From: Micromonospora sp. NBC_01740
GTDB lineage: Bacteria; Actinomycetota; Actinomycetes; Mycobacteriales; Micromonosporaceae
Reading direction: 5' to 3'
Assembly: GCF_035920365.1 (NCBI RefSeq)
Contig: NZ_CP109150.1
Coordinates: 6,696,001-6,760,000 of the forward strand
DNA: 64,000 nt
In this document: positions 1 to 64,000 of the stretch, in pieces
Numbering within the stretch: position 1 is the first letter of the stretch
Layout of the letters: every line of letters begins with the position of its first letter
Notes under the pieces: model-generated
Told to the model about the DNA's origin: nothing
Databases searched by the model: none
Seen by the model: the letters and a program-made list of their open reading frames with translations, nothing else
Position numbers and translations under genes: made by a program

Positions 1-2417
1 CGGCGCTGCCGGTTGTCGCTGACCAGGTCGGGCAGGTAGCGGCGGCGGCCCAGGATGGTGGAGGTGTAACCGTCGTGCCGGGCGCGGGCGACGACCTCCT
101 GGAGGTAGTCGCGCACGCCCCCGAAACCGGCGAAGTAGTTCTCCATCAGCCCGCGCGCCTCCTCGGCGGTGATCCCGAGCTGCTGGGAGAGGCCGAACGC
201 GCTCAGCCCGTACGCCAGGCCGTAGTTCATTGCCTTGATCTTGCGCCGCTGGTCGGCGGTGACCTCGCCGACCGGCACCTCGAAGACCGACGAGGCGGTG
301 GCGGCGTGGAAGTCGGCACCGGAGTTGAACGCCTCGATGAGCGCGTCGTCCGACGACAGGTGCGCCATGATCCGCATCTCGATCTGGCTGTAGTCGGCGG
401 TGAGCAGGCAGTCGTAGCCCTCCCCCACCACGAAGGCGCGCCGGATGCGGCGGCCCTCCTCGGTGCGGATCGGGATGTTCTGCAGGTTGGGCTCGGTCGA
501 GGAGAGCCGCCCCGTGGCCGCCACCGTCTGGTTGAACGTGGTGTGGATGCGGCCGTCGTCGGAGACCGACTTGAGCAGCCCGTCGACGGTCGTCTTGAGC
601 TTCGCCACGTCCCGGTGGCGCAGCAGGTGGGCCAGCACCGGGTGCGGGTTCTGCGCGTGCAGCCACTGGAGGGCGTCGGCGTCGGTGGTGTAGCCGGTCT
701 TGATCTTCTTGGTCTTGGGCAGGCCCAGCTCGCCGAAGAGGATCTCCTGCAACTGCTTCGGCGAGCCGAGGTTGAACTCCCGGCCGACCGACTCGTAGGC
801 CCCCTGGGCGGCGGCCTTCACCTCGGCGGCGAAGTGCGCCTCCAACTCGGAGAGATAGTGCGTGTCGGCGGCGATGCCGGTGCGTTCCATGTCGGCGAGC
901 ACCCGCATCAGCGGCAGCTCCACCCCGGCCATCAGCCGCGCCGACTGCTCGCCGTCGCGGGACAGCTCGGCGTCGATCGCGTCGGCCAGGTCGAGGGTGG
1001 CGCGGGCCTGGAGCATGAGGTTCTGCTCCGCCTCGCCGTCGTTGCCGAGCCCCTCCAGGGTGAGCTGGCCGGTCTCCGGGGCGTCGACCCGCAGCTCGCG
1101 GTGCAGGTAGCGCAGGGCCAGGTCGGTCAGGTCGTAGGAGCGCTGGTCGGGGCGGGCCAGGTAGGCCGCGATCTGGGTGTCGCGGAGGATGCCCTCCAGG
1201 TGCCAGCCGTGCGCGGCGAACGCCAGCACCGCCGGCTTGCTGTCGTGCAGCACCTTGGGCCGCCCGGCGTCGGCCAGCCAGGCCGCCAGGGCCGCCTCGT
1301 CGGTCGGCTCCAGGGTGGCGGGATCGCACCAGGCCGCCGCACCGCCGGCGGTGGCCAGCGCCAGCCCGGTCACCGAGGCGGTGTGCCGACGGTTGGGACC
1401 CGTGTCGAGCTTCGCCGCCACGCCCACCGGGGTGTCGGCCGGCGCGTGCGTCTCCAGCCACCCGGCGAGCGCCCCGGGCTCGGTGAGCACCTCGCCGGTC
1501 AGGTCGAACCCGGACTCGGCCTCCGGCTCCACCGCCTCCAGGTACTGGTAGAGCCGGTCGCGCAGGATGCGGAACTCGAGGGTGTCGAAGACCTGGTGGA
1601 CGGCCTCGCGGTCCCACCCCTCCCACCGCGCGTCCTCGGGGCGCAGCGGCAGTTCCAGGTCGGAGACGAGACAGTTGATCTCGTAGTTGCGGATCACGTC
1701 GGCGAGCCGCTCGCGCAGGCTGTCGCCGGCCTTTCCCTTGATCTCGTCGGCCCGCGCGACGACCCCGTCGACCCCGCCGTACGTGTTGATCCACTTCGCG
1801 GCGGTCTTCGGCCCGACCCCGGGCACGCCGGGCAGGTTGTCGCTGGTCTCGCCGACCAGGGCGGCCAGGTCGCGGTAGCGCTCCGGGGGGACGCCGTACT
1901 TCGCCTCGATCGCCGCCGGGTCCATCCGGGCCAGGTCCGAGACGCCCTTGCGCGGGTAGAGCACCGTGATCTGGTCGCCGACGAGCTGGAACGCGTCCCG
2001 GTCGCCGCTGCTGATCAGGACCGACATGCCCTGGTCGCGGGCCTGGCAGGCGAGGGTGGCGATGATGTCGTCGGCCTCGAAGCCCTCCTTCTCCACCACC
2101 GGGATGCGCAGCGCCGCGAGGACCTCCTTGACCAGGCTCACCTGGCCCTTGAAGTCGGTCGGGGTCTCGCTGCGGCCGGCCTTGTACTCCGCGTACTTCT
2201 CGGTGCGGAAAGAGCGGCGGGAGACGTCGAAGGCGACCACGATGTGCGTCGGCTGCTCGTCGCGCAGCACGTTGATCAGCATGGACGTGAAGCCGTAGAC
2301 CGCGTTGGTCGGCTGCCCCGTCGTGGTGGAGAAGTTCTCCACCGGCAGGGCGAAGAACGCCCGGTATGCCATGGAATGTCCGTCGACGAGAAGCAGGCGC
2401 GGCGTCGTAGCTGTCAC
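1..2417 (-). CDS. polA: DNA polymerase I (partial, 3' end beyond window)
   Basis: Family A polymerase for DNA repair and Okazaki-fragment maturation. About 805 residues are present; the C-terminus lies off the left edge. The N-terminus reads TATTPRLLLVDGHSMAYRAF, the start of the 5'-3' exonuclease domain (about residues 1-300). Polymerase motif A (DYSQIEMR, about residue 672) and the motif B helix (RRKIKAMNYGLAYG, about residue 725) are intact. In the 3'-5' exonuclease region the first acidic motif, DxE in E. coli, reads LDTGPN (about residue 336), so proofreading is probably lost, as in mycobacterial PolA. The start is GTG at 2417; no longer start fits. Confidence 0.96.
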   Translation of the reverse strand, partial: MTATTPRLLLVDGHSMAYRAFFALPVENFSTTTGQPTNAVYGFTSMLINVLRDEQPTHIVVAFDVSRRSFRTEKYAEYKAGRSETPTDFKGQVSLVKEVLAALRIPVVEKEGFEADDIIATLACQARDQGMSVLISSGDRDAFQLVGDQITVLYPRKGVSDLARMDPAAIEAKYGVPPERYRDLAALVGETSDNLPGVPGVGPKTAAKWINTYGGVDGVVARADEIKGKAGDSLRERLADVIRNYEINCLVSDLELPLRPEDARWEGWDREAVHQVFDTLEFRILRDRLYQYLEAVEPEAESGFDLTGEVLTEPGALAGWLETHAPADTPVGVAAKLDTGPNRRHTASVTGLALATAGGAAAWCDPATLEPTDEAALAAWLADAGRPKVLHDSKPAVLAFAAHGWHLEGILRDTQIAAYLARPDQRSYDLTDLALRYLHRELRVDAPETGQLTLEGLGNDGEAEQNLMLQARATLDLADAIDAELSRDGEQSARLMAGVELPLMRVLADMERTGIAADTHYLSELEAHFAAEVKAAAQGAYESVGREFNLGSPKQLQEILFGELGLPKTKKIKTGYTTDADALQWLHAQNPHPVLAHLLRHRDVAKLKTTVDGLLKSVSDDGRIHTTFNQTVAATGRLSSTEPNLQNIPIRTEEGRRIRRAFVVGEGYDCLLTADYSQIEMRIMAHLSSDDALIEAFNSGADFHAATASSVFEVPVGEVTADQRRKIKAMNYGLAYGLSAFGLSQQLGITAEEARGLMENYFAGFGGVRDYLQEVVARARHDGYTSTILGRRRYLPDLVSDNRQR

Positions 2418-2452
2418 GGCAGCGACTCTAGCCGCCCGCCCCGACACTCCGG

Positions 2453-2518
2453 GACACCGGCACGGACGCCGGCGCGGCCCGAGGCGGACACCGGCACGGA
2501 CGCCGGCACGGCCCGGGG
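2453..2518. repeat. 34-bp direct duplication upstream of polA
   Basis: Two near-identical units beginning GACACCGGCACGGACGCCGG start at 2453 and 2487 in the 122-bp gap between glnQ and polA. They fill most of the space where the polA promoter would lie. GC-rich inverted elements (GCCGGC) recur inside each unit. Confidence 0.7.
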
Positions 2519-2539
2519 TGGGCCGCGCCGGCGTACCGC

Positions 2540-3349
2540 TCAGAGCACCTTGGCCAGGAACGCCTTCGTCCGGTCGTGCCGGGGGTTGGCGATCACCTCG
2601 CGGGGCACGCCGGACTCGACCACGACGCCGCCGTCCATGAAGACCAGCGAGTCGCCGACCTCGCGGGCGAAGCCGATCTCGTGGGTCACCACGATCATCG
2701 TCATGCCGTCGCGCGCCAGGTCCTTCATCACGTCGAGCACCTCGCCGACCAGCTCCGGGTCGAGCGCGCTGGTGGGCTCGTCGAAGAGCATCAGCTTCGG
2801 CTGCATCGCCAGCGCCCGGGCGATCGCCACCCGCTGCTGCTGGCCGCCGGAGAGCTGGCTCGGGTAGTTGCCGAGCTTGTCGCCCAGCCCCACCCGCTCC
2901 AGCAGCGCGGCGGCCCGGTCCCGGGCGGTGGCCTTCTTCTCGCGGCCCACCTGCACCGGCGCCTCGGCGACGTTCTCCAGGGCGGTCATGTGCGGGAAGA
3001 GGTTGAACCGCTGGAACACCATGCCGATCGCGCGGCGCTGGGCGGCGACGTCCTTCTCCCGCATCTCGTGCAGCTTGCCGCCGCGCTCGCGGTAGCCGAT
3101 CAGGTCGCCGTCCACCCAGATGCGGCCGGCGTTGATCTTCTCCAGGTGGTTGATGCAGCGCAGGAACGTCGACTTGCCGGAGCCGGAGGGGCCCAGCAGG
3201 CAGCACACCTCGCCGCTGCGGACCTCCAGGTCGATGCCCTTGAGCACCTCGATCGCCCCGAACGACTTGTGCACCTGCTCGGCCCGGACCATCGGCCCGG
3301 ACTCCACCGCCAGTCCGCCGGTCTGCGCCGGCACCGTCAGCTCGGTCAT
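2540..3349 (-). CDS. Glutamate/polar amino-acid ABC transporter ATP-binding protein
   Basis: A 269-residue cytoplasmic ATPase of the GlnQ/GluA family that powers uptake of polar amino acids. It has Walker [10 protein letters not shown], a Q-loop in [13 protein letters not shown], the signature [15 protein letters not shown], Walker [13 protein letters not shown] and an H-loop in VVTHEIGFA. The start is the ATG at 3349, which overlaps the permease stop as ATGA, so the genes are translationally coupled. It is the last gene of the amino-acid transport unit. The substrate (glutamate, glutamine or aspartate) cannot be fixed from sequence. Confidence 0.93.
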
Positions 3350-4326
3350 GCGCCGTCCGCCTTCCCGGTCGTGCCGCCGCTCTCCGCCGCGATCCCCCGC
3401 AGCTTGGTCTTCGCCCGCGCGCTGCGCCCGACGCCCTTGGAGAAGTGCCGCTCCAGGTAGTACTGCCCGACCAGCAGCACGCTGGTCAGCAGCAGGTACC
3501 AGATGGTCGCCGCCACCAGCATCGGGACGACCTGGTAGGTACGGCTGCTCACGGCCCTGAGCTGGAAGAACAGCTCCATGGAGACCGGCACGAAGGCGAC
3601 CAGCGAGGTGTCCTTGAGCATGGCGATGGTCTCGTTGCCGGTCGGCGGGACGATCACCCGCATGGCCTGCGGCAGCACGATCCGGCGCAGGATCTGCCCC
3701 CGGCGCAGGCCGAGCGCCTGCGCGGCCTCCGTCTGCCCCTCGTCGACCGACTGGATGCCGGCCCGGACGATCTCCGCCATGTAGGCGGCCTCGGAGAGGC
3801 CCAGCGCCAGCATGCCGGCCACGAACCCGGTGAGGATGTCCACCGCCGAGAAGCCGAACAGCCGCGCCTCGAAGTCGTCGACCCCGAACAGGGCGCCGAT
3901 CTGCCGGTCGAAGGGCAGGCCGAACTCGATGCGCGCCCAGAGGATGCCCAGGTTCCCGAAGAGGATCGCCAGCACCAGCCGGGGCACCGCCCGGAAGAAC
4001 CAGGTGTACGCCCACGCGACGCCGCGCAGGATCGGGTTCTCCGACAGCCGCATGATGGCGATGACGACGCCCAGCCCGATGCCGATCAGCATGGCGGTCA
4101 CCAGCAGCGCGAGGCTGCCGCGCACCCCCTCCATGATCGGCGGGCGGAACATCTCGTCGACCATGAACGACCAGTTGAACGCCTTGTTCGTCACCAGCAG
4201 GTGCACGAACATGGCCACCAGCACCCCGATCACGGCGACGGCGACCCACCGCCCGGGATGCCGCACGGGCACGGCGCGGATGGGTTCCGGCCGTGCCCGT
4301 TCGGGTGTGTCAGTCTCGACAGACAT
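3346..4326 (-). CDS. Polar amino-acid ABC transporter permease
   Basis: A 326-residue inner-membrane permease of the HisM/GlnP family. After a hydrophilic N-terminus it has a first hydrophobic segment ([19 protein letters not shown]), a periplasmic loop, then the ABC permease core. The EAA loop reads [20 protein letters not shown], the contact site for the ATPase. It is longer than minimal GlnP proteins because of the extra N-terminal segment and loop. Only one permease is present, so it probably acts as a homodimer. It starts 2 nt after the binding-protein stop and overlaps the ATPase start. Confidence 0.92.
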
Positions 4327-4328
4327 CG

Positions 4329-5240
4329 TCAGCTGGTCGGGTTCAGCGCCGGGGTCGTGATGGCGCCGCCCTCGACGCCCCACTTCTTCAGCGCGCCCTC
4401 GTACGAGCCGTCGGCGATGACCGCCGCGACGGCCTCCTTCAGCACCTCGGCGAACGCGGCCTGGTCCTTCTTCACCGCGTAGCCGTACGGGGCCGACTCG
4501 TAGATGTCGCCGAGCAGTTCCAGCTGGCCGTTGCTCTGCTTCACCGCGTACGCACCGACCGGGGAGTCGGCCAGCATGGCGTCGTCCTTGCCGCTGACCA
4601 CGGCGGCGGTGGCGTCGCTCTGCGCCTGGTACTGGTCGATGGTGATGGCCGGCTTGCCGGCGTCGGTGCACTTCTTCGACCGGGCGGTGATGTCGTCGAG
4701 CTGCACGGTGCCGACCTGCACGGCGATCTTCTTGCCGCAGGCGTTCTCGGTGTCGACCTTGGCCGGGTTGCCGGCCTTGGTCGCCCACTGGGTGCCGGCC
4801 GAGTAGTAGCTGACCATGTTGACGGTCTTCATCCGGTCGGCGTTGATGGTGAACGAGGAGACGCCGACCTCGTACTTGCCCGAGTCGACGCCCGGCAGGA
4901 TCGCGTCGAACGGCGCCGACTCGTACTCGGCCTTCAGGCCGAGCTTCTGCGCGACCGCGTTGAACAGCTCGATGTCGAAGCCGACGACCGTCTTGCCGTC
5001 GGCGTCGAGGAACTCCGCCGGGGCGTACGTCGAGTCGGTGCCGACCTTGATCACGCCGTCGGCCTTGATGGCGTCGGGCACCTTCGCGGCCAGCGCCGAG
5101 TCGGCGGCGGCGGTGACGCTGGGGCCGGCGCCGGGCTGCTCGGTGCTCTCCTTCTCGCCGCAGCCGGCCAGCGAGAGGGCGAGCAGGGCGGCGCCGGTGA
5201 CGCCGAGGGCGGCCCGGCGGCCACCACTGATGCGGAACAT
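4329..5240 (-). CDS. Amino-acid ABC transporter substrate-binding lipoprotein (SBP family 3)
   Basis: A 303-residue extracellular binding protein for a polar amino acid. The N-terminus has a lipoprotein signal (LLALSLAGCGEKES, lipid-modified Cys near residue 27) followed by a low-complexity linker. Family-3 hallmarks are KVGTDSTYAPAEFLDADGKT and VGFDIELFNAVAQKLGLKAE near the ligand cleft. A good ribosome site (AAGGAG) lies before the ATG at 5240. The gene begins only 33 nt after the livF stop on the same strand, so the two transport systems may share transcripts. Confidence 0.92.
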   Translation of the reverse strand: MFRISGGRRAALGVTGAALLALSLAGCGEKESTEQPGAGPSVTAAADSALAAKVPDAIKADGVIKVGTDSTYAPAEFLDADGKTVVGFDIELFNAVAQKLGLKAEYESAPFDAILPGVDSGKYEVGVSSFTINADRMKTVNMVSYYSAGTQWATKAGNPAKVDTENACGKKIAVQVGTVQLDDITARSKKCTDAGKPAITIDQYQAQSDATAAVVSGKDDAMLADSPVGAYAVKQSNGQLELLGDIYESAPYGYAVKKDQAAFAEVLKEAVAAVIADGSYEGALKKWGVEGGAITTPALNPTS

Positions 5241-5273
5241 GGGGTACTCCTTGCGATGAGGGGTGACGGCCGG

Positions 5274-5984
5274 TCAGGCCACGCCGAGGTAGGCCTCTTT
5301 GACCGCCGGGTCGTGCAGCAGCTCGGCGCCGGTGCCGCTCTTGACGATCCGGCCGGTCTCCAGCACGTACGCCCGGTGGGCCCGGGCCAGCGCCTGCTGG
5401 GCGTTCTGCTCGACCAGCAGGACGGTGGTGCCCTGTTGGTTGATCTCGACGATGATGTCGAAGATCTGCTGGATCAGCATCGGTGCCAGACCCATCGAGG
5501 GCTCGTCGAGCAGCAGCAGCTTCGGCCGGCTCATCAGCGCCCGCCCGACGGCCAGCATCTGCTGCTCGCCGCCGGAGAGGGTGCCGCCCTGCTGCCTGCG
5601 CCGCTCGGCCAGGCGCGGGAAGAGCCCCAGCACCCGGTCGAGGTCCTGGGCGATGCCGGCCCGGTCGCGCCGGGTGTACGCGCCCATGTCGAGGTTCTCC
5701 AGCACCGTCATGCCTGGGAAGATCCCGCGGCCCTCGGGCGCCTGGCACAGCCCCCGCCGGACCCGCAGGTCCGCCCGGAGCTTGGTGATGTCCTCACCGT
5801 CGAACCGGATGCTGCCGCTGGCGACCGGCCGGATCCCGGAGATCGCCCGCATCGTGGTCGACTTGCCGGCGCCGTTGGCGCCGATCAGGGCGACGATCTC
5901 GCCCTCGTCCACCGTCAGGCTGATGCCGTGCAGCGCCTGGATCCGCCCGTAGAGCAGGCTCACATCGTCGATCTCAAGCAGCAT
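5274..5984 (-). CDS. livF: Branched-chain amino-acid ABC transporter ATPase LivF
   Basis: A 236-residue ATP-binding subunit of the hydrophobic amino-acid uptake (HAAT) family. It shows Walker A GANGAGKST, the LivF-typical signature GGTLSGGEQQMLAVGRALM, Walker B LLLLDEPSMGLAP and the H-loop-region motif VLLVEQNAQQAL. The N-terminus MLLEIDDVSLLYGRIQALHG is typical. The start overlaps the 3' end of livG by 11 nt, which supports coupled translation. It pairs with LivG on the LivHM channel. Confidence 0.95.
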   Translation of the reverse strand: MLLEIDDVSLLYGRIQALHGISLTVDEGEIVALIGANGAGKSTTMRAISGIRPVASGSIRFDGEDITKLRADLRVRRGLCQAPEGRGIFPGMTVLENLDMGAYTRRDRAGIAQDLDRVLGLFPRLAERRRQQGGTLSGGEQQMLAVGRALMSRPKLLLLDEPSMGLAPMLIQQIFDIIVEINQQGTTVLLVEQNAQQALARAHRAYVLETGRIVKSGTGAELLHDPAVKEAYLGVA

Positions 5985-6819
5985 CGTCCGGCACCCCCAG
6001 GTACGCCGCGATCACCTTCGGGTTCTCCCGCACCTCGGCGGGCAGCCCCTCGGCGATCTTCTTTCCGAACTCCAGCACCACGATCCGGTCGGTGACCCCC
6101 ATGACCAGGCGCATGTCGTGCTCGATGAGCAGCACGGTCACGCCGGTGTCCCGGATCTGCCGGATGAGCTGGAGCAGTTCCTCCTTCTCCGCCGGGTTGA
6201 AGCCGGCGGCCGGCTCGTCCAGGCAGAGCAGCACCGGGTCGGTGGCCAGCGCGCGGGCGATCTCCAGCCGCCGCTGCTCGCCGTAGGAGAGGTTGCGGGC
6301 GAACTCGTGCATCCGCTTGCGGATGCCGACGAACTCCAGCAGGCGCTCGGCCTTCTCCCGGCTCGCGCGCTCCTCCTTCCAGTACCGCGGCAGGCGGAAC
6401 AGCGCGGAGATGACGCTCGTCTTGTTGTGCGCGTCCGCGCCCACCAGGACGTTCTCCAGCGCCGTCATCTCCGGGAAGAGGCGGATGTTCTGGAACGTCC
6501 GCGCCATGCCCATCTTGGTGATCTGGTGCCGCTTCTTGCCGCTGACCTTCTGGCCGCGGAACCGGATCTGCCCCTCGGTGGGCTGGTAGATGCCGGTCAT
6601 GGCGTTGAAGCAGGTGGTCTTGCCGGCGCCGTTCGGGCCGATCAGACCGAGGATCTCGCCCTTGTAGAGGGTGAAGTCCACCTCGTTCAGGGCGACCACG
6701 CCGCCGAAGCGCAGCGTGACCTTGTCGACCTCCAGCAGCGGCTCCCGGGTGGGCACCGCCTCCACGGCCGGCGCGCCGGCCTGCGCCGGAACGACCGGCG
6801 TCTGCTCGGTGTCACTCAC
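5974..6819 (-). CDS. livG: Branched-chain amino-acid ABC transporter ATPase LivG
   Basis: A 281-residue ATP-binding subunit. It has an extra Pro/Ala-rich N-terminus of about 25 residues, then Walker A GPNGAGKTT, a Q-loop in ARTFQNIRLFPEMT, the signature LSYGEQRRLEIARAL, Walker B LLCLDEPAAGFNP, and the LivG-type ending LIEHDMRLVMGVTDRIVVLE. The start is GTG at 6819, overlapping the end of livM by 8 nt. It forms the ATPase pair with LivF. Confidence 0.95.
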   Translation of the reverse strand: MSDTEQTPVVPAQAGAPAVEAVPTREPLLEVDKVTLRFGGVVALNEVDFTLYKGEILGLIGPNGAGKTTCFNAMTGIYQPTEGQIRFRGQKVSGKKRHQITKMGMARTFQNIRLFPEMTALENVLVGADAHNKTSVISALFRLPRYWKEERASREKAERLLEFVGIRKRMHEFARNLSYGEQRRLEIARALATDPVLLCLDEPAAGFNPAEKEELLQLIRQIRDTGVTVLLIEHDMRLVMGVTDRIVVLEFGKKIAEGLPAEVRENPKVIAAYLGVPDDAA

Positions 6820-7921
6820 CGACGGTCACCTCCTTGCGACGATCCTTGAACTCCGCCGCACGTCGTCGGTTGGGGATCAGACCCTCCGGCCGGAAGATCA
6901 TCATGACCACCAGCACCAGGCCGAAGAACAGGAACCGGTACTCGTACAGCTCGACGCCCAGCAGCTCGATGCCACGGAACCGCTCGATCATGTACGCCAC
7001 CAGGCCACCGCCGACGATCGCGCCGACGATGTTGCCCGAGCCGCCGAAGATGACCGCGGCCAGGATGATGATCGAGTTCAGCAGCTCGAAGTTCTGCGAG
7101 TTGACGAAGTTCTGCTTGCCCGCGAAGAGCGCGCCGGCGAGGCCCGCGATCGCGGCGCCCGCGGCGAACGCCCACAGCTTGAACTTGAACGTCGGCACGC
7201 CCATGAGCTGCGCCGCGTCCTCGTCCTCCCGGATGGAGATCCAGGCGCGCCCGACCCGGCTGTGGGTCAGGTTCCGCACCCCGATGACCACCAGGATGAT
7301 CAGCGTGAGCACCAGCCAGTAGTACGGCCGTGCGTCGAGCACGCCGAAGACCGGCTTGCCGTCGGCGAACTCGCCCGGCGGGTGCGGGATCTGGTTGAAG
7401 CCCCGCTGCCCCCGGAGGAACTCCGAGCTGACCGCGCCGATGCGGATCATCTCGGCGAAGCCGAGCGTCACCAGCGCCAGGTAGTCGCCGCGCAGCCGCA
7501 GGGTCGGCGTACCGAGCATCACGCCGGAGACCATCGTCAGGGCGATCGCCACCGGCACCGCCAGCAGCCACGGCCAGAGCGTCTTGAGGTTGCTGCTCGG
7601 CGAGGTCAGCACCGCCACGGTGTACGCGCCCACGGCGAAGAAGCCGAAGTAGCCGAGGTCGAGCAGGCCGGCGAAGCCGACCACGATGTTCAGACCGACG
7701 GCCAGCAGCACGTAGATCGAGACGGTGAACATCACCTGGGTGAAGTTCGCACCGGGGGTCGGGATCGGCCCGAGGTACTGGTAGAACTCCTTGTTCGGCA
7801 GCGCGTAGAAGAACACGATCACCGCGGCCAGCAGCGCCCAGCGCACCCAGCGCGGCGCCCCGCGCCACCGTTCCCCGGCCGCCTCGCGGCCGGAGCGCAC
7901 CTTCTCCAGAACGGTCGTCAT
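6812..7921 (-). CDS. livM: Branched-chain amino-acid ABC transporter permease LivM
   Basis: A 369-residue inner-membrane permease with about ten hydrophobic segments. It contains LivM family blocks such as GFAGLLDLGYFGFFAVGAYT and GRAWISIREDEDAAQLMG, the latter the coupling loop that contacts the ATPases. The C-terminus (RPEGLIPNRRRAAEFKDRRK) is charged and cytoplasmic. The ATG at 7921 overlaps the livH stop as ATGA. It forms the channel with LivH. Confidence 0.95.
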   Translation of the reverse strand: MTTVLEKVRSGREAAGERWRGAPRWVRWALLAAVIVFFYALPNKEFYQYLGPIPTPGANFTQVMFTVSIYVLLAVGLNIVVGFAGLLDLGYFGFFAVGAYTVAVLTSPSSNLKTLWPWLLAVPVAIALTMVSGVMLGTPTLRLRGDYLALVTLGFAEMIRIGAVSSEFLRGQRGFNQIPHPPGEFADGKPVFGVLDARPYYWLVLTLIILVVIGVRNLTHSRVGRAWISIREDEDAAQLMGVPTFKFKLWAFAAGAAIAGLAGALFAGKQNFVNSQNFELLNSIIILAAVIFGGSGNIVGAIVGGGLVAYMIERFRGIELLGVELYEYRFLFFGLVLVVMMIFRPEGLIPNRRRAAEFKDRRKEVTVGE

Positions 7922-8868
7922 GCCCGTGCCCTCCCCAGCGACTCACCCAGCAGACCGGTCGGCCGGAACATCAGCAGCACCACCAGCAGCGCGAACGCGG
8001 CGAAGTCCTTCCACTCGCTGCCGAACAGACCGGAGGCGTAGTTCTCGATCAAGCCCAACAGCAGGCCGCCGAGCAGCGCGCCGCGCAGGTTGCCGATGCC
8101 GCCGAGCACCGCGGCGGTGAATGCCTTCAGGCCGAGCAGGAAGCCGACGCTGTAGGTGAGGGTCTGGATCCGTACGTCGTAGAGCAGACCGGCGACGCCG
8201 GCCATGCTGCCGCCGGCGATGAAGACGATCAGGATGATCCGGTCCTTGTTCACGCCCATCAGCGCGGCGGTGTTGGCGTCCTGGGCGACCGCCCGGATGC
8301 CGCGACCGACCCGGCTGCGGTTGATGAACAGGTCCAGCCCGATCATCATCACCAGCGCGGCGCCGAGGGTGAGCAGCTGCACCCCATCGATCGGCACGCC
8401 GAAGATGTGGAAGAGCGGATCCTGGCTGACCAGGATCGGGGCGCCCTCCGGGCGACGGCGGGTCCAGATGCCGAACGCCTCGGAGATGGCGATCGAGGCG
8501 CCGATCGCGGTGATCAGGAAGGCCAGCGGCGGCGCGTTGCGCTTACGCAGCGGCCGGTACGCCACCCGCTCGATCACGGTGGCCGTGCCGGCGGAGGCGA
8601 TCGCCGCGACGATCATCGCCACCAGCAGGTAGAACATGATCGACCCGATGCCGCTGACCTGCGAGTTCTGGTCGAGCCCGAAGCCGTTCCAGGTCCAGAT
8701 CGCCGCGAACGCGCCGGCGATGAAGACCTCGGAGTGGGCGAAGTTGATGAGTCTCAACACGCCGTAGACCAGCGTGTAGCCGAGTGCGACCAGGGCGTAG
8801 ATCGCACCCTGCGTCAGGCCGGTCGTCGTGTATGTCCCGAAGTTGGAGAACAGGTCGTCGAAGTTCAA
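7918..8868 (-). CDS. livH: Branched-chain amino-acid ABC transporter permease LivH
   Basis: A 316-residue inner-membrane permease. It carries the LivH blocks QGAIYALVALGYTLVYGVLR, LINFAHSEVFIAGAF and GRGIRAVAQDANTAALMGVN (coupling loop), and it ends with FRPTGLLGE. The only usable start is TTG at 8868, with a GGAG ribosome site somewhat far upstream (about 13 nt). A strong hairpin lies between it and the binding-protein gene, so it is probably expressed less than that gene. Confidence 0.93.
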   Translation of the reverse strand: MNFDDLFSNFGTYTTTGLTQGAIYALVALGYTLVYGVLRLINFAHSEVFIAGAFAAIWTWNGFGLDQNSQVSGIGSIMFYLLVAMIVAAIASAGTATVIERVAYRPLRKRNAPPLAFLITAIGASIAISEAFGIWTRRRPEGAPILVSQDPLFHIFGVPIDGVQLLTLGAALVMMIGLDLFINRSRVGRGIRAVAQDANTAALMGVNKDRIILIVFIAGGSMAGVAGLLYDVRIQTLTYSVGFLLGLKAFTAAVLGGIGNLRGALLGGLLLGLIENYASGLFGSEWKDFAAFALLVVLLMFRPTGLLGESLGRARA

Positions 8869-8892
8869 TGAAGGGACGCTCCATCAGGGTCT

Positions 8893-8940
8893 GGAGAGAA
8901 AAGTGGGGCGCGGCCGGGAGCACAGCTCCCGGCCGCGCCC
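8893..8940 (-). terminator. Intercistronic terminator/attenuator hairpin between livK and livH
   Basis: A perfect 15-bp inverted repeat (8906-8920 and 8926-8940) encloses the 5-nt loop CACAG. Reading on the minus strand it is followed by CACTTTTCTCTCC, a short T-rich tract. It lies 36 nt after the livK stop and 37 nt before livH. This is the expected position for partial termination, which gives more binding protein than membrane components. Confidence 0.8.
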
Positions 8941-8976
8941 GCGATCACCACTCAATCGCCGTTGCAGCGACCGACG

Positions 8977-10134
8977 TCAGGACTTGGGGATCTCCTGGTC
9001 CGGAACGACCTTGCCGTCCTTGACCTTGAAGGCCCAGACCTTGACCTGCGCCGGGTCGAGCTCGCCGCCCTCGACGAACTTGTAGCTCGCCGCGACGCCC
9101 TCGCCGCTGTAGCCCTTCACGAACTCCAGCAGGCCCTCACGGCTGGTCTTGCCCGCCTTGATGCCGGCCAGCAGGATGTTCGCCGCGTCGTAGGCCGTGT
9201 CGCTGTAGGTGCCCGGGTCGGTGCCGTTGAGCGCCTTGTACTCCTCGATGAAGGTGCCACGCGCCTCAGCGGCCGGCTGGCACGGGCAGGTGAGGATGGT
9301 GCCCTCGGCCGCCGCCGCACCCGCGGAGGTGATGTACGCGGCGTCGTTCACGCCGTCGCCGGCGATCAGCGGAGCGGTGACCCCGGCAGCGGTGAGCTGC
9401 TTGCGGATCAGGCCGGCCTCCTGGTAGTAGCCGCCGTAGAAGACCGCCTTGACGTTGGCGGCCTTGACCTTGGTGACCACGGCCGAGAACTCGACCTGCT
9501 TGCCGTCGCCCTGGACCTTGTCCGAGCCGACGACCGCGGGGCCGAGCAGCTTCTTGACCTCGTCGGCCAGGCCGGCGCCGTACGCGGACTGGTCGTCGAT
9601 GACGTAGACCTTGTCGGCCTTCAGCACGTTCTTGATGTAGTTGCCGGCACCCGGGCCCTGGCTCAGGTCGTTGCCGACCGCGCGGAAGAAGGTCTTCCAG
9701 TTCTGCTTCGCGAGCGTCGGGTTGGTGGCCGACGGGGTGATGGTCACCAGACCGGCCTCGTTGAAGAGCGGACCGGCGGCCTCCGACTCACCCGAGTAGG
9801 CCGGGCCGACGATGCCGAGGATCTTGGTGTCGTCGATGGCCTTCTGGGCCAGCTGCGGGGCCTGGTCCGGGCTGCCCTGCGAGTCCAGGGGAACCAGCTC
9901 GACCTTGCAGTCGGCGTTCTCCTTGTTGTACTTGTCGACCGCCAGCTTGACGCCGTTGTTCTCGTTGATGCCGAGCGCCGCCGACGGGCCGGTCAGCGCG
10001 CCGAAGAACGCGATCTTGTTGCCGCAGGCGTCGCCACCGGACGCCGCGTCGTCGCTACTGGAGCATGCCGTGCCGCCGGCGACGAGCGCCAGCATGGCGA
10101 CCCCACCGATAACGCGCGCGAGCTTCTGCCTCAA
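8977..10134 (-). CDS. livK: Branched-chain amino-acid ABC transporter substrate-binding lipoprotein
   Basis: A 385-residue extracellular binding protein of the Leu/Ile/Val-binding family (peripla_BP_6). A signal peptide runs up to a lipobox near GGTACSSS, followed by a Ser/Asp/Gly-rich linker. The mature part begins GNKIAFFGALTGPSAALG, the typical first strand. Family blocks include ILGIVGPAYSGESEAAGPL and KADKVYVIDDQSAYGAGLAD. TTG at 10134 is chosen because GGAGG lies upstream at good spacing; an in-frame ATG at 10170 would add 12 residues. It is the first gene of livKHMGF. Confidence 0.93.
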   Translation of the reverse strand: MRQKLARVIGGVAMLALVAGGTACSSSDDAASGGDACGNKIAFFGALTGPSAALGINENNGVKLAVDKYNKENADCKVELVPLDSQGSPDQAPQLAQKAIDDTKILGIVGPAYSGESEAAGPLFNEAGLVTITPSATNPTLAKQNWKTFFRAVGNDLSQGPGAGNYIKNVLKADKVYVIDDQSAYGAGLADEVKKLLGPAVVGSDKVQGDGKQVEFSAVVTKVKAANVKAVFYGGYYQEAGLIRKQLTAAGVTAPLIAGDGVNDAAYITSAGAAAAEGTILTCPCQPAAEARGTFIEEYKALNGTDPGTYSDTAYDAANILLAGIKAGKTSREGLLEFVKGYSGEGVAASYKFVEGGELDPAQVKVWAFKVKDGKVVPDQEIPKS

Positions 10135-10393
10135 GGCCCGAACCCTCCTCCGTCCAATGGTCCGAACCACCCGCTGCCGATTGGCCCTTGCGGGGGCGGA
10201 CGAACCAGACCGTCGTCGCCGGTCTGGGGCCGGACGCTATCCCACCTTTGAGCTGTGACGAAAGCCCCAGGGGAGCGGGTTGACCGAACCGTTACACGGC
10301 GTGGCGGGTTCGAAACGATCGCTGTAAGAACCGTCGGCGGCAAAAGGCCTTCGCCTTCGTTTCATCGGTAACGGGTCGAACTTCGTCCACCCT

Positions 10394-11560
10394 TTACCGA
10401 TCTATGGTCGGTAACCCGACTGACCAGGCACGGGACGCCTCCCCGTCGTCAGACACCAACACCAGTCGATCACCCTGCGACGCGACCGCCACGGCCGTGT
10501 TCCCACCATCCGGCACCGGGGCCGGCATGGTCATCAGTCGCCACGAATCCCCCGCATCGGCGGAAAGCCACAGTCCGTGACCACCGCCGTCCCCCGTCAC
10601 CGCGACCAGCTCCCGCCCGGCCGGCACCAGGGCGTCGACCGAGGACACCCCCGGACCGGCCGCGCCGAACCCGCCGGCCCGCCGCCACTCGTCGCCCGCC
10701 AGCCGCCAGGTCGCGAACCCATCGCGCACCGGGCCGACGGCCACCACCGCACCGTCGACCGAGGCCACCCGCTGCGCCTGGCCCCGCCCGTCCGGCACCG
10801 GCAGCGCCATCCGCCGCCAGGACCGCCCGTCGGCCGAACTCCAGGCCAGGGGCGTCAGCGCCGTCGCGCCGGGCGGCAGCACCGCGCCCACCACCCACCA
10901 GCCCGCCGGCACGGCCACCGCGTCGTACGCGACCGTGCGGCCCCGCCCGTCACCGGCGAGTTCCGCGACGCCCTCCCGGATCGTGAAGCGCTCGCCGTCC
11001 GACGACGTCCAGACCGCCGCCCCGTCGACCCGCGCCCCCGCGATCAGCCACCCGGCCGGGCCCGCCGCCAGCCGCGCCACGCTCACCGCGCGCGGGCCGG
11101 CGTACAGCTCGAAGGGCGCCGACGCCTCCCGGAGCTGCCCGCCCGGCGACTGCGACCAGGTGCCCGTGCGCGGGTTGCCGTGCGCGCCGCCGTTCTTCGC
11201 CCCGAGCGCCGCCAGCCGGCCGTCGCGGCACGCGGCCGCGTAGAGCACGTGCTGACGGCCGTAGTGGCTCGACGGCGACATCGGCAGCGCCGTCCACGAC
11301 ACGCCGTCGGTGCTGCGCCAGGCCGCCGGCCGGGTCTCCCCCGCCGCGTCGGCCAGCCCGCCGACCACGTACCACGTGCCGGCGCAGGCCACGGCGTCGC
11401 GCAGCAGCGGCCGGCCGGGGGCGCCCGGCGGCGCCGGCAGGGTCAGCGGCTGCCACCGCGGGCGCAGCGGCTCGTCGGCGGGCTCCGCCGGGGCACGGGC
11501 GCAGCCGGCCGGCAGCAGCGCGAGGACACCGAGCACCGCCACCAGCCGCCGGGTCCGCAT
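10394..11560 (-). CDS. Secreted lipoprotein with predicted beta-propeller repeats
   Basis: A 388-residue protein of unknown function. A signal peptide (LVAVLGVLALLPAGC) ends in a lipobox Cys near residue 20. The rest is built of recurring WRSTDGVSW / WTSSDGERF / WSSADGRSW / WLSADAGDSW motifs. These are Asp-box (BNR-like) turns typical of sialidase-type beta-propellers, about 5-6 blades. It is probably a surface-anchored binding or scaffold domain; I see no catalytic signature. It stands alone on the minus strand between livK and pdtaR. Confidence 0.75.
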   Translation of the reverse strand: MRTRRLVAVLGVLALLPAGCARAPAEPADEPLRPRWQPLTLPAPPGAPGRPLLRDAVACAGTWYVVGGLADAAGETRPAAWRSTDGVSWTALPMSPSSHYGRQHVLYAAACRDGRLAALGAKNGGAHGNPRTGTWSQSPGGQLREASAPFELYAGPRAVSVARLAAGPAGWLIAGARVDGAAVWTSSDGERFTIREGVAELAGDGRGRTVAYDAVAVPAGWWVVGAVLPPGATALTPLAWSSADGRSWRRMALPVPDGRGQAQRVASVDGAVVAVGPVRDGFATWRLAGDEWRRAGGFGAAGPGVSSVDALVPAGRELVAVTGDGGGHGLWLSADAGDSWRLMTMPAPVPDGGNTAVAVASQGDRLVLVSDDGEASRAWSVGLPTIDR

Positions 11561-11641
11561 GGATCAGATGCTATCGATCAACCGGCCCTGCGAGGAGCCC
11601 CCGGAGCGCTCCCCGGCGTGTCGCGTCGCCCCGGCGGCACC

Positions 11642-12262
11642 TCAGGACGCGGGCTGGGCGACCTCGCCGCCGGCGGTCTCGGCGAGGATCCGCTCGGCGA
11701 CCTCCTTCATGGTCATCCGGTGGTCCATCGCCGTGCGCTGGATCCACTTGAACGCCTGCGGCTCGGTCATCCCGTACGTCGTCATCAGCGCGCCCTTGGC
11801 GCGCTCGACCGTCTTGCGGATCTCCAGCCGGTCGGTCAGCCCCGCGACCTCCGCCTCCAGGGCGGCGATCTCCGAGTAGCGCGACAGCGCGATCTCCACC
11901 GCCGGCACCAGGTCGCTCTTCTGGAAGGGCTTCACGAGGTACGCCATCGCGCCGGCCGCCCGCGCCCGCTCCACCAGGTCACGCTGGCTGAACGCGGTCA
12001 GGATGATCACCGGGGCGATCCGGGCGCCCGCGATCCGCTCGGCGGCGGCCAGCCCGTCCATGATCGGCATCTTGATGTCGAGGATGACCAGATCCGGCTT
12101 GAGCTCCTCGGCGAGCCGGACGGCGGTCTCGCCGTCACCGGCCTCCCCGACGACCTCGTAGCCCTCCTCGACGAGCATCTCGGCCAGGTCCAGCCGGATC
12201 AGCGCCTCGTCCTCGGCGATCAGAACGCGCCTGCGCTCGACGTCCGTCTGCATCTCGGCCAC
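11642..12262 (-). CDS. pdtaR: Two-component response regulator with ANTAR RNA-binding domain (PdtaR-like)
   Basis: A 206-residue regulator. The receiver domain (about residues 9-125) shows RRVLIAEDEALIRLDLAEML, the phospho-acceptor Asp in LVILDIKMPIMDG, and the switch residues T (ILTAFS) and K (YLVKPF). The C-terminal ANTAR domain (AKGALMTTYGMTEPQAFKWI) binds paired hairpins to block transcription termination. GTG at 12262 is preferred because GGGAG lies 8 nt upstream; an in-frame GTG at 12292 has no ribosome site. Length and location near pyk and polA match M. tuberculosis PdtaR. No partner histidine kinase lies in the window. Confidence 0.92.
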   Translation of the reverse strand: MAEMQTDVERRRVLIAEDEALIRLDLAEMLVEEGYEVVGEAGDGETAVRLAEELKPDLVILDIKMPIMDGLAAAERIAGARIAPVIILTAFSQRDLVERARAAGAMAYLVKPFQKSDLVPAVEIALSRYSEIAALEAEVAGLTDRLEIRKTVERAKGALMTTYGMTEPQAFKWIQRTAMDHRMTMKEVAERILAETAGGEVAQPAS

Positions 12263-12366
12263 GAGCCACTCCCACCAGTCTGTGCTCGACACCCGCGATG
12301 CCGGGTGTCGCCGCCCTTAGCGTAGTGGGTAACCTATGTGGCGCCGCCACAGCGTTGGGCGACGAC

Positions 12367-12439
12367 GTCCCCGTATTCCAATGGCAGAGAAGCGGAGCTC
12401 AAACCTCCGACAGTGTGGGTTCGAATCCCACCGGGGACA
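12367..12439 (+). tRNA. tRNA with CAA anticodon and short variable loop (tRNA-Leu-like)
   Basis: A 73-nt cloverleaf. The acceptor GTCCCCG/CGGGGAC is 7 perfect pairs. The D arm is TTCC..AGAA with 3 pairs and a C-A mismatch, and has GG in the loop. The anticodon stem CGGAG/CTCCG is perfect, with loop CTCAAAC (CAA at 12400-12402). The variable loop is ACAGT. The T arm GTGGG-TTCGAAT-CCCAC is perfect, the discriminator is A, and CCA is not encoded. CAA reads the leucine codon UUG, yet normal tRNA-Leu has a long variable arm, so the amino acid is uncertain. Confidence 0.85.
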
Positions 12440-12474
12440 CCGGAACTGTCGTACGGGCGTACGAGACTCGTCCT

Positions 12475-13224
12475 GTGCACGCACCGGAGATACGCGCCCG
12501 AGCCCTCAGAGTCCACCTGGGCGGCGCAACCATCGCCGAGGCTGCCCGGGTCGTCGGTCTTTCCTACCGGACTGTCTGGGAGTGGTGCCGCGAGCGGCCG
12601 CAACCGCTGGTTCGAAGCACGGCAGAGCGCTGTTTCCGCTGCCGTCGCGACGACGGATATCCGACAAACCCATCGGCCTACAGCTACCTGCTGGGCCTCT
12701 ACCTGGGTGACGGGCACCTGGTCACTAGCTCGCGGGTGCCGGTCTTGAGGATTTCCTGCGGCGACGCGTGGCCCGGGTTGATCGACGCCTGCGACTCCGC
12801 TATGCGCGCGGTGCTGGCCAACAAGGTCCAGCGGGTTCCACAACAGGGCTGCGTGAACGTGCAGAGTTACGGCAAGCACTGGCCGTGCCTGTTCCCGCAG
12901 CACGGTCCCGGCAAGAAGCACGAGCGTCAGATCACCCTCGCCGACTGGCAGAAGAGGATCGTCACCGCCCATCCCGGGCCTTTCCTGCGGGGTTTGTTCC
13001 ACTCCGACGGCTGCCGGTTCAGCAACCGGGTGACGACGCGCGGCAGGAGCTACGTCTACCCGCGCTACATGTTCGTCAACGAGTCGGCCGACATCATGGG
13101 GCTCTGCCAGTGGGCACTGGACCTGCTCGGCATCGCCTGGCGGATGAACCGCCGCAACTCCCTCTCCGTGGCGCGCCGGGACGCCGTCGCCGCCCTCGAC
13201 CACCACGTCGGCCCGAAGTCCTGA
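12475..13224 (+). CDS. HTH / LAGLIDADG-type homing-endonuclease-like protein
   Basis: A 249-residue protein. The N-terminal helix-turn-helix (about residues 5-40, TIAEAARVVGLSYRTVWEWC) is followed by a CFRCRRDDG segment, then two LAGLIDADG-like helices: YLLGLYLGDGHLV (about residue 72) and FLRGLFHSDGCRF (about residue 172). Each keeps the acidic residue that binds metal in active enzymes. The HTH plus tandem LAGLIDADG layout recalls free-standing homing endonucleases and WhiA-like proteins. GTG at 12475 starts 35 nt after the tRNA; no strong ribosome site is seen. It could be a nuclease or a DNA-binding regulator derived from one. Confidence 0.75.
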   Translation: MHAPEIRARALRVHLGGATIAEAARVVGLSYRTVWEWCRERPQPLVRSTAERCFRCRRDDGYPTNPSAYSYLLGLYLGDGHLVTSSRVPVLRISCGDAWPGLIDACDSAMRAVLANKVQRVPQQGCVNVQSYGKHWPCLFPQHGPGKKHERQITLADWQKRIVTAHPGPFLRGLFHSDGCRFSNRVTTRGRSYVYPRYMFVNESADIMGLCQWALDLLGIAWRMNRRNSLSVARRDAVAALDHHVGPKS

Positions 13225-13250
13225 CCGTGCCGCCCGGTCGGCTCCCACGG

Positions 13251-13301
13251 GTGGAACGCCACGGGTGTCACCTGGGCCCGTTGGCACCCGTGGCGTTCCA
13301 C
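13251..13301. other. Long perfect hairpin after the LAGLIDADG-type gene
   Basis: A 17-bp perfect inverted repeat, GTGGAACGCCACGGGTG at 13251-13267 and its complement at 13285-13301, has a 17-nt loop. It begins 26 nt after the stop codon at 13224. There is no T-tract, but actinobacterial terminators often lack one. It could stop transcription from both sides, since the next gene converges on it. Confidence 0.6.
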
Positions 13302-13376
13302 TCCCGTGCGCCACGACGCCCGCGGCGGGGCGACTCGCGGCAACGGGGCGACCGACTCGCGGCAGTGAGGGCGGGC

Positions 13377-13545
13377 GACGGCGTTGGTCCGGCCAGCCGA
13401 ATTCAGCGAGGGCCGGCCGACGACGTCGGTCCGGCCAGCCGAGTACAGCGGAGGCCGGCCGACGGCGTCGATGCGGGTCAGCCGAGTTCAGCGAGGACCG
13501 GCCGACGGCGTCGATGCGGGTCAGCCGAGTTCGGCGAGGGCCTGG
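13377..13545. repeat. 42-43 bp tandem repeat (about 4 units) at the 3' end of the PLP-enzyme gene
   Basis: Units start at 13377, 13419, 13461 and 13504 (42, 42, 43 bp). Each contains GACGNCGT...CCAGCCGA or GGTCAGCCGAGTTC..., and ends near GGCCGGCC. The last unit overlaps the final codons and stop (13521) of the gene on the minus strand, so the other units look like degenerate copies of that 3' end. With the hairpin at 13251 they fill the 296-bp gap. Confidence 0.8.
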
Positions 13546-14681
13546 GCCAGGTCGGCGCGCAGGTCCTCCGCGTCCTCCAGGCCCACCGAGACGCGCAGCA
13601 GGCCCCCGCACGGCTTGGCCTCCCCCTCGACGGGGCGGTGGGTCAGCGAGGCCGGGTGCTGGATGAGGGTGTCGACGCCGCCCAGCGAGACCGCGTGGGT
13701 GATCAGCCGGCAGGCGTTCGCGACGGCGGCCGCGGCGGGGGCGCCGCCGCGTACCTCGAAGGCGAGGAGGCTGCCGGGGCCGTTCATCTGCCGTCCGACG
13801 AGCCCGGCGGGGTCGTGCAGCGACGGGTGGTGCACCTGCGCGACGGCGGGGTGGGCGGCGAGCCAGGCGGCGAGCTTCTCGGCGCCGGCCTGCTGGGCAC
13901 GCACCCGCACCGGCAGGGTCTGCAGGCCGCGGTGCAGCAGGTACGCGCCGAGGGGGTGCAGGATCGCGCCGGTGAGCGCGCGGACCTGGCGCAGCCGGGC
14001 GGCCCAGTCGGCGTCGCAGGCGACCACGCCGGCGAGGACGTCGCCGTGCCCGCCGATGCTCTTGGTGGCGCTGTGCAGCACGAGCGTGGCGCCGTGCCGG
14101 GTGGGTTGCTGGAGCACGGGGGTGGCGACGGTGTTGTCGACGAGCAGCGGCACGTCGCCGGCGGCGCGGGCGAGGGCGGCGATGTCGACCAGGTCGAGGG
14201 TGGGGTTGGCCGGGGTCTCGGCGATCACCAGGGCGGTGTCGGGGCGGACGGCGGCGGCGACCTCGTCGGGGCGGGCCCAGGTGACGGTGGTGCCGAGCAG
14301 GCCGGTGGCGAGCACGTGGTCGGTGCCGCCGTAGAGGGGGCGGACGGCGACGAGGTGCCGCCTGCCGTCCCGGGTGGCGGCGAGCAGGGTGGCGGTGAGG
14401 GCGGCCATGCCGCTGGCGAAGGCGACGGCGTCGGTGGTGTCCTCGAGGTCGGCGAGGGCGGTCTCGAAGCGGGCCACGGTGGGGTTCCACAGGCGCTGGT
14501 AGACGGCGCTGCCACCGGCGGGGAGGGTGCCTCCGGTGGCGAGGGCCTCGTACGCGTCGCCGCCGGCGTCGACGGACGGCAGCGGGTTGGTGGTGGAGAA
14601 GTCGATCGGCGGCACGTGGACGCCGAGTGCGGCGAGGTCGTCGCGGCCGGCGTGCACGGCTCTGGTGTCCACGGTCGTCAT
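13521..14681 (-). CDS. PLP-dependent Cys/Met-metabolism enzyme (cystathionine gamma-synthase/lyase family)
   Basis: A 386-residue fold-type I PLP enzyme. It shows FASGMAALTATLLA (cofactor phosphate pocket), YGGTDHVLATGL, the Asp in PLLVDNTVATPVLQQP, the PLP lysine in HSATKSIGGHGD, and the C-terminal SLGGVDTLIQHPASLTH block. That block is typical of cystathionine gamma-lyase, methionine gamma-lyase and cystathionine gamma-synthase; the exact reaction cannot be decided. ATG at 14681 is chosen; an in-frame ATG at 14699 is possible. It is divergent from an Lrp/AsnC regulator that probably controls it, as in amino-acid catabolic pairs. Confidence 0.9.
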   Translation of the reverse strand: MTTVDTRAVHAGRDDLAALGVHVPPIDFSTTNPLPSVDAGGDAYEALATGGTLPAGGSAVYQRLWNPTVARFETALADLEDTTDAVAFASGMAALTATLLAATRDGRRHLVAVRPLYGGTDHVLATGLLGTTVTWARPDEVAAAVRPDTALVIAETPANPTLDLVDIAALARAAGDVPLLVDNTVATPVLQQPTRHGATLVLHSATKSIGGHGDVLAGVVACDADWAARLRQVRALTGAILHPLGAYLLHRGLQTLPVRVRAQQAGAEKLAAWLAAHPAVAQVHHPSLHDPAGLVGRQMNGPGSLLAFEVRGGAPAAAAVANACRLITHAVSLGGVDTLIQHPASLTHRPVEGEAKPCGGLLRVSVGLEDAEDLRADLAQALAELG

Positions 14682-14692
14682 GCTGGAAGGAT

Positions 14693-14737
14693 CGAACATA
14701 GCGCCAACAGGCGGCAATAGTTCCGAACATGATTCGG
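14693..14737. promoter_or_regulatory. Candidate Lrp-type operator between divergent genes
   Basis: The heptamer CGAACAT occurs at 14693-14699 and again at 14724-14730, 31 bp apart (about three helical turns). The second copy sits in the inverted repeat CCGAACATGATTCGG (14723-14737). The 86-bp gap between the PLP enzyme and the Lrp-type regulator has room for both promoters and little else, so these are the best candidates for the regulator's binding sites. Confidence 0.5.
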
Positions 14738-14767
14738 TAATTGCCCTTGGAGGCGCGGGCTGGTTCG

Positions 14768-15262
14768 ATGGATGATGCCTCCATGCCCCTTGCTACGAAT
14801 GATGTGCGGCGGTTCGCCGACCTGGACGACACCGACCGGGCGATCCTGTCGGAGCTGGCCGCCGACGGCCGCCTGCCGAACAACGCCCTCGCCGAGCGGG
14901 TCGGGGTGGCCCCCTCGACGTGCCTGACCCGCACCCGCGCCCTGCGGGAGCGCGGGGCGATCCGCGGGTTCCACGCGGAGGTCGATCCGGCGGCGGTGGG
15001 GCTGCCGTTGCAGGCGCTGGTGTCGGTACGGCTGACCGCGCACGAGCGGGCGGCGGTGGACGCGTTCCGGGCCCGGTCGGTGCGGCTGCCGGGGGTGGTG
15101 GCGGTGTTCCACGTGGCGGGCGCGGAGGACTACGTGCTGCACGTGCGGGCGGCCTCGGCGGACGCCCTGCGGGACTTCGTGCTGGACCACCTGGCCGTGG
15201 ACCCGGCGGTGCAGCACACCCAGACGAGCCTGATCTTCGAGCAGGCCCGCGGCATGGGCTGA
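14768..15262 (+). CDS. Lrp/AsnC-family transcriptional regulator
   Basis: A 164-residue regulator. The winged HTH (LDDTDRAILSELAADGRLPN then LAERVGVAPSTCLTRTRALR) is followed by the RAM ligand domain (about residues 80-155; VSVRLTAHERAAVDAFRARS, FHVAGAEDYVLHVRAASADA), including the GxxDY-like turn that binds amino-acid effectors. ATG at 14768 is taken; an ATG at 14783 is an alternative. It is divergent from the PLP enzyme. The likely effector is a sulfur or branched-chain amino acid, which is inference from the neighbour. Confidence 0.92.
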   Translation: MDDASMPLATNDVRRFADLDDTDRAILSELAADGRLPNNALAERVGVAPSTCLTRTRALRERGAIRGFHAEVDPAAVGLPLQALVSVRLTAHERAAVDAFRARSVRLPGVVAVFHVAGAEDYVLHVRAASADALRDFVLDHLAVDPAVQHTQTSLIFEQARGMG

Positions 15263-15331
15263 GCGCGCTGCGGGCCCGCGACGGGCGCGTGAGCCGGATC
15301 GCCCCGGGGAACAAACCCGAGGTGGGGCGGG

Positions 15332-16354
15332 TTGGCCACCCTTGTGATCAACGTACCGCTGTCTGTTCTCGATCTTGCCCCGGTCGCGGCTGGCGCCACT
15401 GCCGGCGCGGCGCTGCGGCACACCACCGAGCTGGCCCGGCGCACGGAGGAACTCGGGTACCGCCGGTTCTGGGTGGCCGAGCACCACAACATGCCGGCGA
15501 TCGCGAGTTCCGCGCCGGCGGTGCTGCTCGCGCACCTGGCGGCGCACACATCGACGATCCGGCTCGGCTCCGGCGGGGTGATGCTGCCCAACCACGCGCC
15601 GCTGGTGGTGGCCGAGCAGTTCGGCACCCTCGAAGCGCTGCACCCGGGCCGCATCGACCTGGGCATCGGCCGGGCCCCCGGCACCGACCAGGTGACCGCG
15701 CTGGCGCTGCGCCGGACGATGGAGGGGCTGTCGGCGGAGGGCTTCCCCCGGGAGCTGTCGGACCTGATGAACTACTTCAGCGGGGAGCGGCCGGGACCGA
15801 TCACCGCCACCCCGGGCCTCGGCGAGCAGCCGGCGGTCTGGCTGCTCGGCTCCAGCGGGTTCAGCGCCCAGCTGGCCGGGCTGCTGGGTCTGCCGTTCTC
15901 CTTCGCGCACCACTTCAGCGCGCAGAACACGGTGCCCGCGCTGGCGCTGTACCGGCAGCACTTCCGGCCGTCGAAGTGGCTGGAGAAGCCGTACGCGATG
16001 GTGGCCGTCAACGCGGTCTGCGCGGACACCGACGAGCGGGCGGAGTGGCTGGCGGGGCCGGCGGCGCTGTCGTTCCTGCGGCTGCGCTCGGGGCGGCCCG
16101 AGCCCCTGTCGACGCCGGACGAGGCGGCGGCGTACCCGTACACGGAGGCCGAGCGCGAGTTCGTGCGGCAGCGCCGCGACGGGCAGGCGACGGGCTCCCC
16201 CGAGACGGTACGGCGGCAGCTCGGGGAGCTGCTGGCGCGCACCGGCGCGGACGAGCTGATGCTGACCACGCTGGTGTACGACGTGGCCGACCGGGTGCGC
16301 TCGTACGAGCTGATCGCCGAGCACGTGGCCGGTGGCCTGCGCCGCGAGGGCTGA
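15332..16354 (+). CDS. Luciferase-like (LLM class) flavin-dependent oxidoreductase
   Basis: A 340-residue TIM-barrel flavin enzyme. The bacterial luciferase family pattern is clear: VPLSVLDLAPVAAG at the N-terminus, RFWVAEHHNMPAIASSAPAV, IRLGSGGVMLPNHAPLVVAE and GRIDLGIGRAPGTDQ. This subgroup, related to E. coli YhbW, probably uses FMN; the substrate is unknown. Two starts are possible: TTG at 15332 with GAGGTGGGG upstream, or GTG at 15344. It lies after the Lrp gene on the same strand but 70 bp away, and is followed by a clear terminator. Confidence 0.88.
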   Translation: MATLVINVPLSVLDLAPVAAGATAGAALRHTTELARRTEELGYRRFWVAEHHNMPAIASSAPAVLLAHLAAHTSTIRLGSGGVMLPNHAPLVVAEQFGTLEALHPGRIDLGIGRAPGTDQVTALALRRTMEGLSAEGFPRELSDLMNYFSGERPGPITATPGLGEQPAVWLLGSSGFSAQLAGLLGLPFSFAHHFSAQNTVPALALYRQHFRPSKWLEKPYAMVAVNAVCADTDERAEWLAGPAALSFLRLRSGRPEPLSTPDEAAAYPYTEAEREFVRQRRDGQATGSPETVRRQLGELLARTGADELMLTTLVYDVADRVRSYELIAEHVAGGLRREG

Positions 16355-16465
16355 AACACGATCTTCACGTCGGCGTCACCGGGGCGACGCGCGGCCCGCC
16401 TAGTTTTGACCTCGGTGGTGGTACGGCATTCCCGGTCGGGACGGGTCGGGGATGCCGCGGTGTGG

Positions 16466-16516
16466 GGCACCGGGCCGGAGCTGTGCGGATTCCGCGGCTG
16501 CGGCCCGGTGCCTTTT
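16466..16516 (+). terminator. Intrinsic terminator after the LLM oxidoreductase
   Basis: GGCACCGGGCC (16466-16476) pairs with GGCCCGGTGCC (16502-16512), with a smaller hairpin in between, and is followed directly by TTTT on the plus strand. It sits 112 bp after the oxidoreductase stop and faces the convergent lyase gene. Confidence 0.8.
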
Positions 16517-16575
16517 CCGTTCTGCGACCGGCCGACCGTGCGCCCCGGGGGCGCCGCCGCCGACCGGTCGTCGGG

Positions 16576-18852
16576 TCACCGCAGGTAGACGTTGGGCGTG
16601 GGCGGGGCGGCCATGCCGTCGCCGAGGAAGAAGCCCGGGTGCGGGGGCTGGTTGTAGGCGGTGTTCTGCCAGGCGACCGCCACCCGGTACTGCGGGTCGT
16701 GCATGAGCGTGTGGATCCGGGTGTTGGTGGGCGTGGGCGTGCTGTAGATGCGCAGGGCCCGGCTGTCGGTGGTGCGCCAGACGACCTCCTCCCGCCAGTC
16801 GCCGAACAGGTCGGCGGAGAGCGCCGGGGTGGACTTGGTGCCGTTGTTCGCCGCCACGCCGCTGGCGGTCAGCAGGCGGGTGTCGCCACCGGTGCCGTAC
16901 TTGTCGATGCGGGTGCCGTCGAGCAGTTCCCGGACGGGGTCGCCGTCCCACCAGGCGAGGAAGTTCGCCGAGGACGGCCGGCGCCCGACGACGGCCCCGG
17001 TGGCGCTGTAGAGGTCGCCCATGTGGGTGCCGGCGCCCCAGAACTCGGCGCCGGGGCTGCCGGCGTGGATGTCGGCGGCGACGCCCCGGCCGGGGCCCTC
17101 GACTCCCCCGTTGTTCGGCCGCTGCCAGAAGACCTGACCGGTACGGGCGTCGTGCAGGTCGGCCGCCGGCTGGTTGCCGGACTCGTGGATGGTGAAGACC
17201 TCCAGGCCGGCGCGGGCGGGCAGGAGGTCGCCGACGTGCAGGGCGTCGCCGTGGCCGAAGCCGGTGGCGTACATCAGGCGGCCGTCGTCGTTGATGGTGG
17301 CCGACCCGTACACGATCTCCTGGCGGCCGTCGGCGTCGACGTCGGCGACGGAGAGGTTGTGGTTGCCCTGGCCGAAGGCAGCGCCGTTGCCCGAGGCGTT
17401 GGAGTCGAAGGTCCACCGCTTGCGCAGGGTGCCGTCGCGGAAGTCCCAGGCCGCCACGACCGCCCGCGTGTAGTAGCCGCGGGCCATCACCAGGGAGGGG
17501 CGCTGCCCGTCGAGGTAGGCGGTGGCGGCGAGGAAGCGGTCGACCCGGTTGCCGTAGTTGTCGCCCCAGGAGGAGACCGTGCCTCGCGGCGGGTCGTAGT
17601 TGACGGTGGAGAGGACCGCGCCGGTGCGGCCGTCGAACATGGTCAGGTACTCGGGGCCGGCGAGGACGTACCCGCTGGAGTTGCGGTGGTCGGCGGTGGC
17701 GGAGCCGATCACCTGGCCGGTGCCGGAGCGGGTGCCGTCGGCGGTCTTCATGGCCACCTCGGCGCGACCGTCGCCGTCGTAGTCGTACACCTGGAACTGG
17801 GTGTAGTGGGCCCCGGCGCGGATGTTGCGGCCCAGGTCGACGCGCCACAGCCGGGTGCCGGTGAGGGTGTACGCGTCGACGTACACGTTGCCGGTGTAGC
17901 CGGACTGGGAGTTGTCCTTGGCGTTGGACGGCTCCCACTTGACCACGAACTCGTAGTCCCCGTCGCCGTCGAGGTCGCCGACGGAGGCGTCGCTGGCGGA
18001 GTACGTGTAGCTCTCGCCGCTCGGCGTGCTCGCGCCCGCCGGCACCTGCAACGGCACGTCGAGGTAGCCGGCGGGGAACCGGAGCGCGGCTGCGGAGGCG
18101 GCCTGTTCGGTGCCGCCGACGACGGCGCGCACGGTGTAGGTCGCGTCGGCCGCCGCGCCGCTGTCGAGGTAGTTGGTCGCCCCGGTGATCGGGCTGCCGT
18201 TGACCCTGGTCGTGCCCCGGTAGAGGTTGAAGGCGACCCCGGTCGTCTCGGTGCCGAGCAGCCGCCAGGAGACCAGGTTGCCGCTGCCGGAGCGGACGCT
18301 GACCAATCCCCGGTCGAGGTCCTCCATCTGCACCGCCCCGGCCGGCGGCGGGGTGGTCGGCGGCGGCGTGGTGGGTGGCGGGGTCGTGGGCGGCGGCGTG
18401 CTCGGCGGCGGCGGGGTGGTCGGGCCGCCGGTGGGCGCGGCGCCGGTGCATGCGGTGCCGTTGAGGGCGAAGCCGGTCGGTGGCGGGTTGCTCCCCTCCC
18501 ACGAGCCGTTGAAGCCGAAGGTGGCGCTGGCACCGGTGGCGAGCACCGCGTTGTGCTCGACGTTACGGGCGGTCACCTGCGCGCCGGACTGGTCGACGAC
18601 GGCGTTCCACGCCTGGGTGACCCGCTGGCCGGCGGTGTGCGACCAGGTGAGGGTCCAGCCGTTCACCGGGTCGCCCAGGTTGGTGACGGTGACGTCGGCG
18701 CCGAAGCCGCCGGGCCACTGGTTGGTGATCCGGTGCTCGACGCGGCAGCCTGCGGCGGCAGCCGAGGCGGTGAGGGTCGGAAGCGTACCGGCGGCGAGAG
18801 CGGCCGCGGCGGCCGCGGCGAGCAACGCGACGCGGCGATGGGTGATGGGCAT
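16576..18852 (-). CDS. Secreted rhamnogalacturonan lyase (PL11) with cellulose-binding module (CBM2)
   Basis: A 758-residue extracellular enzyme that cleaves the rhamnogalacturonan I backbone of pectin by beta-elimination. It has a signal peptide (about residues 1-31), a CBM2-like module (about 33-135; CRVEHRITNQWPGGFGADVT, NGWTLTWSH), a Pro-Thr linker, then the PL11 catalytic region: MEDLDRGLVSVRSGSGNLVS, SWRLLGTE, Ca-binding DGDGDYEFVVKWEP and YDYDGDGRAEVAMKTADGT, and the propeller body. ATG at 18852 follows a GGAGG site. A LacI-type operator lies about 225 bp upstream. Confidence 0.93.
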   Translation of the reverse strand: MPITHRRVALLAAAAAAALAAGTLPTLTASAAAAGCRVEHRITNQWPGGFGADVTVTNLGDPVNGWTLTWSHTAGQRVTQAWNAVVDQSGAQVTARNVEHNAVLATGASATFGFNGSWEGSNPPPTGFALNGTACTGAAPTGGPTTPPPPSTPPPTTPPPTTPPPTTPPPAGAVQMEDLDRGLVSVRSGSGNLVSWRLLGTETTGVAFNLYRGTTRVNGSPITGATNYLDSGAAADATYTVRAVVGGTEQAASAAALRFPAGYLDVPLQVPAGASTPSGESYTYSASDASVGDLDGDGDYEFVVKWEPSNAKDNSQSGYTGNVYVDAYTLTGTRLWRVDLGRNIRAGAHYTQFQVYDYDGDGRAEVAMKTADGTRSGTGQVIGSATADHRNSSGYVLAGPEYLTMFDGRTGAVLSTVNYDPPRGTVSSWGDNYGNRVDRFLAATAYLDGQRPSLVMARGYYTRAVVAAWDFRDGTLRKRWTFDSNASGNGAAFGQGNHNLSVADVDADGRQEIVYGSATINDDGRLMYATGFGHGDALHVGDLLPARAGLEVFTIHESGNQPAADLHDARTGQVFWQRPNNGGVEGPGRGVAADIHAGSPGAEFWGAGTHMGDLYSATGAVVGRRPSSANFLAWWDGDPVRELLDGTRIDKYGTGGDTRLLTASGVAANNGTKSTPALSADLFGDWREEVVWRTTDSRALRIYSTPTPTNTRIHTLMHDPQYRVAVAWQNTAYNQPPHPGFFLGDGMAAPPTPNVYLR

Positions 18853-19203
18853 GGGGAGTGGCCTCCGGGGAGGTTGGGCGCGCGGCAACCGTCGCCGTCG
18901 GCCTGCCCGGGCCGGCGGGAGGAGACGCCGCGCTTGCGGCGGTGGTCCGACGCCGTCGGTACGGCGTCGGTGTCGACGCCGCCGCTCCGGTGTCGGGCGT
19001 CCCGGCGCCGGCACTGCGGCGTCGGTGCTCCGGCGGGCGGCGTCGAGGGGTGGCTCCGCGCACCTGCGATGCTAGGGCAAGCGCTTTCAGCGGACAATCC
19101 GTCTTCCCCCGCCCTTCTGGCCGCCCTGCTTCGGGCGTCCCCGTGGCGGGGGGCACCAGCCACTTCCCTTGCCCCCGGCCCGGATTCTTGATCGACTCAG
19201 GGC
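18853..19203. other. 351-bp intergenic region: long lyase leader plus decarboxylase promoter
   Basis: The lyase side holds a ribosome site (GGAGG) and a GC-rich stretch with several GACGCCG/CGGCGTC inverted repeats (about 18935-19050). It also holds the AAGCGCTT palindrome at 19077. The rest, up to 19203, must contain the promoter of the divergent decarboxylase. I see no further gene. Confidence 0.6.
19077..19088 (-). promoter_or_regulatory. LacI-family type operator upstream of the PL11 lyase
   Basis: GCAAGCGCTTTC is one base from the palindrome GAAAGCGCTTTC used by many LacI-family sugar regulators. It is the only such site I see in the window and it lies in front of the pectin-lyase gene. 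Induction by a plant-polysaccharide breakdown product is the natural inference; no LacI regulator gene is nearby. Confidence 0.6.
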
Positions 19204-20637
19204 GTGGCTGAGCACATGACCCCGGACGAGTTCCGACGCGCCGGGCACGCCGTGGTGGACTGGATCGCCGACTACTGGGCGACGCTGGAGCGGCGTCCGG
19301 TGACCTCGCAGGACCCGCCCGGGACGGTGGCCGCCCGGCTGCCCGCCGGCCCGCCGGAGCACGGCGAGCCGGTGGAGGCCGTCCTGGCCGACCTGGACAC
19401 CCTGATCACGCCGGGGCTGACGCACTGGCAGCACCCCGGGTTCTTCGGCTACTTCCCGGCCAACACCTCGGGGCCCAGCGTGCTCGGCGACATGGTCAGC
19501 GCCGGGCTGGGCGTGCAGGGGATGCTCTGGGCGACCGGGCCGGCGTGCACCGAACTGGAGACGGTGCTGCTGGACTGGCTCGCCGAACTGCTGGACCTGC
19601 CGAAGCGGTTCCGCTCCGGCTCCGGCGGCGGCGGGGTGATCCAGGACTCGGCGTCCTCGGCGACGCTGGTGGCGACCCTGGTCGCGCTGCACCGCGCCGG
19701 CGGCGGCCGGTGGCGTGAGGTCGGCGTCGACCGCCGCTACCGCGCCTACGCCTCCACCCAGGGCCACTCGTCCATCGAGAAGGCCGCCCGGATCGCCGGG
19801 CTGGGCGCCGACGGCGTACGGCCGGTCGAGGTCGACCCAGAGACGCAGGCGATGTCCCCGGCGGCGCTGCGCGCGGCGATCGAGGCGGACCTGGCGGCCG
19901 GCGTGGTCCCGGCGATCGTGGTCGCGACCGTCGGCACCACCTCCACGACCGCGATCGACCCGCTGCCGGAGATCGGCGCGATCTGCGCCGAGTACGGCGT
20001 CTTCCTGCACGTCGACGCCGCGTACGCGGGAGCGGCGGCGGTCTGCCCGGAGCTGCGGTTCGGGCACGCCGGCCTGGAGTACGCCGACTCGTACTGCTTC
20101 GACCCGCACAAGTGGCTGCTCACCGGCTTCGACTGCGACGCGTTCTGGGTGGCCGACACGGCGGAGCTGATCGAGGCGCTGAGCGTGCTGCCGGAGTACC
20201 TGCGCAACGCCGCCACCGAGTCCGGCGCGGTGATCGACTACCGGGACTGGCAGGTGCCGCTGGGCCGCCGGTTCCGGGCGCTGAAGCTCTGGTTCGTGCT
20301 GCGCTGGTACGGCGCCGAGGGGCTGCGCGCGCACATCCGCTCCGGCGTGTCGCTCGCCGCCCGGTTCGCCGACCGGGTCCGCGCCGACGACCGGTTCGCG
20401 CTGGTGGGGGCCCACCCGTACTCGCTGGTGTGCTTCCGGCTGGTGGCGGACGACGAGGTCAACGCGGAGCTGCTGGCCCGGGTCAACGCCACGGGCCGGG
20501 TGCACCTGACGCACACCCGGGTGAACGGCCGCTACACGCTGCGCCTGGCCGTCGGCTCCCCGCAGAGCACCGAGGTCCACGTCGACGAGGCGTGGACCCT
20601 CCTCACCGACGCCGCGACCGCCCTCCTCCCCCACTGA
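19204..20637 (+). CDS. Aromatic-L-amino-acid decarboxylase family protein (PLP, group II)
   Basis: A 477-residue PLP-dependent decarboxylase that would convert an aromatic amino acid to its amine. The N-terminus reads MTPDEFRRAGHAVVDWIADY. Motifs are HPGFFGYFPANTSGPSVLGD, the Ser-rich phosphate site QDSASSATL, HVDAAYAGAAAVCPE, and the PLP lysine in CFDPHKWLLTGFDCD. GTG at 19204 is the upstream start; ATG at 19216 gives the usual family N-terminus. Substrate (tryptophan, tyrosine or DOPA) is not resolvable here. Confidence 0.92.
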   Translation: MAEHMTPDEFRRAGHAVVDWIADYWATLERRPVTSQDPPGTVAARLPAGPPEHGEPVEAVLADLDTLITPGLTHWQHPGFFGYFPANTSGPSVLGDMVSAGLGVQGMLWATGPACTELETVLLDWLAELLDLPKRFRSGSGGGGVIQDSASSATLVATLVALHRAGGGRWREVGVDRRYRAYASTQGHSSIEKAARIAGLGADGVRPVEVDPETQAMSPAALRAAIEADLAAGVVPAIVVATVGTTSTTAIDPLPEIGAICAEYGVFLHVDAAYAGAAAVCPELRFGHAGLEYADSYCFDPHKWLLTGFDCDAFWVADTAELIEALSVLPEYLRNAATESGAVIDYRDWQVPLGRRFRALKLWFVLRWYGAEGLRAHIRSGVSLAARFADRVRADDRFALVGAHPYSLVCFRLVADDEVNAELLARVNATGRVHLTHTRVNGRYTLRLAVGSPQSTEVHVDEAWTLLTDAATALLPH

Positions 20638-20760
20638 CCGCCGCCCCGCCGCCGCGCCACCTGCACCGGCTGGCCCGGTTACGGCCGGTGGCGGCCGGTT
20701 GGCGGCGCTGGCCGATCGCGCTGTGGCACGGCTGCGCGGGTCGATCGCGCTGGCGGCGCG

Positions 20761-20888
20761 GATACGCGCTGGCCGGTCGCGCTGACGGCGCGGATGCGCG
20801 CTGGCCGGTCGCGCTGACGGCGCGGATACGCGCTGGCCGGTCGCGCTGACGGCGCGGATACGCGCTGGCCGGTCGCGCTGACGGCACG
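20761..20888. repeat. 32-bp tandem repeat, four units, after the decarboxylase gene
   Basis: Units begin at 20761, 20793, 20825 and 20857 with the core GATACGCGCTGGCCGGTCGC. They are near identical (ATA/ATG variation) with no spacers, so this is not a CRISPR array. The period is not a multiple of three. A GGTGCC hexamer run follows at about 20935-20958. Together with the hairpin at 20957 they occupy the 427-bp gap 20638-21064, where I see no gene. Confidence 0.85.
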
Positions 20889-20956
20889 GCTGCGCCGGCC
20901 GTGCTGCGGGTGCGGCTGCCGCTGCGGCTGCGGTGCCGGTGCCGGTGCCGGTGCCG

Positions 20957-21014
20957 GTGTAGATCTTGGTAGGAATCGGCCCCTGGAGGGGCACGTTCCT
21001 ACCAAGATCTACAC
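20957..21014. terminator. 19-bp perfect inverted repeat, probable bidirectional terminator
   Basis: GTGTAGATCTTGGTAGGAA (20957-20975) pairs perfectly with 20996-21014. The 20-nt loop itself contains CCCCTGGAGGGG. It lies between two convergent genes (decarboxylase and TauE). Its arms are much more AT-rich than the surroundings, which suggests a dispersed repeat element rather than local sequence. Confidence 0.7.
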
Positions 21015-21064
21015 GATGCGACGCGACGCGATGCAGGGCAGGGCGGGCGGCGCCGGGGCGGGGG

Positions 21065-22141
21065 TCAGCGGTTGTTGAGCGAGGGGACCGCCGCCGGAGT
21101 CGGGAGACGGTCCTCGGCCGGGGCAGCCGTCGCGGGGACAGCCGTCGGGAGACGTTCCCCGGCCAGGGCAGCCGCCGAGGCGACGGCCGCCGAGGGGACG
21201 TCTGCCGGGGAAGCGGTCGCCGGAGGGACGGTCGCCGGGCTCAGGGCGTCGGCCGCCAAGGCGGTCGCGGCGACGGCGCGCTGGCGGCGGGTGCGCAGCA
21301 GCGCCCGGACGGCCAGGGCCAGGGCGGCAGCCCAGGCGACGGCCAGCAGCGCGTAGACGGCCGGCCGGGCCGGGCCGCCGAGGTCGGCCGAGCGCATCAG
21401 CGTACGGGCGTTGGTCAGCACGATCACGCCGCCGATCGCCGCGCCGAGCAGTTGGGCGGGGACGATGCGCACCAGCCAGGCCGCGATGGGCGCGGCGATC
21501 AGGCCGCCGACGAGCAGCGCGGCGACCATGGGCAGCAGGAAGCCCTCGGAGCCGAGGCCGATCAGGAAGCCGAGGCTGGCGGCGCCGGCGACCACGAACT
21601 CGGACGTGTCCACCGAGCCGATCACCTTGCGCGGCTCCATCCGCCCGCTGACCAGCAGGGCCGGTGTGGCGACCGGGCCCCACCCGCCGCCGCCGGTGGC
21701 GTCGACGAAGCCGGCGACCAGGCCGAGCGGGCCGAGGAAGCGGCTGCGCAGCTGGCCGCCGCGCCGGTCGGTGCGCAGCGGCCGGGAGAAGCGCACCAGC
21801 AGGTACGCGCCGAGGGTGAACAGGATGCCGGCCATCCACGGGGCGGCCGACTCGGTGGAGATCGAGCTGAGGAAGGTCGCGCCAGCGAACGCGCCCACGG
21901 CTCCGGGGAAGGCGATCCGGCCGACCACCCGCCAGTCGACGTTGCCGAACCGCCAGTGCGACACCCCGGCGGCGAGCGTGGTGCCGATCTCGGCCAGGTG
22001 CACGGACGCCGACGCGGCGGCCGGCGCCACCCCGACGAGCAGCAGCAACGTGGAGGAGGTCAGCCCGTACGCCATGCCGAGGGCGCCGTCGACGAGTTGC
22101 GCGGCGAGCCCGACCAGCGCGAGGACCAGCAGCTTGCGCAC
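21065..22141 (-). CDS. TauE/SafE-family sulfite/organosulfonate exporter
   Basis: A 358-residue inner-membrane protein with about eight hydrophobic segments in two pseudo-repeats. It shows the TauE/SafE hallmarks GALGMAYGLTSSTLLLLVG and FVDATGGGGWGPVATPALL. The C-terminal tail (about 70 residues) is Ala/Pro-rich and low in complexity, beyond the usual family length. GTG at 22141. The next gene upstream on the strand is a cysteine-free Rrf2 regulator, which points to a sulfur-responsive pair. Real substrate unknown. Confidence 0.88.
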   Translation of the reverse strand: MRKLLVLALVGLAAQLVDGALGMAYGLTSSTLLLLVGVAPAAASASVHLAEIGTTLAAGVSHWRFGNVDWRVVGRIAFPGAVGAFAGATFLSSISTESAAPWMAGILFTLGAYLLVRFSRPLRTDRRGGQLRSRFLGPLGLVAGFVDATGGGGWGPVATPALLVSGRMEPRKVIGSVDTSEFVVAGAASLGFLIGLGSEGFLLPMVAALLVGGLIAAPIAAWLVRIVPAQLLGAAIGGVIVLTNARTLMRSADLGGPARPAVYALLAVAWAAALALAVRALLRTRRQRAVAATALAADALSPATVPPATASPADVPSAAVASAAALAGERLPTAVPATAAPAEDRLPTPAAVPSLNNR

Positions 22142-22171
22142 GAGCGCCCCCTGACTTTTCGGTATCTCCTA

Positions 22172-22184
22172 TCGACTTGGTCGA
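22172..22184. promoter_or_regulatory. Candidate operator upstream of the TauE exporter
   Basis: TCGACTTGGTCGA is an inverted repeat with 5-bp arms, 31 bp before the exporter start. A TTGTCG element overlapping it could serve as a -35 hexamer. It is the best local candidate for binding by the adjacent Rrf2 regulator, on position only. Confidence 0.35.
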
Positions 22185-22325
22185 CAATGCGGCACGGGGC
22201 GTGCCCCGGTCAAGCCTCCAACCGGTCAGTGAGACGACAGACGCCGCCCGGCGGCCCGGCCGTGGCGGCGACGAGCACGATCCCGAAGCGGGCAAGAAGT
22301 CAACGCGATCCGGAAGCGGTGCGGG

Positions 22326-22796
22326 TCAGGTCCAGGCGCGGGGGTCGGCGGCCAGCTCGACGACCCGGCCCGGCAGGGTGCCGCCGGCCACGTCGGCGAC
22401 GGTGACCAGTTCCAGGATTTCGCGCTCGCTGGCCCGCAGGGCGATCCAGACCTCCTGGAGGGCCCGCGCCGCACCGTGGTAGCCGAGTTCCTCGGGCCGC
22501 TGCCCGCGTACGTGCGCGAGCGGGCCGTCGATCACCCGGATCACCTCGGCCAGCGAGATCTCCCCGGCCGGTCGGGCCAGCCAGTAGCCGCCCTCCGGGC
22601 CGCGCTGGGCCTGCACGATGCCGCCCCGGCGCAATTGCAGCAGGATGCTTTCCAGGAACTTCGGCGGGATCTCCTGGGCGCGGGCGATCTGGTCGGCGGT
22701 CACGGGCCGGCTTCGCCCGGGCCCGGCGTCGGCGGTCACCGAGGCGAGCTCGGCGACCGCGCGGAGGGCGTAGTCGACCCGGGCGGAGAGGCGCAT
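22326..22796 (-). CDS. Rrf2-family transcriptional regulator without Fe-S cysteines
   Basis: A 156-residue regulator. The N-terminal winged HTH reads MRLSARVDYALRAVAELASV then QIARAQEIPPKFLESILLQL and RGPEGGYWLARPAGEISLAE, the classic Rrf2 pattern. It has no cysteine at all, so it cannot bind a cluster like IscR or NsrR. It therefore resembles the CymR branch, which works with cysteine synthase. It lies upstream of TauE on the same strand (184-bp gap), so regulation of sulfur export is the likely role. Confidence 0.9.
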   Translation of the reverse strand: MRLSARVDYALRAVAELASVTADAGPGRSRPVTADQIARAQEIPPKFLESILLQLRRGGIVQAQRGPEGGYWLARPAGEISLAEVIRVIDGPLAHVRGQRPEELGYHGAARALQEVWIALRASEREILELVTVADVAGGTLPGRVVELAADPRAWT

Positions 22797-22930
22797 GCGG
22801 CAAGGTTAGTCGCCTGACCGACCCGCCCGGACGATCACCCCTCGACCGATCGGCCGGTGGCGATGCGCGGGCGGCCTCGGAGACGCCGCTGGTGGCGAGC
22901 CCGACGGGTCGGGCCACGACGGTCGGACGG

Positions 22931-23815
22931 TCAGTCTCCGACGCGGCGCAGCAGCCCCTCCTGCACGGCGCTGGCGATGTGGTGCCCGTCGGTGGTGAAC
23001 ATGCGGCCGGTGGCGAGCCCCCGGGCGCCGGAGGCCGACGGGCTCCAGCAGTCGTAGAGGAACCACTCGTCGGCGCGGAACGGCCGGTGGAACCAGAGCG
23101 CGTGGTCGAGGCTGGCCCCGACCACGCCGCCCGGGCCCCAGACCTCGCCGTGCACGGAGAGCACCGAGTCGAGCAGCGTCAGGTCGGAGGCGTACGTGAG
23201 CGCGCAGGCGTGCAGCAGCGGATCCTCGGGCAGCTTGCCGTCGATGCGCATCCAGACCCGCTGGTGGGGGTCGGCGGGGCGGTCGCCGGGGCGTACCCAG
23301 CCGGGCTCGCCGACGTAGCGGACGTCGATCGGGCGCGGGATCTGCGCCCAGATGCCGAGCCGCTCCGGGTAGCGGGCGAGCCGGTCGGCCATCGTCGGGA
23401 CCTCGTCCGGCGCCGGCACGTCGGGCGGGGTGGGGGCCTGGTGGTCCAGGCCCTCCTCCGTCCGCTGGAACGACGCCGACATGAAGAAGATCGGCTTGTC
23501 GTGCTGGAGCGCCACCGAGCGGCGCACCGAGAAGGAGCGGCCGTCGCGGACGTTCTCCACCTCGTACACGATCGGCTCGGCCGGGTCGCCCGGGCGGACG
23601 AAGTAGCCGTGCAGGGAGTGCACGAAGCGGGCCGGGTCGACGGTGCGTCCGGCGGCGACCAGCGCCTGGCCGGCGACCTGGCCGCCGTACACCCGCTGGG
23701 GACCGACCGGGGGGCTCATCCCCCGGAAGGTCATCCCGCCGGTGTGCTCCAGGTCGAGCACCTCCAGGAGCTGGTCGACCGCGGCCTGCCCGACCGCGAC
23801 GTCCGCGTCGCTCAC
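22931..23815 (-). CDS. tesB: Acyl-CoA thioesterase II (TesB)
   Basis: A 294-residue double-hotdog thioesterase that hydrolyses acyl-CoA to free fatty acid and CoA. Family blocks are RVYGGQVAGQALVAAGRTVD, VHSLHGYFVRPGDP, VRDGRSFSVRRSVALQHDKP, SLDHALWFHRPFRADEWFLY (catalytic Asp in SLDHALWFH) and GLATGRMFTTDGHHIASAVQ. GTG at 23815 overlaps the pyk stop as GTGA, so it is the second gene of a pyk-tesB operon, the same order as in M. tuberculosis. Confidence 0.95.
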   Translation of the reverse strand: MSDADVAVGQAAVDQLLEVLDLEHTGGMTFRGMSPPVGPQRVYGGQVAGQALVAAGRTVDPARFVHSLHGYFVRPGDPAEPIVYEVENVRDGRSFSVRRSVALQHDKPIFFMSASFQRTEEGLDHQAPTPPDVPAPDEVPTMADRLARYPERLGIWAQIPRPIDVRYVGEPGWVRPGDRPADPHQRVWMRIDGKLPEDPLLHACALTYASDLTLLDSVLSVHGEVWGPGGVVGASLDHALWFHRPFRADEWFLYDCWSPSASGARGLATGRMFTTDGHHIASAVQEGLLRRVGD

Positions 23816-25260
23816 TGCAAGGCCCGCGCCGACGCCGCGTCGACCAGCGATCCGAGCTGGTGTACGCGCAGCGTGTTGGTCGAGCCGGGGGTGCCGGGCG
23901 GGCTGCCGGCGACGATCACCACGTAGTCGCCGGGGTTGGCCCGGTCGAGCCCGAGCAGCGCCTGGTCGACCTGGCGGAACATGTCGTCGGTGTGCTCGAC
24001 GAACGGCATCAGGAACGTCTCCACGCCCCAGGAGAGGGCGAGCTGGTTGCGCACCTCGGGCACCGGGGTGAAGGCGAGCAGCGGCAGATCGCAGTGCAGC
24101 CGGGACAGCCGCCGCACGGTGTCGCCGGTCTGCGAGAAGGCGACCAGCGCCTTCGCGCCGATGGCCCGGGAGATCGAGGAGGCGGCGACGGTCAGCGCGC
24201 CACCGTGCGTACGGGGGTCGTGCTGGAGGCGCGGCACGCCGATCGAGCCGGACTCGGTGGTGGTGACGATCTTCGCCATGGTGCTGACGGTGAGCACCGG
24301 GTACTTGCCGACGCTGGTCTCGCCGGAGAGCATCACCGCGTCCGCGCCGTCGAGCACGGCGTTGGCGACGTCGGAGGCCTCGGCGCGGGTCGGCCGGGAG
24401 TTCTCGATCATGGAGTCGAGCATCTGGGTGGCCACGATGACCGGCTTGGCGTTCTCCCGGCAGAGCTGCACGGCACGCTTCTGCACCAGCGGCACCTGGT
24501 CCAGCGGCAGCTCCACGCCGAGGTCGCCGCGGGCGACCATGACGCCGTCGAAGGCCAGCACGATCTGCTCCAGGCAGTCGACCGCCTCGGGCTTCTCCAC
24601 CTTGGCCAGCACCGGCCGGTGCACGCCCTCCTCGGCCATGATGCCGTGCACCAGCTTGATGTCGTCCGCCGAGCGGACGAAGGAGAGCGCGATCAGGTCG
24701 ACGCCCAGGCCGAGGGCGAAACGCAGGTCCTCGGCGTCCTTCTCGGACATCGCCGGCACGCTGACCGCCACGTTCGGCAGCGAGACGCCCTTGTTGTTGG
24801 AGACCGGGCCGCCCTCGGTGACCAGGCAGCGGATGTCGTTGCCGGTGACGTCGGTGACCTCGACGGCGACCCGGCCGTCGTCGATCAGCAGCCGGTCGCC
24901 GGGCTTGACCTCCTGCGGAAGCTTGCGGTAGGTGCAGGAGACCCGCTCCTTGGTGCCGAGGATGTCGTCACCGGTGATGACGACCGAGTCGCCGGTGCGC
25001 CACTCGTGCGGGCCGTCGGCGAACCGGCCGAGCCGGATCTTCGGGCCCTGGAGGTCGGCGAGCACGGCCACCGGCCGTCCGGCCGCTTCCGCGGCCTCGC
25101 GGACCAGCCGGTACACCGCCTCGTGATCCTCGTGGCTCCCGTGGCTGAAGTTGAGTCTCGCCACGTTCATGCCGGCCTCGACGAGGCCCCGGATGCGCTC
25201 CGGCGACGAGGTGGCAGGACCAAGAGTGCAGACGATCTTCGCGCGGCGTGTCACGCCCAT
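23812..25260 (-). CDS. pyk: Pyruvate kinase
   Basis: A 482-residue glycolytic enzyme (phosphoenolpyruvate + ADP to pyruvate + ATP). The N-terminus MGVTRRAKIVCTLGPATSSP is canonical, followed by MNVARLNFSHGSHEDH, LADLQGPKIRLGRF, the catalytic lysine block VLAKVEKPEAV, the metal-binding VMVARGDLGVELPLDQVPLV, and the signature ATQMLDSMIENSRPTRAEAS. Full length including the C-terminal allosteric domain. ATG at 25260 follows GGAGGAGAG. It is translationally coupled to tesB. Confidence 0.97.
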   Translation of the reverse strand: MGVTRRAKIVCTLGPATSSPERIRGLVEAGMNVARLNFSHGSHEDHEAVYRLVREAAEAAGRPVAVLADLQGPKIRLGRFADGPHEWRTGDSVVITGDDILGTKERVSCTYRKLPQEVKPGDRLLIDDGRVAVEVTDVTGNDIRCLVTEGGPVSNNKGVSLPNVAVSVPAMSEKDAEDLRFALGLGVDLIALSFVRSADDIKLVHGIMAEEGVHRPVLAKVEKPEAVDCLEQIVLAFDGVMVARGDLGVELPLDQVPLVQKRAVQLCRENAKPVIVATQMLDSMIENSRPTRAEASDVANAVLDGADAVMLSGETSVGKYPVLTVSTMAKIVTTTESGSIGVPRLQHDPRTHGGALTVAASSISRAIGAKALVAFSQTGDTVRRLSRLHCDLPLLAFTPVPEVRNQLALSWGVETFLMPFVEHTDDMFRQVDQALLGLDRANPGDYVVIVAGSPPGTPGSTNTLRVHQLGSLVDAASARALQ

Positions 25261-25619
25261 CAGGCTAGTCTCTCCTCCGGGTCTGGCTGTGGGCCGACCC
25301 CTTGCGGACTGCGGAACATTGTCCAACGACGCGCGTCACGCGCGCAGCCGGCGGGCGGAACCCACGCCGGAACGTTGAGGCGGCGGGCATCGGCGACCGC
25401 GCGCCGGGAATCGTACGCCCCCGGCGCTACCGGGCAGCCGGGTGCTCCCCGCCGTTCCGCCCGACGCCGCCACGGCCTCCCCCGCGCGCCCGCGCCGGAT
25501 CCGCCGGCCGTCCCGGTCGGCTCCGCCCCGGGCCCGTAGGTCGACGGCGGGGCGCTGCGTTGGGGGCGGTGCTCGGGCTGCGGCGGCGCGGCAGGCCGGC
25601 GGTCTTCCGTACCGGGGGC
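25261..25619. other. 359-bp intergenic region upstream of pyk
   Basis: It contains the pyk ribosome site and presumably its promoter (a TTGGACAATGTT stretch on the minus strand around 25314-25325). It also has short GC palindromes such as GCGCGTCACGCGCGC near 25331. I see no gene: the open frames here have no start with a ribosome site and no recognisable protein. Confidence 0.5.
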
Positions 25620-25985
25620 TCAGCTCTGCGTCTTGACCAGCGGGAACTCCAGCGAGCCCTCCGGGCAGAGGAAGGTCAGCACGTCCACCCGGTAGAGCCC
25701 CGCCTGGACGGCCGGGTCGGCCTCCATCACGCTGCGTACGTCGTCCACGGAGCCGGTGCGTGCCAGGCCGAAGCCGATCGGCGGGTCCGGTTCGCGGGCC
25801 GGGCCGTCCACCGAGCCGGCAACCAGGATGATCCCCCGCCGTTGCAGGGCCTGCATGTGCGCGAGGTGCTCGGCCTGCAACCGCTGCACCGTCTCCGCCG
25901 GCAGCGCCCGCCCGGCCGCGCCGGGATACAGCACGATGCACTCGTACGTGTCGAGCGCGAAGTCGACCTGCGGCACTCCCGTCAT
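25620..25985 (-). CDS. YCII-related domain protein
   Basis: A 121-residue cytoplasmic protein. It matches the YCII/DGPF ferredoxin-like fold: [40 protein letters not shown], then [20 protein letters not shown] and a final [10 protein letters not shown] strand. The middle [14 protein letters not shown] carries the conserved His region of the family. ATG at 25985 follows GGGAGGG at ideal spacing; longer frames have no ribosome site. Biochemical role unknown. Confidence 0.85.
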
Positions 25986-26331
25986 GGCGTTCCCTCCCGC
26001 GTCGCGCCGCACGCGGCGACGTGCGCTCGGTCGACCGGCGGGGCGTACGCCCGTGGTCGACGTCGAGCCGGCACGGCCCAGCGTCGCACGGGCAGCCGGC
26101 CGGCACGGGCGCTCCGGGCAACTTCGTCCCCCGCCCGGCCCGGTTGTGGCAACGTCGCGCCGTGTCGTGGCGGGCCCGGGGGCACCCGGGACGCGCCGGC
26201 CACGTCCGGCCCTACGGCGGGTGATCCCGGTCTCGATCCGCCCCGGTGGTGGTGTGGGCGACGATCGTCGGGAAAGCCTCTCGGTGGTGGGATCGACCGC
26301 CGGAGACGGACGACAGGATGGGAATCCACGC
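25986..26331. other. 346-bp divergent intergenic region
   Basis: It lies between the YCII-related gene (minus) and the aldo/keto reductase (plus), so it should hold both promoters. It has no clear repeat, hairpin with T-tract or supportable gene. The reductase side (about 26240-26331) is less GC-rich and is the more likely promoter area. Confidence 0.45.
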
Positions 26332-27204
26332 ATGACGAATGACGCCGGCAAGCAGCCCGCGAAGGCCTCGGGGACGTACCGGATCGGGGGCGACCTCCAG
26401 GTCGACCGGCTCGGCTACGGCGCGATGCAGCTCACCGGCCCCGGCGTGTGGGGCGACCCGAAGGACCCGGCCGAGGCCGTACGGGTGCTGCGCCGGGCGT
26501 ACGAGCTGGGGGTGACGTTCATCGACACGGCCGACTCCTACGGGCCGTTCGTCAGCGAGCTGCTCATCCGGGATGCCCTGCACCCGTACGCCGACGACCT
26601 GGTCATCGCGACCAAGGCCGGCCTGACCCGCTCCGGCCCGGGCGACTGGCGTCCGGTGGGGCGCCCGGAGTACCTGCGCCAGCAGTGCGAGCTGAGCCTG
26701 CGGCACCTCGGCCTGGAGGCCATCGGGCTCTACCAGCTGCACCGGATCGACCCGCAGGTGCCGCTCGCCGACCAGCTCGGGGAGCTGGCGCTGCTCAAGC
26801 AGGAGGGCAAGATCCGGCACATCGGCCTGTCCGAGGTGACCGTCGAGCAGATCGAGGCGGCCCGCGCCGTCACCCCGATCGTCTCGGTGCAGAACCTCTA
26901 CAACCTGGCGGACCGCAGCGCGGAGGCCGTCCTGGAGCACTGCGAGCGCCACGACCTCGCGTTCATCCCCTGGTTCCCGATCGCCACCGGCAACCTGGCC
27001 CGGCCGGGCGGCCCGCTGGACGCGATCAGCACCGGGCACGGCGCGACGCCCGCCCAGCTCGCGCTCGCCTGGCTGCTGCGCCGGTCACCGGTGATGCTGC
27101 CGATCCCGGGCACGTCGTCGGTGGCGCACCTGGAGGAGAACGTGGCCGCCGCCGAGGTGCAGCTGACCGACGACGAGTACGCGGCCCTCGCCAAGGCCGC
27201 CTGA
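26332..27204 (+). CDS. Aldo/keto reductase
   Basis: A 290-residue NADP(H)-dependent oxidoreductase with a TIM barrel. The catalytic tetrad is visible: Asp and Tyr in [14 protein letters not shown], Lys in [10 protein letters not shown], His in [10 protein letters not shown]. The C-terminal cofactor block is [23 protein letters not shown] at 26332 is used because upstream frames lack similarity to the family. It belongs to the branch with short N-terminus seen in actinobacteria; the physiological substrate is unknown. Confidence 0.93.
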
Positions 27205-27210
27205 CGCGGG

Positions 27211-27244
27211 GCGGGGCGGGCGGCGCACGGCCGCCCGTCCCCGC
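27211..27244. terminator. Probable bidirectional terminator hairpin
   Basis: GCGGGGCGGGCGGC (27211-27224) pairs with GCCGCCCG-T-CCCCGC (27230-27244, one bulged T) over a 5-nt loop. It sits between the convergent aldo/keto reductase and lipase genes, and overlaps neither coding region. Confidence 0.6.
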
Positions 27245-27247
27245 CCG

Positions 27248-28102
27248 CTACAGGGCGAGGCAGTTGGGGCGGATCGCCTCCCCGCGCAGCGCCTGCCGGA
27301 TCACCGTGTACGTGGTGCCGTCGAGCACCAGGCCGAGGTGCCCGACGACCCGCAGGGGGCACGCCGACTGGATCAGCACGTTGGTCGCTCCGTCGGCCAG
27401 TGTGGCGTTGTCGACGGGGCGCACCAGCTCGTCCTGGAGGGTGCGCACCGCCGTCCAGCGGACCGCGCCGGGGGTGTCGTCGCCCGCATTGAGGCCGGCG
27501 AGGAACGACGAGCCGATCGACATCTGCTGGCAGGCGACGATGCCGGCGCAGCTGCCCAGGCCGAGGAACTTCACGATGTTGGCCACGTACGTGCCGTACT
27601 GCGGGGTGCCGAGGCTGACGTAGCGGTCGACGCTGCTGGCCCCGCCCAGGCTCTTGATGAAGTACCGGGACACCAGGCCGCCCTCGGAGTGGGCGACGAC
27701 GTCGACCTTGGCCGCGCCGGTCGACGCGCGGACCTGCCCGACGAAGCTGCTGAACGCGCGGGCCGAGGTGGGGATGTCGCCGAGCCCGAGGTTGGGCAGC
27801 TGGTAGACCCAGACCCGGTACCCGTCGACGCGCAGCCGGGAGGCCAGCGGCCCGTAGGCGGAGGCGATGCCGCTGAGGCCACCGACGACGATGACGGGGT
27901 TACCTGCCGCGGCGGCGGCAATCTCGGCGGCGGTGCTGGTGACGCCGTCCCCAACGGCGGAGGCGGAGGCGGCCGGGTCGGTGGCGCTCCGGTCGGTGCT
28001 GGCCGCGGGCCGGTCGGGGGCCGCGACAGCGGCCGTGGCGGGGGCGGCGAGCACGGCGGCGATCATGACGGCGAGGGCGGGGACGATCTTTCGGAGCAGC
28101 AA
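27248..28102 (-). CDS. Secreted lipase/esterase of the alpha/beta-hydrolase fold
   Basis: A 284-residue exported hydrolase. The signal peptide (LLLRKIVPALAVMIAAVLAA) is followed by an Ala/Ser-rich stretch, then the hydrolase core: NPVIVVGGLSGIASAYGPLA (oxyanion region) and the nucleophile elbow VVAHSEGGLVSRYF (Ser about residue 139). Paired cysteines (SCAGIVAC and the C-terminal CPL..NCLAL) suggest disulfides, as in Streptomyces-type lipases of the LipA/EstA group. TTG at 28102 has a perfect GGAGGT site 6 nt away; the in-frame ATG at 28117 overlaps that site and lacks its own. Confidence 0.85.
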   Translation of the reverse strand: MLLRKIVPALAVMIAAVLAAPATAAVAAPDRPAASTDRSATDPAASASAVGDGVTSTAAEIAAAAAGNPVIVVGGLSGIASAYGPLASRLRVDGYRVWVYQLPNLGLGDIPTSARAFSSFVGQVRASTGAAKVDVVAHSEGGLVSRYFIKSLGGASSVDRYVSLGTPQYGTYVANIVKFLGLGSCAGIVACQQMSIGSSFLAGLNAGDDTPGAVRWTAVRTLQDELVRPVDNATLADGATNVLIQSACPLRVVGHLGLVLDGTTYTVIRQALRGEAIRPNCLAL

Positions 28103-28332
28103 AGCTGCACCTCCCATGGAGGAACCCGGTGCAACCGGGCGGGACGGGGGTGGGGGTGGTTCCGATCGATCGTGGAGACGATGATGATGGCCGTAATCCA
28201 CCATCGTCAATAACAAGTTACGGCCCGGTAACCCCTTGTCGCGCCGGGAGCACAAACCGGCAATCCCGGCGCCGTCCGTCCACGGCGGACGGTGCCCCAC
28301 GTCGGGCCGAGCGCGGTGGCATGCTGTGACCC

Positions 28333-29685
28333 GTGCGCCCGACACCGCCCCGTGAAGAGCCGCTGCGGGTGATGCCGTGGTGGCTGGTGCTCGTCGGGCT
28401 GCTCCTCGCCGCGCTGCTCGGCTGGCTGGTGCTCGACTGGCTGCTCGGCGAGGCCGACCGCGCCGCCCAGCCGGACACCCGCGCGACGCTGCGCATCGAC
28501 GCCATCCGCACCGGGCTGACCGTGGTCGCCGGCACCGGCGGCGGGCTCGCCCTGCTGCTGGCCGCCCGGCGACAGTGGATCGGCGAACGCGCCCAGCGGC
28601 ACCAGGAGACCGTCGCCGCGCAGGACCAGGCGCACCGGGAACGGGTGCAGGCGCACGCGGAGGCGGTCGCCGAGGCCGGGCAGCACCACCAGGAGCGGCA
28701 TGCCGAGGCGGCCGAGCACGACGCCGCCGAGCGCCGGCTGACCGAGCTGTACACGAGCGCCGTCGCACTGCTCGGCAACGACAACGCGGCCGTACGCCTG
28801 GGCGGCCTGCACGCCCTGGAGCGGCTCGGGCAGGACAATCCCGCCCAGCGGGAGACGATCGTGGCGGTGCTCTGCGCGTACCTGCGGATGCCGGCGCCGG
28901 AGGACGACGCGCGCGAGGCGGAGGTGCGCCGCACCGCCCAGCGGGTCCTGACCCGGCACCTGCGCGCGGACGACGACGCCTACTGGCCCGGGGTCAGGCT
29001 GGACCTGACCGGCGCCCGGCTCGACGGGTTCGACGCGACCGGCTGCACCCTGGACGACGCGGACCTCACCGGCGCGGTCTGCGCCGGCACCACCAGCCTG
29101 GTCGGCGCGACCGTACGCGGGCGGCTCTCCCTCGGCGCGACCTTCGCGGACCTGGCCTGCGACGACCTGCGCGGCGACGCCGAGATCGTCCTCGACCGCG
29201 CCCGGATCGCCGGCCGGGTCAGCTTCGACGGCGCCGACCTCGCCGGCGGGCTGTCGTGCCGGCACGCCACCGTCGCCCGGGCCTCCTTCCGGGGCGTCAC
29301 CTTCCACCGGACGGCGAGCTTCGACGCGTCCCGATTCACGGACAGCGCGACCTTCCGCGAGGCGGTCTTCCTGAGCGGGGTCTCGATGGACCACGCCACC
29401 TTCACCGGCTACGCCGGGTTCCGGCAGACCCGCTTCGCGGACCTGGCCCTGTTCCGGTGGACCGAGTTCGGTGACCAGACCTGGTTCGAGCGGACCCGCT
29501 TCGAGGGAGCGGCGAACTTCGGTCGGGCCCGCTTCCACGGCCCGGTGACCTTCGACGGGGCGACGTTCGCCCGCCGTCCCCTGGTGGACCAGGCGCGGGC
29601 GACGGCCGCCGGCTCGCACGTCTGGCCCGAGGGCACGACCGTCGCCCCGCTGGACGATGACTGGCTGCTGCTCACGGACTCCTGA
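28333..29685 (+). CDS. Membrane-anchored pentapeptide-repeat protein
   Basis: A 450-residue protein of unknown function. There are two N-terminal membrane helices (PWWLVLVGLLLAALLGWLVL; LTVVAGTGGGLALLLAAR), then a charged Gln/His/Glu/Ala-rich coiled-coil segment (about 90-150). A block RRLTELYTSAVALLGNDNAA / VRLGGLHALERLGQDNP is common in such actinobacterial proteins. The C-terminal half has pentapeptide repeats of the A(D/N)LxG type (LTGARLDGFDATGCTLDDAD, later F-type ATFREAVF, TRFADLALF), giving a right-handed beta-helix. GTG at 28333. It faces the lipase divergently. Confidence 0.88.
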   Translation: MRPTPPREEPLRVMPWWLVLVGLLLAALLGWLVLDWLLGEADRAAQPDTRATLRIDAIRTGLTVVAGTGGGLALLLAARRQWIGERAQRHQETVAAQDQAHRERVQAHAEAVAEAGQHHQERHAEAAEHDAAERRLTELYTSAVALLGNDNAAVRLGGLHALERLGQDNPAQRETIVAVLCAYLRMPAPEDDAREAEVRRTAQRVLTRHLRADDDAYWPGVRLDLTGARLDGFDATGCTLDDADLTGAVCAGTTSLVGATVRGRLSLGATFADLACDDLRGDAEIVLDRARIAGRVSFDGADLAGGLSCRHATVARASFRGVTFHRTASFDASRFTDSATFREAVFLSGVSMDHATFTGYAGFRQTRFADLALFRWTEFGDQTWFERTRFEGAANFGRARFHGPVTFDGATFARRPLVDQARATAAGSHVWPEGTTVAPLDDDWLLLTDS

Positions 29686-29737
29686 CCGTCCCGGCGCGGG
29701 GCCCTCGCCGTCGCGGCGCGACCGCTAGGCTGGGCCG

Positions 29738-30166
29738 ATGGGGGAAACCATTCAGGACAGTCCGGTGGAGTGGGTGGCCAGCCACGTGCAGCGCTACCTG
29801 GAGACCGACGGCGCCGACGGCGGAAAATTCCACGGCTACGACAGCCTGCTGCTCACCACCCGGGGGCGCCGGTCCGGCACGCTGCGGCGCACCGCGCTCA
29901 TCTACGGCCGCGACGGCGACCGCTACCTGCTGGTGGCGTCGAACGGCGGCGCGGCGCGGCACCCGTACTGGTACCTCAACCTGTGCGCCGACCCGAAGGT
30001 GGAGGTGCAGGTCGGGGCCGAGAAGTTCCGGGGCACGGCGCGTACCGCCACCGCCGAGGAGCGGCCCCGGCTGTGGCAGGTCATGACCGAGGTCTTCCCG
30101 ACGTACGCCCGCTACCAGAAGGAGACCGAGCGGGAGATCCCGGTGGTCGTCGTCGAACGGGCCTAA
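29738..30166 (+). CDS. Nitroreductase/deazaflavin (F420)-dependent family protein
   Basis: A 142-residue split-barrel protein of the family that includes mycobacterial Ddn. Hallmarks are LLLTTRGRRSGTLRRTALIY and RYLLVASNGGAARHPYWYLN, then LCADPKVEVQVGAEKF. F420 is the expected cofactor in this family, and Micromonosporaceae make F420; the substrate is unknown. ATG at 29738 gives the usual family length. It lies 52 bp after the pentapeptide gene on the same strand. Confidence 0.9.
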   Translation: MGETIQDSPVEWVASHVQRYLETDGADGGKFHGYDSLLLTTRGRRSGTLRRTALIYGRDGDRYLLVASNGGAARHPYWYLNLCADPKVEVQVGAEKFRGTARTATAEERPRLWQVMTEVFPTYARYQKETEREIPVVVVERA

Positions 30167-30218
30167 TCGGCACCGGCCCGGCGCGCAGCTACGGCGGAGG
30201 CCCAGGTGATCCACGGCC

Positions 30219-30224
30219 TATAAT
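30219..30224 (+). promoter_or_regulatory. Consensus -10 box upstream of the small membrane protein
   Basis: TATAAT, a perfect -10 hexamer, lies 33 nt before the ATG at 30257. A purine-rich ribosome site (GGGGAGG) lies in between. No good -35 hexamer is seen 17 bp upstream. Confidence 0.5.
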
Positions 30225-30256
30225 GCTGCCCGTACCGCACGGACGGGGAGGGCGTC

Positions 30257-30748
30257 ATGTCCACGGCTGAGCAGAACTCCAGGCTCCCGCTGTTCGCGAT
30301 CGACGTTGGCATGCTCGTGGCCACCCTGCTCACCCTCGCCGGATATCTGATGCCCTGGTTCCGGCCGAGCAGCCGCGCCATCTGGTCCTTCTCCGGCTGG
30401 GCCTATGCGTCACTCAGCGACGGGGGTGGCTGGACCCTGCTCACCTTCGGTTGGCTGCTGCTGGCCGCCATGGCCGCGCTGTGGGCACGGCGCAGCGTGG
30501 TGGCGGCGATGACCGGGATGGTCGCTGCCGTGGGCACCCTGGTCACCGCTCTGTCGGTGGTGGCGGCGAGCTTCGCGGTGATCGGCGAACAGAGCTCGCT
30601 GGACCTGATGGCGCGACTGCCGTTCGACATCGGGCTGACGGTCCTGGCCATCGGCCTCGGGCTGCTCCTGGCCACCTCCTGCCGGGCGATCGTCCGGTGC
30701 CACCTGTTGAATGTCGCCGAGGACGCCTCCCCCGCTTCCCCGCTCTGA
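30257..30748 (+). CDS. Small four-helix membrane protein of unknown function
   Basis: A 163-residue protein with four hydrophobic segments: FAIDVGMLVATLLTLAGYLM, LLTFGWLLLAAMAALWA, VVAAMTGMVAAVGTLVTALS and IGLTVLAIGLGLLLATSC. The first loop (FRPSSRAIWSFSGWAYASLS) is the only sizeable extracytoplasmic part. I do not recognise a family. It has its own promoter and ribosome site and is convergent with the DUF397 gene. Confidence 0.75.
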   Translation: MSTAEQNSRLPLFAIDVGMLVATLLTLAGYLMPWFRPSSRAIWSFSGWAYASLSDGGGWTLLTFGWLLLAAMAALWARRSVVAAMTGMVAAVGTLVTALSVVAASFAVIGEQSSLDLMARLPFDIGLTVLAIGLGLLLATSCRAIVRCHLLNVAEDASPASPL

Positions 30749-30819
30749 GGAACCTCAGTTCGCATCGGGGTTGCAGCGGCCGGGATCGCCAGTGAGGGCG
30801 ACGAACTCCCGGCGGGTTG

Positions 30820-31014
30820 TCAGGCGCGGTCGGTGAGCTGGGCGACGAAAACCCGCCAGGCGGTCGGGGTGAAGACCAGCGCGGGACCAGCCGGGTCCTT
30901 CGAATCCCGTACGCCGACGACGCCGGGCAGATTGTCGGCAACCTCGACGCACACGCCGCCATTGGTGGACGAGCGAGACGACTTGCGCCACCGCGCGCCG
31001 GTCAGACTGTCCAT
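30820..31014 (-). CDS. DUF397 domain protein
   Basis: A 64-residue protein with the DUF397 pattern WRKSSRSSTNGGVCVEVADN, VGVRDSKDP and LVFTPTAWRVFVAQL. In Streptomyces such proteins are encoded next to WhiJ-like HTH regulators and act as small partner or antagonist proteins in developmental control. ATG at 31014 overlaps the 3' end of the HTH gene by 13 nt, a typical coupled pair. A further in-frame start upstream is ignored because it lies inside the HTH gene. Confidence 0.92.
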   Translation of the reverse strand: MDSLTGARWRKSSRSSTNGGVCVEVADNLPGVVGVRDSKDPAGPALVFTPTAWRVFVAQLTDRA

Positions 31015-31811
31015 GTCTTCGCCGCTTCCTTGAGCACGTCGATCGATTGCCTCAGCGGGAGGGCTTCGCCGTGGACAGCGTCCCACGCCAGCCCCAACCG
31101 AGCAATCGCGTCAGGCTGCCCGGTGGTCTGTGACTCCAACTGATGGTCTACGCAGCCCGCACGCGAGCCGTCGGGCAGGTCGGCCAGGATGAACGTTCCG
31201 GCCAGTCCTGTATAGACGCCAGCGGACAGCGGCACGACCTGCAACTGGACATGCGGCTGCTCGGCGCAGGTCAGCAGGTGCTCGAGCTGCTCGGCCATCA
31301 CGTCGGGACCGCCGAACTCCCGCCGGACGACCATCTCGTCGAGCACCACGAAGAGCTGTGGGCTCGGCAGGCGGGCGAGCACAGCCTGCCGTTCCATCCG
31401 CGCCGCGACCCGCTGGCCCAACTCGGCAACCGGCGTCCGTGCCGCTCGGAAGGTCGCTCGCGCGTACGCCTCGGTCTGGAGAAGTCCCGGCACGAACGCG
31501 TGCTCGTACCAGCGTAGGGCGGTCGCCTCCCGCTCGATCTGTATCCACTCGCGCAGCCAGACCGGCGCGCCGTCGCCCTTGACCAGCTCGTTCCAGAGCG
31601 TCGCGAAGTATCCGCCGGTGTCCAGCGCCCCGTCGACGGCGGTCAGGTAGGGCAGGGTGGGTGGCTTCGTCCCGGTCTCGATCGCGCTCACCTGGGAGTC
31701 CGAGCAGAAGACCAGCTCACCGAGCTGCGCCTGGGTCAACCCGGCGGCCGACCGGCGTCGCCTCAGCTCACGAAGCAGGTACTCCGACGGCGAGATTCCC
31801 ACGGCTTCCAC
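31002..31811 (-). CDS. XRE-type HTH regulator with DUF5753 domain (WhiJ-like)
   Basis: A 269-residue regulator. N-terminal XRE HTH (about residues 10-70): LLRELRRRRSAAGLTQAQLG and FCSDSQVSAIETGTKPPT. The C-terminal DUF5753 domain includes WYEHAFVPGLLQTEAYARAT, VLDEMVVRREFGGPDVMAEQ and TFILADLPDGSRAGCVDHQL. It forms a coupled pair with DUF397 downstream. GTG at 31811 is a best choice; a second GTG at 31802 is nearly as good. Divergent from two small genes at 32034 and 32408. Confidence 0.92.
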   Translation of the reverse strand: MEAVGISPSEYLLRELRRRRSAAGLTQAQLGELVFCSDSQVSAIETGTKPPTLPYLTAVDGALDTGGYFATLWNELVKGDGAPVWLREWIQIEREATALRWYEHAFVPGLLQTEAYARATFRAARTPVAELGQRVAARMERQAVLARLPSPQLFVVLDEMVVRREFGGPDVMAEQLEHLLTCAEQPHVQLQVVPLSAGVYTGLAGTFILADLPDGSRAGCVDHQLESQTTGQPDAIARLGLAWDAVHGEALPLRQSIDVLKEAAKTWTV

Positions 31812-32033
31812 ACCCTTCCACGAATCTCCACACCGTTCTCCCCCGGCCCGAAACCGCACGCTACGTTCCGCGATCACGCGGTGACTGTTCCGAGCCTAGG
31901 GGGCGTTCGTCCAGGGTGGAAGGAGGACGGCGCGCCCGGCGGAATCGGCCCCCTCAGGACTCGGCGGGCGCACACGTCGCAGGGGCCCTGCCGAGCGCGC
32001 GTCCCGATTCCGACACCGATGGAGGGAGGCCCC

Positions 32034-32411
32034 GTGCCCGTGCCGAGGCCCGCGAATGCCGTACCGGCGTCGCGCTGGGCGACGCGCCCCGCCGCCGCGA
32101 CGGCCAGCACCCGCGAGGACGGGACGCCTCGGGTCAGCCCTGGCGTGTACCTGCTGACGCGCGAGGCGTCGCCGCAGTTCGCGAAGCCGATCACGGTACG
32201 GGTGATCCGCGAGCGAACCGACCTCGTCACCTACCACGGCTGGGCGTGGGTCGAGGTGTACCAGCTCGACGCGCGCGGCCAGGCGATTGACCGCCGCGAG
32301 TTGTACGTGCGACCCGACGGGATGCGTCCCACGCAGGCGCCCTCGGCCGCGCGTTCACCCTCGGCGCAGCGGCGCGCTCCGGCCCGGCGGAGCGCGGGGA
32401 CCAGCCGGTGA
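32034..32411 (+). CDS. Conserved-looking hypothetical protein
   Basis: A 125-residue protein I cannot assign. A Pro/Ala-rich N-terminus and a basic C-terminal tail (rich in Arg, Ser, Pro) flank a structured middle: VSPGVYLLTREASPQFAKPI, TVRVIRERTDLVTYHGWAWV and EVYQLDARGQAIDRRELYVR, which looks like a small beta-sheet domain. GTG at 32034 has GGGAGG upstream. It overlaps the next gene as GTGA, and both are divergent from the HTH/DUF397 pair, so shared control is likely. Confidence 0.7.
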   Translation: MPVPRPANAVPASRWATRPAAATASTREDGTPRVSPGVYLLTREASPQFAKPITVRVIRERTDLVTYHGWAWVEVYQLDARGQAIDRRELYVRPDGMRPTQAPSAARSPSAQRRAPARRSAGTSR

Positions 32412-32665
32412 ACACGCCCGTCCGCGACCACGTCCCGTCCCGCCCGACGTGGCGCTGCCGGGCCTGCGGGATCGCCTGGCCCTGTTCCCCGGCGAAGCTG
32501 CTTCTCCTCGCGAAGTACCGGGGCGACATGCCGGGGCTCATGGTCCACCTCGTGACGCTGCGCGAAGAAGCCGCCGCCGACCAGCTCGCGCAGCACTACC
32601 CCGGCGCGCAGTCGGCGGACCTGCACGGGCGCTTCACGGACTGGGTGCCGGCCCGCTCCCGCTGA
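32408..32665 (+). CDS. Small hypothetical protein with a CxxC motif
   Basis: An 85-residue protein. The N-terminus has WRCRACGIAWPCSPAKLLLL, a Cys-x2-Cys-x5-Cys arrangement that could bind zinc, followed by an amphipathic helix region (LVTLREEAAADQLAQHY). GTG at 32408 overlaps the preceding stop as GTGA, so it is coupled to the gene at 32034. I do not recognise the family. Confidence 0.7.
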   Translation: MNTPVRDHVPSRPTWRCRACGIAWPCSPAKLLLLAKYRGDMPGLMVHLVTLREEAAADQLAQHYPGAQSADLHGRFTDWVPARSR

Positions 32666-32710
32666 CCGCCGCGGGTCACCTACGCGGCGCGACAGCTTCC
32701 GGGATCTGCT

Positions 32711-32778
32711 GGTTCTGCCTATCCGACGCCGTCGGACCCGCACTGTCGGTCCGACTCGTTAGGCTCTCAGGCAGAACC
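32711..32778. promoter_or_regulatory. Nested inverted repeats in front of the SocA/Panacea gene
   Basis: An outer pair, GGTTCTGCCT (32711-32720) and AGGCAGAACC (32769-32778), encloses an inner pair, GTCGGACC (32731-32738) and GGTCCGAC (32748-32755). The outer right arm ends 20 nt before the start codon at 32798. The location fits an operator for autoregulation or an mRNA structure near the ribosome site. Confidence 0.55.
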
Positions 32779-32797
32779 TGCAGAGAGGGTGCCATCG

Positions 32798-33394
32798 GTG
32801 GCAACGGCGCATGACGTCGCAGCGGCGGTGCTGGGCGACCTCGGGGCCATGACGGCGATGAAGCTGGAGAAGCTCGTCTACTACTGCCAGGGATGGCACC
32901 TGGCGCGGACGGGCCACCCGCTTTTCCAGGAGCCGATCGAGGCATGGCGCGAAGGCCCGGTGGTCCCGCACCTCTACCGCCATCATCGCGGTCAACTGAC
33001 CGTCACCGAGTGGCCGCTCGGCGAAGCATCCCGCCTGGCACCCGCCCAGGTCGACACGGTTCACTGGGTGACCGAGGCGTACGGCCGATTCTCCGCCGCT
33101 GAACTGTCGACGATGACGCACAACGAGCTTCCGTGGCGTGTCGCGCGTGGCGCGTTGCCCGAGTCCGCCCCCTCCACCGAGCAGGTCGACGTCGACCTCA
33201 TGAGGGCGTACTACGCCCGGCAGGTGGCGAGCGTCGAGACAGCCGTGGTCCTCGCCTCCGCCAACGCCGCCCTCGAAGGAGCGGAGTTCGACGAGGACTG
33301 GCAGGACAGGCTTCGAGATGTCGCGTCCGGCGTCATCAGTGCCGACGATCTGATCGCTCAGGAGATCGCCCGGATCAGCAGTGAGCAGCGCTGA
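32798..33394 (+). CDS. SocA/Panacea (DUF4065) antitoxin-like protein
   Basis: A 198-residue protein with the Panacea core MTAMKLEKLVYYCQGWHLAR, HPLFQEPIEAWREGPVVPHL, the RYHHRG-like YRHHRGQL and VTEAYGRFSAAELSTMTHNE / LPWRVAR. Panacea domains are found in SocA and as antitoxins that neutralise diverse toxins, sometimes in prophages. GTG at 32798 with GAGAGGG 8 nt upstream is chosen over GTG at 32789. No toxin is evident beside it: upstream are small unassigned genes, downstream is convergent. The C-terminal 60 residues (VETAVVLASANAALEG...) are an added helical region. Confidence 0.85.
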   Translation: MATAHDVAAAVLGDLGAMTAMKLEKLVYYCQGWHLARTGHPLFQEPIEAWREGPVVPHLYRHHRGQLTVTEWPLGEASRLAPAQVDTVHWVTEAYGRFSAAELSTMTHNELPWRVARGALPESAPSTEQVDVDLMRAYYARQVASVETAVVLASANAALEGAEFDEDWQDRLRDVASGVISADDLIAQEIARISSEQR

Positions 33395-33444
33395 TCCACT
33401 GCTGCCAACTCAGAGCTGCTGAACCGGTCCCGCCGTGCTCGCGG

Positions 33445-34377
33445 TCAGCGCATCACGCGGAACAGCAGCAGGAAGGCCACGTAGGCGACCGGCACGGCCG
33501 CGAAGCAGATCAGGAAGCCCAGGTGCACGTAGCGGGGCGGCGTGCCGGCGACCATGGCCGGTCGCCCCCATCGGCCGAGCACCAGGTAGCCGGCGAAGAA
33601 GGAGAGCGCGGGCAGACCCGCGCAGATCCACGCGCCGAGGGTGAAACCGTCGACCAGGCCGACGCCGGAGGCGAGCACCATGATCATCATGAGGATCGCG
33701 CCCACGGCCGCGCAGCCCGCGTAGACGGTGACCGACCGGGCCACCGGCGACCAGCCGGGCAGCAGCGCCGGTCGCTGCGCGAGCAGCTCGGTCTGCTGCC
33801 CGTGCCGGTCGGACTCGTCCGCGTAGCGTCGGGCCAGCTCCAGCTCGACGGTCGGGTCGACCTCCGCCGGGCGCGGGGCCGGCACCCCGCCCGCCGCCGG
33901 GCTCGCGGCCGTCGGCAGCGCCAGCCTCGTCTCCCCCACCCCGACCTGGGGGTGCGCCCCGACGCCCGGCCGCCCCGGCGCGCCGGCTGCGCTGGCGGGC
34001 TCCCCCTCCCCCGGCCCGACGCCGGCGAACGGGGCGCCACCTCGACCACCGTCGCCGGCCGAGGTGCCGGGCGCACCGGCGCCGGGAACGGCAGGGAACG
34101 TGGGTGCGGAATCGGGGACGCCGGCGGGCGGCCCTGCGCCGGGGACGGTGGAGGGCGTGGGTGCGGCGCCGGTGGGCACGCTGGACGCCGGGATGCCGAT
34201 GGCCTGGCCGAGCTGGTCGAGGCGCTGCCCCTGGGCGGTGAGCCGGTGCTGGAGGTAGTCCGCGGCGGCGTGCAGGTTGCGGCGCCGGTCGGCGTCGGCG
34301 GCGGCACCGCGCTCGCCGGCCTGTCGCCGCTCGGCGAGTTGCCGGGCGAGCGCCGCGTACTCCTCGAAGGTGGACAC
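33445..34377 (-). CDS. Membrane protein partner of the FtsK-like ATPase
   Basis: A 310-residue protein. The N-terminal 60 residues are a charged helical region (FEEYAALARQLAERRQAGER, AAADYLQHRL). A Pro/Gly/Ala-rich linker (about 65-170) follows, then an Asp/Glu-rich segment (VDPTVELELARRYADESDRH), then three to four membrane helices (AVGAILMMIMVLASGVGLV; LGAWICAGLPALSFFAGYLV; HLGFLICFAAVPVAYVAFLL). GTG at 34377 is 4 nt after the ATPase stop, so it is co-translated. It probably tethers the soluble ATPase to the membrane. Family unknown. Confidence 0.8.
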   Translation of the reverse strand: MSTFEEYAALARQLAERRQAGERGAAADADRRRNLHAAADYLQHRLTAQGQRLDQLGQAIGIPASSVPTGAAPTPSTVPGAGPPAGVPDSAPTFPAVPGAGAPGTSAGDGGRGGAPFAGVGPGEGEPASAAGAPGRPGVGAHPQVGVGETRLALPTAASPAAGGVPAPRPAEVDPTVELELARRYADESDRHGQQTELLAQRPALLPGWSPVARSVTVYAGCAAVGAILMMIMVLASGVGLVDGFTLGAWICAGLPALSFFAGYLVLGRWGRPAMVAGTPPRYVHLGFLICFAAVPVAYVAFLLLFRVMR

Positions 34378-34381
34378 CGCC

Positions 34382-36979
34382 TCAGTCCTCCCCGTCCGGG
34401 CCGTGCCCCTCGCGGGCGAACGGCACGATGAGCCGGGTGCGCTGGTCGTGCCGGTCGACCAGGAGCGCCCGGTCGGGCCGGGGCGCGTACGCGAGGTCGT
34501 GCACGCCGAGGTGCAGGCCCAGCTCGGCGCCGGGCACGTTCAGCGCGACCAGGCAGGCGACGTCGTCGCGGTTGTGGGCGCCGCCAAGGTCGTCGGCGAG
34601 GCGGCGCAGCCCCCGCCACCAGCCGAGCAGGTGCGTCCCCTGCCCCGGCCCCTGACGCAGCACGGCCCGCAGGTCGTCGTGGCCGGAGCGGAACGTGTCC
34701 GGGTCGGTGGCGGCGAGCAGCCCGCTGGCGGCGTCGACGCCGAAGACGACGAGATAGGTGCGGCTCGCGCCCGGCCCGGCCTCCCCCACCCCTTGCGCCG
34801 TCGTGGCGGGGCCGGCCGTTGCGCCTGGCGTCGACAGCGCGGCGGCGAGGGTGCCGAGGTGGCGGCGCAGGTCGGTCGCGTCGAGGCGGTCGACCGGGTG
34901 GCCGGCGGCGGCCAGGGTCGCGGCGGTGTCGTCGGCGGCTGACTCGGCGGCGGTGACCAGCGAGGCGAGCAGGAACCGGGCGTCGCCCGGAGCGTGCTGC
35001 CGGGCGAGACTCAGGGTGGCCGCGCGCAGCACCTCCGCGCCGGTGGCCGAGGTGCCGACCACGGCCAGGTGCCGGCCCGGGGTCGCGTCCATCATGAACA
35101 GCGCGGAGGTGCCCTCCACGTCGACCGTACGCCCGACCAGGGCCAGCGGGCGGCGCCCGCCCGGACGCAGCCCGGCGAAGGTCGGGTCGTCCTCGACGTG
35201 GGCGGCCTCGTAGCCCTTGAAGACCGACGGGGCGCGCGCGCCTGCCGCTCGGGCCTGCCACAGCTCGTGGCGCAGCCCGGCCAACTCCCCGGCGGCGGCG
35301 TGCGCGTCCGGGAAGCGGACGATCGTGTCGGCACCGACCGCGCCGGCCGCGGTGTTGAGCACGGCCGAGCCGACCGGCAGGGTCAGGGCGGACTCGTTCA
35401 GCGGGTCGAGCACCCCGCCGCCACCGGGCAGCGCCACCCGGAGCGCGAACTGGCCGAAGATCGCCTCGGCCCGGCCGTAGAGCGCCTCGACGCCGGTCAT
35501 GCTCTGGCTGGCCAGCACCAGGTGCACGCCGTACGAGCGACCCTTGCGGGCCAGCTCCTCCAGCAGGTCGACCGACTCGCGGGCCAGCGCGTCGTTGCCG
35601 GTGAGAAGCACGTGGAACTCGTCGATCACCGCCACGATCCGGGGCACCGGGGTGTCGCGGGGCAGGTCGGCGAGCTTGGTGACGCCGTGCCGCTTGAGGA
35701 CGGTGGCCCGCCGGGACAGCTCGCGGCGCAGCTCGCGCAGCACGGCGACGCCGTACTCCCGGTCGGACTCGATGCCGACCGCACGGGCGTGCGGCAGCCA
35801 GGACGGGTCGCGGGGGGTGGGGACGAACTCGGTGAAGCTCACCCCCTCCTTGAAGTCGAGCAGGTAGAGCCGGAGCTCGGCCGGCGAGTAGCGGGCGGCC
35901 AGCCCATAGAGGACGTCGAGCAGGAAGACGGTCTTGCCGGCGCCGGTGCGCCCGCCCACGAGCCAGTGCGGGGTGGCGTCGTCGAAGGCGACGGTGACCG
36001 GGTCGCGGCCCGCGCGGCCGACCACGGTGCGCAGCCCGTTGCCCGCCGACTCGGCCCACCGCCGCTCGGGCAGCAGCTCGGCGAAATCCACAGTGTCGCT
36101 GCGTCGGGCGGCGGCGCCGAGGTGCGCGGCGAGGGCGGCCACCGACGCCGCCGGCGGGTCGCCGTCGAGCAGCACGGGGGCGGCCAGTCCACTGCCGTCG
36201 TGGCTGAACGGGGCCCCCGGCGGGTCGCCGACGTGGGCGTACCGCTCGGTCAGCCGGATCGTGGTGGTGGCGCCGAGCTGCGGTGCCGGCTCCGCCGACG
36301 CGGCGGTGGGCCGGCCGGCGACCAGCACGCAGACCGCGGCGGCCGGGCCGGCGTGGGTGAGCGCGGCGAGCCGGGCCGCCTCGCGCGGCGGCGGCGCCGA
36401 CGCGGCGACGACCAGCAGCAGCTCCTGGTCGGGGCGGTCGGCGTGCCGGGCGGCGCGGGCGTGCCGCTCGGCGGCGTCGAGCAGGGCGGCCACCTCGGCC
36501 TCGCCGGTGGCCGGCGGATCGAGCACGCCGGCGTCGATGAGCGGGCGCAGCGGCCCGAAGGTGGCGCCGAGCGCGGCGGTGTCGATGCCGGCGACCCGCA
36601 CGCCGCCGGTCGGCGCGGTGGCGAGCAGCCGCAGCACGAGCGCCCGCAGCAGGCCGGCCACCCGGGGGTCGCGGGCGTCCGCGTCGACGGCGAGGTGGTG
36701 GCCGCCACCCAGCGGTACGAGGACGGGGAAGGCACCGTCCGGGGTGGACGCCTCGCCGACGCGGACGGGTACGGGGACCGCGGTCACGGGGGTGGCCCCG
36801 GGGGTCGGGGTGGCGAGCGCGCCGCCGAGTGCCGCGAGCCGGGTGACCAGTTCGGGTGCGCCGGCCGGGGCGGCCTGGGGCGCCTGCCCGGCGAGCGCCC
36901 GGCGGGCGGTGTCGAGGTGCGCCCGGGCCGCCCGGTGCGCCGCAACCGCCTGCCCGTACGCCGACGCGAGCCTGCCCAC
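34382..36979 (-). CDS. FtsK/SpoIIIE-type multi-domain ATPase (EccC-like)
   Basis: An 865-residue soluble ATPase. The active FtsK domain has Walker A GGRTGAGKT (about 342-350), LYLLDFKEGVSFTEFVP, Walker B RIVAVIDEFHVLL (about 447-459) and SYGVHLVLASQSM. A second RecA-like fold follows with a degenerate loop VVGTSATGAEV (about 640-650; no Lys). The N-terminal 300 residues look like a third, inactive fold (HHLAVDADARDPRVAGLLRA; VRVAGIDTAALG). Tandem FtsK domains with only one intact site recall EccC of type VII secretion. It has no membrane helix of its own. GTG at 36979 with GGGAG upstream. Confidence 0.87.
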   Translation of the reverse strand: MGRLASAYGQAVAAHRAARAHLDTARRALAGQAPQAAPAGAPELVTRLAALGGALATPTPGATPVTAVPVPVRVGEASTPDGAFPVLVPLGGGHHLAVDADARDPRVAGLLRALVLRLLATAPTGGVRVAGIDTAALGATFGPLRPLIDAGVLDPPATGEAEVAALLDAAERHARAARHADRPDQELLLVVAASAPPPREAARLAALTHAGPAAAVCVLVAGRPTAASAEPAPQLGATTTIRLTERYAHVGDPPGAPFSHDGSGLAAPVLLDGDPPAASVAALAAHLGAAARRSDTVDFAELLPERRWAESAGNGLRTVVGRAGRDPVTVAFDDATPHWLVGGRTGAGKTVFLLDVLYGLAARYSPAELRLYLLDFKEGVSFTEFVPTPRDPSWLPHARAVGIESDREYGVAVLRELRRELSRRATVLKRHGVTKLADLPRDTPVPRIVAVIDEFHVLLTGNDALARESVDLLEELARKGRSYGVHLVLASQSMTGVEALYGRAEAIFGQFALRVALPGGGGVLDPLNESALTLPVGSAVLNTAAGAVGADTIVRFPDAHAAAGELAGLRHELWQARAAGARAPSVFKGYEAAHVEDDPTFAGLRPGGRRPLALVGRTVDVEGTSALFMMDATPGRHLAVVGTSATGAEVLRAATLSLARQHAPGDARFLLASLVTAAESAADDTAATLAAAGHPVDRLDATDLRRHLGTLAAALSTPGATAGPATTAQGVGEAGPGASRTYLVVFGVDAASGLLAATDPDTFRSGHDDLRAVLRQGPGQGTHLLGWWRGLRRLADDLGGAHNRDDVACLVALNVPGAELGLHLGVHDLAYAPRPDRALLVDRHDQRTRLIVPFAREGHGPDGED

Positions 36980-37106
36980 TTCCCGCTCCCGTCGCCGTCG
37001 CCCGCCTGGTCCCCAAGGACCCTAACGGACACCGGCGACACCCGGACAGTGGCGAGGCGGGCGCGTCGGACGAACACGCCGCCGCCGGCACTCCCTCTGA
37101 CGCACG

Positions 37107-37162
37107 GGTAAGGAAGGGCACCTTCCGATACGAAAAACGACAGGAAGGTGCCCTTCCTTACC
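37107..37162. terminator. 20-bp perfect inverted repeat
   Basis: GGTAAGGAAGGGCACCTTCC (37107-37126) pairs perfectly with 37143-37162 around the AT-rich 16-nt loop GATACGAAAAACGACA. It lies 16 nt after the SGNH-hydrolase stop (minus strand) and about 130 nt before the ATPase gene start. Composition is unlike its surroundings. Probable terminator and possible dispersed genomic repeat. Confidence 0.7.
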
Positions 37163-37177
37163 ACGTGAACAGGGCGG

Positions 37178-37978
37178 TCAGCCGGTGACGGCGTTGAGGG
37201 CCGGCAGGTAGCCGTACCGGTAGCCGTCGGCGTCGGGGTGGTACGCCTCGATGACGCCGCTGACGTCGCGGATCCACGGGTCGGCCGCGCAGACCCCGTG
37301 CCCGGCGAAGTAGGGGCGGGTGTCGGCGAACGTGGCGCCGGCCGCGGCGGCCCGGCCGGAGATGACGGTGGCGAGCACGTCGGCGGCCTCGTTGAGGATG
37401 GTCCGCTTGTAGGTGCTCATCGCCAGCAGCCCGCAGGAGCCGGTCTCGAACAGCCGCGGGTAGCCGAGCACGATCAGCCGCGCGTTGGGCGCCCGGTTCC
37501 GGATGGCCGCGTAGGTGGCGTCCAGCCGGCCCGGCAGGGTGGTGGTGGCGAACGCCTTCGACTCGTTGACGGCGTTGGTGCAGCTCGACGTGCTGCCGAA
37601 GCGGCAGCTGGTGATCACGTCGGCGAAGCCGGCGTCGTTGCCGCCGATGGTGATGGTGACCAGGGTGGTGCTGGCGCTCAGGGAGCCGACCTGGTTGTTG
37701 ATGACGTCGGAGGTGACGGCGCCGCCGCAGGCGGGGAACGTGAAGCTGGTGACCGCGTTGGCGGCGGCCCACAGCGGGGCGTACGACTTCTGGCTGCGCA
37801 GGCAGGTGGACGGTTCGTACGGGCCGGCGCCGACGCCGGAGGAGTAGGAGTCGCCGAGGGCCACGTAGTTGACGGCTGCGGCGGCCTGGGCGGTGCCGGG
37901 GGCGAGCAGCGCGCCGAGGGCGGCGGTGGACAGGGCGACCAGCGCGGCGAGGGCACGGGCCAGCGGGCGGTGGGGCAT
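37178..37978 (-). CDS. Secreted SGNH/GDSL-type esterase or lipase
   Basis: A 266-residue exported hydrolase. Signal peptide to about residue 35 (ALGALLAPGTAQAAAA). Block I is VALGDSYSSGVGAG with Ser44; block II Gly is in FPACGGAVTSDV; block III TITIGGNDAGFADV carries Asn; block V has His in GVIEAYHPDADGY. Three Cys pairs fit disulfides, as in Streptomyces SGNH lipases and phospholipases. ATG at 37978 follows GGAGGT. It is divergent from the M1 peptidase, another secreted enzyme. Confidence 0.92.
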   Translation of the reverse strand: MPHRPLARALAALVALSTAALGALLAPGTAQAAAAVNYVALGDSYSSGVGAGPYEPSTCLRSQKSYAPLWAAANAVTSFTFPACGGAVTSDVINNQVGSLSASTTLVTITIGGNDAGFADVITSCRFGSTSSCTNAVNESKAFATTTLPGRLDATYAAIRNRAPNARLIVLGYPRLFETGSCGLLAMSTYKRTILNEAADVLATVISGRAAAAGATFADTRPYFAGHGVCAADPWIRDVSGVIEAYHPDADGYRYGYLPALNAVTG

Positions 37979-38177
37979 GAGGGGACCTCCACGGGACAGG
38001 GGGTGGTGGGCCCGGTGACCGCGCGCGTGGCCAGGGACGGGGGCTTGTTACCAGGCGGTAATGCTATCGAAACATTCAGATCAATGGAATGGGTCAGATC
38101 GGGCGACGGGACCGACATGTTCACGATCGTCGATTAGGTTGGCCGGTGCGTACACCCCGACGGAGGGAGTCCACCCC

Positions 38178-39710
38178 GTGCGACGCGCTCTCACGGCGGC
38201 CATCGCCGCCCTGACCGTCACCACCGCCGGCGGCCTGGTCGCCGGCACCCCCGGCCAGGCCGCCCCACCGGCCCTGGGCCGGCCCGTCCCCGCCGCCGCA
38301 CCGCAACCCGGCGGCCCGGGACTGGGCGACAGCTACTTCCCCGACTACGGAAACGGCGGCTACGACGTCCAGCACTACGACGTCCGGCTGCGCTACGACC
38401 CGGCGACCGACCTGCTCACCGGCACCACCACGATCCTGGCCCGGGCCACCGAGGACCTGTCCCGGTTCAACCTGGACTTCCTGCTCGACGTCGAGTCGGT
38501 ACGGGTCGACGGCTGGCAGGCCACGGCCACCCGCGAGGGCGTGCACGAGCTGGCGGTCACCCCGCGCCGCGCGATCACGGCCGGCAAGCAGCTCACCATC
38601 GTGGTGCGCTACTCGGGCGTGCCGTCGGAGACACTGGTCGGCGGCTACACCGGCTGGACCCGCACCGCCGACGGGGCGATGGTGGTCAACGAGCCGGAGT
38701 CGGCCTGGTGGTGGTTCCCCAGCAACGACCACCCGCAGGACAAGGCCACCTTCGACGTCTCCGTCTCGGTGCCGACCGGCGTCGAGGTGATCAGCAACGG
38801 CGTCCAGCCCCGCCCGCCGCTGGCCGAGGCGGGCAACCGCACCCGGTGGAGCTGGCGGACCACCTCACCCACCGCCACCTACCTGTCCTTCCTCGCCATC
38901 GGCCAGTACGACATCGTCACCGACACGGCGCCGAACGGGCAGCCGGTGGTCAACGCGTACAGCGCCGGCCTCGGCGAGCTGGGGCCGGCCGCGCGGGCCA
39001 GCATCGGGCGCACGGCCGAGGTCGTCGAGTGGTGCAGCGGGATCTTCGGGCCGTACCCCTTCGAGGCGCAGGGCGGCGTGGCCGGGCCCGTCGACGGCAT
39101 CGGCTTCGCCCTGGAGACGCAGACCCGCCCGGTGTACGGGCCGGGCTTCTGGCGCCGGGGCGCCAACACCTACGTAGTGGTGCACGAGCAGGCCCACCAG
39201 TGGTTCGGCAACTCGGTCTCGCTGGCCGACTGGAGCGACATCTGGCTGAACGAGGGCTTCGCCTCGTACGCGGAGTGGCTCTGGTCGGAGGAGCAGGGCG
39301 AGGGCACCGCCCAGGAGCTGTTCGACTTCACGTACGCCAGCTACCCGGCCGACGACGGGTTCTGGCAGGTGCCGCCGGGCGCACCCGGGCCGGGCAGGAT
39401 CTTCGACGCCGCCGTCTACGACCGGGGCGCGATGACGGTGCACCAGCTGCGGCTGGCCATCGGCGACGAGGCGTTCTTCGCACTCCTGCCGGCCTGGACG
39501 GCCGCGCACCGACACGGCAACGCCACCACCGCCCAGTTCCAGGCCCTGGCCGAACGGATCTCCGGTCTGGACCTGGACGACTTCTTCACCACCTGGCTAC
39601 TCACCCCCGGTCGGCCGGACGTGCCCGGCGCCGCCCGCAAGGCCGGCCCGCCGGCCGAACCGAAGTCCTGGACCAAGCTCCGCGAGTCGCACCAGCTCCT
39701 GACCCGCTGA
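38178..39710 (+). CDS. Secreted M1-family metallopeptidase
   Basis: A 510-residue exported zinc aminopeptidase-type enzyme. Signal peptide about residues 1-28 (AAIAALTVTTAGGLVAG). The N-terminal beta domain (YDVQHYDVRLRYDPATDLLT) leads to the catalytic domain with VVHEQAHQWFG (zinc ligands and Glu, about 335-345) and WLNEGFASYAEW (third ligand). The usual GAMEN exopeptidase motif reads GIGFALETQTR, as in related secreted actinobacterial members. It is shorter than PepN because the C-terminal helical domain is missing. GTG at 38178 with GGAGGGAG upstream. Confidence 0.92.
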   Translation: MRRALTAAIAALTVTTAGGLVAGTPGQAAPPALGRPVPAAAPQPGGPGLGDSYFPDYGNGGYDVQHYDVRLRYDPATDLLTGTTTILARATEDLSRFNLDFLLDVESVRVDGWQATATREGVHELAVTPRRAITAGKQLTIVVRYSGVPSETLVGGYTGWTRTADGAMVVNEPESAWWWFPSNDHPQDKATFDVSVSVPTGVEVISNGVQPRPPLAEAGNRTRWSWRTTSPTATYLSFLAIGQYDIVTDTAPNGQPVVNAYSAGLGELGPAARASIGRTAEVVEWCSGIFGPYPFEAQGGVAGPVDGIGFALETQTRPVYGPGFWRRGANTYVVVHEQAHQWFGNSVSLADWSDIWLNEGFASYAEWLWSEEQGEGTAQELFDFTYASYPADDGFWQVPPGAPGPGRIFDAAVYDRGAMTVHQLRLAIGDEAFFALLPAWTAAHRHGNATTAQFQALAERISGLDLDDFFTTWLLTPGRPDVPGAARKAGPPAEPKSWTKLRESHQLLTR

Positions 39711-39737
39711 GCGGGTGCGGGTGCCCGCTGACTCACG

Positions 39738-39890
39738 GGCGGGTACCCGCGCCCGGTGCGCCAGAGGCGGACCGTGCACGCGCCGGGCGGGATGCCTCCG
39801 TCGGCCACGTCGATGGCGGCGCGCACGATGCGGTCCACGGACAGGTCGGTCGACGCTGTCGAGGTGATGTCGTAGACGATTCACCCGCCG
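39738..39890 (-). pseudogene. Possible remnant of a TetR-type regulator N-terminus
   Basis: The minus strand reads TDLSVDRIVRAAIDVADGG, which resembles the first HTH helix of TetR regulators (LSxxRIVxAAxxLADxxG), but the HTH then breaks off into unrelated sequence. It is too short to be a gene. Chance resemblance is possible. Confidence 0.3.
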
Positions 39891-39931
39891 TCCACGGGAC
39901 GGACGCCACCCGCCGTCCACGCGACGGACGC
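39882..39931. repeat. 25-bp tandem duplication
   Basis: CACCCGCCGTCCACGGGACG and the five following bases (39882-39906) are repeated with one change at 39907-39931. Each copy contains the small palindrome CGTCCACG(G/C)GACG. Confidence 0.8.
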
Positions 39932-40066
39932 CGACCAACCCCGAGCGGCGCCCACCCAGGGTGTGCACGGCGTTGCCGAAGCCCTGATCCGTCTACGAAC
40001 ATCAGCTCGACAGCGCGGACACCGGACAACCGGCAGGGCGCCGAGCGCCGGCAAGGCCGGCGACAA

Positions 40067-40141
40067 GCCCGTCCGAGACGGGCCCGTCCGAGACGGGCCC
40101 GCCCAAGACAGGCCCGCCCAAGACAGGCCCGCCCGAGACAG
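40067..40141. repeat. 15-bp tandem repeat, five units, downstream of gltD
   Basis: Five units of the type GCCC(G)YCCRAGACRG run without spacers from 40067 to 40141, with degenerate copies up to about 40195, right against the gltD stop at 40199. The period is a multiple of three but no gene is supported. Confidence 0.85.
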
Positions 40142-40198
40142 GCCGCTGGAACAGGTCTCTTCGGGACAGGCCCGCCCGGGACAAGCCGGGATCACCGG

Positions 40199-41699
<1,501 letters not shown>

Positions 41700-41707
<8 letters not shown>

Positions 41708-44700
41708 GAGCCACCTCCTGGACCGTCACCCGCGGGGCGGGCAGGGTCGGAACAGACGAAGCGGAGGGCGCCGACTGCGCAGCTGGGGCGGCATTCACCG
41801 CGAGTGCGCTCATCACCGCGTCGTCGACGTCGCGGCCGGCGGCTTCGGCGGCCCGCATGATCTCCAGCACCCGGCGGTAGTCCCGGGGCACCACGGCGGT
41901 GAACTCCGCCACCGCTTCCGGCCAGCGCTTGAGCAGCCCCTCGGCGACCGCCGAGTCGGTCTCGGCGAAGTGCCGCTGCACCAGCTCGTGCAGCACCGCC
42001 TGCTCCTCCCCGGACAGCGGCGCCAGGTCGACCAGCTCCGCGTTGACCCGGCGGCGGTCCAGCCGGTGCACGAAGGCCATGCCGCCGGACATGCCGGCGG
42101 CGAAGTTGCGGCCGGTCGGGCCCAGCACCACCACGGTCCCACCGGTCATGTACTCGCAACCGTGGTCACCGACGCCCTCGACGACGGTCACCGCGCCCGA
42201 GTTGCGTACGGCGAACCGCTCCCCCACCCGTCCGCGCAGGAACAGCTCGCCCGCGGTGGCCCCGTAGAGGATGGTGTTGCCGGCGATGGTCTGGTCCTCG
42301 GCCCGCTGCCCCGGCTCGGCCTCGCCGTCGAGGAAGGGGGCGGCGGCGTCCGGCCGCACGACGAGCCGACCGCCGGAGAGGCCCTTGCCCACGTAGTCGT
42401 TGGCGTCGCCGTGCAGCCGGAGGGTCACCCCGCCCGGCAGGAACGCGCCGAACGACTGGCCGGCGGTGCCGCGCAGCGTGAACTCGATCGTGTCGGCGGG
42501 CAGGCCGGCCCCGCCGAAGCGGCGGGTCACCTCGCCGCCGAGCATCGCGCCGACGCTGCGGTGCTCGTTGCGCACCGCCACCTCCACCCGCACCGGCGTA
42601 CCGTCGGCCAGCGCCGGCCCGGCCAGGGCGATCAGCTCGTTGTCCAGCGCCAGCTCCAGCCCGTGGTCCTGGGCCCGTACGCCCCGGCGCGCGGCCCCGG
42701 CCGGCAGCTCCGGCAGGTGCAGCACGGGGGCCAGGTCCAGCCCGCCGGCCTTCCAGTGCGCGATCGCCGGGGCGACGTCGAGCAGCTCGGCCTGCCCGAT
42801 GGCCTCCTCGATCGACCGCAGGCCCAGCTCGGCCAGGTAGCCGCGGACCTCCTCGGCGAGGAACAGGAAGAAGTTCTCCACGAACTCCGGCCGGCCGGTG
42901 AAGCGTTCCCGCAGCACCGGGTTCTGGGTGGCGATGCCGACCGGGCAGGTGTCGAGGTGGCAGACGCGCATCATGACGCAGCCCTCGACGATCAGCGGCG
43001 CGGTGGCGAAGCCGAACTCCTCGGCGCCGAGCAGCGCCGCCACCAGCACGTCGCGGCCGGTCTTGAGCTGCCCGTCGACCTGCACGGTGACCCGGTCGCG
43101 CAGCTTGTTGAGCAGCAGCGTCTGCTGCGCCTCGGCCAGCCCCAGCTCCCACGGGGTGCCGGCGTGCTTGAGCGAGTTCAGCGGGGACGCGCCGGTGCCG
43201 CCGTCGTGGCCGGAGATCAGGATGACGTCGGCCTTGAGCTTGGCCACGCCCGCCGCGACGGTGCCGACGCCGACCTCGCTGACGAGCTTGACGTGCACCC
43301 GGGCGGACGGGTTGACGCACTTCAGGTCGTGGACGAGCTGCGCGAGGTCCTCGATGGAGTAGATGTCGTGGTGCGGGGGCGGGGAGATCAGGCCGACGCC
43401 CGGCGTGGCGTGCCGGGTACGGGCGATCCACGGCCAGACCTTGTTGCCGGGCAGCTGCCCGCCCTCGCCGGGCTTGGCGCCCTGCGCCATCTTGATCTGG
43501 AGATCGTCGGCGTTGACCAGGTATTCGCTGGTCACCCCGAACCGGCCGCTGGCGATCTGCTTCACGGCGGAGCGGCGGGCCGGGTCGTGCAGCCGCTCGA
43601 CGTCCTCGCCGCCCTCGCCGGTGTTGGACTTGCCGCCGAGGCGGTTCATCGCGATCGCGAGGGTCTCGTGCGCCTCCGCCGAGATCGACCCGTACGACAT
43701 GGCGCCGGTGGCGAACCGCTTGACGATCTCGGTGGCCGGTTCGACCTCGTCGAGCGGCACCGGGGGCCGCACGCCCGTACGCAGGGTGAACAGCCCGCGC
43801 AGCGAGCCGGCCGCCGCGGCCAGCTCGTCGACCTTGGCCGTGTACTGGCGGAAGACGTCGTACTGGCGGCTGCGGGTGGCGTGCTGGAGCAGGAAGACCG
43901 TCTCCGGGTTGAACAGGTGCAGCTCGCCCTCGCGGCGCCACTGGTACTCGCCGCCGACCTCCAGCCGGTCCGACGCCACGGCGCCCGGCGGCGGCCAGGC
44001 CACGGCGTGCCGGGCGGCGACCTCGGCGTGGATGCCGTCGAGCCCGATCCCGCCGATCTTGCTCGGGGTGCCCCGGAAGTAGCGCTGGACCAGCTTGGCG
44101 TCCAGCCCGACGGCCTCGAAGACCTGCGCCCCGCAGTACGACGACACCGTCGAGATGCCCATCTTGGACATGATCTTCAGGACGCCCTTGCCGAGGCCCT
44201 TGACGTAGTTGCGGACCGCCTTGGCCGGATCCGTGCCGACCAGCACCCCGGTGGAGATCATGTCCTCCACCGACTCGAACGCCAGGTACGGGTTCACCGC
44301 CGCCGCGCCGTAGCCGATCAGCACCGCCGCGTGGTGCACCTCGCGGCAGTCGCCGGACTCGACGATCAACGCCACCTGGGTGCGGGTCTGCTCGCGCACG
44401 AGGTGCTGGTGCACGGCGGCGGTGAGCAGCAGCGACGGGATGGGGGCGAGGTCGGCGTTGGAGTCCCGGTCCGACAGCACCAGGATGCGTACGCCGTCCT
44501 CGATGGCCTCGGAGACGTGCCGGCAGATCTCCGTCAGCCGGGCCTTGATCCCGGCGCCGCCCTCCCGGACCCGGTAGAGCCCGGAGACCCGCACCGCCTT
44601 GAAGCCGGGCAGGTCGCCGTCCTCGTCGATGGAGAGGATCTTCGCCAGCTCGTCGTTGTCGATCACCGGGTACGGCAGCACGATCTGCCGGCAGCTCGCC

Positions 44701-46421
44701 GGGCCCGGGTCGAGCAGGTTGCCCTCCGGCCCGATGGTGGACGCCAGGCTTGTCACCAACTCCTCGCGGATGGCGTCCAGCGGCGGGTTGGTGACCTGCG
44801 CGAAGAGCTGGTGGAAGTAGTCGTAGAGCAGCCGCGGCCGGGTGGAGAGCGGGGCGATCGGGGTGTCGGTGCCCATCGAGCCGAGCGGCTCGGCGCCCGT
44901 ACGCGCCATCGGCGCGAGCAGGATCTTCAGCTCCTCCTCGCTGTAGCCGAAGGTCTGCTGGCGGCGGCGTACCGAGTCGTGGGTGTAGACGGTGTGCCGG
45001 CGCGGGGGCAGGTCGGTCAGCTCGATCAGGCCGGCGTGCAGCCAGTCGGCGTACGGCTGCTCGGCCGCCAGCTCCGCCTTGATCTCCTCGTCGTGCACGA
45101 TGCGGCCGGCGACGGTGTCGACCAGGAACATCTTGCCCGGCTGGAGGCGGCCCTTGGCGACCACCCGGGCCGGGTCGAGGTCGAGCACGCCCGCCTCGCT
45201 GCCGAGCACCACGAGCCCGTCGTCCGTACGCCACCAGCGCCCCGGGCGCAGCCCGTTGCGGTCCAGCACGGCGCCGACGACCTCGCCGTCGGTGAAGGCG
45301 ACCGAGGCCGGCCCGTCCCACGGCTCCATCAGGCTCGCGTGGAAGCGGTAGAAGGCGCGCTTGTCGGCGGCCATGTCGGGGTCGTTCTCCCACGCCTCCG
45401 GGATCATCATCAGCACGGCGTGCGGCAGGCTCCGCCCGGCCAGGTGCAGCAGCTCGAGGACCTCGTCGAAGTTCGCCGAGTCGGAGGCGGCGGGGGTGCA
45501 GACCGGAAAGACCCGGCGGATGTTGCCGGGAAAGTTCGGGGTGCGCAGCAGTGCCTCGCGGGCCTGCATCCAGTTGCGGTTGCCCCGGATCGTGTTGATC
45601 TCGCCGTTGTGCGCGATGAGCCGGTACGGGTGCGCCAGCGGCCAGGACGGGAACGTGTTCGTGGAGAACCGGGAGTGCACCAGCGCGATCGCGCTCTCCA
45701 CCCGCGCGTCGGACAGCTCCGGATAGAACGCCGGGAGCTGGTCGGGAGTGAGCATGCCCTTGAACACCATGGTCCGCCCGGACAGCGACGGGAAATAGGC
45801 CGGCACGCCCCGCTCGGCGCTCTCCCGCTCGGCCTGCTTGCGCACGCAGAACGCGACCCGCTCCAGCTCGACGCCGACCAGCGGCGACCCGGCCGGCCCG
45901 GCCGCCGAGCCCGTGAGCCGGCGCGCGGCGAGGAAGAGCTGCCGCACCCGGGGCATCGCCGCGAGGGCGGTCTCGCCGAGGCCGCTCGGGTCGACCGGCA
46001 CGTCCCGCCAGCCGAGCACGTCGGCCCCCTCGACCAGCGCGTACTTCTCCACCACGCGGCGCGCGCGGGCCTCGGCGGCGTCGTCGTCGGGAAGGAAGAC
46101 CAGGCCGGTGGCGTACTCGCCGGCGGGCGGCAGCGGGAAGTCCACCACCGCGCGCAGGAACGCGTCCGGAATCTGGATCATGATGCCCGCGCCGTCGCCG
46201 GTGTTGGGTTCCGCGCCTCGGGCTCCCCGGTGGTCCAGCCGGCAGAGCGCGTCGAGGCCGTTGACCACGACCGCGTGCGAGCGCCGCCCGTGCAGGTCCG
46301 CCACGAAGGCCACACCGCAGGCGTCGTGCTCCTGCGCGGGGTCGTAGAGCCCGGCCGCAGGCGCTCCCGGGCCGAGGTGCGGGGCCTGCTTCGGGCTGCT
46401 GTGAGGGTACGGAAAGGCCAC
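41700..46421 (-). CDS. gltB: Glutamate synthase (NADPH) large subunit
   Basis: A 1573-residue enzyme: glutamine + 2-oxoglutarate + NADPH to 2 glutamate. A prodomain of about 34 residues precedes the amidotransferase Cys in [12 protein letters not shown]. The glutaminase domain (to about 440), central domain, FMN-binding synthase domain ([20 protein letters not shown]; 3Fe-4S cysteines in [20 protein letters not shown], about 1145-1165) and C-terminal beta-helix (GMSGGMAFV) are all present. Coupled to gltD. The 146-bp gap upstream must hold its promoter. Confidence 0.98.
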
Positions 46422-46567
46422 CGGGCCTCCTGTCGTCGCTCAGGGTGGATCTCGATCGGGACGACGTCGGCCCTCAAGGGTCTATTGAGTCTACGTTAGG
46501 GTCCGGAGCGCAAGGCCAGTGCAGATTGATCACACCTTCCAGACTCTGGGACGTGTAGTCTCGCGCG

Positions 46568-47413
46568 GTGGATTTTCTTGACAGGGACCTGTTCGGCCGG
46601 TTGGAGCACTTCTACGACGCGGTGCCCCGGGACGCGGCGCGTACGGAGGAGTACGGCCCGCTCGTACTGTTCGTCAGGGAAGGCGCCGGCTGGCCGTTCT
46701 ACGCCCGGCCCCGGCTCGACGCCACCGGTGCGCCGTCGCTGGCCGACATCACGGCCGTACGCGAGCGGCAGCGCGAACTCGGCCTGCCCGAGGCCCTCGA
46801 ATGGGTGCACGAGACCACCCCCGACCTGCTGGCCGTGGCCCGCTCGGCGGGGCTGGCGGTGCTGGAGGCGCCGCTGATGGTGCTCGACCCGGCCGCCCTG
46901 CCCGACCCGGGCACCCTCACGGACGTACCGCTGCGGATGCTCGACGCGGCGGCGCCCGACTTCGCGGCGGACGTGGCGGCGCGGCGGGCGGTCGCCGCCG
47001 TCGGGTTCTCCGCGGCCGGCACCGAACCCGGCGACGCCGGCACCGCGCAGCGCGACGCCGCGATGGCCGAGCTGGACGAGGCCGCGCTCGACGAGGAGCG
47101 GACCCGCGTCGCGGACGGCCGGCGCCTGTCCGTGCTGGCGGAGACGCCCGCCGAGGGCGCGCTGGCCAGCGGAATGGCGATGCGCGTCGGCGACGTCGCC
47201 GAGATCGCCGGCGTGGCCACCCTGCCGGCCGCCCGCCGCCGTGGCCTGGGCGCGGCGGTCACCGCCACGCTCGCCCGCGAGCTGCTGGCCGCCGGCACCG
47301 ACCTGGTCTTCCTCTCGGCGGGCAGCGAGGACATCGCCCGGGTCTACCTGCGCGTCGGCTTCCGCCGCATCGGCACCGCCTGCATCGCCGAACCCACCCC
47401 GGTCACCCCCTGA
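46568..47413 (+). CDS. GNAT-family N-acetyltransferase
   Basis: A 281-residue acetyl-CoA-dependent transferase. The C-terminal GNAT fold has the acetyl-CoA loop VATLPAARRRGLGAAVTATL and the end motif IARVYLRVGFRRIGTACIAE. The N-terminal about 130 residues (FLDRDLFGRLEHFYDAVPRD, ERQRELGLPEALEWVHETTP) form a second, GNAT-like half without a recognisable CoA loop. Substrate unknown. GTG at 46568; divergent from gltB. Confidence 0.88.
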   Translation: MDFLDRDLFGRLEHFYDAVPRDAARTEEYGPLVLFVREGAGWPFYARPRLDATGAPSLADITAVRERQRELGLPEALEWVHETTPDLLAVARSAGLAVLEAPLMVLDPAALPDPGTLTDVPLRMLDAAAPDFAADVAARRAVAAVGFSAAGTEPGDAGTAQRDAAMAELDEAALDEERTRVADGRRLSVLAETPAEGALASGMAMRVGDVAEIAGVATLPAARRRGLGAAVTATLARELLAAGTDLVFLSAGSEDIARVYLRVGFRRIGTACIAEPTPVTP

Positions 47414-47446
47414 CCAAGCCCTCGGGCGGCACATCGGCCCGGCGGG

Positions 47447-48634
47447 TCAGGTCGGGGGGCGCCACTGGGCGGCCGTGGTGGCGGCCGTGGAGAGGAGGCG
47501 AGGGCTCAGGGCGCCCAGGGCTACGTCGCGGGCGCGCAGCGCCAGCGGGCCCCGGGCCTTCAGCACCGCCGACATCCGGCGGGTCTGCCGGACCACCGTC
47601 GCCGCCCGGGGCCGGCGCACCCGGTCGTACGCGACCACCGCGTCGGGCAGGCGGGACTCGCGCAGCAGCGAGGCGAGGGTGGCGGCGTCCTCGAAGGCGA
47701 GGCAGGCGCCCTGACCGAGGTGCGGCGGCATGGCGTGGGCGGCGTCGCCGAGCAGCACCACCCCGCCCGGGCCGGTCGGGAAGCCGTACGACCTCGGCAG
47801 CGGCCGCAGCTCGCGGATCTCCTGCTGCACCAGGTCCGCCGGGTCGGTGGCGTCGAGCAGGTCGGCGATCGGCGCGGGCCAGCCCGCGTACCAGCGGCGG
47901 AGCAGGGCGAGCTGGGTCTCCGGCGGCTCCGGGCGGGGCGCGCCGACGGCGGTGGCGACCCAGTAGATGCCGCCCCGGCTGGAGCCGCCGGAGGAGCCGC
48001 GCTCGCCGAGCGAGGCCGACACGAAGCGGTAGCCGGCACCGAGCACCTCGCCGCCGACGGGCCGGTCGGCGGGCAGCTTCGGGGCCCGGTACCAGGGGAT
48101 CACCGCCCGCCAGGCGGCGCAGCCGGAGCTGACCACGCCGGACTCGGGGGCGAGTTGCCGGCGCAGCGCGCTGTCGGTGCCGTCGGCGGCGACGACCAGG
48201 TCGGCCTCGATGGTGTGCCGGCCGTCGCCGACCGAGGGGCGCTCCCCGGAGACGGCGCGGACCGTCCGCACGGTCACCCCGGTGCGCAGCTCGACCTCGT
48301 CGCCCAGGCCGGCGATGAGCGCGTCGTGCAGGTCCTCCCGGTGCACCACCACCGGCATCCGGTCGGCCGGCGTGGGGCGGGGCTGCACCAGCCAGTGCCC
48401 GTCCGGGCGGCGCACCCCGCCGTCGGGCAGCCCCGTGGCGATCGCCTCCAGGCCGGCGCCGAGGCCGAGGGCGCGCAGCGCGCGTACGCCGTTGGGCCAG
48501 AGCGCCACGGCGGTCGGCTCGGGGCGGACGCGGTCGGCACGTTCCAGCAGGGTGACCCGCCAGCCGGAGCGGGCCAGCGCGCCGGCGACCGCGAGGCCGC
48601 CGATCCCGGCGCCGACCACGACCGCGCTACGCAT
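47447..48634 (-). CDS. FAD-dependent aromatic-ring-hydroxylase-type monooxygenase
   Basis: A 395-residue flavoprotein. The N-terminal dinucleotide fold is AVVVGAGIGGLAVAGALARS, the middle motif is VVAADGTDSALRRQLAPES (DG motif), and the second FAD motif is VVLLGDAAHAMPPHLGQGAC. It belongs to the PHBH/FAD_binding_3 class; the substrate is unknown. ATG at 48634 has GGAGGAG upstream. It begins 13 nt after the lgt stop on the same strand, so it is probably co-transcribed with lgt. Confidence 0.92.
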   Translation of the reverse strand: MRSAVVVGAGIGGLAVAGALARSGWRVTLLERADRVRPEPTAVALWPNGVRALRALGLGAGLEAIATGLPDGGVRRPDGHWLVQPRPTPADRMPVVVHREDLHDALIAGLGDEVELRTGVTVRTVRAVSGERPSVGDGRHTIEADLVVAADGTDSALRRQLAPESGVVSSGCAAWRAVIPWYRAPKLPADRPVGGEVLGAGYRFVSASLGERGSSGGSSRGGIYWVATAVGAPRPEPPETQLALLRRWYAGWPAPIADLLDATDPADLVQQEIRELRPLPRSYGFPTGPGGVVLLGDAAHAMPPHLGQGACLAFEDAATLASLLRESRLPDAVVAYDRVRRPRAATVVRQTRRMSAVLKARGPLALRARDVALGALSPRLLSTAATTAAQWRPPT

Positions 48635-48647
48635 CGGGTGCTCCTCC

Positions 48648-49835
48648 TCAGCTGTCGCGCTCGGCGGGCCGGGTGCCCGTGGCCCCGGCCCGGTCCTGCG
48701 GGATCTCCCCGGCGGGCGCGGCACCGTCACCGGCGGATCCCGGGGTGTCCTCCGCACCGGCCGTCCCGTCCGACGGCGCGTCCACCGAGCCGGGCGTGGC
48801 CGCCCCGTCCGGCTCGGCCGGCGTCTCGCCGGTCTCCTGCCAGTGCCGGTACTGCTCCTCGCTCACCACGCGGTAGCCCTCTGGGGCGGCCGGCCCCGCG
48901 CCGGCCTCCTGCGCGGACAGGTCGACCTGCGAGACGTCGGAGCCGACGGCCGGCTCCGCGGTCGCGGCAGCGCCGATGGGAATGACGTACTCCCGGGGGC
49001 CACGCACCCGCACGAAGTAGACCAGGGCGCCGAGGAAGACCAGGCCGGCGGTCCACACGTTCAGGCGTACGCCGAGGATGGTGTTCGCCTCGTCGGTGCG
49101 CATCAGCTCGATCCAGAACCGCCCGGCCGTGTAGCCCATGACGTAGAGCGCGAACGCCCGTCCCCGGCCGAGGCGCAGCTTGCGGTCGAGGACGAGGACG
49201 AGCGCGGCCACGCCGACGTTCCACAGCAGCTCGTAGGCGAACGTCGGGTGGTAGAGGCCCGGTTCGAGGATCGGCTTGCCGGCGTCGTCGCGCAGCGCGT
49301 GGCCCGGGTTGTCCGGGTCCATCCGGTGGATCTCCAGACCCCAGGGCAGGGTGGTCCGGCCGCCGTAGAGCTCGTTGTTGAACCAGTTGCCGAGCCGGCC
49401 GATCGCCTGGGCCAGCGGCAGGCCGGGGGCCAGCGCGTCGGCGACCACCCCGAACGGGATGCCGAGCTGCCGGGCCGCGAACCACGCGCCGACGGCCCCG
49501 CCGGCCACCGCGCCCCAGATGCCGAGACCGCCCTCCCAGATGGCGAACGCCTTCATCGGGTCGCCGCCGGTGCCGAAGTACTTCTCCGGAGAGGTGATCA
49601 CGTGGTAGATGCGGGCGCCGACGATGCCGGCCGGCACCGCCCAGACCGCGATGTCGAGGACCGCACCGGGGGCGACGCCGCGCTGGCGCAACCGCCGCTC
49701 GGTGACCCAGCAGGCCACCACGATGCCGACGATGATGCACAGCGCGTACGCCCGGATCGGCACCGGTCCGAGCTGCCAGACGGCGGTGCTGGGGCTCGGC
49801 AGGGCCGCCTGGGGAGTCAGCGAGGCGAGAGTCAC
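48648..49835 (-). CDS. lgt: Prolipoprotein diacylglyceryl transferase
   Basis: A 395-residue inner-membrane enzyme that transfers diacylglyceryl to the lipobox Cys of prolipoproteins, needed for LivK, GlnH and others here. Seven hydrophobic segments, the catalytic-region YHVITSPEKYFG, GLGIWGAVAGGAVGAWFAAR and the Lgt signature GRLGNWFNNELYGG are present. An extra C-terminal tail of about 110 residues rich in Ala, Pro, Glu and Gly is beyond the E. coli length but common in actinobacteria. GTG at 49835 is preferred. Confidence 0.96.
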   Translation of the reverse strand: MTLASLTPQAALPSPSTAVWQLGPVPIRAYALCIIVGIVVACWVTERRLRQRGVAPGAVLDIAVWAVPAGIVGARIYHVITSPEKYFGTGGDPMKAFAIWEGGLGIWGAVAGGAVGAWFAARQLGIPFGVVADALAPGLPLAQAIGRLGNWFNNELYGGRTTLPWGLEIHRMDPDNPGHALRDDAGKPILEPGLYHPTFAYELLWNVGVAALVLVLDRKLRLGRGRAFALYVMGYTAGRFWIELMRTDEANTILGVRLNVWTAGLVFLGALVYFVRVRGPREYVIPIGAAATAEPAVGSDVSQVDLSAQEAGAGPAAPEGYRVVSEEQYRHWQETGETPAEPDGAATPGSVDAPSDGTAGAEDTPGSAGDGAAPAGEIPQDRAGATGTRPAERDS

Positions 49836-49936
49836 GGATGCACACGCTACCGCCGTGGCCCCCTCCGGTGGCACCCCGGTCCACCGTCCGCCGGTCCCGG
49901 TGACTTCTGGTTTGCGCCGCCGTAGGCTCTTTGTCC

Positions 49937-50476
49937 ATGAGCGCGCTCACCTGGGCGGTCGCCGCGGTCGTCACCGACGACGCCGGCCGGGTGCTGCTGT
50001 GCCGGCAGGGCCGGGGTGAGCGCCACGGCCTGCCCGGTGGGCGGCTGCGCCCGGCCGAGAGCCCCGTGCACGCGGTCACGCGCGACATCCGGGCCGAGAC
50101 CGGGTGGGAGGTCGAGGTCGTCGACCTCGTCGGCCTCTATCACCTCGCCGGGCGGTACGGGGCGGTGCTCGCCGGTCCGGCCCCGGCGGCCGGGCGTGCC
50201 GGGCCGCTGCCCGACGTCCTGGTGCACGTCTTCCGGGCGCGTACGCGGGGGTCTGGGCCGGCCGGCGACCCGGTGGGCGGCTGCCGGCCGTCCTGGCACC
50301 ACCCCTCGGCGCTGCCCGAGGCGCTCACCCCGACCACCCGGGCGGCGCTCACCGACGCCCTGGCGGGCCGCTCCGGCGTGCTGCGTGACACCGCCCCGGG
50401 CGCCCCGGCGCCGACGGCGGGCCACCCACCGGGGCAGCGGAGCACCCCGCCGGCCGACCGGGCACCGCACCCCTGA
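49937..50476 (+). CDS. NUDIX-domain protein with altered Nudix box
   Basis: A 179-residue protein. The Nudix region reads GRLRPAESPVHAVTRDIRAETGW, which keeps the spacing of the box. The central REUxEE becomes RDIRAE, so one of the metal-binding glutamates is changed. N-terminal ALTWAVAAVVTDDAGRVLLC is typical. The C-terminal 45 residues are Pro/Ala/Gly-rich and low complexity. Activity is uncertain. ATG at 49937; divergent from lgt and convergent with trpA. The last codons form part of a tandem repeat. Confidence 0.8.
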   Translation: MSALTWAVAAVVTDDAGRVLLCRQGRGERHGLPGGRLRPAESPVHAVTRDIRAETGWEVEVVDLVGLYHLAGRYGAVLAGPAPAAGRAGPLPDVLVHVFRARTRGSGPAGDPVGGCRPSWHHPSALPEALTPTTRAALTDALAGRSGVLRDTAPGAPAPTAGHPPGQRSTPPADRAPHP

Positions 50477-50578
50477 CCCGGGCGGGACAGGAGGCCGGGC
50501 ACCGCACCCCTGACCCGGGCGGCACGGGAAGCCGGGCACCGCGCCACCGACCCGGGCGGGACAGGAGGCCGGGCACGC
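50460..50578. repeat. 37-bp tandem repeat (over three units) running out of the NUDIX gene
   Basis: Units beginning GGGCACCGCACCCCTGACCC occur at 50460, 50497, 50534 and partly 50571, exactly 37 bp apart. The first unit contains the NUDIX stop codon (50474-50476); later units repeat that 3' end downstream. They fill the gap to trpA (50629). Confidence 0.85.
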
Positions 50579-50628
50579 ACGGCTGACCCGGGGCGAGCGG
50601 GCGGGAGGGCGGCTGGGGGCGGGTCGGG

Positions 50629-51432
50629 TCAGCGGGTCGGGTTGCGGACGCCCTCGGCGAGTTCCGCGCTCAGCGCGCGCAGGGCGGCCAGCCCGGACTT
50701 CTCGTCGGGCGCGTCGAGCAGGCACCGGATCAGCGCGCTGCCGACGATGACGCCGTCGGCGTAGCCGGCGACCGTGCCGGCCTGCGCGCCCGTGCCGACG
50801 CCCAGCCCGACGCCGATCGGCAGGTCGGTGACCTCCCGCGTGCGGGAGACCAGGATCGGGGCCGCGTCGGAGGTCTTCGCCCGGGCGCCGGTGACGCCCA
50901 TGATCGCGGTGGCGTAGACGAAGCCCCGGCAGTGCTCGACGGTCATCGCCAGCCGCGCGTCGGTCGAGGACGGCGAGACCAGGAAGGTGCGGTCCAGCCC
51001 GTACGCGTCCGAGGCGGCGAGCCACTCGCCGGCCTCCTCCGGGATCAGGTCCGGGGTGACCAGCCCGGTGCCCCCGGCCGAGGCGAGGTCCCGGGCGAAG
51101 GCGTCGACGCCGTAGCGCTCGACCGGGTTCCAGTAGGTCATGGTGACCACGGGCGCCCCGGTGGCCGCGACGGCCTCGATGACGCGCAGCGTGTCGCGGG
51201 TGCGTACGCCGCCGGCGAGGGCGATGTCGCTGGCCTTCTGGATCACCGGGCCGTCCATCACCGGATCCGAGTACGGGATCTCCACCTCGATGACGTCGAC
51301 GCCGGCCTCGACCATCGCGGTCATCGCGGCGATGCTGCCCTCGACGGTCGGGAAGCCGGCCGGCATGCAGCCGACCAGCACGGCCCGCCCGTCGGCGCGG
51401 GCCTTGTCGAAGGCCACCCCGATCCGGCTCAC
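50629..51432 (-). CDS. trpA: Tryptophan synthase alpha chain
   Basis: A 267-residue TIM-barrel enzyme that releases indole from indole-3-glycerol phosphate. The catalytic Glu lies in DVIEVEIPYSDPVMDGPVIQ, with the catalytic Asp in the same stretch (MDGP). Other blocks are GLVTPDLIPEEAGEW, TFLVSPSSTDARL, YATAIMGVTGAR and PIGVGLGVGTGAQ. GTG at 51432 lies 4 nt after the trpB stop. Last gene of the trp operon. Confidence 0.97.
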   Translation of the reverse strand: MSRIGVAFDKARADGRAVLVGCMPAGFPTVEGSIAAMTAMVEAGVDVIEVEIPYSDPVMDGPVIQKASDIALAGGVRTRDTLRVIEAVAATGAPVVTMTYWNPVERYGVDAFARDLASAGGTGLVTPDLIPEEAGEWLAASDAYGLDRTFLVSPSSTDARLAMTVEHCRGFVYATAIMGVTGARAKTSDAAPILVSRTREVTDLPIGVGLGVGTGAQAGTVAGYADGVIVGSALIRCLLDAPDEKSGLAALRALSAELAEGVRNPTR

Positions 51433-51436
51433 GTTC

Positions 51437-52675
51437 TCACTGCTCCTTGTCGAGGATGCCGAAGTAGTCGCCGGCGGTGTGCACGTCCTTGTCGCCCCGG
51501 CCGGAGAGGTTGACCACGATCGTCGGCTCCCGACCCAGCTCGGCGGTGAGCTTCGGCGCGATCTTGAGGGTGCCGGCGAGCGCGTGCGCGCTCTCGATCG
51601 CCGGGATGATGCCCTCGGTGCGGCAGAGCAACTCGAACGCCGCCATCGCCTCCTCGTCGGTGACCGGCAGGTACGTCGCCCGGCCGCTGTCGTGCAGCCA
51701 GGCGTGCTCCGGCCCGACGCCCGGGTAGTCCAGCCCGGCGGAGATCGAGTGCGACTCGCACGTCTGCCCGTCGGCGTCCTGGAGCACGTACGTCCGGGTG
51801 CCGTGCAGCACCCCGGCGGACCCGCCGGTGATGCTGGCCGCGTGCCGGCCGGTCTCCACCCCGTCGCCGCCGGCCTCGAAGCCGTAGAGCCGCACGTCGG
51901 GGTCGCCGACGAAGGCGTGGAAGATGCCCAGCGCGTTGGAGCCGCCGCCGACGCAGGCGGTGACGGCGTCCGGCAGCGCGCCAGTCAGGTCCAGGCACTG
52001 CTGGCGCGCCTCGTCGCCGATGCCCCGGACGAAGTCGCGGACCATCGCCGGGAAGGGGTGCGGCCCGGCGGCGGTGCCGATCAGGTAGTGGGTGTCGTCG
52101 ACGTTGGCGACCCAGTCGCGCATCGCCTCGTTCATCGCGTCCTTGAGGGTGCGCGAGCCGTTGGTGACGGGGACGACGGTGGCACCGAGCATCCGCATCC
52201 GGGCCACGTTGAGCGCCTGCCGCTCGGTGTCGACCTCGCCCATGTAGACCACGCAGTCGAGATCGAACAGGGCGGCGGCGGTGGCGGTGGCGACGCCGTG
52301 CTGGCCGGCCCCGGTCTCCGCGATCACCCGGCGCTTGCCCATCCGCCTGGTCAGCAGGGCCTGGCCGAGCACGTTGCGCACCTTGTGCGCCCCCGTGTGG
52401 TTGAGGTCCTCCCGCTTGAGCAGCACCCGCGCGCCCAGCTTGGCGGAGAACCGCTCCGCCGCGTAGAGCAGCGAGGGAGTGCCGGCGTAGTCGCGCAGCA
52501 GGGCGCCGAACTCGGCCCGGAACGACTCGTCGGCCATCGCCGCGCGGTGCGCCGCGTCCAGCTCGTCGAGCGCCGCGACCAGTGCCTCCGGTACGAACCG
52601 GCCGCCGAACCGGCCGAAGTGACCGGCGGAGTCAGGCAGCGGACCGGCCGCGGCGGCCGTCACGTCGGCGCTCAT
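51437..52675 (-). CDS. trpB: Tryptophan synthase beta chain
   Basis: A 412-residue PLP enzyme that joins indole and serine. It has [20 protein letters not shown], the PLP lysine in [18 protein letters not shown], the catalytic Glu in [19 protein letters not shown], the phosphate loop [11 protein letters not shown], and [20 protein letters not shown]. In the HKxN motif the usual Asn two after the lysine is Arg (KVRN). ATG at 52675 is set by an ATGA overlap with a mini-ORF upstream; the family N-terminus begins about here. Confidence 0.97.
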
Positions 52676-52755
52676 GCCGGCACTCCGCTTCGCTCCGTGC
52701 CGCCATGAGGCAACTCCGCACTGAGCCTGATGACTCGCTCGCTCCGCTCGCTCAT
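52672..52755 (-). CDS. Mini-ORF B (27 residues), coupled between mini-ORF A and trpB
   Basis: The frame reads [20 protein letters not shown] then ERSGVPA and stop. Its ATG overlaps the stop of mini-ORF A as ATGA, and its own stop overlaps the trpB ATG as ATGA. It carries an extra SER triplet compared with ORF A. It is too short for a fold; it probably serves to carry ribosomes from trpC to trpB across an inserted repeat. Confidence 0.6.
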
Positions 52756-52826
52756 GCCGGCACTCCGCTTCGCTCCGTGCCGCCATGAGGCAACTCCGCA
52801 CTGAGCCTGAAGATTCGCTCGCTCAT
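52752..52826 (-). CDS. Mini-ORF A (24 residues), downstream of trpC
   Basis: The frame reads [20 protein letters not shown] then GVPA and stop. ATG at 52826 follows GAGAGGA, 37 nt after the trpC stop. The stop overlaps the start of mini-ORF B as ATGA. From residue 6 on it is the same as ORF B except for one residue (F/I), so the two arose by duplication. Confidence 0.6.
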
Positions 52827-52863
52827 GGGATCGTCCTCTCGGTGCTGACGAACCGGCGCGGGG

Positions 52864-53727
52864 TCAGCGCACCGGGCGGGGCGTGGCCGGGTGGTTGCCG
52901 GCGTTGACCAGCTCGGCCACCGCCTCGCGGGGGCTCTTCTGGGTGACCAGACCCTCGCCGACCAGGACCGCGTCGGCGCCGGCCGAGGCGTACCGGATGA
53001 GGTCGTGCGGGCCGCGCACCCCCGACTCGGCGATCTTGACGACGCTGCTGGGCAGGCCGGGCGCGATCCGCTCGAACACCGAGCGGTCGACCTCAAGGGT
53101 ACGCAGGTTGCGGGCGTTGACCCCGATGACCTGGGCGCCGGCCTCCAGGGCGCGGTCGGCCTCCTCCTCGTCGTGGACCTCGACCAGCGCGGTCATGCCC
53201 AGCGACTCGATCCGCTCCAGCAGGCCGACGAGGGCGTTCTGCTCCAGCGCGGCGACGATCAGCAGCACCAGGTCGGCACCGTGCGCGCGGGCCTCGTGCA
53301 CCTGGTAGCTGGAGACGACGAAGTCCTTGCGCAGCACCGGGATGCGGACGGCGGCGCGGACGGCGGCCAGGTCGTCGAGCGAGCCGCCGAACCAGCGGCC
53401 CTCGGTGAGCACGCTGATCGCCCGCGCCCCGCCGGCGGCGTAGTCGCCGGCCAGGTCGGCCGGGTCGGCGATCTCGGCCAGCCGCCCCTTGGACGGCGAC
53501 GAGCGCTTCACCTCGGCGATCACCGCGACGCCCGGCTTGCGCAGGGCCGCGTACGCGTCGAGCGGCGGCGGCGCGGCGGCGGCCAGTTCGCGGATCCGCT
53601 CCAGCGGAACCTGCTCCTGGCGCCGGGCGACGTCCTCGCGCACGCCGGCCAGGATCTCGTCGAGCACGCCTACGGACGCTGCCGTACCGGCGTCGTCCCC
53701 CTCCGCGTGCGCATGCTCAGCAGTCAC
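52864..53727 (-). CDS. trpC: Indole-3-glycerol phosphate synthase
   Basis: A 287-residue TIM barrel that makes indole-3-glycerol phosphate. It has [20 protein letters not shown] at the start of the fold, the catalytic lysine in [52 protein letters not shown]-like [16 protein letters not shown] and [23 protein letters not shown] at 53727 has GGGGAG 7 nt upstream; ATG at 53754 is the alternative. Full length. Confidence 0.96.
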
Positions 53728-54157
53728 CAACGGACTCCCCTCTCCGGGTGTCATGGGCCGATGCTAGGGGGCGCCACCTGGCGACGGCCGCCGGGGGTAT
53801 GGCGTGCCTCACGAGATGGGCTGGGGCATAATGGCCGACCTCCGGTGAACGGGATGTCACGCAGGGCGACCGCACCCAGCGACGAAAGACACCCGACCAT
53901 TCCCGCCCCCACCCCCCGGGTCATCGACGTGATCCTATCTGAGGGCGCGGCCGGCCGCCCGGCCCGGCGACCGCCGCGGACGCCGGTCGATGGTGTGACC
54001 TACCTCAAGGTCGAACGGCCCTTTGCCTGGTGGCGGCCCTGCGAGCAGTGTTGACGTGTCGGTCACCACGGCGAAACGTGAACCAGCCAGCATCGTCCTC
54101 GGGCAGACTCGATGACGCGCCTGCCCCACCGTCACCAACGATCCTCGCGGGGTGATC
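53728..54157. other. 430-bp divergent gap upstream of trpC
   Basis: It lies between trpC (minus) and a small plus-strand gene. In many actinobacteria this position holds a short HGxxPAAW-type membrane-protein gene, which I do not find here. A plus-strand TTGACG (about 54051) and a CATAAT (about 53829) are weak promoter elements. No Trp-rich leader peptide or attenuator hairpin is evident. Confidence 0.55.
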
Positions 54158-54415
54158 ATGAGCACTGTCGAGCCGCACCAGCCCATCGGACTGACGACCG
54201 TCTCGCGCACGGTCGCATCGCTCGCCGTCGGCGTGGTCCACACCCTCGAGCGCGCCGTGGTGGGCGAGGCCCGCATGCGGACCGCGCGGGGCAACGCCTG
54301 GGAGGCGGTCTGCGCCGACCGGGCCCGGGCCGAGCAGCGGGCCGAGCTGGACCGCCTGGTGGCGGAGCTGGCGGCGGCCCGGGCCGCCGCCCGCGAGCAC
54401 CAGCCGGTCAGCTGA
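54158..54415 (+). CDS. Small hypothetical protein inserted in the trp cluster
   Basis: An 85-residue, mostly helical protein: MSTVEPHQPIGLTTVSRTVA, then an Ala/Arg/Glu-rich coiled-coil-like region (RARAEQRAELDRLVAELAAA). I do not recognise a family. ATG at 54158 (GTG at 54152 in frame). It is the only plus-strand gene inside the hisI-trp block and its 3' end overlaps the convergent trp membrane protein by 8 nt. Confidence 0.55.
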   Translation: MSTVEPHQPIGLTTVSRTVASLAVGVVHTLERAVVGEARMRTARGNAWEAVCADRARAEQRAELDRLVAELAAARAAAREHQPVS

Positions 54416-55022
54416 CCGTCGGGTCCTCGCCCCGGTCCAGCGCGTCCCACGCCTCGGTGGTGTGCCGACCGGTGACCCGGTCGCCCTCGCCCCGGGCGGC
54501 GGGCACGGCGTCGCCCGCGGGCCGCCGCTCGTAGCGGGCGCCCATCGCCGGCCAGCGCCGCCCCCGCAGCGCCGTCAGCAGCCCGCCCGCCGTGGCGAGC
54601 ACCCCGCCGAGCAGGCAGAGTGCCGGCCACTGGCGGGCGACCTCGCCGTCGAACGCCGCGACCAGGCCGTAGCCGCCGCCGGTCGCCACGGCCGCGCCGA
54701 GCACGCACAGCAGCCCGCCCAGCAGCCGCCGCGCCCGTCCCCGGGTGGCGAGCACGGCCCCGCCGCCGGCCAGCCCGACCAGGGCCAGCGCCGGCAGCCA
54801 GGGCAGCAGGCCGGCGCCCGTGCGGGCGTCGCGTACCGGCGGCAGCGGGGTGGGCCGGGTGGTCAGCTCGACCGCCCAGGTGCGGGTCGACGCCCACAGC
54901 GCCAGGCCCGCGCCGGCCACGCAGAGCAGCACGGCGTACGTCAGCTCGCGCCGCTGCGTGCCGGACCGCGCGCCCCCGCCCGCGTCGGCGGCCGGAGTCG
55001 TCCCCGGCTCGGCGGCCGTCAT
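54408..55022 (-). CDS. Trp-operon-associated membrane protein
   Basis: A 204-residue membrane protein of the actinobacterial tryptophan-operon family. After a hydrophilic N-terminus there is [20 protein letters not shown], the conserved [20 protein letters not shown], then further helices ([55 protein letters not shown]) and a charged tail. ATG at 55022 overlaps the trpE stop as ATGA. Its function, perhaps in aromatic amino-acid transport, is not established. Confidence 0.9.
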
Positions 55023-56605
55023 CGGGCGGGCCGGAGGGTCTCGGCGGCGGCGATGGCGGCGAGCACGGCGGCGGCCTTGTTCCGGGTCTCCTGGTCCTCG
55101 GCTGCCGGGTCGGAGTCGGCCACCACCCCCGCCCCGGCCTGCACGTACGCCCTGCCGTCGCGCATCAGCGCGGTGCGGATCGCGATCGCCATGTCCAGGT
55201 CACCGCCGAAGCCGAAGTAGCCCACGGTGCCGCCGTAGATGCCGCGCCGGACCGGTTCCAGCTCCTCGATGATCTCCATGGCCCGCACCTTGGGCGCGCC
55301 GGAGAGGGTGCCGGCGGGGAAGGTCGCGGCCAGCGCGTCGAAGGCCGTACGGTCCTCGCGCAGCGTGCCGACCACGGTCGAGACGATGTGCATGACGTGG
55401 CTGTAGCGCTCGATGGTGGCGAACTCCGGCACCTCCACCGTGCCCGGGCGGCAGACCCGGCCAAGGTCGTTGCGCCCCAGGTCGACCAGCATCACGTGCT
55501 CGGCGCGCTCCTTCGGGTCGGCGAGCAGCTCCGCGGCGAGGCGGGCGTCGGCCTCGGGGGTGCCGCCGCGCGGCCGGGTGCCGGCGATCGGGTGCAGCAG
55601 CGCCCGCTGCCGCCCCTCGGCGTCGCTGGTCACCTTCAGGTGCGCCTCCGGCGAGGAGCCGACGATGTCGAAGCCGTCGAAGCGCAGCAGGTACATGTAC
55701 GGGCTGGGGTTCGTCGTGCGCAGCACGCGGTAGACGTCCAGCGGGTCGGCGTGCGTGTCCCGCTCGAACCGCTGGGCCAGCACGATCTGGAAGCACTCGC
55801 CGGCCCGGATCGCCTCCTTGGCCGCCTCGACGGCCTTCGGGTAGCCGCCCTCGGGCGTACGGCTGCGCACCTCGCCCGCCGGGGGCCGCCCGACGGTCGA
55901 GACCATCGGCGGGATCGGCCGGGACAGCGCGGTGGTCATCGCGTCGAGCCGCCCGACCGCGTGGTGGTAGGCCGCCGTGACCTGGGCGTCCCGGTCCGGC
56001 TCGGCCAGCGGCGGCAGGATCGCGTTGGCGACGAGGATCGCCGAGCCGTCGTAGTGGTCGAGGACCACCAGGTCGGTGGCGAGCATCATGCCCAGCTCGG
56101 GCACGCCCAGGTCGTCCTCGGTCAGCTCGGGCAGCCGCTCGAAGCGCCGGATCAGCTCGTAGCCCAGGTAGCCGACCATGCCGCCGGTCAGCGGAGGCAT
56201 GCCGCTGGCCGCGTCGAACGCCGGGCCGGCGAGCGCCTCGACGGTCTCGCGCAGCACCCGGACCGGGTCGCCGGAGGTGGGCAGGCCGGCCGGTGGGTGG
56301 CCCGTCCACACCGCCGCGCCGTCCCGCTCGGTCAGCGTGGCGCTGCTGCGTACGCCGATGAACGAGTAGCGCGACCAGGCCAGGCCGGCCGAGCCGACGC
56401 CCTGCTCGGCCGACTCCAGCAGGAACGTCCCCGGGCCGCCGGCGAGCTTGCGGTAGACGCCGACGGGGGTCTCCGCGTCGGCGAGCAGCCGGCGGGTGAC
56501 CGGCACGACCCGCCAGCGGGCGGCCAGCTCGGCGAAGGTGGCGAGGTCGGGGCTGACCGCGCCGTCGGTGCGGGAGCCGCCGGGCGTGATCCGCTGCGCG
56601 CTCAC
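55019..56605 (-). CDS. trpE: Anthranilate synthase component I
   Basis: A 528-residue chorismate-utilising enzyme. The N-terminal Trp-sensing motif FLLESAEQG is kept, so feedback inhibition is likely. Catalytic blocks are [105 protein letters not shown] and [18 protein letters not shown] at 56605 overlaps the hisI stop as GTGA. The glutamine-amidotransferase partner (TrpG) is not in the window. Confidence 0.97.
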
Positions 56606-57906
56606 CGGGCACCCGCCCCGTCCCCGCCGACCGGCAGCTCGGTGAAGAAGCAGGTGCGGTGCCCCGTGTGGCAGGCCGCGCCGACCTGGTCGACGTCGAC
56701 CAGCAGCGCGTCGCCGTCGCAGTCCAGCGCCACCGCGCGGACGTACTGGTGGTGCCCCGAGGTGGCGCCCTTGACCCAGTACTCCCGGCGGCTGCGCGAC
56801 CAGTAGGTGGCCCGGCCGGTGGTCAGGGTGCGGTGCAGCGCCTCGTCGTCCATCCAGGCGACCATCAGCACCTCACCCGAGTCGTGCTGGCGCACCACGG
56901 CGGCCACCAGGCCGTCGGGGGTGCGGCGCAGCCGGGCGGCGATGGCCGGGTCGAGCCGGGACGGACGGACCGCGCCGTCGGCCGCGGGCTCCTGCGGACT
57001 GGGGTGGGCGCCGGTCACGGGCGCGTCAGGTACGGGCACAGTGACCCATTGTCCCGCACGCGGGGCGGGCACGGGTGACGGCTCCCGCCGGGGCCGCGGC
57101 GGCCGGTGGGCGGGCCGGGTCAGCTGGTCGACGTAGCGGTCCAGCCGGCCGTCGGTCAGGGCGTCGGCCAGGTCCCCGCCGGCGGCCCGCGCGACCTCGG
57201 CGGCGTACGGGCGGACCAGCGGCAGGACGCCGGTGACGAGGCGGGCCGCGGCGGCGCAGAGCTGGCCGACGGAGCCGGGCCGCAGGCCGAGGCAGAGCAG
57301 CAGGTCCTCCCGGTAGTGCGGGGGCGCCACCGGCAGGTCGAGGGCGGCGGCGAAGGCCGCCCGCCGGGACGTCACCCGGACCGTGGGGTTGGCCAGCCGC
57401 AGGACCGACGGGCAGAGCCGGGCCAGATCGGCGGCGGCCAGCCGGACGCCGAGGTGGTCGTCGGCGTCCCGCGCGCCGGCCACCTTACCGAGCGTCGCGA
57501 TCAGCTCCTCCAGCTGCGGCTCGCCGGCGGGGTGGCAGAGCACCGGCAGGTCGATCCGGGGCCGCCAGTGCGGGTCCGCCCACAGCAGCCGGACCGGCGC
57601 CGTCACCGGCAGCCCGAACGCCCATTCGGCGGGCTCGCCGAGGCGGGTCAGCCAGGAGTTCACGTCGCGGGCGGCCACCGAGACGTGGGTCAGCCGACCC
57701 CCGTGCTCGGCCAGGAACGCCCGGCGGGCGGCGTACGGGGCGCCGTCGAGCAGCACGTCGACGTCGACGTCGCTGTGTGCGGTGGCGGCCCGCCGGGCGT
57801 GGCTGCCGCGCAGCATGATGCCCACCACGGGCTGCTCGGCACCGGCCCGCAACCGGGCCGCCCATTCGCCGAGGAACCTCTCGTCCGGTGACGCAGCGTG
57901 ACCCAC
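56602..57906 (-). CDS. hisI: Nucleotidyltransferase domain fused to phosphoribosyl-AMP cyclohydrolase (HisI)
   Basis: One open frame of 434 residues. The N-terminal part (about 1-110) is a minimal nucleotidyltransferase: [20 protein letters not shown] with GS and DxD. A helical region (about 110-270) and a Pro-rich linker follow. The C-terminal about 125 residues are complete His[61 protein letters not shown] and HTGHRTCFF, with its metal-binding Asp and Cys residues. HisI could also start alone at GTG 57039, but no ribosome site is seen there. GTG at 57906. Coupled to trpE. Confidence 0.85.
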
Positions 57907-58125
57907 GGCGCCATCGTGCCGTACGTCCGATCAGGGCGCAATGCCCGATGGTACGCCTGATGCCCGTTGGCGGACCCGCTGTCCGGGTCCGAAGGCTAAT
58001 GCCCGACCGATCTCCCCGCCGCGCCGGGGGTCCGTGCGGGTGGACCGGGGTCGACCGTTGCGGCCCGGCGGGCGTCTCCGTTAGCGTCGAGTTCAACGGA
58101 TGATGAGTTTCCCCGGGAGGCGCCG

Positions 58126-58854
58126 GTGGACGAGGCGATCGCCGTACGCGACCTGGTCGTCGAGCGGGGCGGGCGGCGGGTGCTGCACGGCGTCAGCGCG
58201 GACGTGCCGCGCGGTTCGGTCACCGGGCTGCTCGGCCCGAGCGGCAGCGGCAAGACCACACTGCTGCGGGCGGTGGTCGGCGTGCAGGTGGTCGGCGCCG
58301 GCTCGGTGACCGTGCTGGGGCGCCCCGCCGGGTCGCCGGAGCTGCGCCGCCGCGTCGGCTACCTCACCCAGGCGCCCAGCGTCTACGCCGACCTGACGGT
58401 GCGCGAGAACGCGCGCTACTTCGCCGCCCTGCACGGCCGGGGGCGGGCCGAAGCCGACCGGGCGGTCGCCGAGGTCGGGCTCGCCTCGGCCGCCGGCCAA
58501 CTGGTCGGCACCCTCTCCGGCGGGCAGCGCAGCCGGGCGTCGCTGGCCTGCGCCCTGGTCGGGGAGCCGGAACTGCTCGTCCTCGACGAACCGACCGTCG
58601 GCCAGGACCCGGTGCTGCGGGCCGACCTGTGGGCCCGGTTCCACGCCATGGCCGCCGCCGGCACCACCCTGCTGGTCTCCAGCCACGTCATGGACGAGGC
58701 GGCCCGCTGCGACCGGCTGCTGCTGATCCGCGAGGGGCGGCTGATCGCCGACGACACCCCCGACGCGGTCCGCGCCGCCGCCGGCACCGACGACCTGGAC
58801 GAGGCGTTCCTGCGGTTGATCAGGGCAGGCGCCGCCGGACGGGAGGCGTCGTGA
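58126..58854 (+). CDS. ABC-2 type transporter ATP-binding protein
   Basis: A 242-residue ATPase for export. Walker [21 protein letters not shown]-loop region YLTQAPSVYADLTVRENARY, signature GTLSGGQRSRASLACALV, Walker B LLVLDEPTVGQDP and H-loop LLVSSHVMDEA are intact. GTG at 58126 follows GGGAGG. It overlaps the permease start as GTGA and is followed by a TetR regulator, the usual layout of drug or metabolite exporters. Confidence 0.93.
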   Translation: MDEAIAVRDLVVERGGRRVLHGVSADVPRGSVTGLLGPSGSGKTTLLRAVVGVQVVGAGSVTVLGRPAGSPELRRRVGYLTQAPSVYADLTVRENARYFAALHGRGRAEADRAVAEVGLASAAGQLVGTLSGGQRSRASLACALVGEPELLVLDEPTVGQDPVLRADLWARFHAMAAAGTTLLVSSHVMDEAARCDRLLLIREGRLIADDTPDAVRAAAGTDDLDEAFLRLIRAGAAGREAS

Positions 58855-59606
58855 ACCCCCGGATCCTGGCCGCCACCACCGGCCGCATCCTGCGCCAACT
58901 GCGGCACGACCGGCGCACCGTGGCGCTGCTGCTGGTGGTCCCGTCGGTGCTGCTCGCCCTGGTCCACTCCATGTACGTCGACCAGCCCGCCCCGCCGGGG
59001 CAGCCGTCGACCTTCGACCGGGTCGCCCTGGTGATGCTCGGCTTCTTCCCCTTCGTGATCATGTTCCTGGTGACCAGCATCGCGATGCTGCGCGAGCGCA
59101 CCACGGGCACGCTGGAGCGGCTGCTCACCACCCCGCTGGGCAAGCTCGACCTGCTCTTCGGCTACGGCATCGCGTTCGGGCTGGCCGCGGTGGTCCAGGC
59201 GGTCGTCGCGTCCGTGGTCGCGTACGGCGTCTTCGGGCTGGAGACCGCCGGGCACAGCGGGCTGGTGGTGCTGGTCGCCGCGCTGAACGCCGTGCTCGCC
59301 GTCGCGCTCGGGCTGTTCTGCAGCGCCTTCGCCCGCACCGAGTTCCAGGCCGTACAGTTCATGCCGGTCGTGGTCGTGCCCCAGTTGCTGCTCTGCGGGC
59401 TCTTCGTGCCCCGGGGCGAGATGGCGGGCTGGTTGCAGGCGGTCAGCGACGTGCTGCCCCTGTCGTACGCCGTCGAGGCGCTCCAGGAGGTCGGCGCCCA
59501 CGCGGAGCCGACCGGCACGATGTGGCGGGACGTGGCGGTGGTCGCCGGCGCGGCGGCGCTGGCGCTGGTGCTCGCCGCGGCCACCCTCCGGCGGCGCAGC
59601 GGCTGA
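58851..59606 (+). CDS. ABC-2 type transporter permease
   Basis: A 251-residue membrane protein with six hydrophobic segments. Typical ABC-2 features are RILRQLRHDRRTVALLLVVP at the N-terminus, IMFLVTSIAMLRERTTGTLE with RLLTTPLG (coupling helix), VVVVPQLLLCGLFVPRGEMA and LPLSYAVEALQEVG. GTG at 58851 overlaps the ATPase stop. Substrate unknown; the TetR-linked context suggests a toxic or secondary compound. Confidence 0.92.
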   Translation: MNPRILAATTGRILRQLRHDRRTVALLLVVPSVLLALVHSMYVDQPAPPGQPSTFDRVALVMLGFFPFVIMFLVTSIAMLRERTTGTLERLLTTPLGKLDLLFGYGIAFGLAAVVQAVVASVVAYGVFGLETAGHSGLVVLVAALNAVLAVALGLFCSAFARTEFQAVQFMPVVVVPQLLLCGLFVPRGEMAGWLQAVSDVLPLSYAVEALQEVGAHAEPTGTMWRDVAVVAGAAALALVLAAATLRRRSG

Positions 59607-59673
59607 GCCGCCGCCTCGACCGGCGGGCCGCGACGCGGCCGGCGGCGGGACGACGGTGGAGCGAAGGGCGACG

Positions 59674-60282
59674 ATGGCGCGGCGGACCGGACGACGACCC
59701 GGCAACCCGGACACCCGGCAGGCCATCCTCGACGCGGCCCGCGCCGCCTTCGCCGAGCGGGGCTTCGACGGGGCCTCGATCCGGGCCGTCGCCGCCGCCG
59801 CGCAGGTGGACCCGGCGCTGGTGCACCACTACTTCGGCAGCAAGGACCGGCTCTTCCTGGCCGCGATGCACGCGCCGGTCGACCCGGCCGAGCTGCTGCC
59901 GAGGGTGCTCGCGGGCGACCGCGCGGGTCTCGGGGAGCGGCTGGTGCGCACCTTCCTCGGCGTCTGGGACTCCCCGGCCGGCACCGCCGGCGTGGCCCTG
60001 CTGCGCTCGGCGGTGAGCAACGAGTGGACCGCCCGGCTGCTGCGGGAGTTCCTGGTCACCCAGGTGCTGCGCAGGATCCTCGACCAGCTCGACGTCGACC
60101 CGGCCGAGCTGCCGCTGCGCGGCTCACTGGTGGCCAGCCAGCTGATCGGGCTGGCCGTGATGCGGCACGTGGTCCGGCTGGAACCGGTCGCCTCGGCCGC
60201 CCCGGAGACCCTCGTCGCGGCGGTCGGCCCCACCGTGCAGCGCTACCTGACGGGCGATCTCGCCGAGGTCTTCGCCGGCTGA
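59674..60282 (+). CDS. TetR-family transcriptional regulator
   Basis: A 202-residue regulator. The HTH spans about residues 10-55 (RQAILDAARAAFAERGFDGA then SIRAVAAAAQVDPALVHHYF, GSKDRLFLAAM), followed by a helical ligand domain (ending in QRYLTGDLAEVFAG). It likely represses the exporter upstream, with which it is co-oriented at 67 bp. ATG at 59674 is preferred to GTG at 59656 because an AAGGG site precedes it. Confidence 0.92.
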   Translation: MARRTGRRPGNPDTRQAILDAARAAFAERGFDGASIRAVAAAAQVDPALVHHYFGSKDRLFLAAMHAPVDPAELLPRVLAGDRAGLGERLVRTFLGVWDSPAGTAGVALLRSAVSNEWTARLLREFLVTQVLRRILDQLDVDPAELPLRGSLVASQLIGLAVMRHVVRLEPVASAAPETLVAAVGPTVQRYLTGDLAEVFAG

Positions 60283-60290
60283 CCGGACGG

Positions 60291-60308
60291 CCGGGCGACG
60301 TCGCCCGG
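60291..60308. terminator. 18-bp perfect palindrome between convergent genes
   Basis: CCGGGCGACGTCGCCCGG (60291-60308) fills most of the 26-bp gap between the TetR stop and the DUF2470 stop. It has no loop or T-tract, so as RNA it forms a 7-bp stem at best. It may be a weak bidirectional terminator. Confidence 0.45.
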
Positions 60309-61067
60309 TCAGGCGTGGTCGGCGTGCCGGGACGGGGCGTGCCGGTAGACCAACGGATGCAGGAGCCGGGTCAGCTCCGCCTGGCAGTCCAGCGGACGCG
60401 GGAACGCCAGCCGGACGCGGCGGCGGGCGCCGGGCCGGCCGTGGACGACCAGCAGGCCGTACCGGTCGATCCGGACCACCCGGGGCGCGGTGTCGATGCC
60501 GCCGTCGGCGAGGCCGAGCTGGCGGCGCAGGTACCCGGCCACCTCGGCGGCGTGGTGGTCGGCGAGGTCGGCCAGCAGCTCGGCCTCGACGGCGTGCAGC
60601 GGGTCGGGCTCCGCCTCGGCGTACGCCTCGGGGTCGATGCGGCGGACGGTGTCGCCGCGTTCCCAGCGGGCCTCGACCACCTCGAAGCGGTGCAGCCGGA
60701 ACCGGGTGCCGACATCGAGCAGGTCACCGGCCGGCTCCACGGCCGCGAAGTCCAGCGCGGCGCGGCGCTCCTCGTCGCCGTCCAGCCGGGCCGCCCAGCC
60801 GGAGACCCAGGCCCGGCCGAGGCTCGGCGCGCCGGCGGCGGGCGGCAGGTCCAGCACGTCCAGCACCAGCGCGACCTCGGAGTCGCCGTCGGCGGGGCGC
60901 AGCGCGGCGGCGAGGTCGCTGACGACCGGCACCAGCAGTAGCACCCGACCGTCCGGATCGGTCACGTGCCGGACCTGGTGCGGGCCGGGCCGGTGCGCGA
61001 CGTGGGCGATGCCGGGCAGCCGGCCCGCGACGAGGGTGCGGACGATCTCCGCCGGGCTGGGCCGCAT
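60309..61067 (-). CDS. DUF2470 domain protein (heme-utilisation-like)
   Basis: A 252-residue protein. The N-terminal half (LVAGRLPGIAHVAHRPGPHQ, VLLLVPVVSDLAAALRPADG) resembles a split-barrel fold of the pyridoxamine-oxidase type. The C-terminal DUF2470 domain reads DPLHAVEAELLADLADHHAA and IDRYGLLVVHG then RRVRLAFPRPLDCQAELTRL. This pair of domains occurs in HugZ-like heme-handling proteins. ATG at 61067 follows AAGGAG, and the iron box lies just upstream. Divergent from the S4 paralog. Confidence 0.88.
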   Translation of the reverse strand: MRPSPAEIVRTLVAGRLPGIAHVAHRPGPHQVRHVTDPDGRVLLLVPVVSDLAAALRPADGDSEVALVLDVLDLPPAAGAPSLGRAWVSGWAARLDGDEERRAALDFAAVEPAGDLLDVGTRFRLHRFEVVEARWERGDTVRRIDPEAYAEAEPDPLHAVEAELLADLADHHAAEVAGYLRRQLGLADGGIDTAPRVVRIDRYGLLVVHGRPGARRRVRLAFPRPLDCQAELTRLLHPLVYRHAPSRHADHA

Positions 61068-61080
61068 GAACGACTCCTTC

Positions 61081-61099
61081 GTAGGTTAGCCTTACCTAA
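61081..61099. promoter_or_regulatory. DtxR/IdeR-type iron box
   Basis: GTAGGTTAGCCTTACCTAA matches 16 of 19 positions of the known iron-box consensus TTAGGTTAGGCTAACCTAA, with both half sites intact. It lies between DUF2470 (14 bp from its start) and the S4 paralog (37 bp before its start), so one bound repressor could block both. Confidence 0.85.
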
Positions 61100-61135
61100 C
61101 TCGGAGACTAGAGCACCGGATCGGAGACGTCCAGC

Positions 61136-61747
61136 GTGAACCAACCCAGGCCCAAGGCCCGCCTCTCCCGCGCCCTCGGCATCCCCCTCACCCGCAAGTG
61201 CGTGCGGTACTTCGAGCGGCGCCCATTCCCGCCCGGAGTGCACGGCCGGCAGCGCCGCAAGACCTCGGACTACCAGGTGCGACTGCTGGAGAAGCAGCGC
61301 CTGCGCCACCAGTACAACGTCAGCGAGACCCAGCTACGGCGCGCCTTCGACGAGGCCGCCCGGAGCGCGGGCAAGACCGGCGAGAGCCTGGTCGCGCTCC
61401 TGGAGCGACGGCTCGACGCGGTGGTGCACCGGGCCGGCCTGACCCGCAGCATCTACCAGGCCCGGCAGCTCGTCGCGCACGGCCACTTCACCGTCGACGG
61501 GCGCAAGGTCGACCGGCCGTCGTACCGGCTGCGTCCGGGACAGGTGGTGGCCGTCCGCGAACGCAGCCGCACGACCCTGCCGTTCCAGCTCGCCGCCGCG
61601 GGCGCCAACGCCACCGAGGGACCCGGCCAGCCGTACCTGTCGGTGGAGCTGGCCGAGCTGCGGACCACGTTGCTGCGCGAGCCCGCCCGGCACGAGGTGC
61701 CGGTGATCTGCGACGAGCAGCTGGTGGTGGAGTTCTACTCCCGCTGA
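61136..61747 (+). CDS. rpsD: 30S ribosomal protein S4, cysteine-poor paralog
   Basis: A 203-residue S4. RPKARLSRALGIPLTRKCVR replaces the N-terminal four-Cys zinc site of classical S4 and keeps one Cys only. The rest is canonical: ERRPFPPGVHGRQRRKTSDY, VRLLEKQRLRHQYNVSETQL, the S4 RNA-binding domain RLDAVVHRAGLTRSIYQARQ and the end VPVICDEQLVVEFYSR. GTG at 61136 after GGAG. It stands outside the ribosomal operons, so it is probably a second, condition-dependent S4 gene. Confidence 0.93.
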   Translation: MNQPRPKARLSRALGIPLTRKCVRYFERRPFPPGVHGRQRRKTSDYQVRLLEKQRLRHQYNVSETQLRRAFDEAARSAGKTGESLVALLERRLDAVVHRAGLTRSIYQARQLVAHGHFTVDGRKVDRPSYRLRPGQVVAVRERSRTTLPFQLAAAGANATEGPGQPYLSVELAELRTTLLREPARHEVPVICDEQLVVEFYSR

Positions 61748-61751
61748 CCAC

Positions 61752-61782
61752 CGCGCGGCCCGGTACACCGCCGGGCCGCGCG
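61752..61782. terminator. 12-bp perfect hairpin after the S4 paralog
   Basis: CGCGCGGCCCGG (61752-61763) pairs with 61771-61782 over the loop TACACCG. It starts 5 nt after the S4 stop and faces the convergent ABC exporter, fitting a bidirectional terminator. Confidence 0.65.
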
Positions 61783-61827
61783 CCGCACGGGACCGACGCC
61801 CGCGCCGGGTCTGCTCAGCGGGACGGC

Positions 61828-63636
61828 TCAGCGGGTCTGCTCCAGCCAGGAGGCGTAGAGCAGGCCGTAGACCGACTCCGGGTCGCGGACCAGCTCGTCG
61901 TGCGGACCGCGCTGCACGATCCGGCCCTTGTCCACCACGATCACCTCGTCGGCGGCCTGCGCCGTGGAGAGCCGGTGCGCGATCGCGAGGGTGGTGCGCC
62001 CCCGGGTCACCGCGTCCAGGGTGCGTTGCAGCCGCACCTCCGTGGCCGGGTCGACCGCGCTGGTCGCCTCATCCAGCACCAGCAGGTCCGGGTCGGCCAC
62101 GTACGCGCGGGCCAGCGCCACCAGCTGGCGCTCCCCCACGCTCAGCGCCTCGCCGCGCTCCCCCACCGGCGTGTGCAGGCCCGACGGAAGCCCGTCCAGC
62201 CAGTCCGCCAGCCCCAGCTCGGTGAAGGCCGCCGAGAGCTGCGCGTCCGTCAGCTCCGGGCGGGCGAAGCGGACGTTCTCCGCCACCGTGGCGTCGAAGA
62301 GGAAGCCGTCCTGCGGCACCATCACCACCCGCGAGCGCAGCGAGCCGAACCGGACCCGCTCCAGCGGCACGCCGGAGAGCAGCACCTGGCCGGCGGTCGG
62401 GTCCATCAGGCGGGTGAGCAGCTTGGCGAAGGTGGTCTTGCCGCTGCCCGTCTCCCCCACCACCGCCACCCGGCTCTTCGCCGGGATCTCCAGGCTGACG
62501 TCGTGCAGCACGGGCGGACCCCCCGGGTACGCGAAGCGCACCCCCGCGAAGCGGATGTCCAGCGGGCCGGACGGCAGCTCGCGCCCCTGCTCGCCCGGGT
62601 CGGCGACGTCCGGCTCGACGTCCAGCACGTCCAGCACCCGGCGCCAGCCCGCGATGGCGTTCTGCGCCTCGTTGAGCACCTCGGTGGCGATCTGCACCGG
62701 CTGGATGAAGAGCGTGACCAGGAAGAGGAAGGCGGTCACCTCGCCGATGCTCAGGGTGCGGTCGGCGCCGAGGGTCACCCCGAGCACCACCACGCCGGCC
62801 AGCGCCAGGCCGGCCGCCAGCTCCCCGACCGAGCTGCCCATGATGCTGATCCTGATCGCCCGCTGCTGGGCCCGACGCTGGCCGTCGATCGCCTCGTCGA
62901 GCCGGCGGGCCGTCCGGCCGGCGATCCCGTAGGCCCGGATCACCGGCGCGCCGACCACGCTCTCCCCGATCGCGCCGAGCAGCGTGCCTGTCCGCTGCCG
63001 GACCACCCCGTACGCCCCGGCGAGGCGGCGCTGGAGCCGCCGGATCACGAACACCGCGGGCAGGAAGGCGGCGAAGACCACCAGGGTCAGCTGCCAGGAG
63101 TACGCGAACATGACAAGCGTGGTGACCGCCAGCTGACCGAGGTTGATCACCAGGATCACGCCGCCCCACTGGAGGAACTGGGTGATCTGGTCGACGTCGC
63201 TGGTCACCCGGGAGACAAGCGAACCGCGCCGCTCCGACTGCTGGTGCAGCATCGACAGGTCGTGCACGTGCCGGAACGCCCGGATCCGCACGTTGGCCAG
63301 CGCGGTCTCGCTGACCGTGAAGAGCCGGCGCATCATCAGGTAGCCGCAGATCGTGGTCACCACCAGCACCGCGACGGTGGCGGCGACCACCGTCCAGACC
63401 ACGCCCAGGTCCAGGCCGCCGACGATGCCGTTGTCGATGCCCTGCTGCACCGCCACCGGGACGGCCGCCCGGCCGACCATGTAGACCAGGGCCAGGCCGA
63501 GCGTGCCGGCCAGGCCGACCCGCAGCTCCGGGGAGAGCGCCAGACCGCGGCGCAGCGTCTGCCACGTCGTCTCGGTCGTCTCCGGAACGTCGACGGCCTC
63601 GGCCTCGGCCTTCCGCGTGTCCGTGGCAGTGGTCAC
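61828..63636 (-). CDS. ABC exporter half-transporter (type IV, canonical ATP site)
   Basis: A 602-residue fusion of six membrane helices (about 45-340) and an ATPase domain. Walker A VVGETGSGKTTFAK, the Q-loop VMVPQDGFLFDATVAENVRF, signature ALSVGERQLVALARAYV (LSVGE in place of LSGGQ), Walker B LLVLDEATSAVDP and H-loop TLAIAHRLSTAQAADE are present. It is the partner of the half-transporter at the right edge, and is linked to it by a 20-codon ORF. GTG at 63636. Possible role in lipid, siderophore or drug export. Confidence 0.92.
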   Translation of the reverse strand: MTTATDTRKAEAEAVDVPETTETTWQTLRRGLALSPELRVGLAGTLGLALVYMVGRAAVPVAVQQGIDNGIVGGLDLGVVWTVVAATVAVLVVTTICGYLMMRRLFTVSETALANVRIRAFRHVHDLSMLHQQSERRGSLVSRVTSDVDQITQFLQWGGVILVINLGQLAVTTLVMFAYSWQLTLVVFAAFLPAVFVIRRLQRRLAGAYGVVRQRTGTLLGAIGESVVGAPVIRAYGIAGRTARRLDEAIDGQRRAQQRAIRISIMGSSVGELAAGLALAGVVVLGVTLGADRTLSIGEVTAFLFLVTLFIQPVQIATEVLNEAQNAIAGWRRVLDVLDVEPDVADPGEQGRELPSGPLDIRFAGVRFAYPGGPPVLHDVSLEIPAKSRVAVVGETGSGKTTFAKLLTRLMDPTAGQVLLSGVPLERVRFGSLRSRVVMVPQDGFLFDATVAENVRFARPELTDAQLSAAFTELGLADWLDGLPSGLHTPVGERGEALSVGERQLVALARAYVADPDLLVLDEATSAVDPATEVRLQRTLDAVTRGRTTLAIAHRLSTAQAADEVIVVDKGRIVQRGPHDELVRDPESVYGLLYASWLEQTR

Positions 63637-63695
63637 CGGGCTTGCCTTTCGTTCGCGACTGCGGGGCTCCGCTGCGCTGCACTCCTCGCGCTCAC
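63633..63695 (-). CDS. Mini-ORF C (20 residues) coupling two ABC half-transporters
   Basis: It reads MSARSAAQRSPAVANERQAR and stop. GTG at 63695 overlaps the upstream transporter's stop as GTGA, and its own stop overlaps the next GTG start as GTGA. The DNA is unlike its neighbours (purine-rich, GGAGTGCAGCGCAGCGGAGC) and looks like a repeat. The function is likely ribosome hand-over rather than a protein. Confidence 0.55.
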   Translation of the reverse strand: MSARSAAQRSPAVANERQAR

Positions 63696-64000
63696 CGGTC
63701 CACCTCGATTTCCAGGCCCGACGTCAGCGGGGCGACCTCGTCGTACGTCTCGTCCTTCGCGTGGTCGACCTCGGCCTGCTCGTAGGCGGTGACCAGGTCG
63801 GCGTAGCCCGGCACCGTGGCCAGCAGCTCGGTGTGCGGGCCGCGGGCGAGCACCCGGCCCTGTTCCAGGTAGACCACCTCGTCGGCCAGCGCGATGGTGG
63901 CCCGCCGGTAGGCGACCACCAGGATCGACGCGGCCGGCGCCCCGGCCTGCCCCGCCGAGGAGCGCAGCCCGGCCAGGATGGCCGCCTCCACGCGGGGGTC
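63692..64000 (-). CDS. ABC exporter half-transporter, C-terminal part (degenerate H-loop)
   Basis: Only the last 102 residues lie in the window. It begins DPRVEAAILAGLRSS, just after Walker B. The H-loop, normally AHR, reads ILVVAYRRATIALADEV, so the catalytic His is Tyr. After the ATPase core comes a tail (VDHAKDETYDEVAPLTSGLE). It forms a heterodimer with the downstream half, whose site is intact: a known arrangement of one degenerate and one active site. The start lies beyond 64000. Confidence 0.88.
   Translation of the reverse strand, partial: DPRVEAAILAGLRSSAGQAGAPAASILVVAYRRATIALADEVVYLEQGRVLARGPHTELLATVPGYADLVTAYEQAEVDHAKDETYDEVAPLTSGLEIEVDR

Follow-up and report, generated by a model that had tools for sequence, protein, structure and literature searches.

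What are the two very short open reading frames that stand between trpC and trpB in Micromonospora sp. NBC_01740, and how could an 80-base repeat with its own tiny frame have landed exactly at the trpB start with the chain of translation left unbroken? We addressed this in a 64,000-nucleotide stretch of contig NZ_CP109150.1 (hereafter the window), where the minus-strand gene order is trpC, mini-ORF A, mini-ORF B, trpB, trpA (Table 1). Our reading, which we hold to be very probable, is that A and B represent a dispersed, MIRU-like cassette for translation coupling, present as a tandem pair at the ATGA(GC) start of trpB, its insertion target. Mini-ORFs of 24 and 27 codons, with peptides identical from R7 of A and R10 of B through to the end, had been reported in a preliminary description, and their coordinates, frames and identity were reproduced here. 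That description also had an ATGA chain running from trpC to trpB; the overlaps of the A stop with the B start (52752-52755) and of the B stop with the trpB start (52672-52675) stand, but trpC itself stops at 52864-52866 and mini-ORF A starts 37 nt further on, behind the Shine-Dalgarno GAGAGGA. Because the same or a similar motif lies directly 5' of trpB in relatives with an empty site, GAGAGGA is taken, from sequence comparison, to be the ancestral ribosome site of trpB. A and B form a direct repeat of 76 nt (97% identical, 80-nt spacing), unit A being without 9 nt of the 5' hairpin arm near the unit start, and both peptides are free of tryptophan. NCBIfam gave no match to the mini-ORF peptides, and an Rfam search of window positions 52400-53100 gave one match, outside the units, at 13.9 bits against a threshold of 95.9.

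Table 1. Positions in the window of the trp genes, the mini-ORFs and their associated elements, and of one copy of a second cassette family.
Feature	Position	Strand	Basis
trpC, indole-3-glycerol phosphate synthase, upstream operon gene	52864..53754	-	NCBIfam NF001369, 453 bits (cut-off 329)
Gap from trpC stop to mini-ORF A, 37 nt, contains GAGAGGA	52827..52863	-	sequence
Mini-ORF A, 24 codons, short-form unit	52752..52826	-	model R1, 83.9 bits at G000:C1:6748751-6748826
Mini-ORF B, 27 codons, full-length unit	52672..52755	-	model R1, 104.6 bits (the copy is itself part of the model)
Predicted 5' hairpin of unit B (unit positions 1-23)	52733..52755	-	family-level pair counts
Predicted 3' hairpin of unit B (unit positions 47-85), CTCATG/CATGAG and CGGCAC/GTGCCG	52671..52709	-	fold and family pairs
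Predicted 3' hairpin of unit A	52751..52789	-	sequence identical to that of unit B
Shine-Dalgarno-like GGAG from unit B, 7-nt spacer to trpB ATG	52683..52686	-	sequence
Shine-Dalgarno-like GGAG from unit A, 7-nt spacer to mini-ORF B	52763..52766	-	sequence
trpB, start codon the insertion target	51437..52675	-	NCBIfam TIGR00263, 589 bits (cut-off 392); empty sites in relatives
trpA	50629-51432	-	above NCBIfam cut-off
Second-family copy, VSARSAAQRSPAVANERQAR*	63633-63695	-	GTGA overlaps with both neighbours, 63692-63991 (-) and 61828-63636 (-)

The preliminary description had also proposed an inserted, duplicated and dispersed cassette whose copies retain the ATGA chain, and dispersal, empty sites and frame counts all agree with this. 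The repeat recurs far beyond chance: searched against its own genome, the 86-nt window query gave 13 matches at E<=1e-3 (two of these just 34 and 29 nt long) and 24 at E<=1. Across 41 genomes the unit was matched in 23 at E<=1e-3, that is in 23 of the 25 same-genus genomes, the window's own counted, and in 0 of the 16 from other families of the order. Among the matches listed, 124 loci in same-genus genomes resolved into 113 distinct arrays holding 140 copies of 73-86 nt: 92 single, 18 double, 2 triple and 1 of six copies. These 113 arrays were taken from the best matches, with about 17 of about 150 left out, and are thus biased to well-kept copies.

Genes around the arrays were called with a home-made codon model. 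Copies in random orientation or outside operons were sought, and all 113 genus arrays precede a co-directional gene, whereas the upstream gene is co-directional in 102; the remaining 11 copies or arrays are therefore not inside an operon. The arrays are in frame with the downstream gene in 102/113 cases and overlapped on both sides in 51/113. When arrays with related downstream proteins were collapsed, 79 sites remained, with the downstream gene co-directional in 79/79 and the upstream gene in 72/79; the upstream stop overlaps the first unit's DTGA in 44, the terminal start opens an in-frame downstream gene in 73, and both overlaps occur in 40. As background at the same loci, 249 of 359 unit-free adjacent gene pairs were co-directional, and 63 of those 249 had a DTGA overlap.

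We read the trpB locus in 30 of 31 genomes of the genus; the remaining genome gave only a 59% match. Inspected by eye, the start is ATGAGC in all 30; the window's locus is the 1 with the unit, 26 are without insert, 2 hold another cassette and 1 has a tiny ORF. The other cassette, at L143 and L148 (G008 and G012), is of a third kind, ATGAGCGARCGyGAGCGATTCGTCACCGGC...GGAGCGGCGGCATGAGC, with a different interior at the same trpB ATGAGC; the tiny ORF, at L153 (G003), has 7 codons, ATGAGCGAACAGGTCATGGCATGA, and joins trpB via ATGA.

Pairs of empty and filled sites place the insertion at the start codon, with DTGA on both sides of the unit. At L018/L164 the empty site reads GGCATGAGCAACGG and the filled one has ATGAGC on both sides; at L014/L172 the empty site is ATGACC and the filled one has ATGAGC on the left and ATGACC on the right, the same ATGACC being found in 5/5 further relatives (L402, L403, L404, L406, L407). 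GTG targets (L019/L178, L020/L180) have GTGA on both sides, and at the L019 site the start base itself varies between species. The unit or its remnants are common to the own and nearest genome at L012, L013, L017 and L019 and, more decayed, at L020, L021 and L022, while L015 had no usable counterpart there. Over 82 single units the first bases of the left and right DTGA were AA in 69, GG in 7, GA in 5 and AG in 1 (Fisher p=1.6e-6); on their sequences, the 5 GA units and the AG unit do not fit simple target duplication. The two bases after the terminal DTGA were GC in 87, GT in 18 and others in 4 (n=109), and at native DTGA starts G comes next in 21/63. A unit beginning ATGAGC and ending CATGA, as first described, covers most of the family, but GTGA is found too at either end, the DTGA flanks deriving from the insertion target. 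At L020 and L021 and in the relatives L166, L174, L176 and L179, partial units look, by eye, to have merged with the 5' end of the downstream gene and to extend its N terminus (for example SERSART...), which suggests that decaying cassettes can give proteins new N-termini.

DTGA stands at both ends in register in 127 of the 140 copies, and in 124 of these the frame stays open as far as the terminal TGA; 3 are frameshifted, and none has an internal stop. The 13 copies without DTGA in the expected register were left out of this count; 7, found by script, are shorter forms, 6 of them intact and window copy A among the 7, and the other 6 are partial, truncated, end-altered or, for L118 by eye, short. 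Simulated units, for which column variability and the substitution spectrum were kept, led us to expect about 13 with stops among the 96 of the two main sub-types, where 0 were seen. These sub-types, SERSERIIRLSA and SERQRANHRLSA, are related by one base inserted and one deleted 17 columns on (+1, compensating -1). Codon third positions in the middle segment have no excess variability, so it is the frame rather than the peptide that is conserved, and the trait under conservation would thus be an open frame of fixed phase. Of the other frames, forward frame 2 has a stop in 37/112 units and the three reverse frames in 69, 18 and 98 of 112; forward frame 1 has one in 112/112 only since the frame opens with the start-overlap TGA, and is worthless as a control. 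Retention of the frame could partly reflect copying from intact sources. The earlier idea that an added copy automatically preserves the chain is borne out in the copies, but only while copy length stays in phase.

Both ends of the unit can be folded into hairpins, which we predict, with support from covariation, to be real RNA features. In an alignment (A1) of 65 units, none more than 90% identical to another, the 20 named base pairs were present in 95.6% of cells, with both-side changes at 8 pairs (44 cells), and 0 of 500 shuffles reached any of five measures, given that shuffling leaves unit relatedness and related rows can exceed shuffles. RNAalifold, given no structure, recovered 4 of the 6 pairs in the 5' helix and, in the 3' helix, 10 of 12; it missed the outermost pairs 1-24 and 2-23 and the small loop helix. 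Departures were G-U in 52 cells (14 at one pair) and A-C in 13, favouring folding of the sense strand. Within unit B the predicted 5' hairpin joins base 1 of the start codon to unit position 23, and in the 3' hairpin CUCAU inside the mini-ORF pairs with the next start, AUGAG; the 3' hairpins of units A and B are predicted to bury the start codons of mini-ORF B and trpB respectively. The window unit alone folds modestly better than shuffles (z -1.72 as RNA, -1.63 as DNA), its minimum-energy RNA fold having the 3' hairpin and lacking the 5' one. Across the family, the predicted unpaired probability of a start codon behind a unit has a median of 0.01 (77 sites); for native DTGA starts (63 sites) the value is 0.48 (p=2.8e-8). 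Of 77 terminal units, 75 have GGAG, GAGG or GGGG 7 nt before the next start.

At each end of the unit, the start codon's first base has a matching internal base: that at position 24 for the left end, in several groups, and that at position 51 for the right, as counted in the genus. For positions 1/24 the genus set, defined as loci numbered <197 and including L192 from another genus, gave A-T 70, G-C 9, A-C 3 and G-T 1 (p=6e-9); all other groups together, loci L307-L348 among them and with a few rows perhaps off register (L240, L286), gave A-T 49, G-C 17, A-C 3 and G-T 3 (p=8e-11). Named Nocardia matched in 13/13; the named Micromonospora subset, part of these other groups, had no 1/24 covariation by itself (A-T 22, A-C 2, G-T 2, G-C 0). 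One could imagine that the hairpins at both ends are targeting devices, the cassette picking ATGAG or GTGAG starts by base pairing, and that coupled starts are programmable landing sites for several families; we think this unlikely. Guide-like pairing to the whole 5-base target was discarded, since units at ATGACC and ATGAA targets are, by eye, without matching changes, which leaves only the first target base supported.

In the cassette explanation, and as the sequences show for target, flanking DTGA, frame phase and orientation, the core lies inserted at the trpB start with the target DTGA on both sides, and the unit's frame opens at the left DTG and closes in the TGA of the right DTGA. A ribosome would enter at the old trpB Shine-Dalgarno and run from A to B to trpB by termination-reinitiation, each unit supplying a GGAG 7 bases before the next start. 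The hairpin would pair that start codon with CUCAU in the mini-ORF, closing the start to free ribosomes; a ribosome translating the mini-ORF would open the hairpin and reinitiate at the overlapping start it had just uncovered. We infer that such coupling operates in vivo, and reinitiation at a just-uncovered start would make insertion cheap for the host; near-neutral insertion may in turn be the cause of the cassette's success.

The units may have spread as mobile elements or by recombination. Under recombination, short homology (DTGAGC, GAGCGAGCG) would gene-convert or slip copies into other starts and arrays would grow by slippage, the units in situ acting just as in the cassette explanation; we regard this as quite possible without favouring it. 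Tandem arrays of nearly identical copies spaced 80 nt apart, the longest with 6, are what it would leave behind, the strong preference for DTGAG targets (GC 87, GT 18 and others 4 of 109, as against 21/63 native starts) fits it, the GA and AG hybrid units suggest exchange between copies, and a Y1 transposase is not needed. It sits poorly with L014, where the target, in the nearest genome and 5/5 relatives, is ATGACC with only 4 matching bases, and with a second, less clean poor-homology target, GTGAAC at L020/L180. Cassettes with other interiors also occupy the same junctions, which argues for a targeting rule rather than homology to one repeat. As to a mobilising enzyme, the Y1 transposase family PF01797 occurs in 6 of 21 genomes, 4 of 11 mostly unit-rich and 2 of 10 unit-poor picks, being absent from G200, G209, G217, G003, G005, G224 and G234 (7 of the 11 mostly unit-rich genomes). 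RAYT/IS200-type mobilisation was set aside as PF01797 does not track unit number, and phage or plasmid carriage was rejected since neither collection held a copy similar to the window's unit. With no transposase linked, mobility is argued from dispersal and empty sites alone.

An ordinary palindromic repeat of REP/BIME type, mobilised by a RAYT and with a fortuitous open frame, would account for two conserved hairpins in a dispersed, intergenic element; the strict orientation (113/113), the retention of frame, the DTGA ends and the lack of a Y1 transposase in 7 of the 11 mostly unit-rich genomes make it very improbable. We are hardly more inclined, indeed slightly less, to think that the mini-ORFs encode functional peptides with coupling secondary: frames are intact in 124/127 units, but one DNA core carries two frame variants with different peptides, variability at codon position 3 does not exceed that at both other positions, and the second family described below has the same kind of frame swap. 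Selection on the peptide was thus dismissed for want of a codon-position signal. We give almost no credence to a trp-specific regulatory small gene, such as the trpM/trpX of Streptomyces in trpCXBA, or an attenuator leader peptide. The position between trpC and trpB is the same, TrpM being described in a passage of PMC5036795 as a small ORF there in S. coelicolor, but the unit is at just 1 of the 30 trpB loci in the genus, dozens of other genes have this kind of unit ahead of them, and the peptides are without tryptophan or an NCBIfam match; on the 30 trpB loci we reject a trp-specific function.

The cassette extends beyond the genus. Model R1 was matched in 133/200 genomes and 27/44 genera of the window's taxonomic family, in 71/298 genomes of the order, mostly of the window's genus, in 12/201 genomes and 3/31 genera of the family of G434, and, at E<=1e-4, in 19/296 genomes and 9/114 genera of the class. 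In named genomes 118 stretches fitted a DNA pattern, and the 80 of them that were listed are chiefly from Micromonospora, Nocardia, Pseudonocardia and Actinokineospora. Lone pattern matches in Paenibacillus, a Flavobacteriales MAG and a Planctomycetota MAG had no R1 match and were taken for chance; in an Acidimicrobiia MAG the pattern match came with an R1 match. Occurrence is patchy around G480 (family f8), which has 17 matches in a 4.2-Mb genome where 28 of the 31 genera sampled in the family have none. In Pseudonocardia (L244, L269, L295) successive core motifs lie 30 bp apart, a distance divisible by 3, against the 80 nt (2 mod 3) of the other arrays.

At the named loci (82 of 83 rows used, one incomplete L236 row dropped), the downstream gene is co-directional for 32/33 units with a gene call in Nocardia, 11/11 in Actinokineospora and 9/10 in Pseudonocardia, and the upstream gene for 22/32, 11/11 and 11/11 respectively; the orientation rule thus has exceptions in named genomes, three units (L242, L260, L267) having the downstream gene called the opposite way. 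DTGA is found at both ends in 23/33 Nocardia, 8/11 Actinokineospora and 3/11 Pseudonocardia units, with intact frames in 15/23, 7/8 and 3/3 of these. The fewer DTGA ends and intact frames outside the genus perhaps reflect a model built on the window's genus. Of 48 units outside the genus, from genomes partly those of the named loci, 42 have an intact frame between DTG and DTGA; 44 lead into an open frame of at least 60 codons and 31 follow one that ends in their DTGA, these last two counts being weak because long open frames are common by chance at this G+C.

A second, distinct unit, GTGAGCGCGAGGAG..CGCAGTCGCGAACGAAAGG, has 66 matches in the window's genome (E<=0.01), often in tandem. In 29 arrays the upstream gene is co-directional in 26 and the downstream gene in 27, and the upstream stop lies in the unit's DTGA in 23. 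Of 48 units read, 36 close with a DTGA at which the following unit or gene begins and 12 do not, 8 further units without DTGA in register lying outside the 48; frame variants (SELASPAVANE and SEPVLRAPQSRTE) occur here too. On these sequence counts the second family follows the same DTGA logic as the first. The two also share junctions: that of L018 is empty in L396, L397, L398 and L400, lacks an overlap in L399 and is occupied by the second family in L401, and that of L012 holds the second family in L410 and L411. In the upstream flank of L012 and in L408, mini-ORFs of about 15 and 12 codons, by eye not recognised as repeats, are chained by DTGA at the junction where other species have a cassette of family 1 or family 2.

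MIRU repeats are used to type tuberculosis strains, and they have so far been seen as a tool for typing and as something peculiar to mycobacteria. In the present case the logic of inserting at DTGA, keeping the frame and keeping the chain recurs in a repeat that has no known MIRU relation and is spread across several families of the class; a second repeat family of the same genome follows it too, the two meeting at two shared junctions in different species. On this view coupled start codons would generally offer small elements a safe place to insert, and some of the clutter between genes of actinobacterial operons could have arisen in this way. Since related species carry empty and filled alleles, they provide a defined system for testing reinitiation coupling and its cost, and the covarying start-codon base is a testable clue to RNA control or insertion targeting.

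MIRUs lie in the same orientation as adjacent genes and insert at DTGA sites, and to our knowledge they are described as without dyad symmetry. The window's family is likewise a short dispersed intergenic repeat (73-86 nt), oriented with the genes (downstream 113/113, upstream 102/113), with a small ORF coupled downstream at -4 (102/113 in frame), inserting at start codons as judged from empty sites and forming tandem arrays of variable number. It differs in its two conserved hairpins, for which we file it as MIRU-like and not as MIRU, and in its hosts, Micromonospora, Nocardia, Pseudonocardia and Actinokineospora, the MIRUs being compared by description only. R1 matched 12/201 genomes in the family of G434 and none of the listed genomes of genus g8, which may or may not be Mycobacterium. 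REP/BIME repeats are also dispersed, hairpin-forming and placed between genes, but in both orientations, whereas the window's family is one-way (113/113), frame-keeping, DTGA-flanked and without a Y1/RAYT link.

In the relevant passages of a 2025 review (PMC12548453), which cites Supply et al. 1997 for their description, MIRUs appear mobile, insert at start codons with an ORF coupled at -4 and are 'found in many mycobacteria'; a passage in PMC4213456 has them only in M. leprae and the M. tuberculosis complex, with sizes of 77 and 53 bp, and one in PMC2734929 calls them short repeats of 40-100 bp. Those 77 and 53 bp, like the 80 and 71 nt here, are all 2 mod 3. Among the papers listed by our literature searches there was no non-mycobacterial MIRU counterpart. 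The same review describes, under bicistronic delivery, how a short upstream ORF brings the ribosome to a start codon past repressive RNA structure (PMC12548453); the arrangement here is alike in having such an ORF at a start codon behind a repressive structure, and differs in that the ORF is a dispersed repeat bringing its own hairpin and Shine-Dalgarno. TrpM/TrpX, a small ORF between trpC and trpB that a passage of PMC5036795 describes as conserved among streptomycetes, can be compared by description, and the window's unit differs in being a repeat that is not specific to trp (1/30 trpB loci). The coupling logic itself is thus, by analogy, already known from mycobacterial MIRUs; what appear to be new, on a comparison with MIRUs by description only, are the sequence family, its hairpins with a covarying start base, its breadth, and the second family and distinct cassettes at shared junctions.
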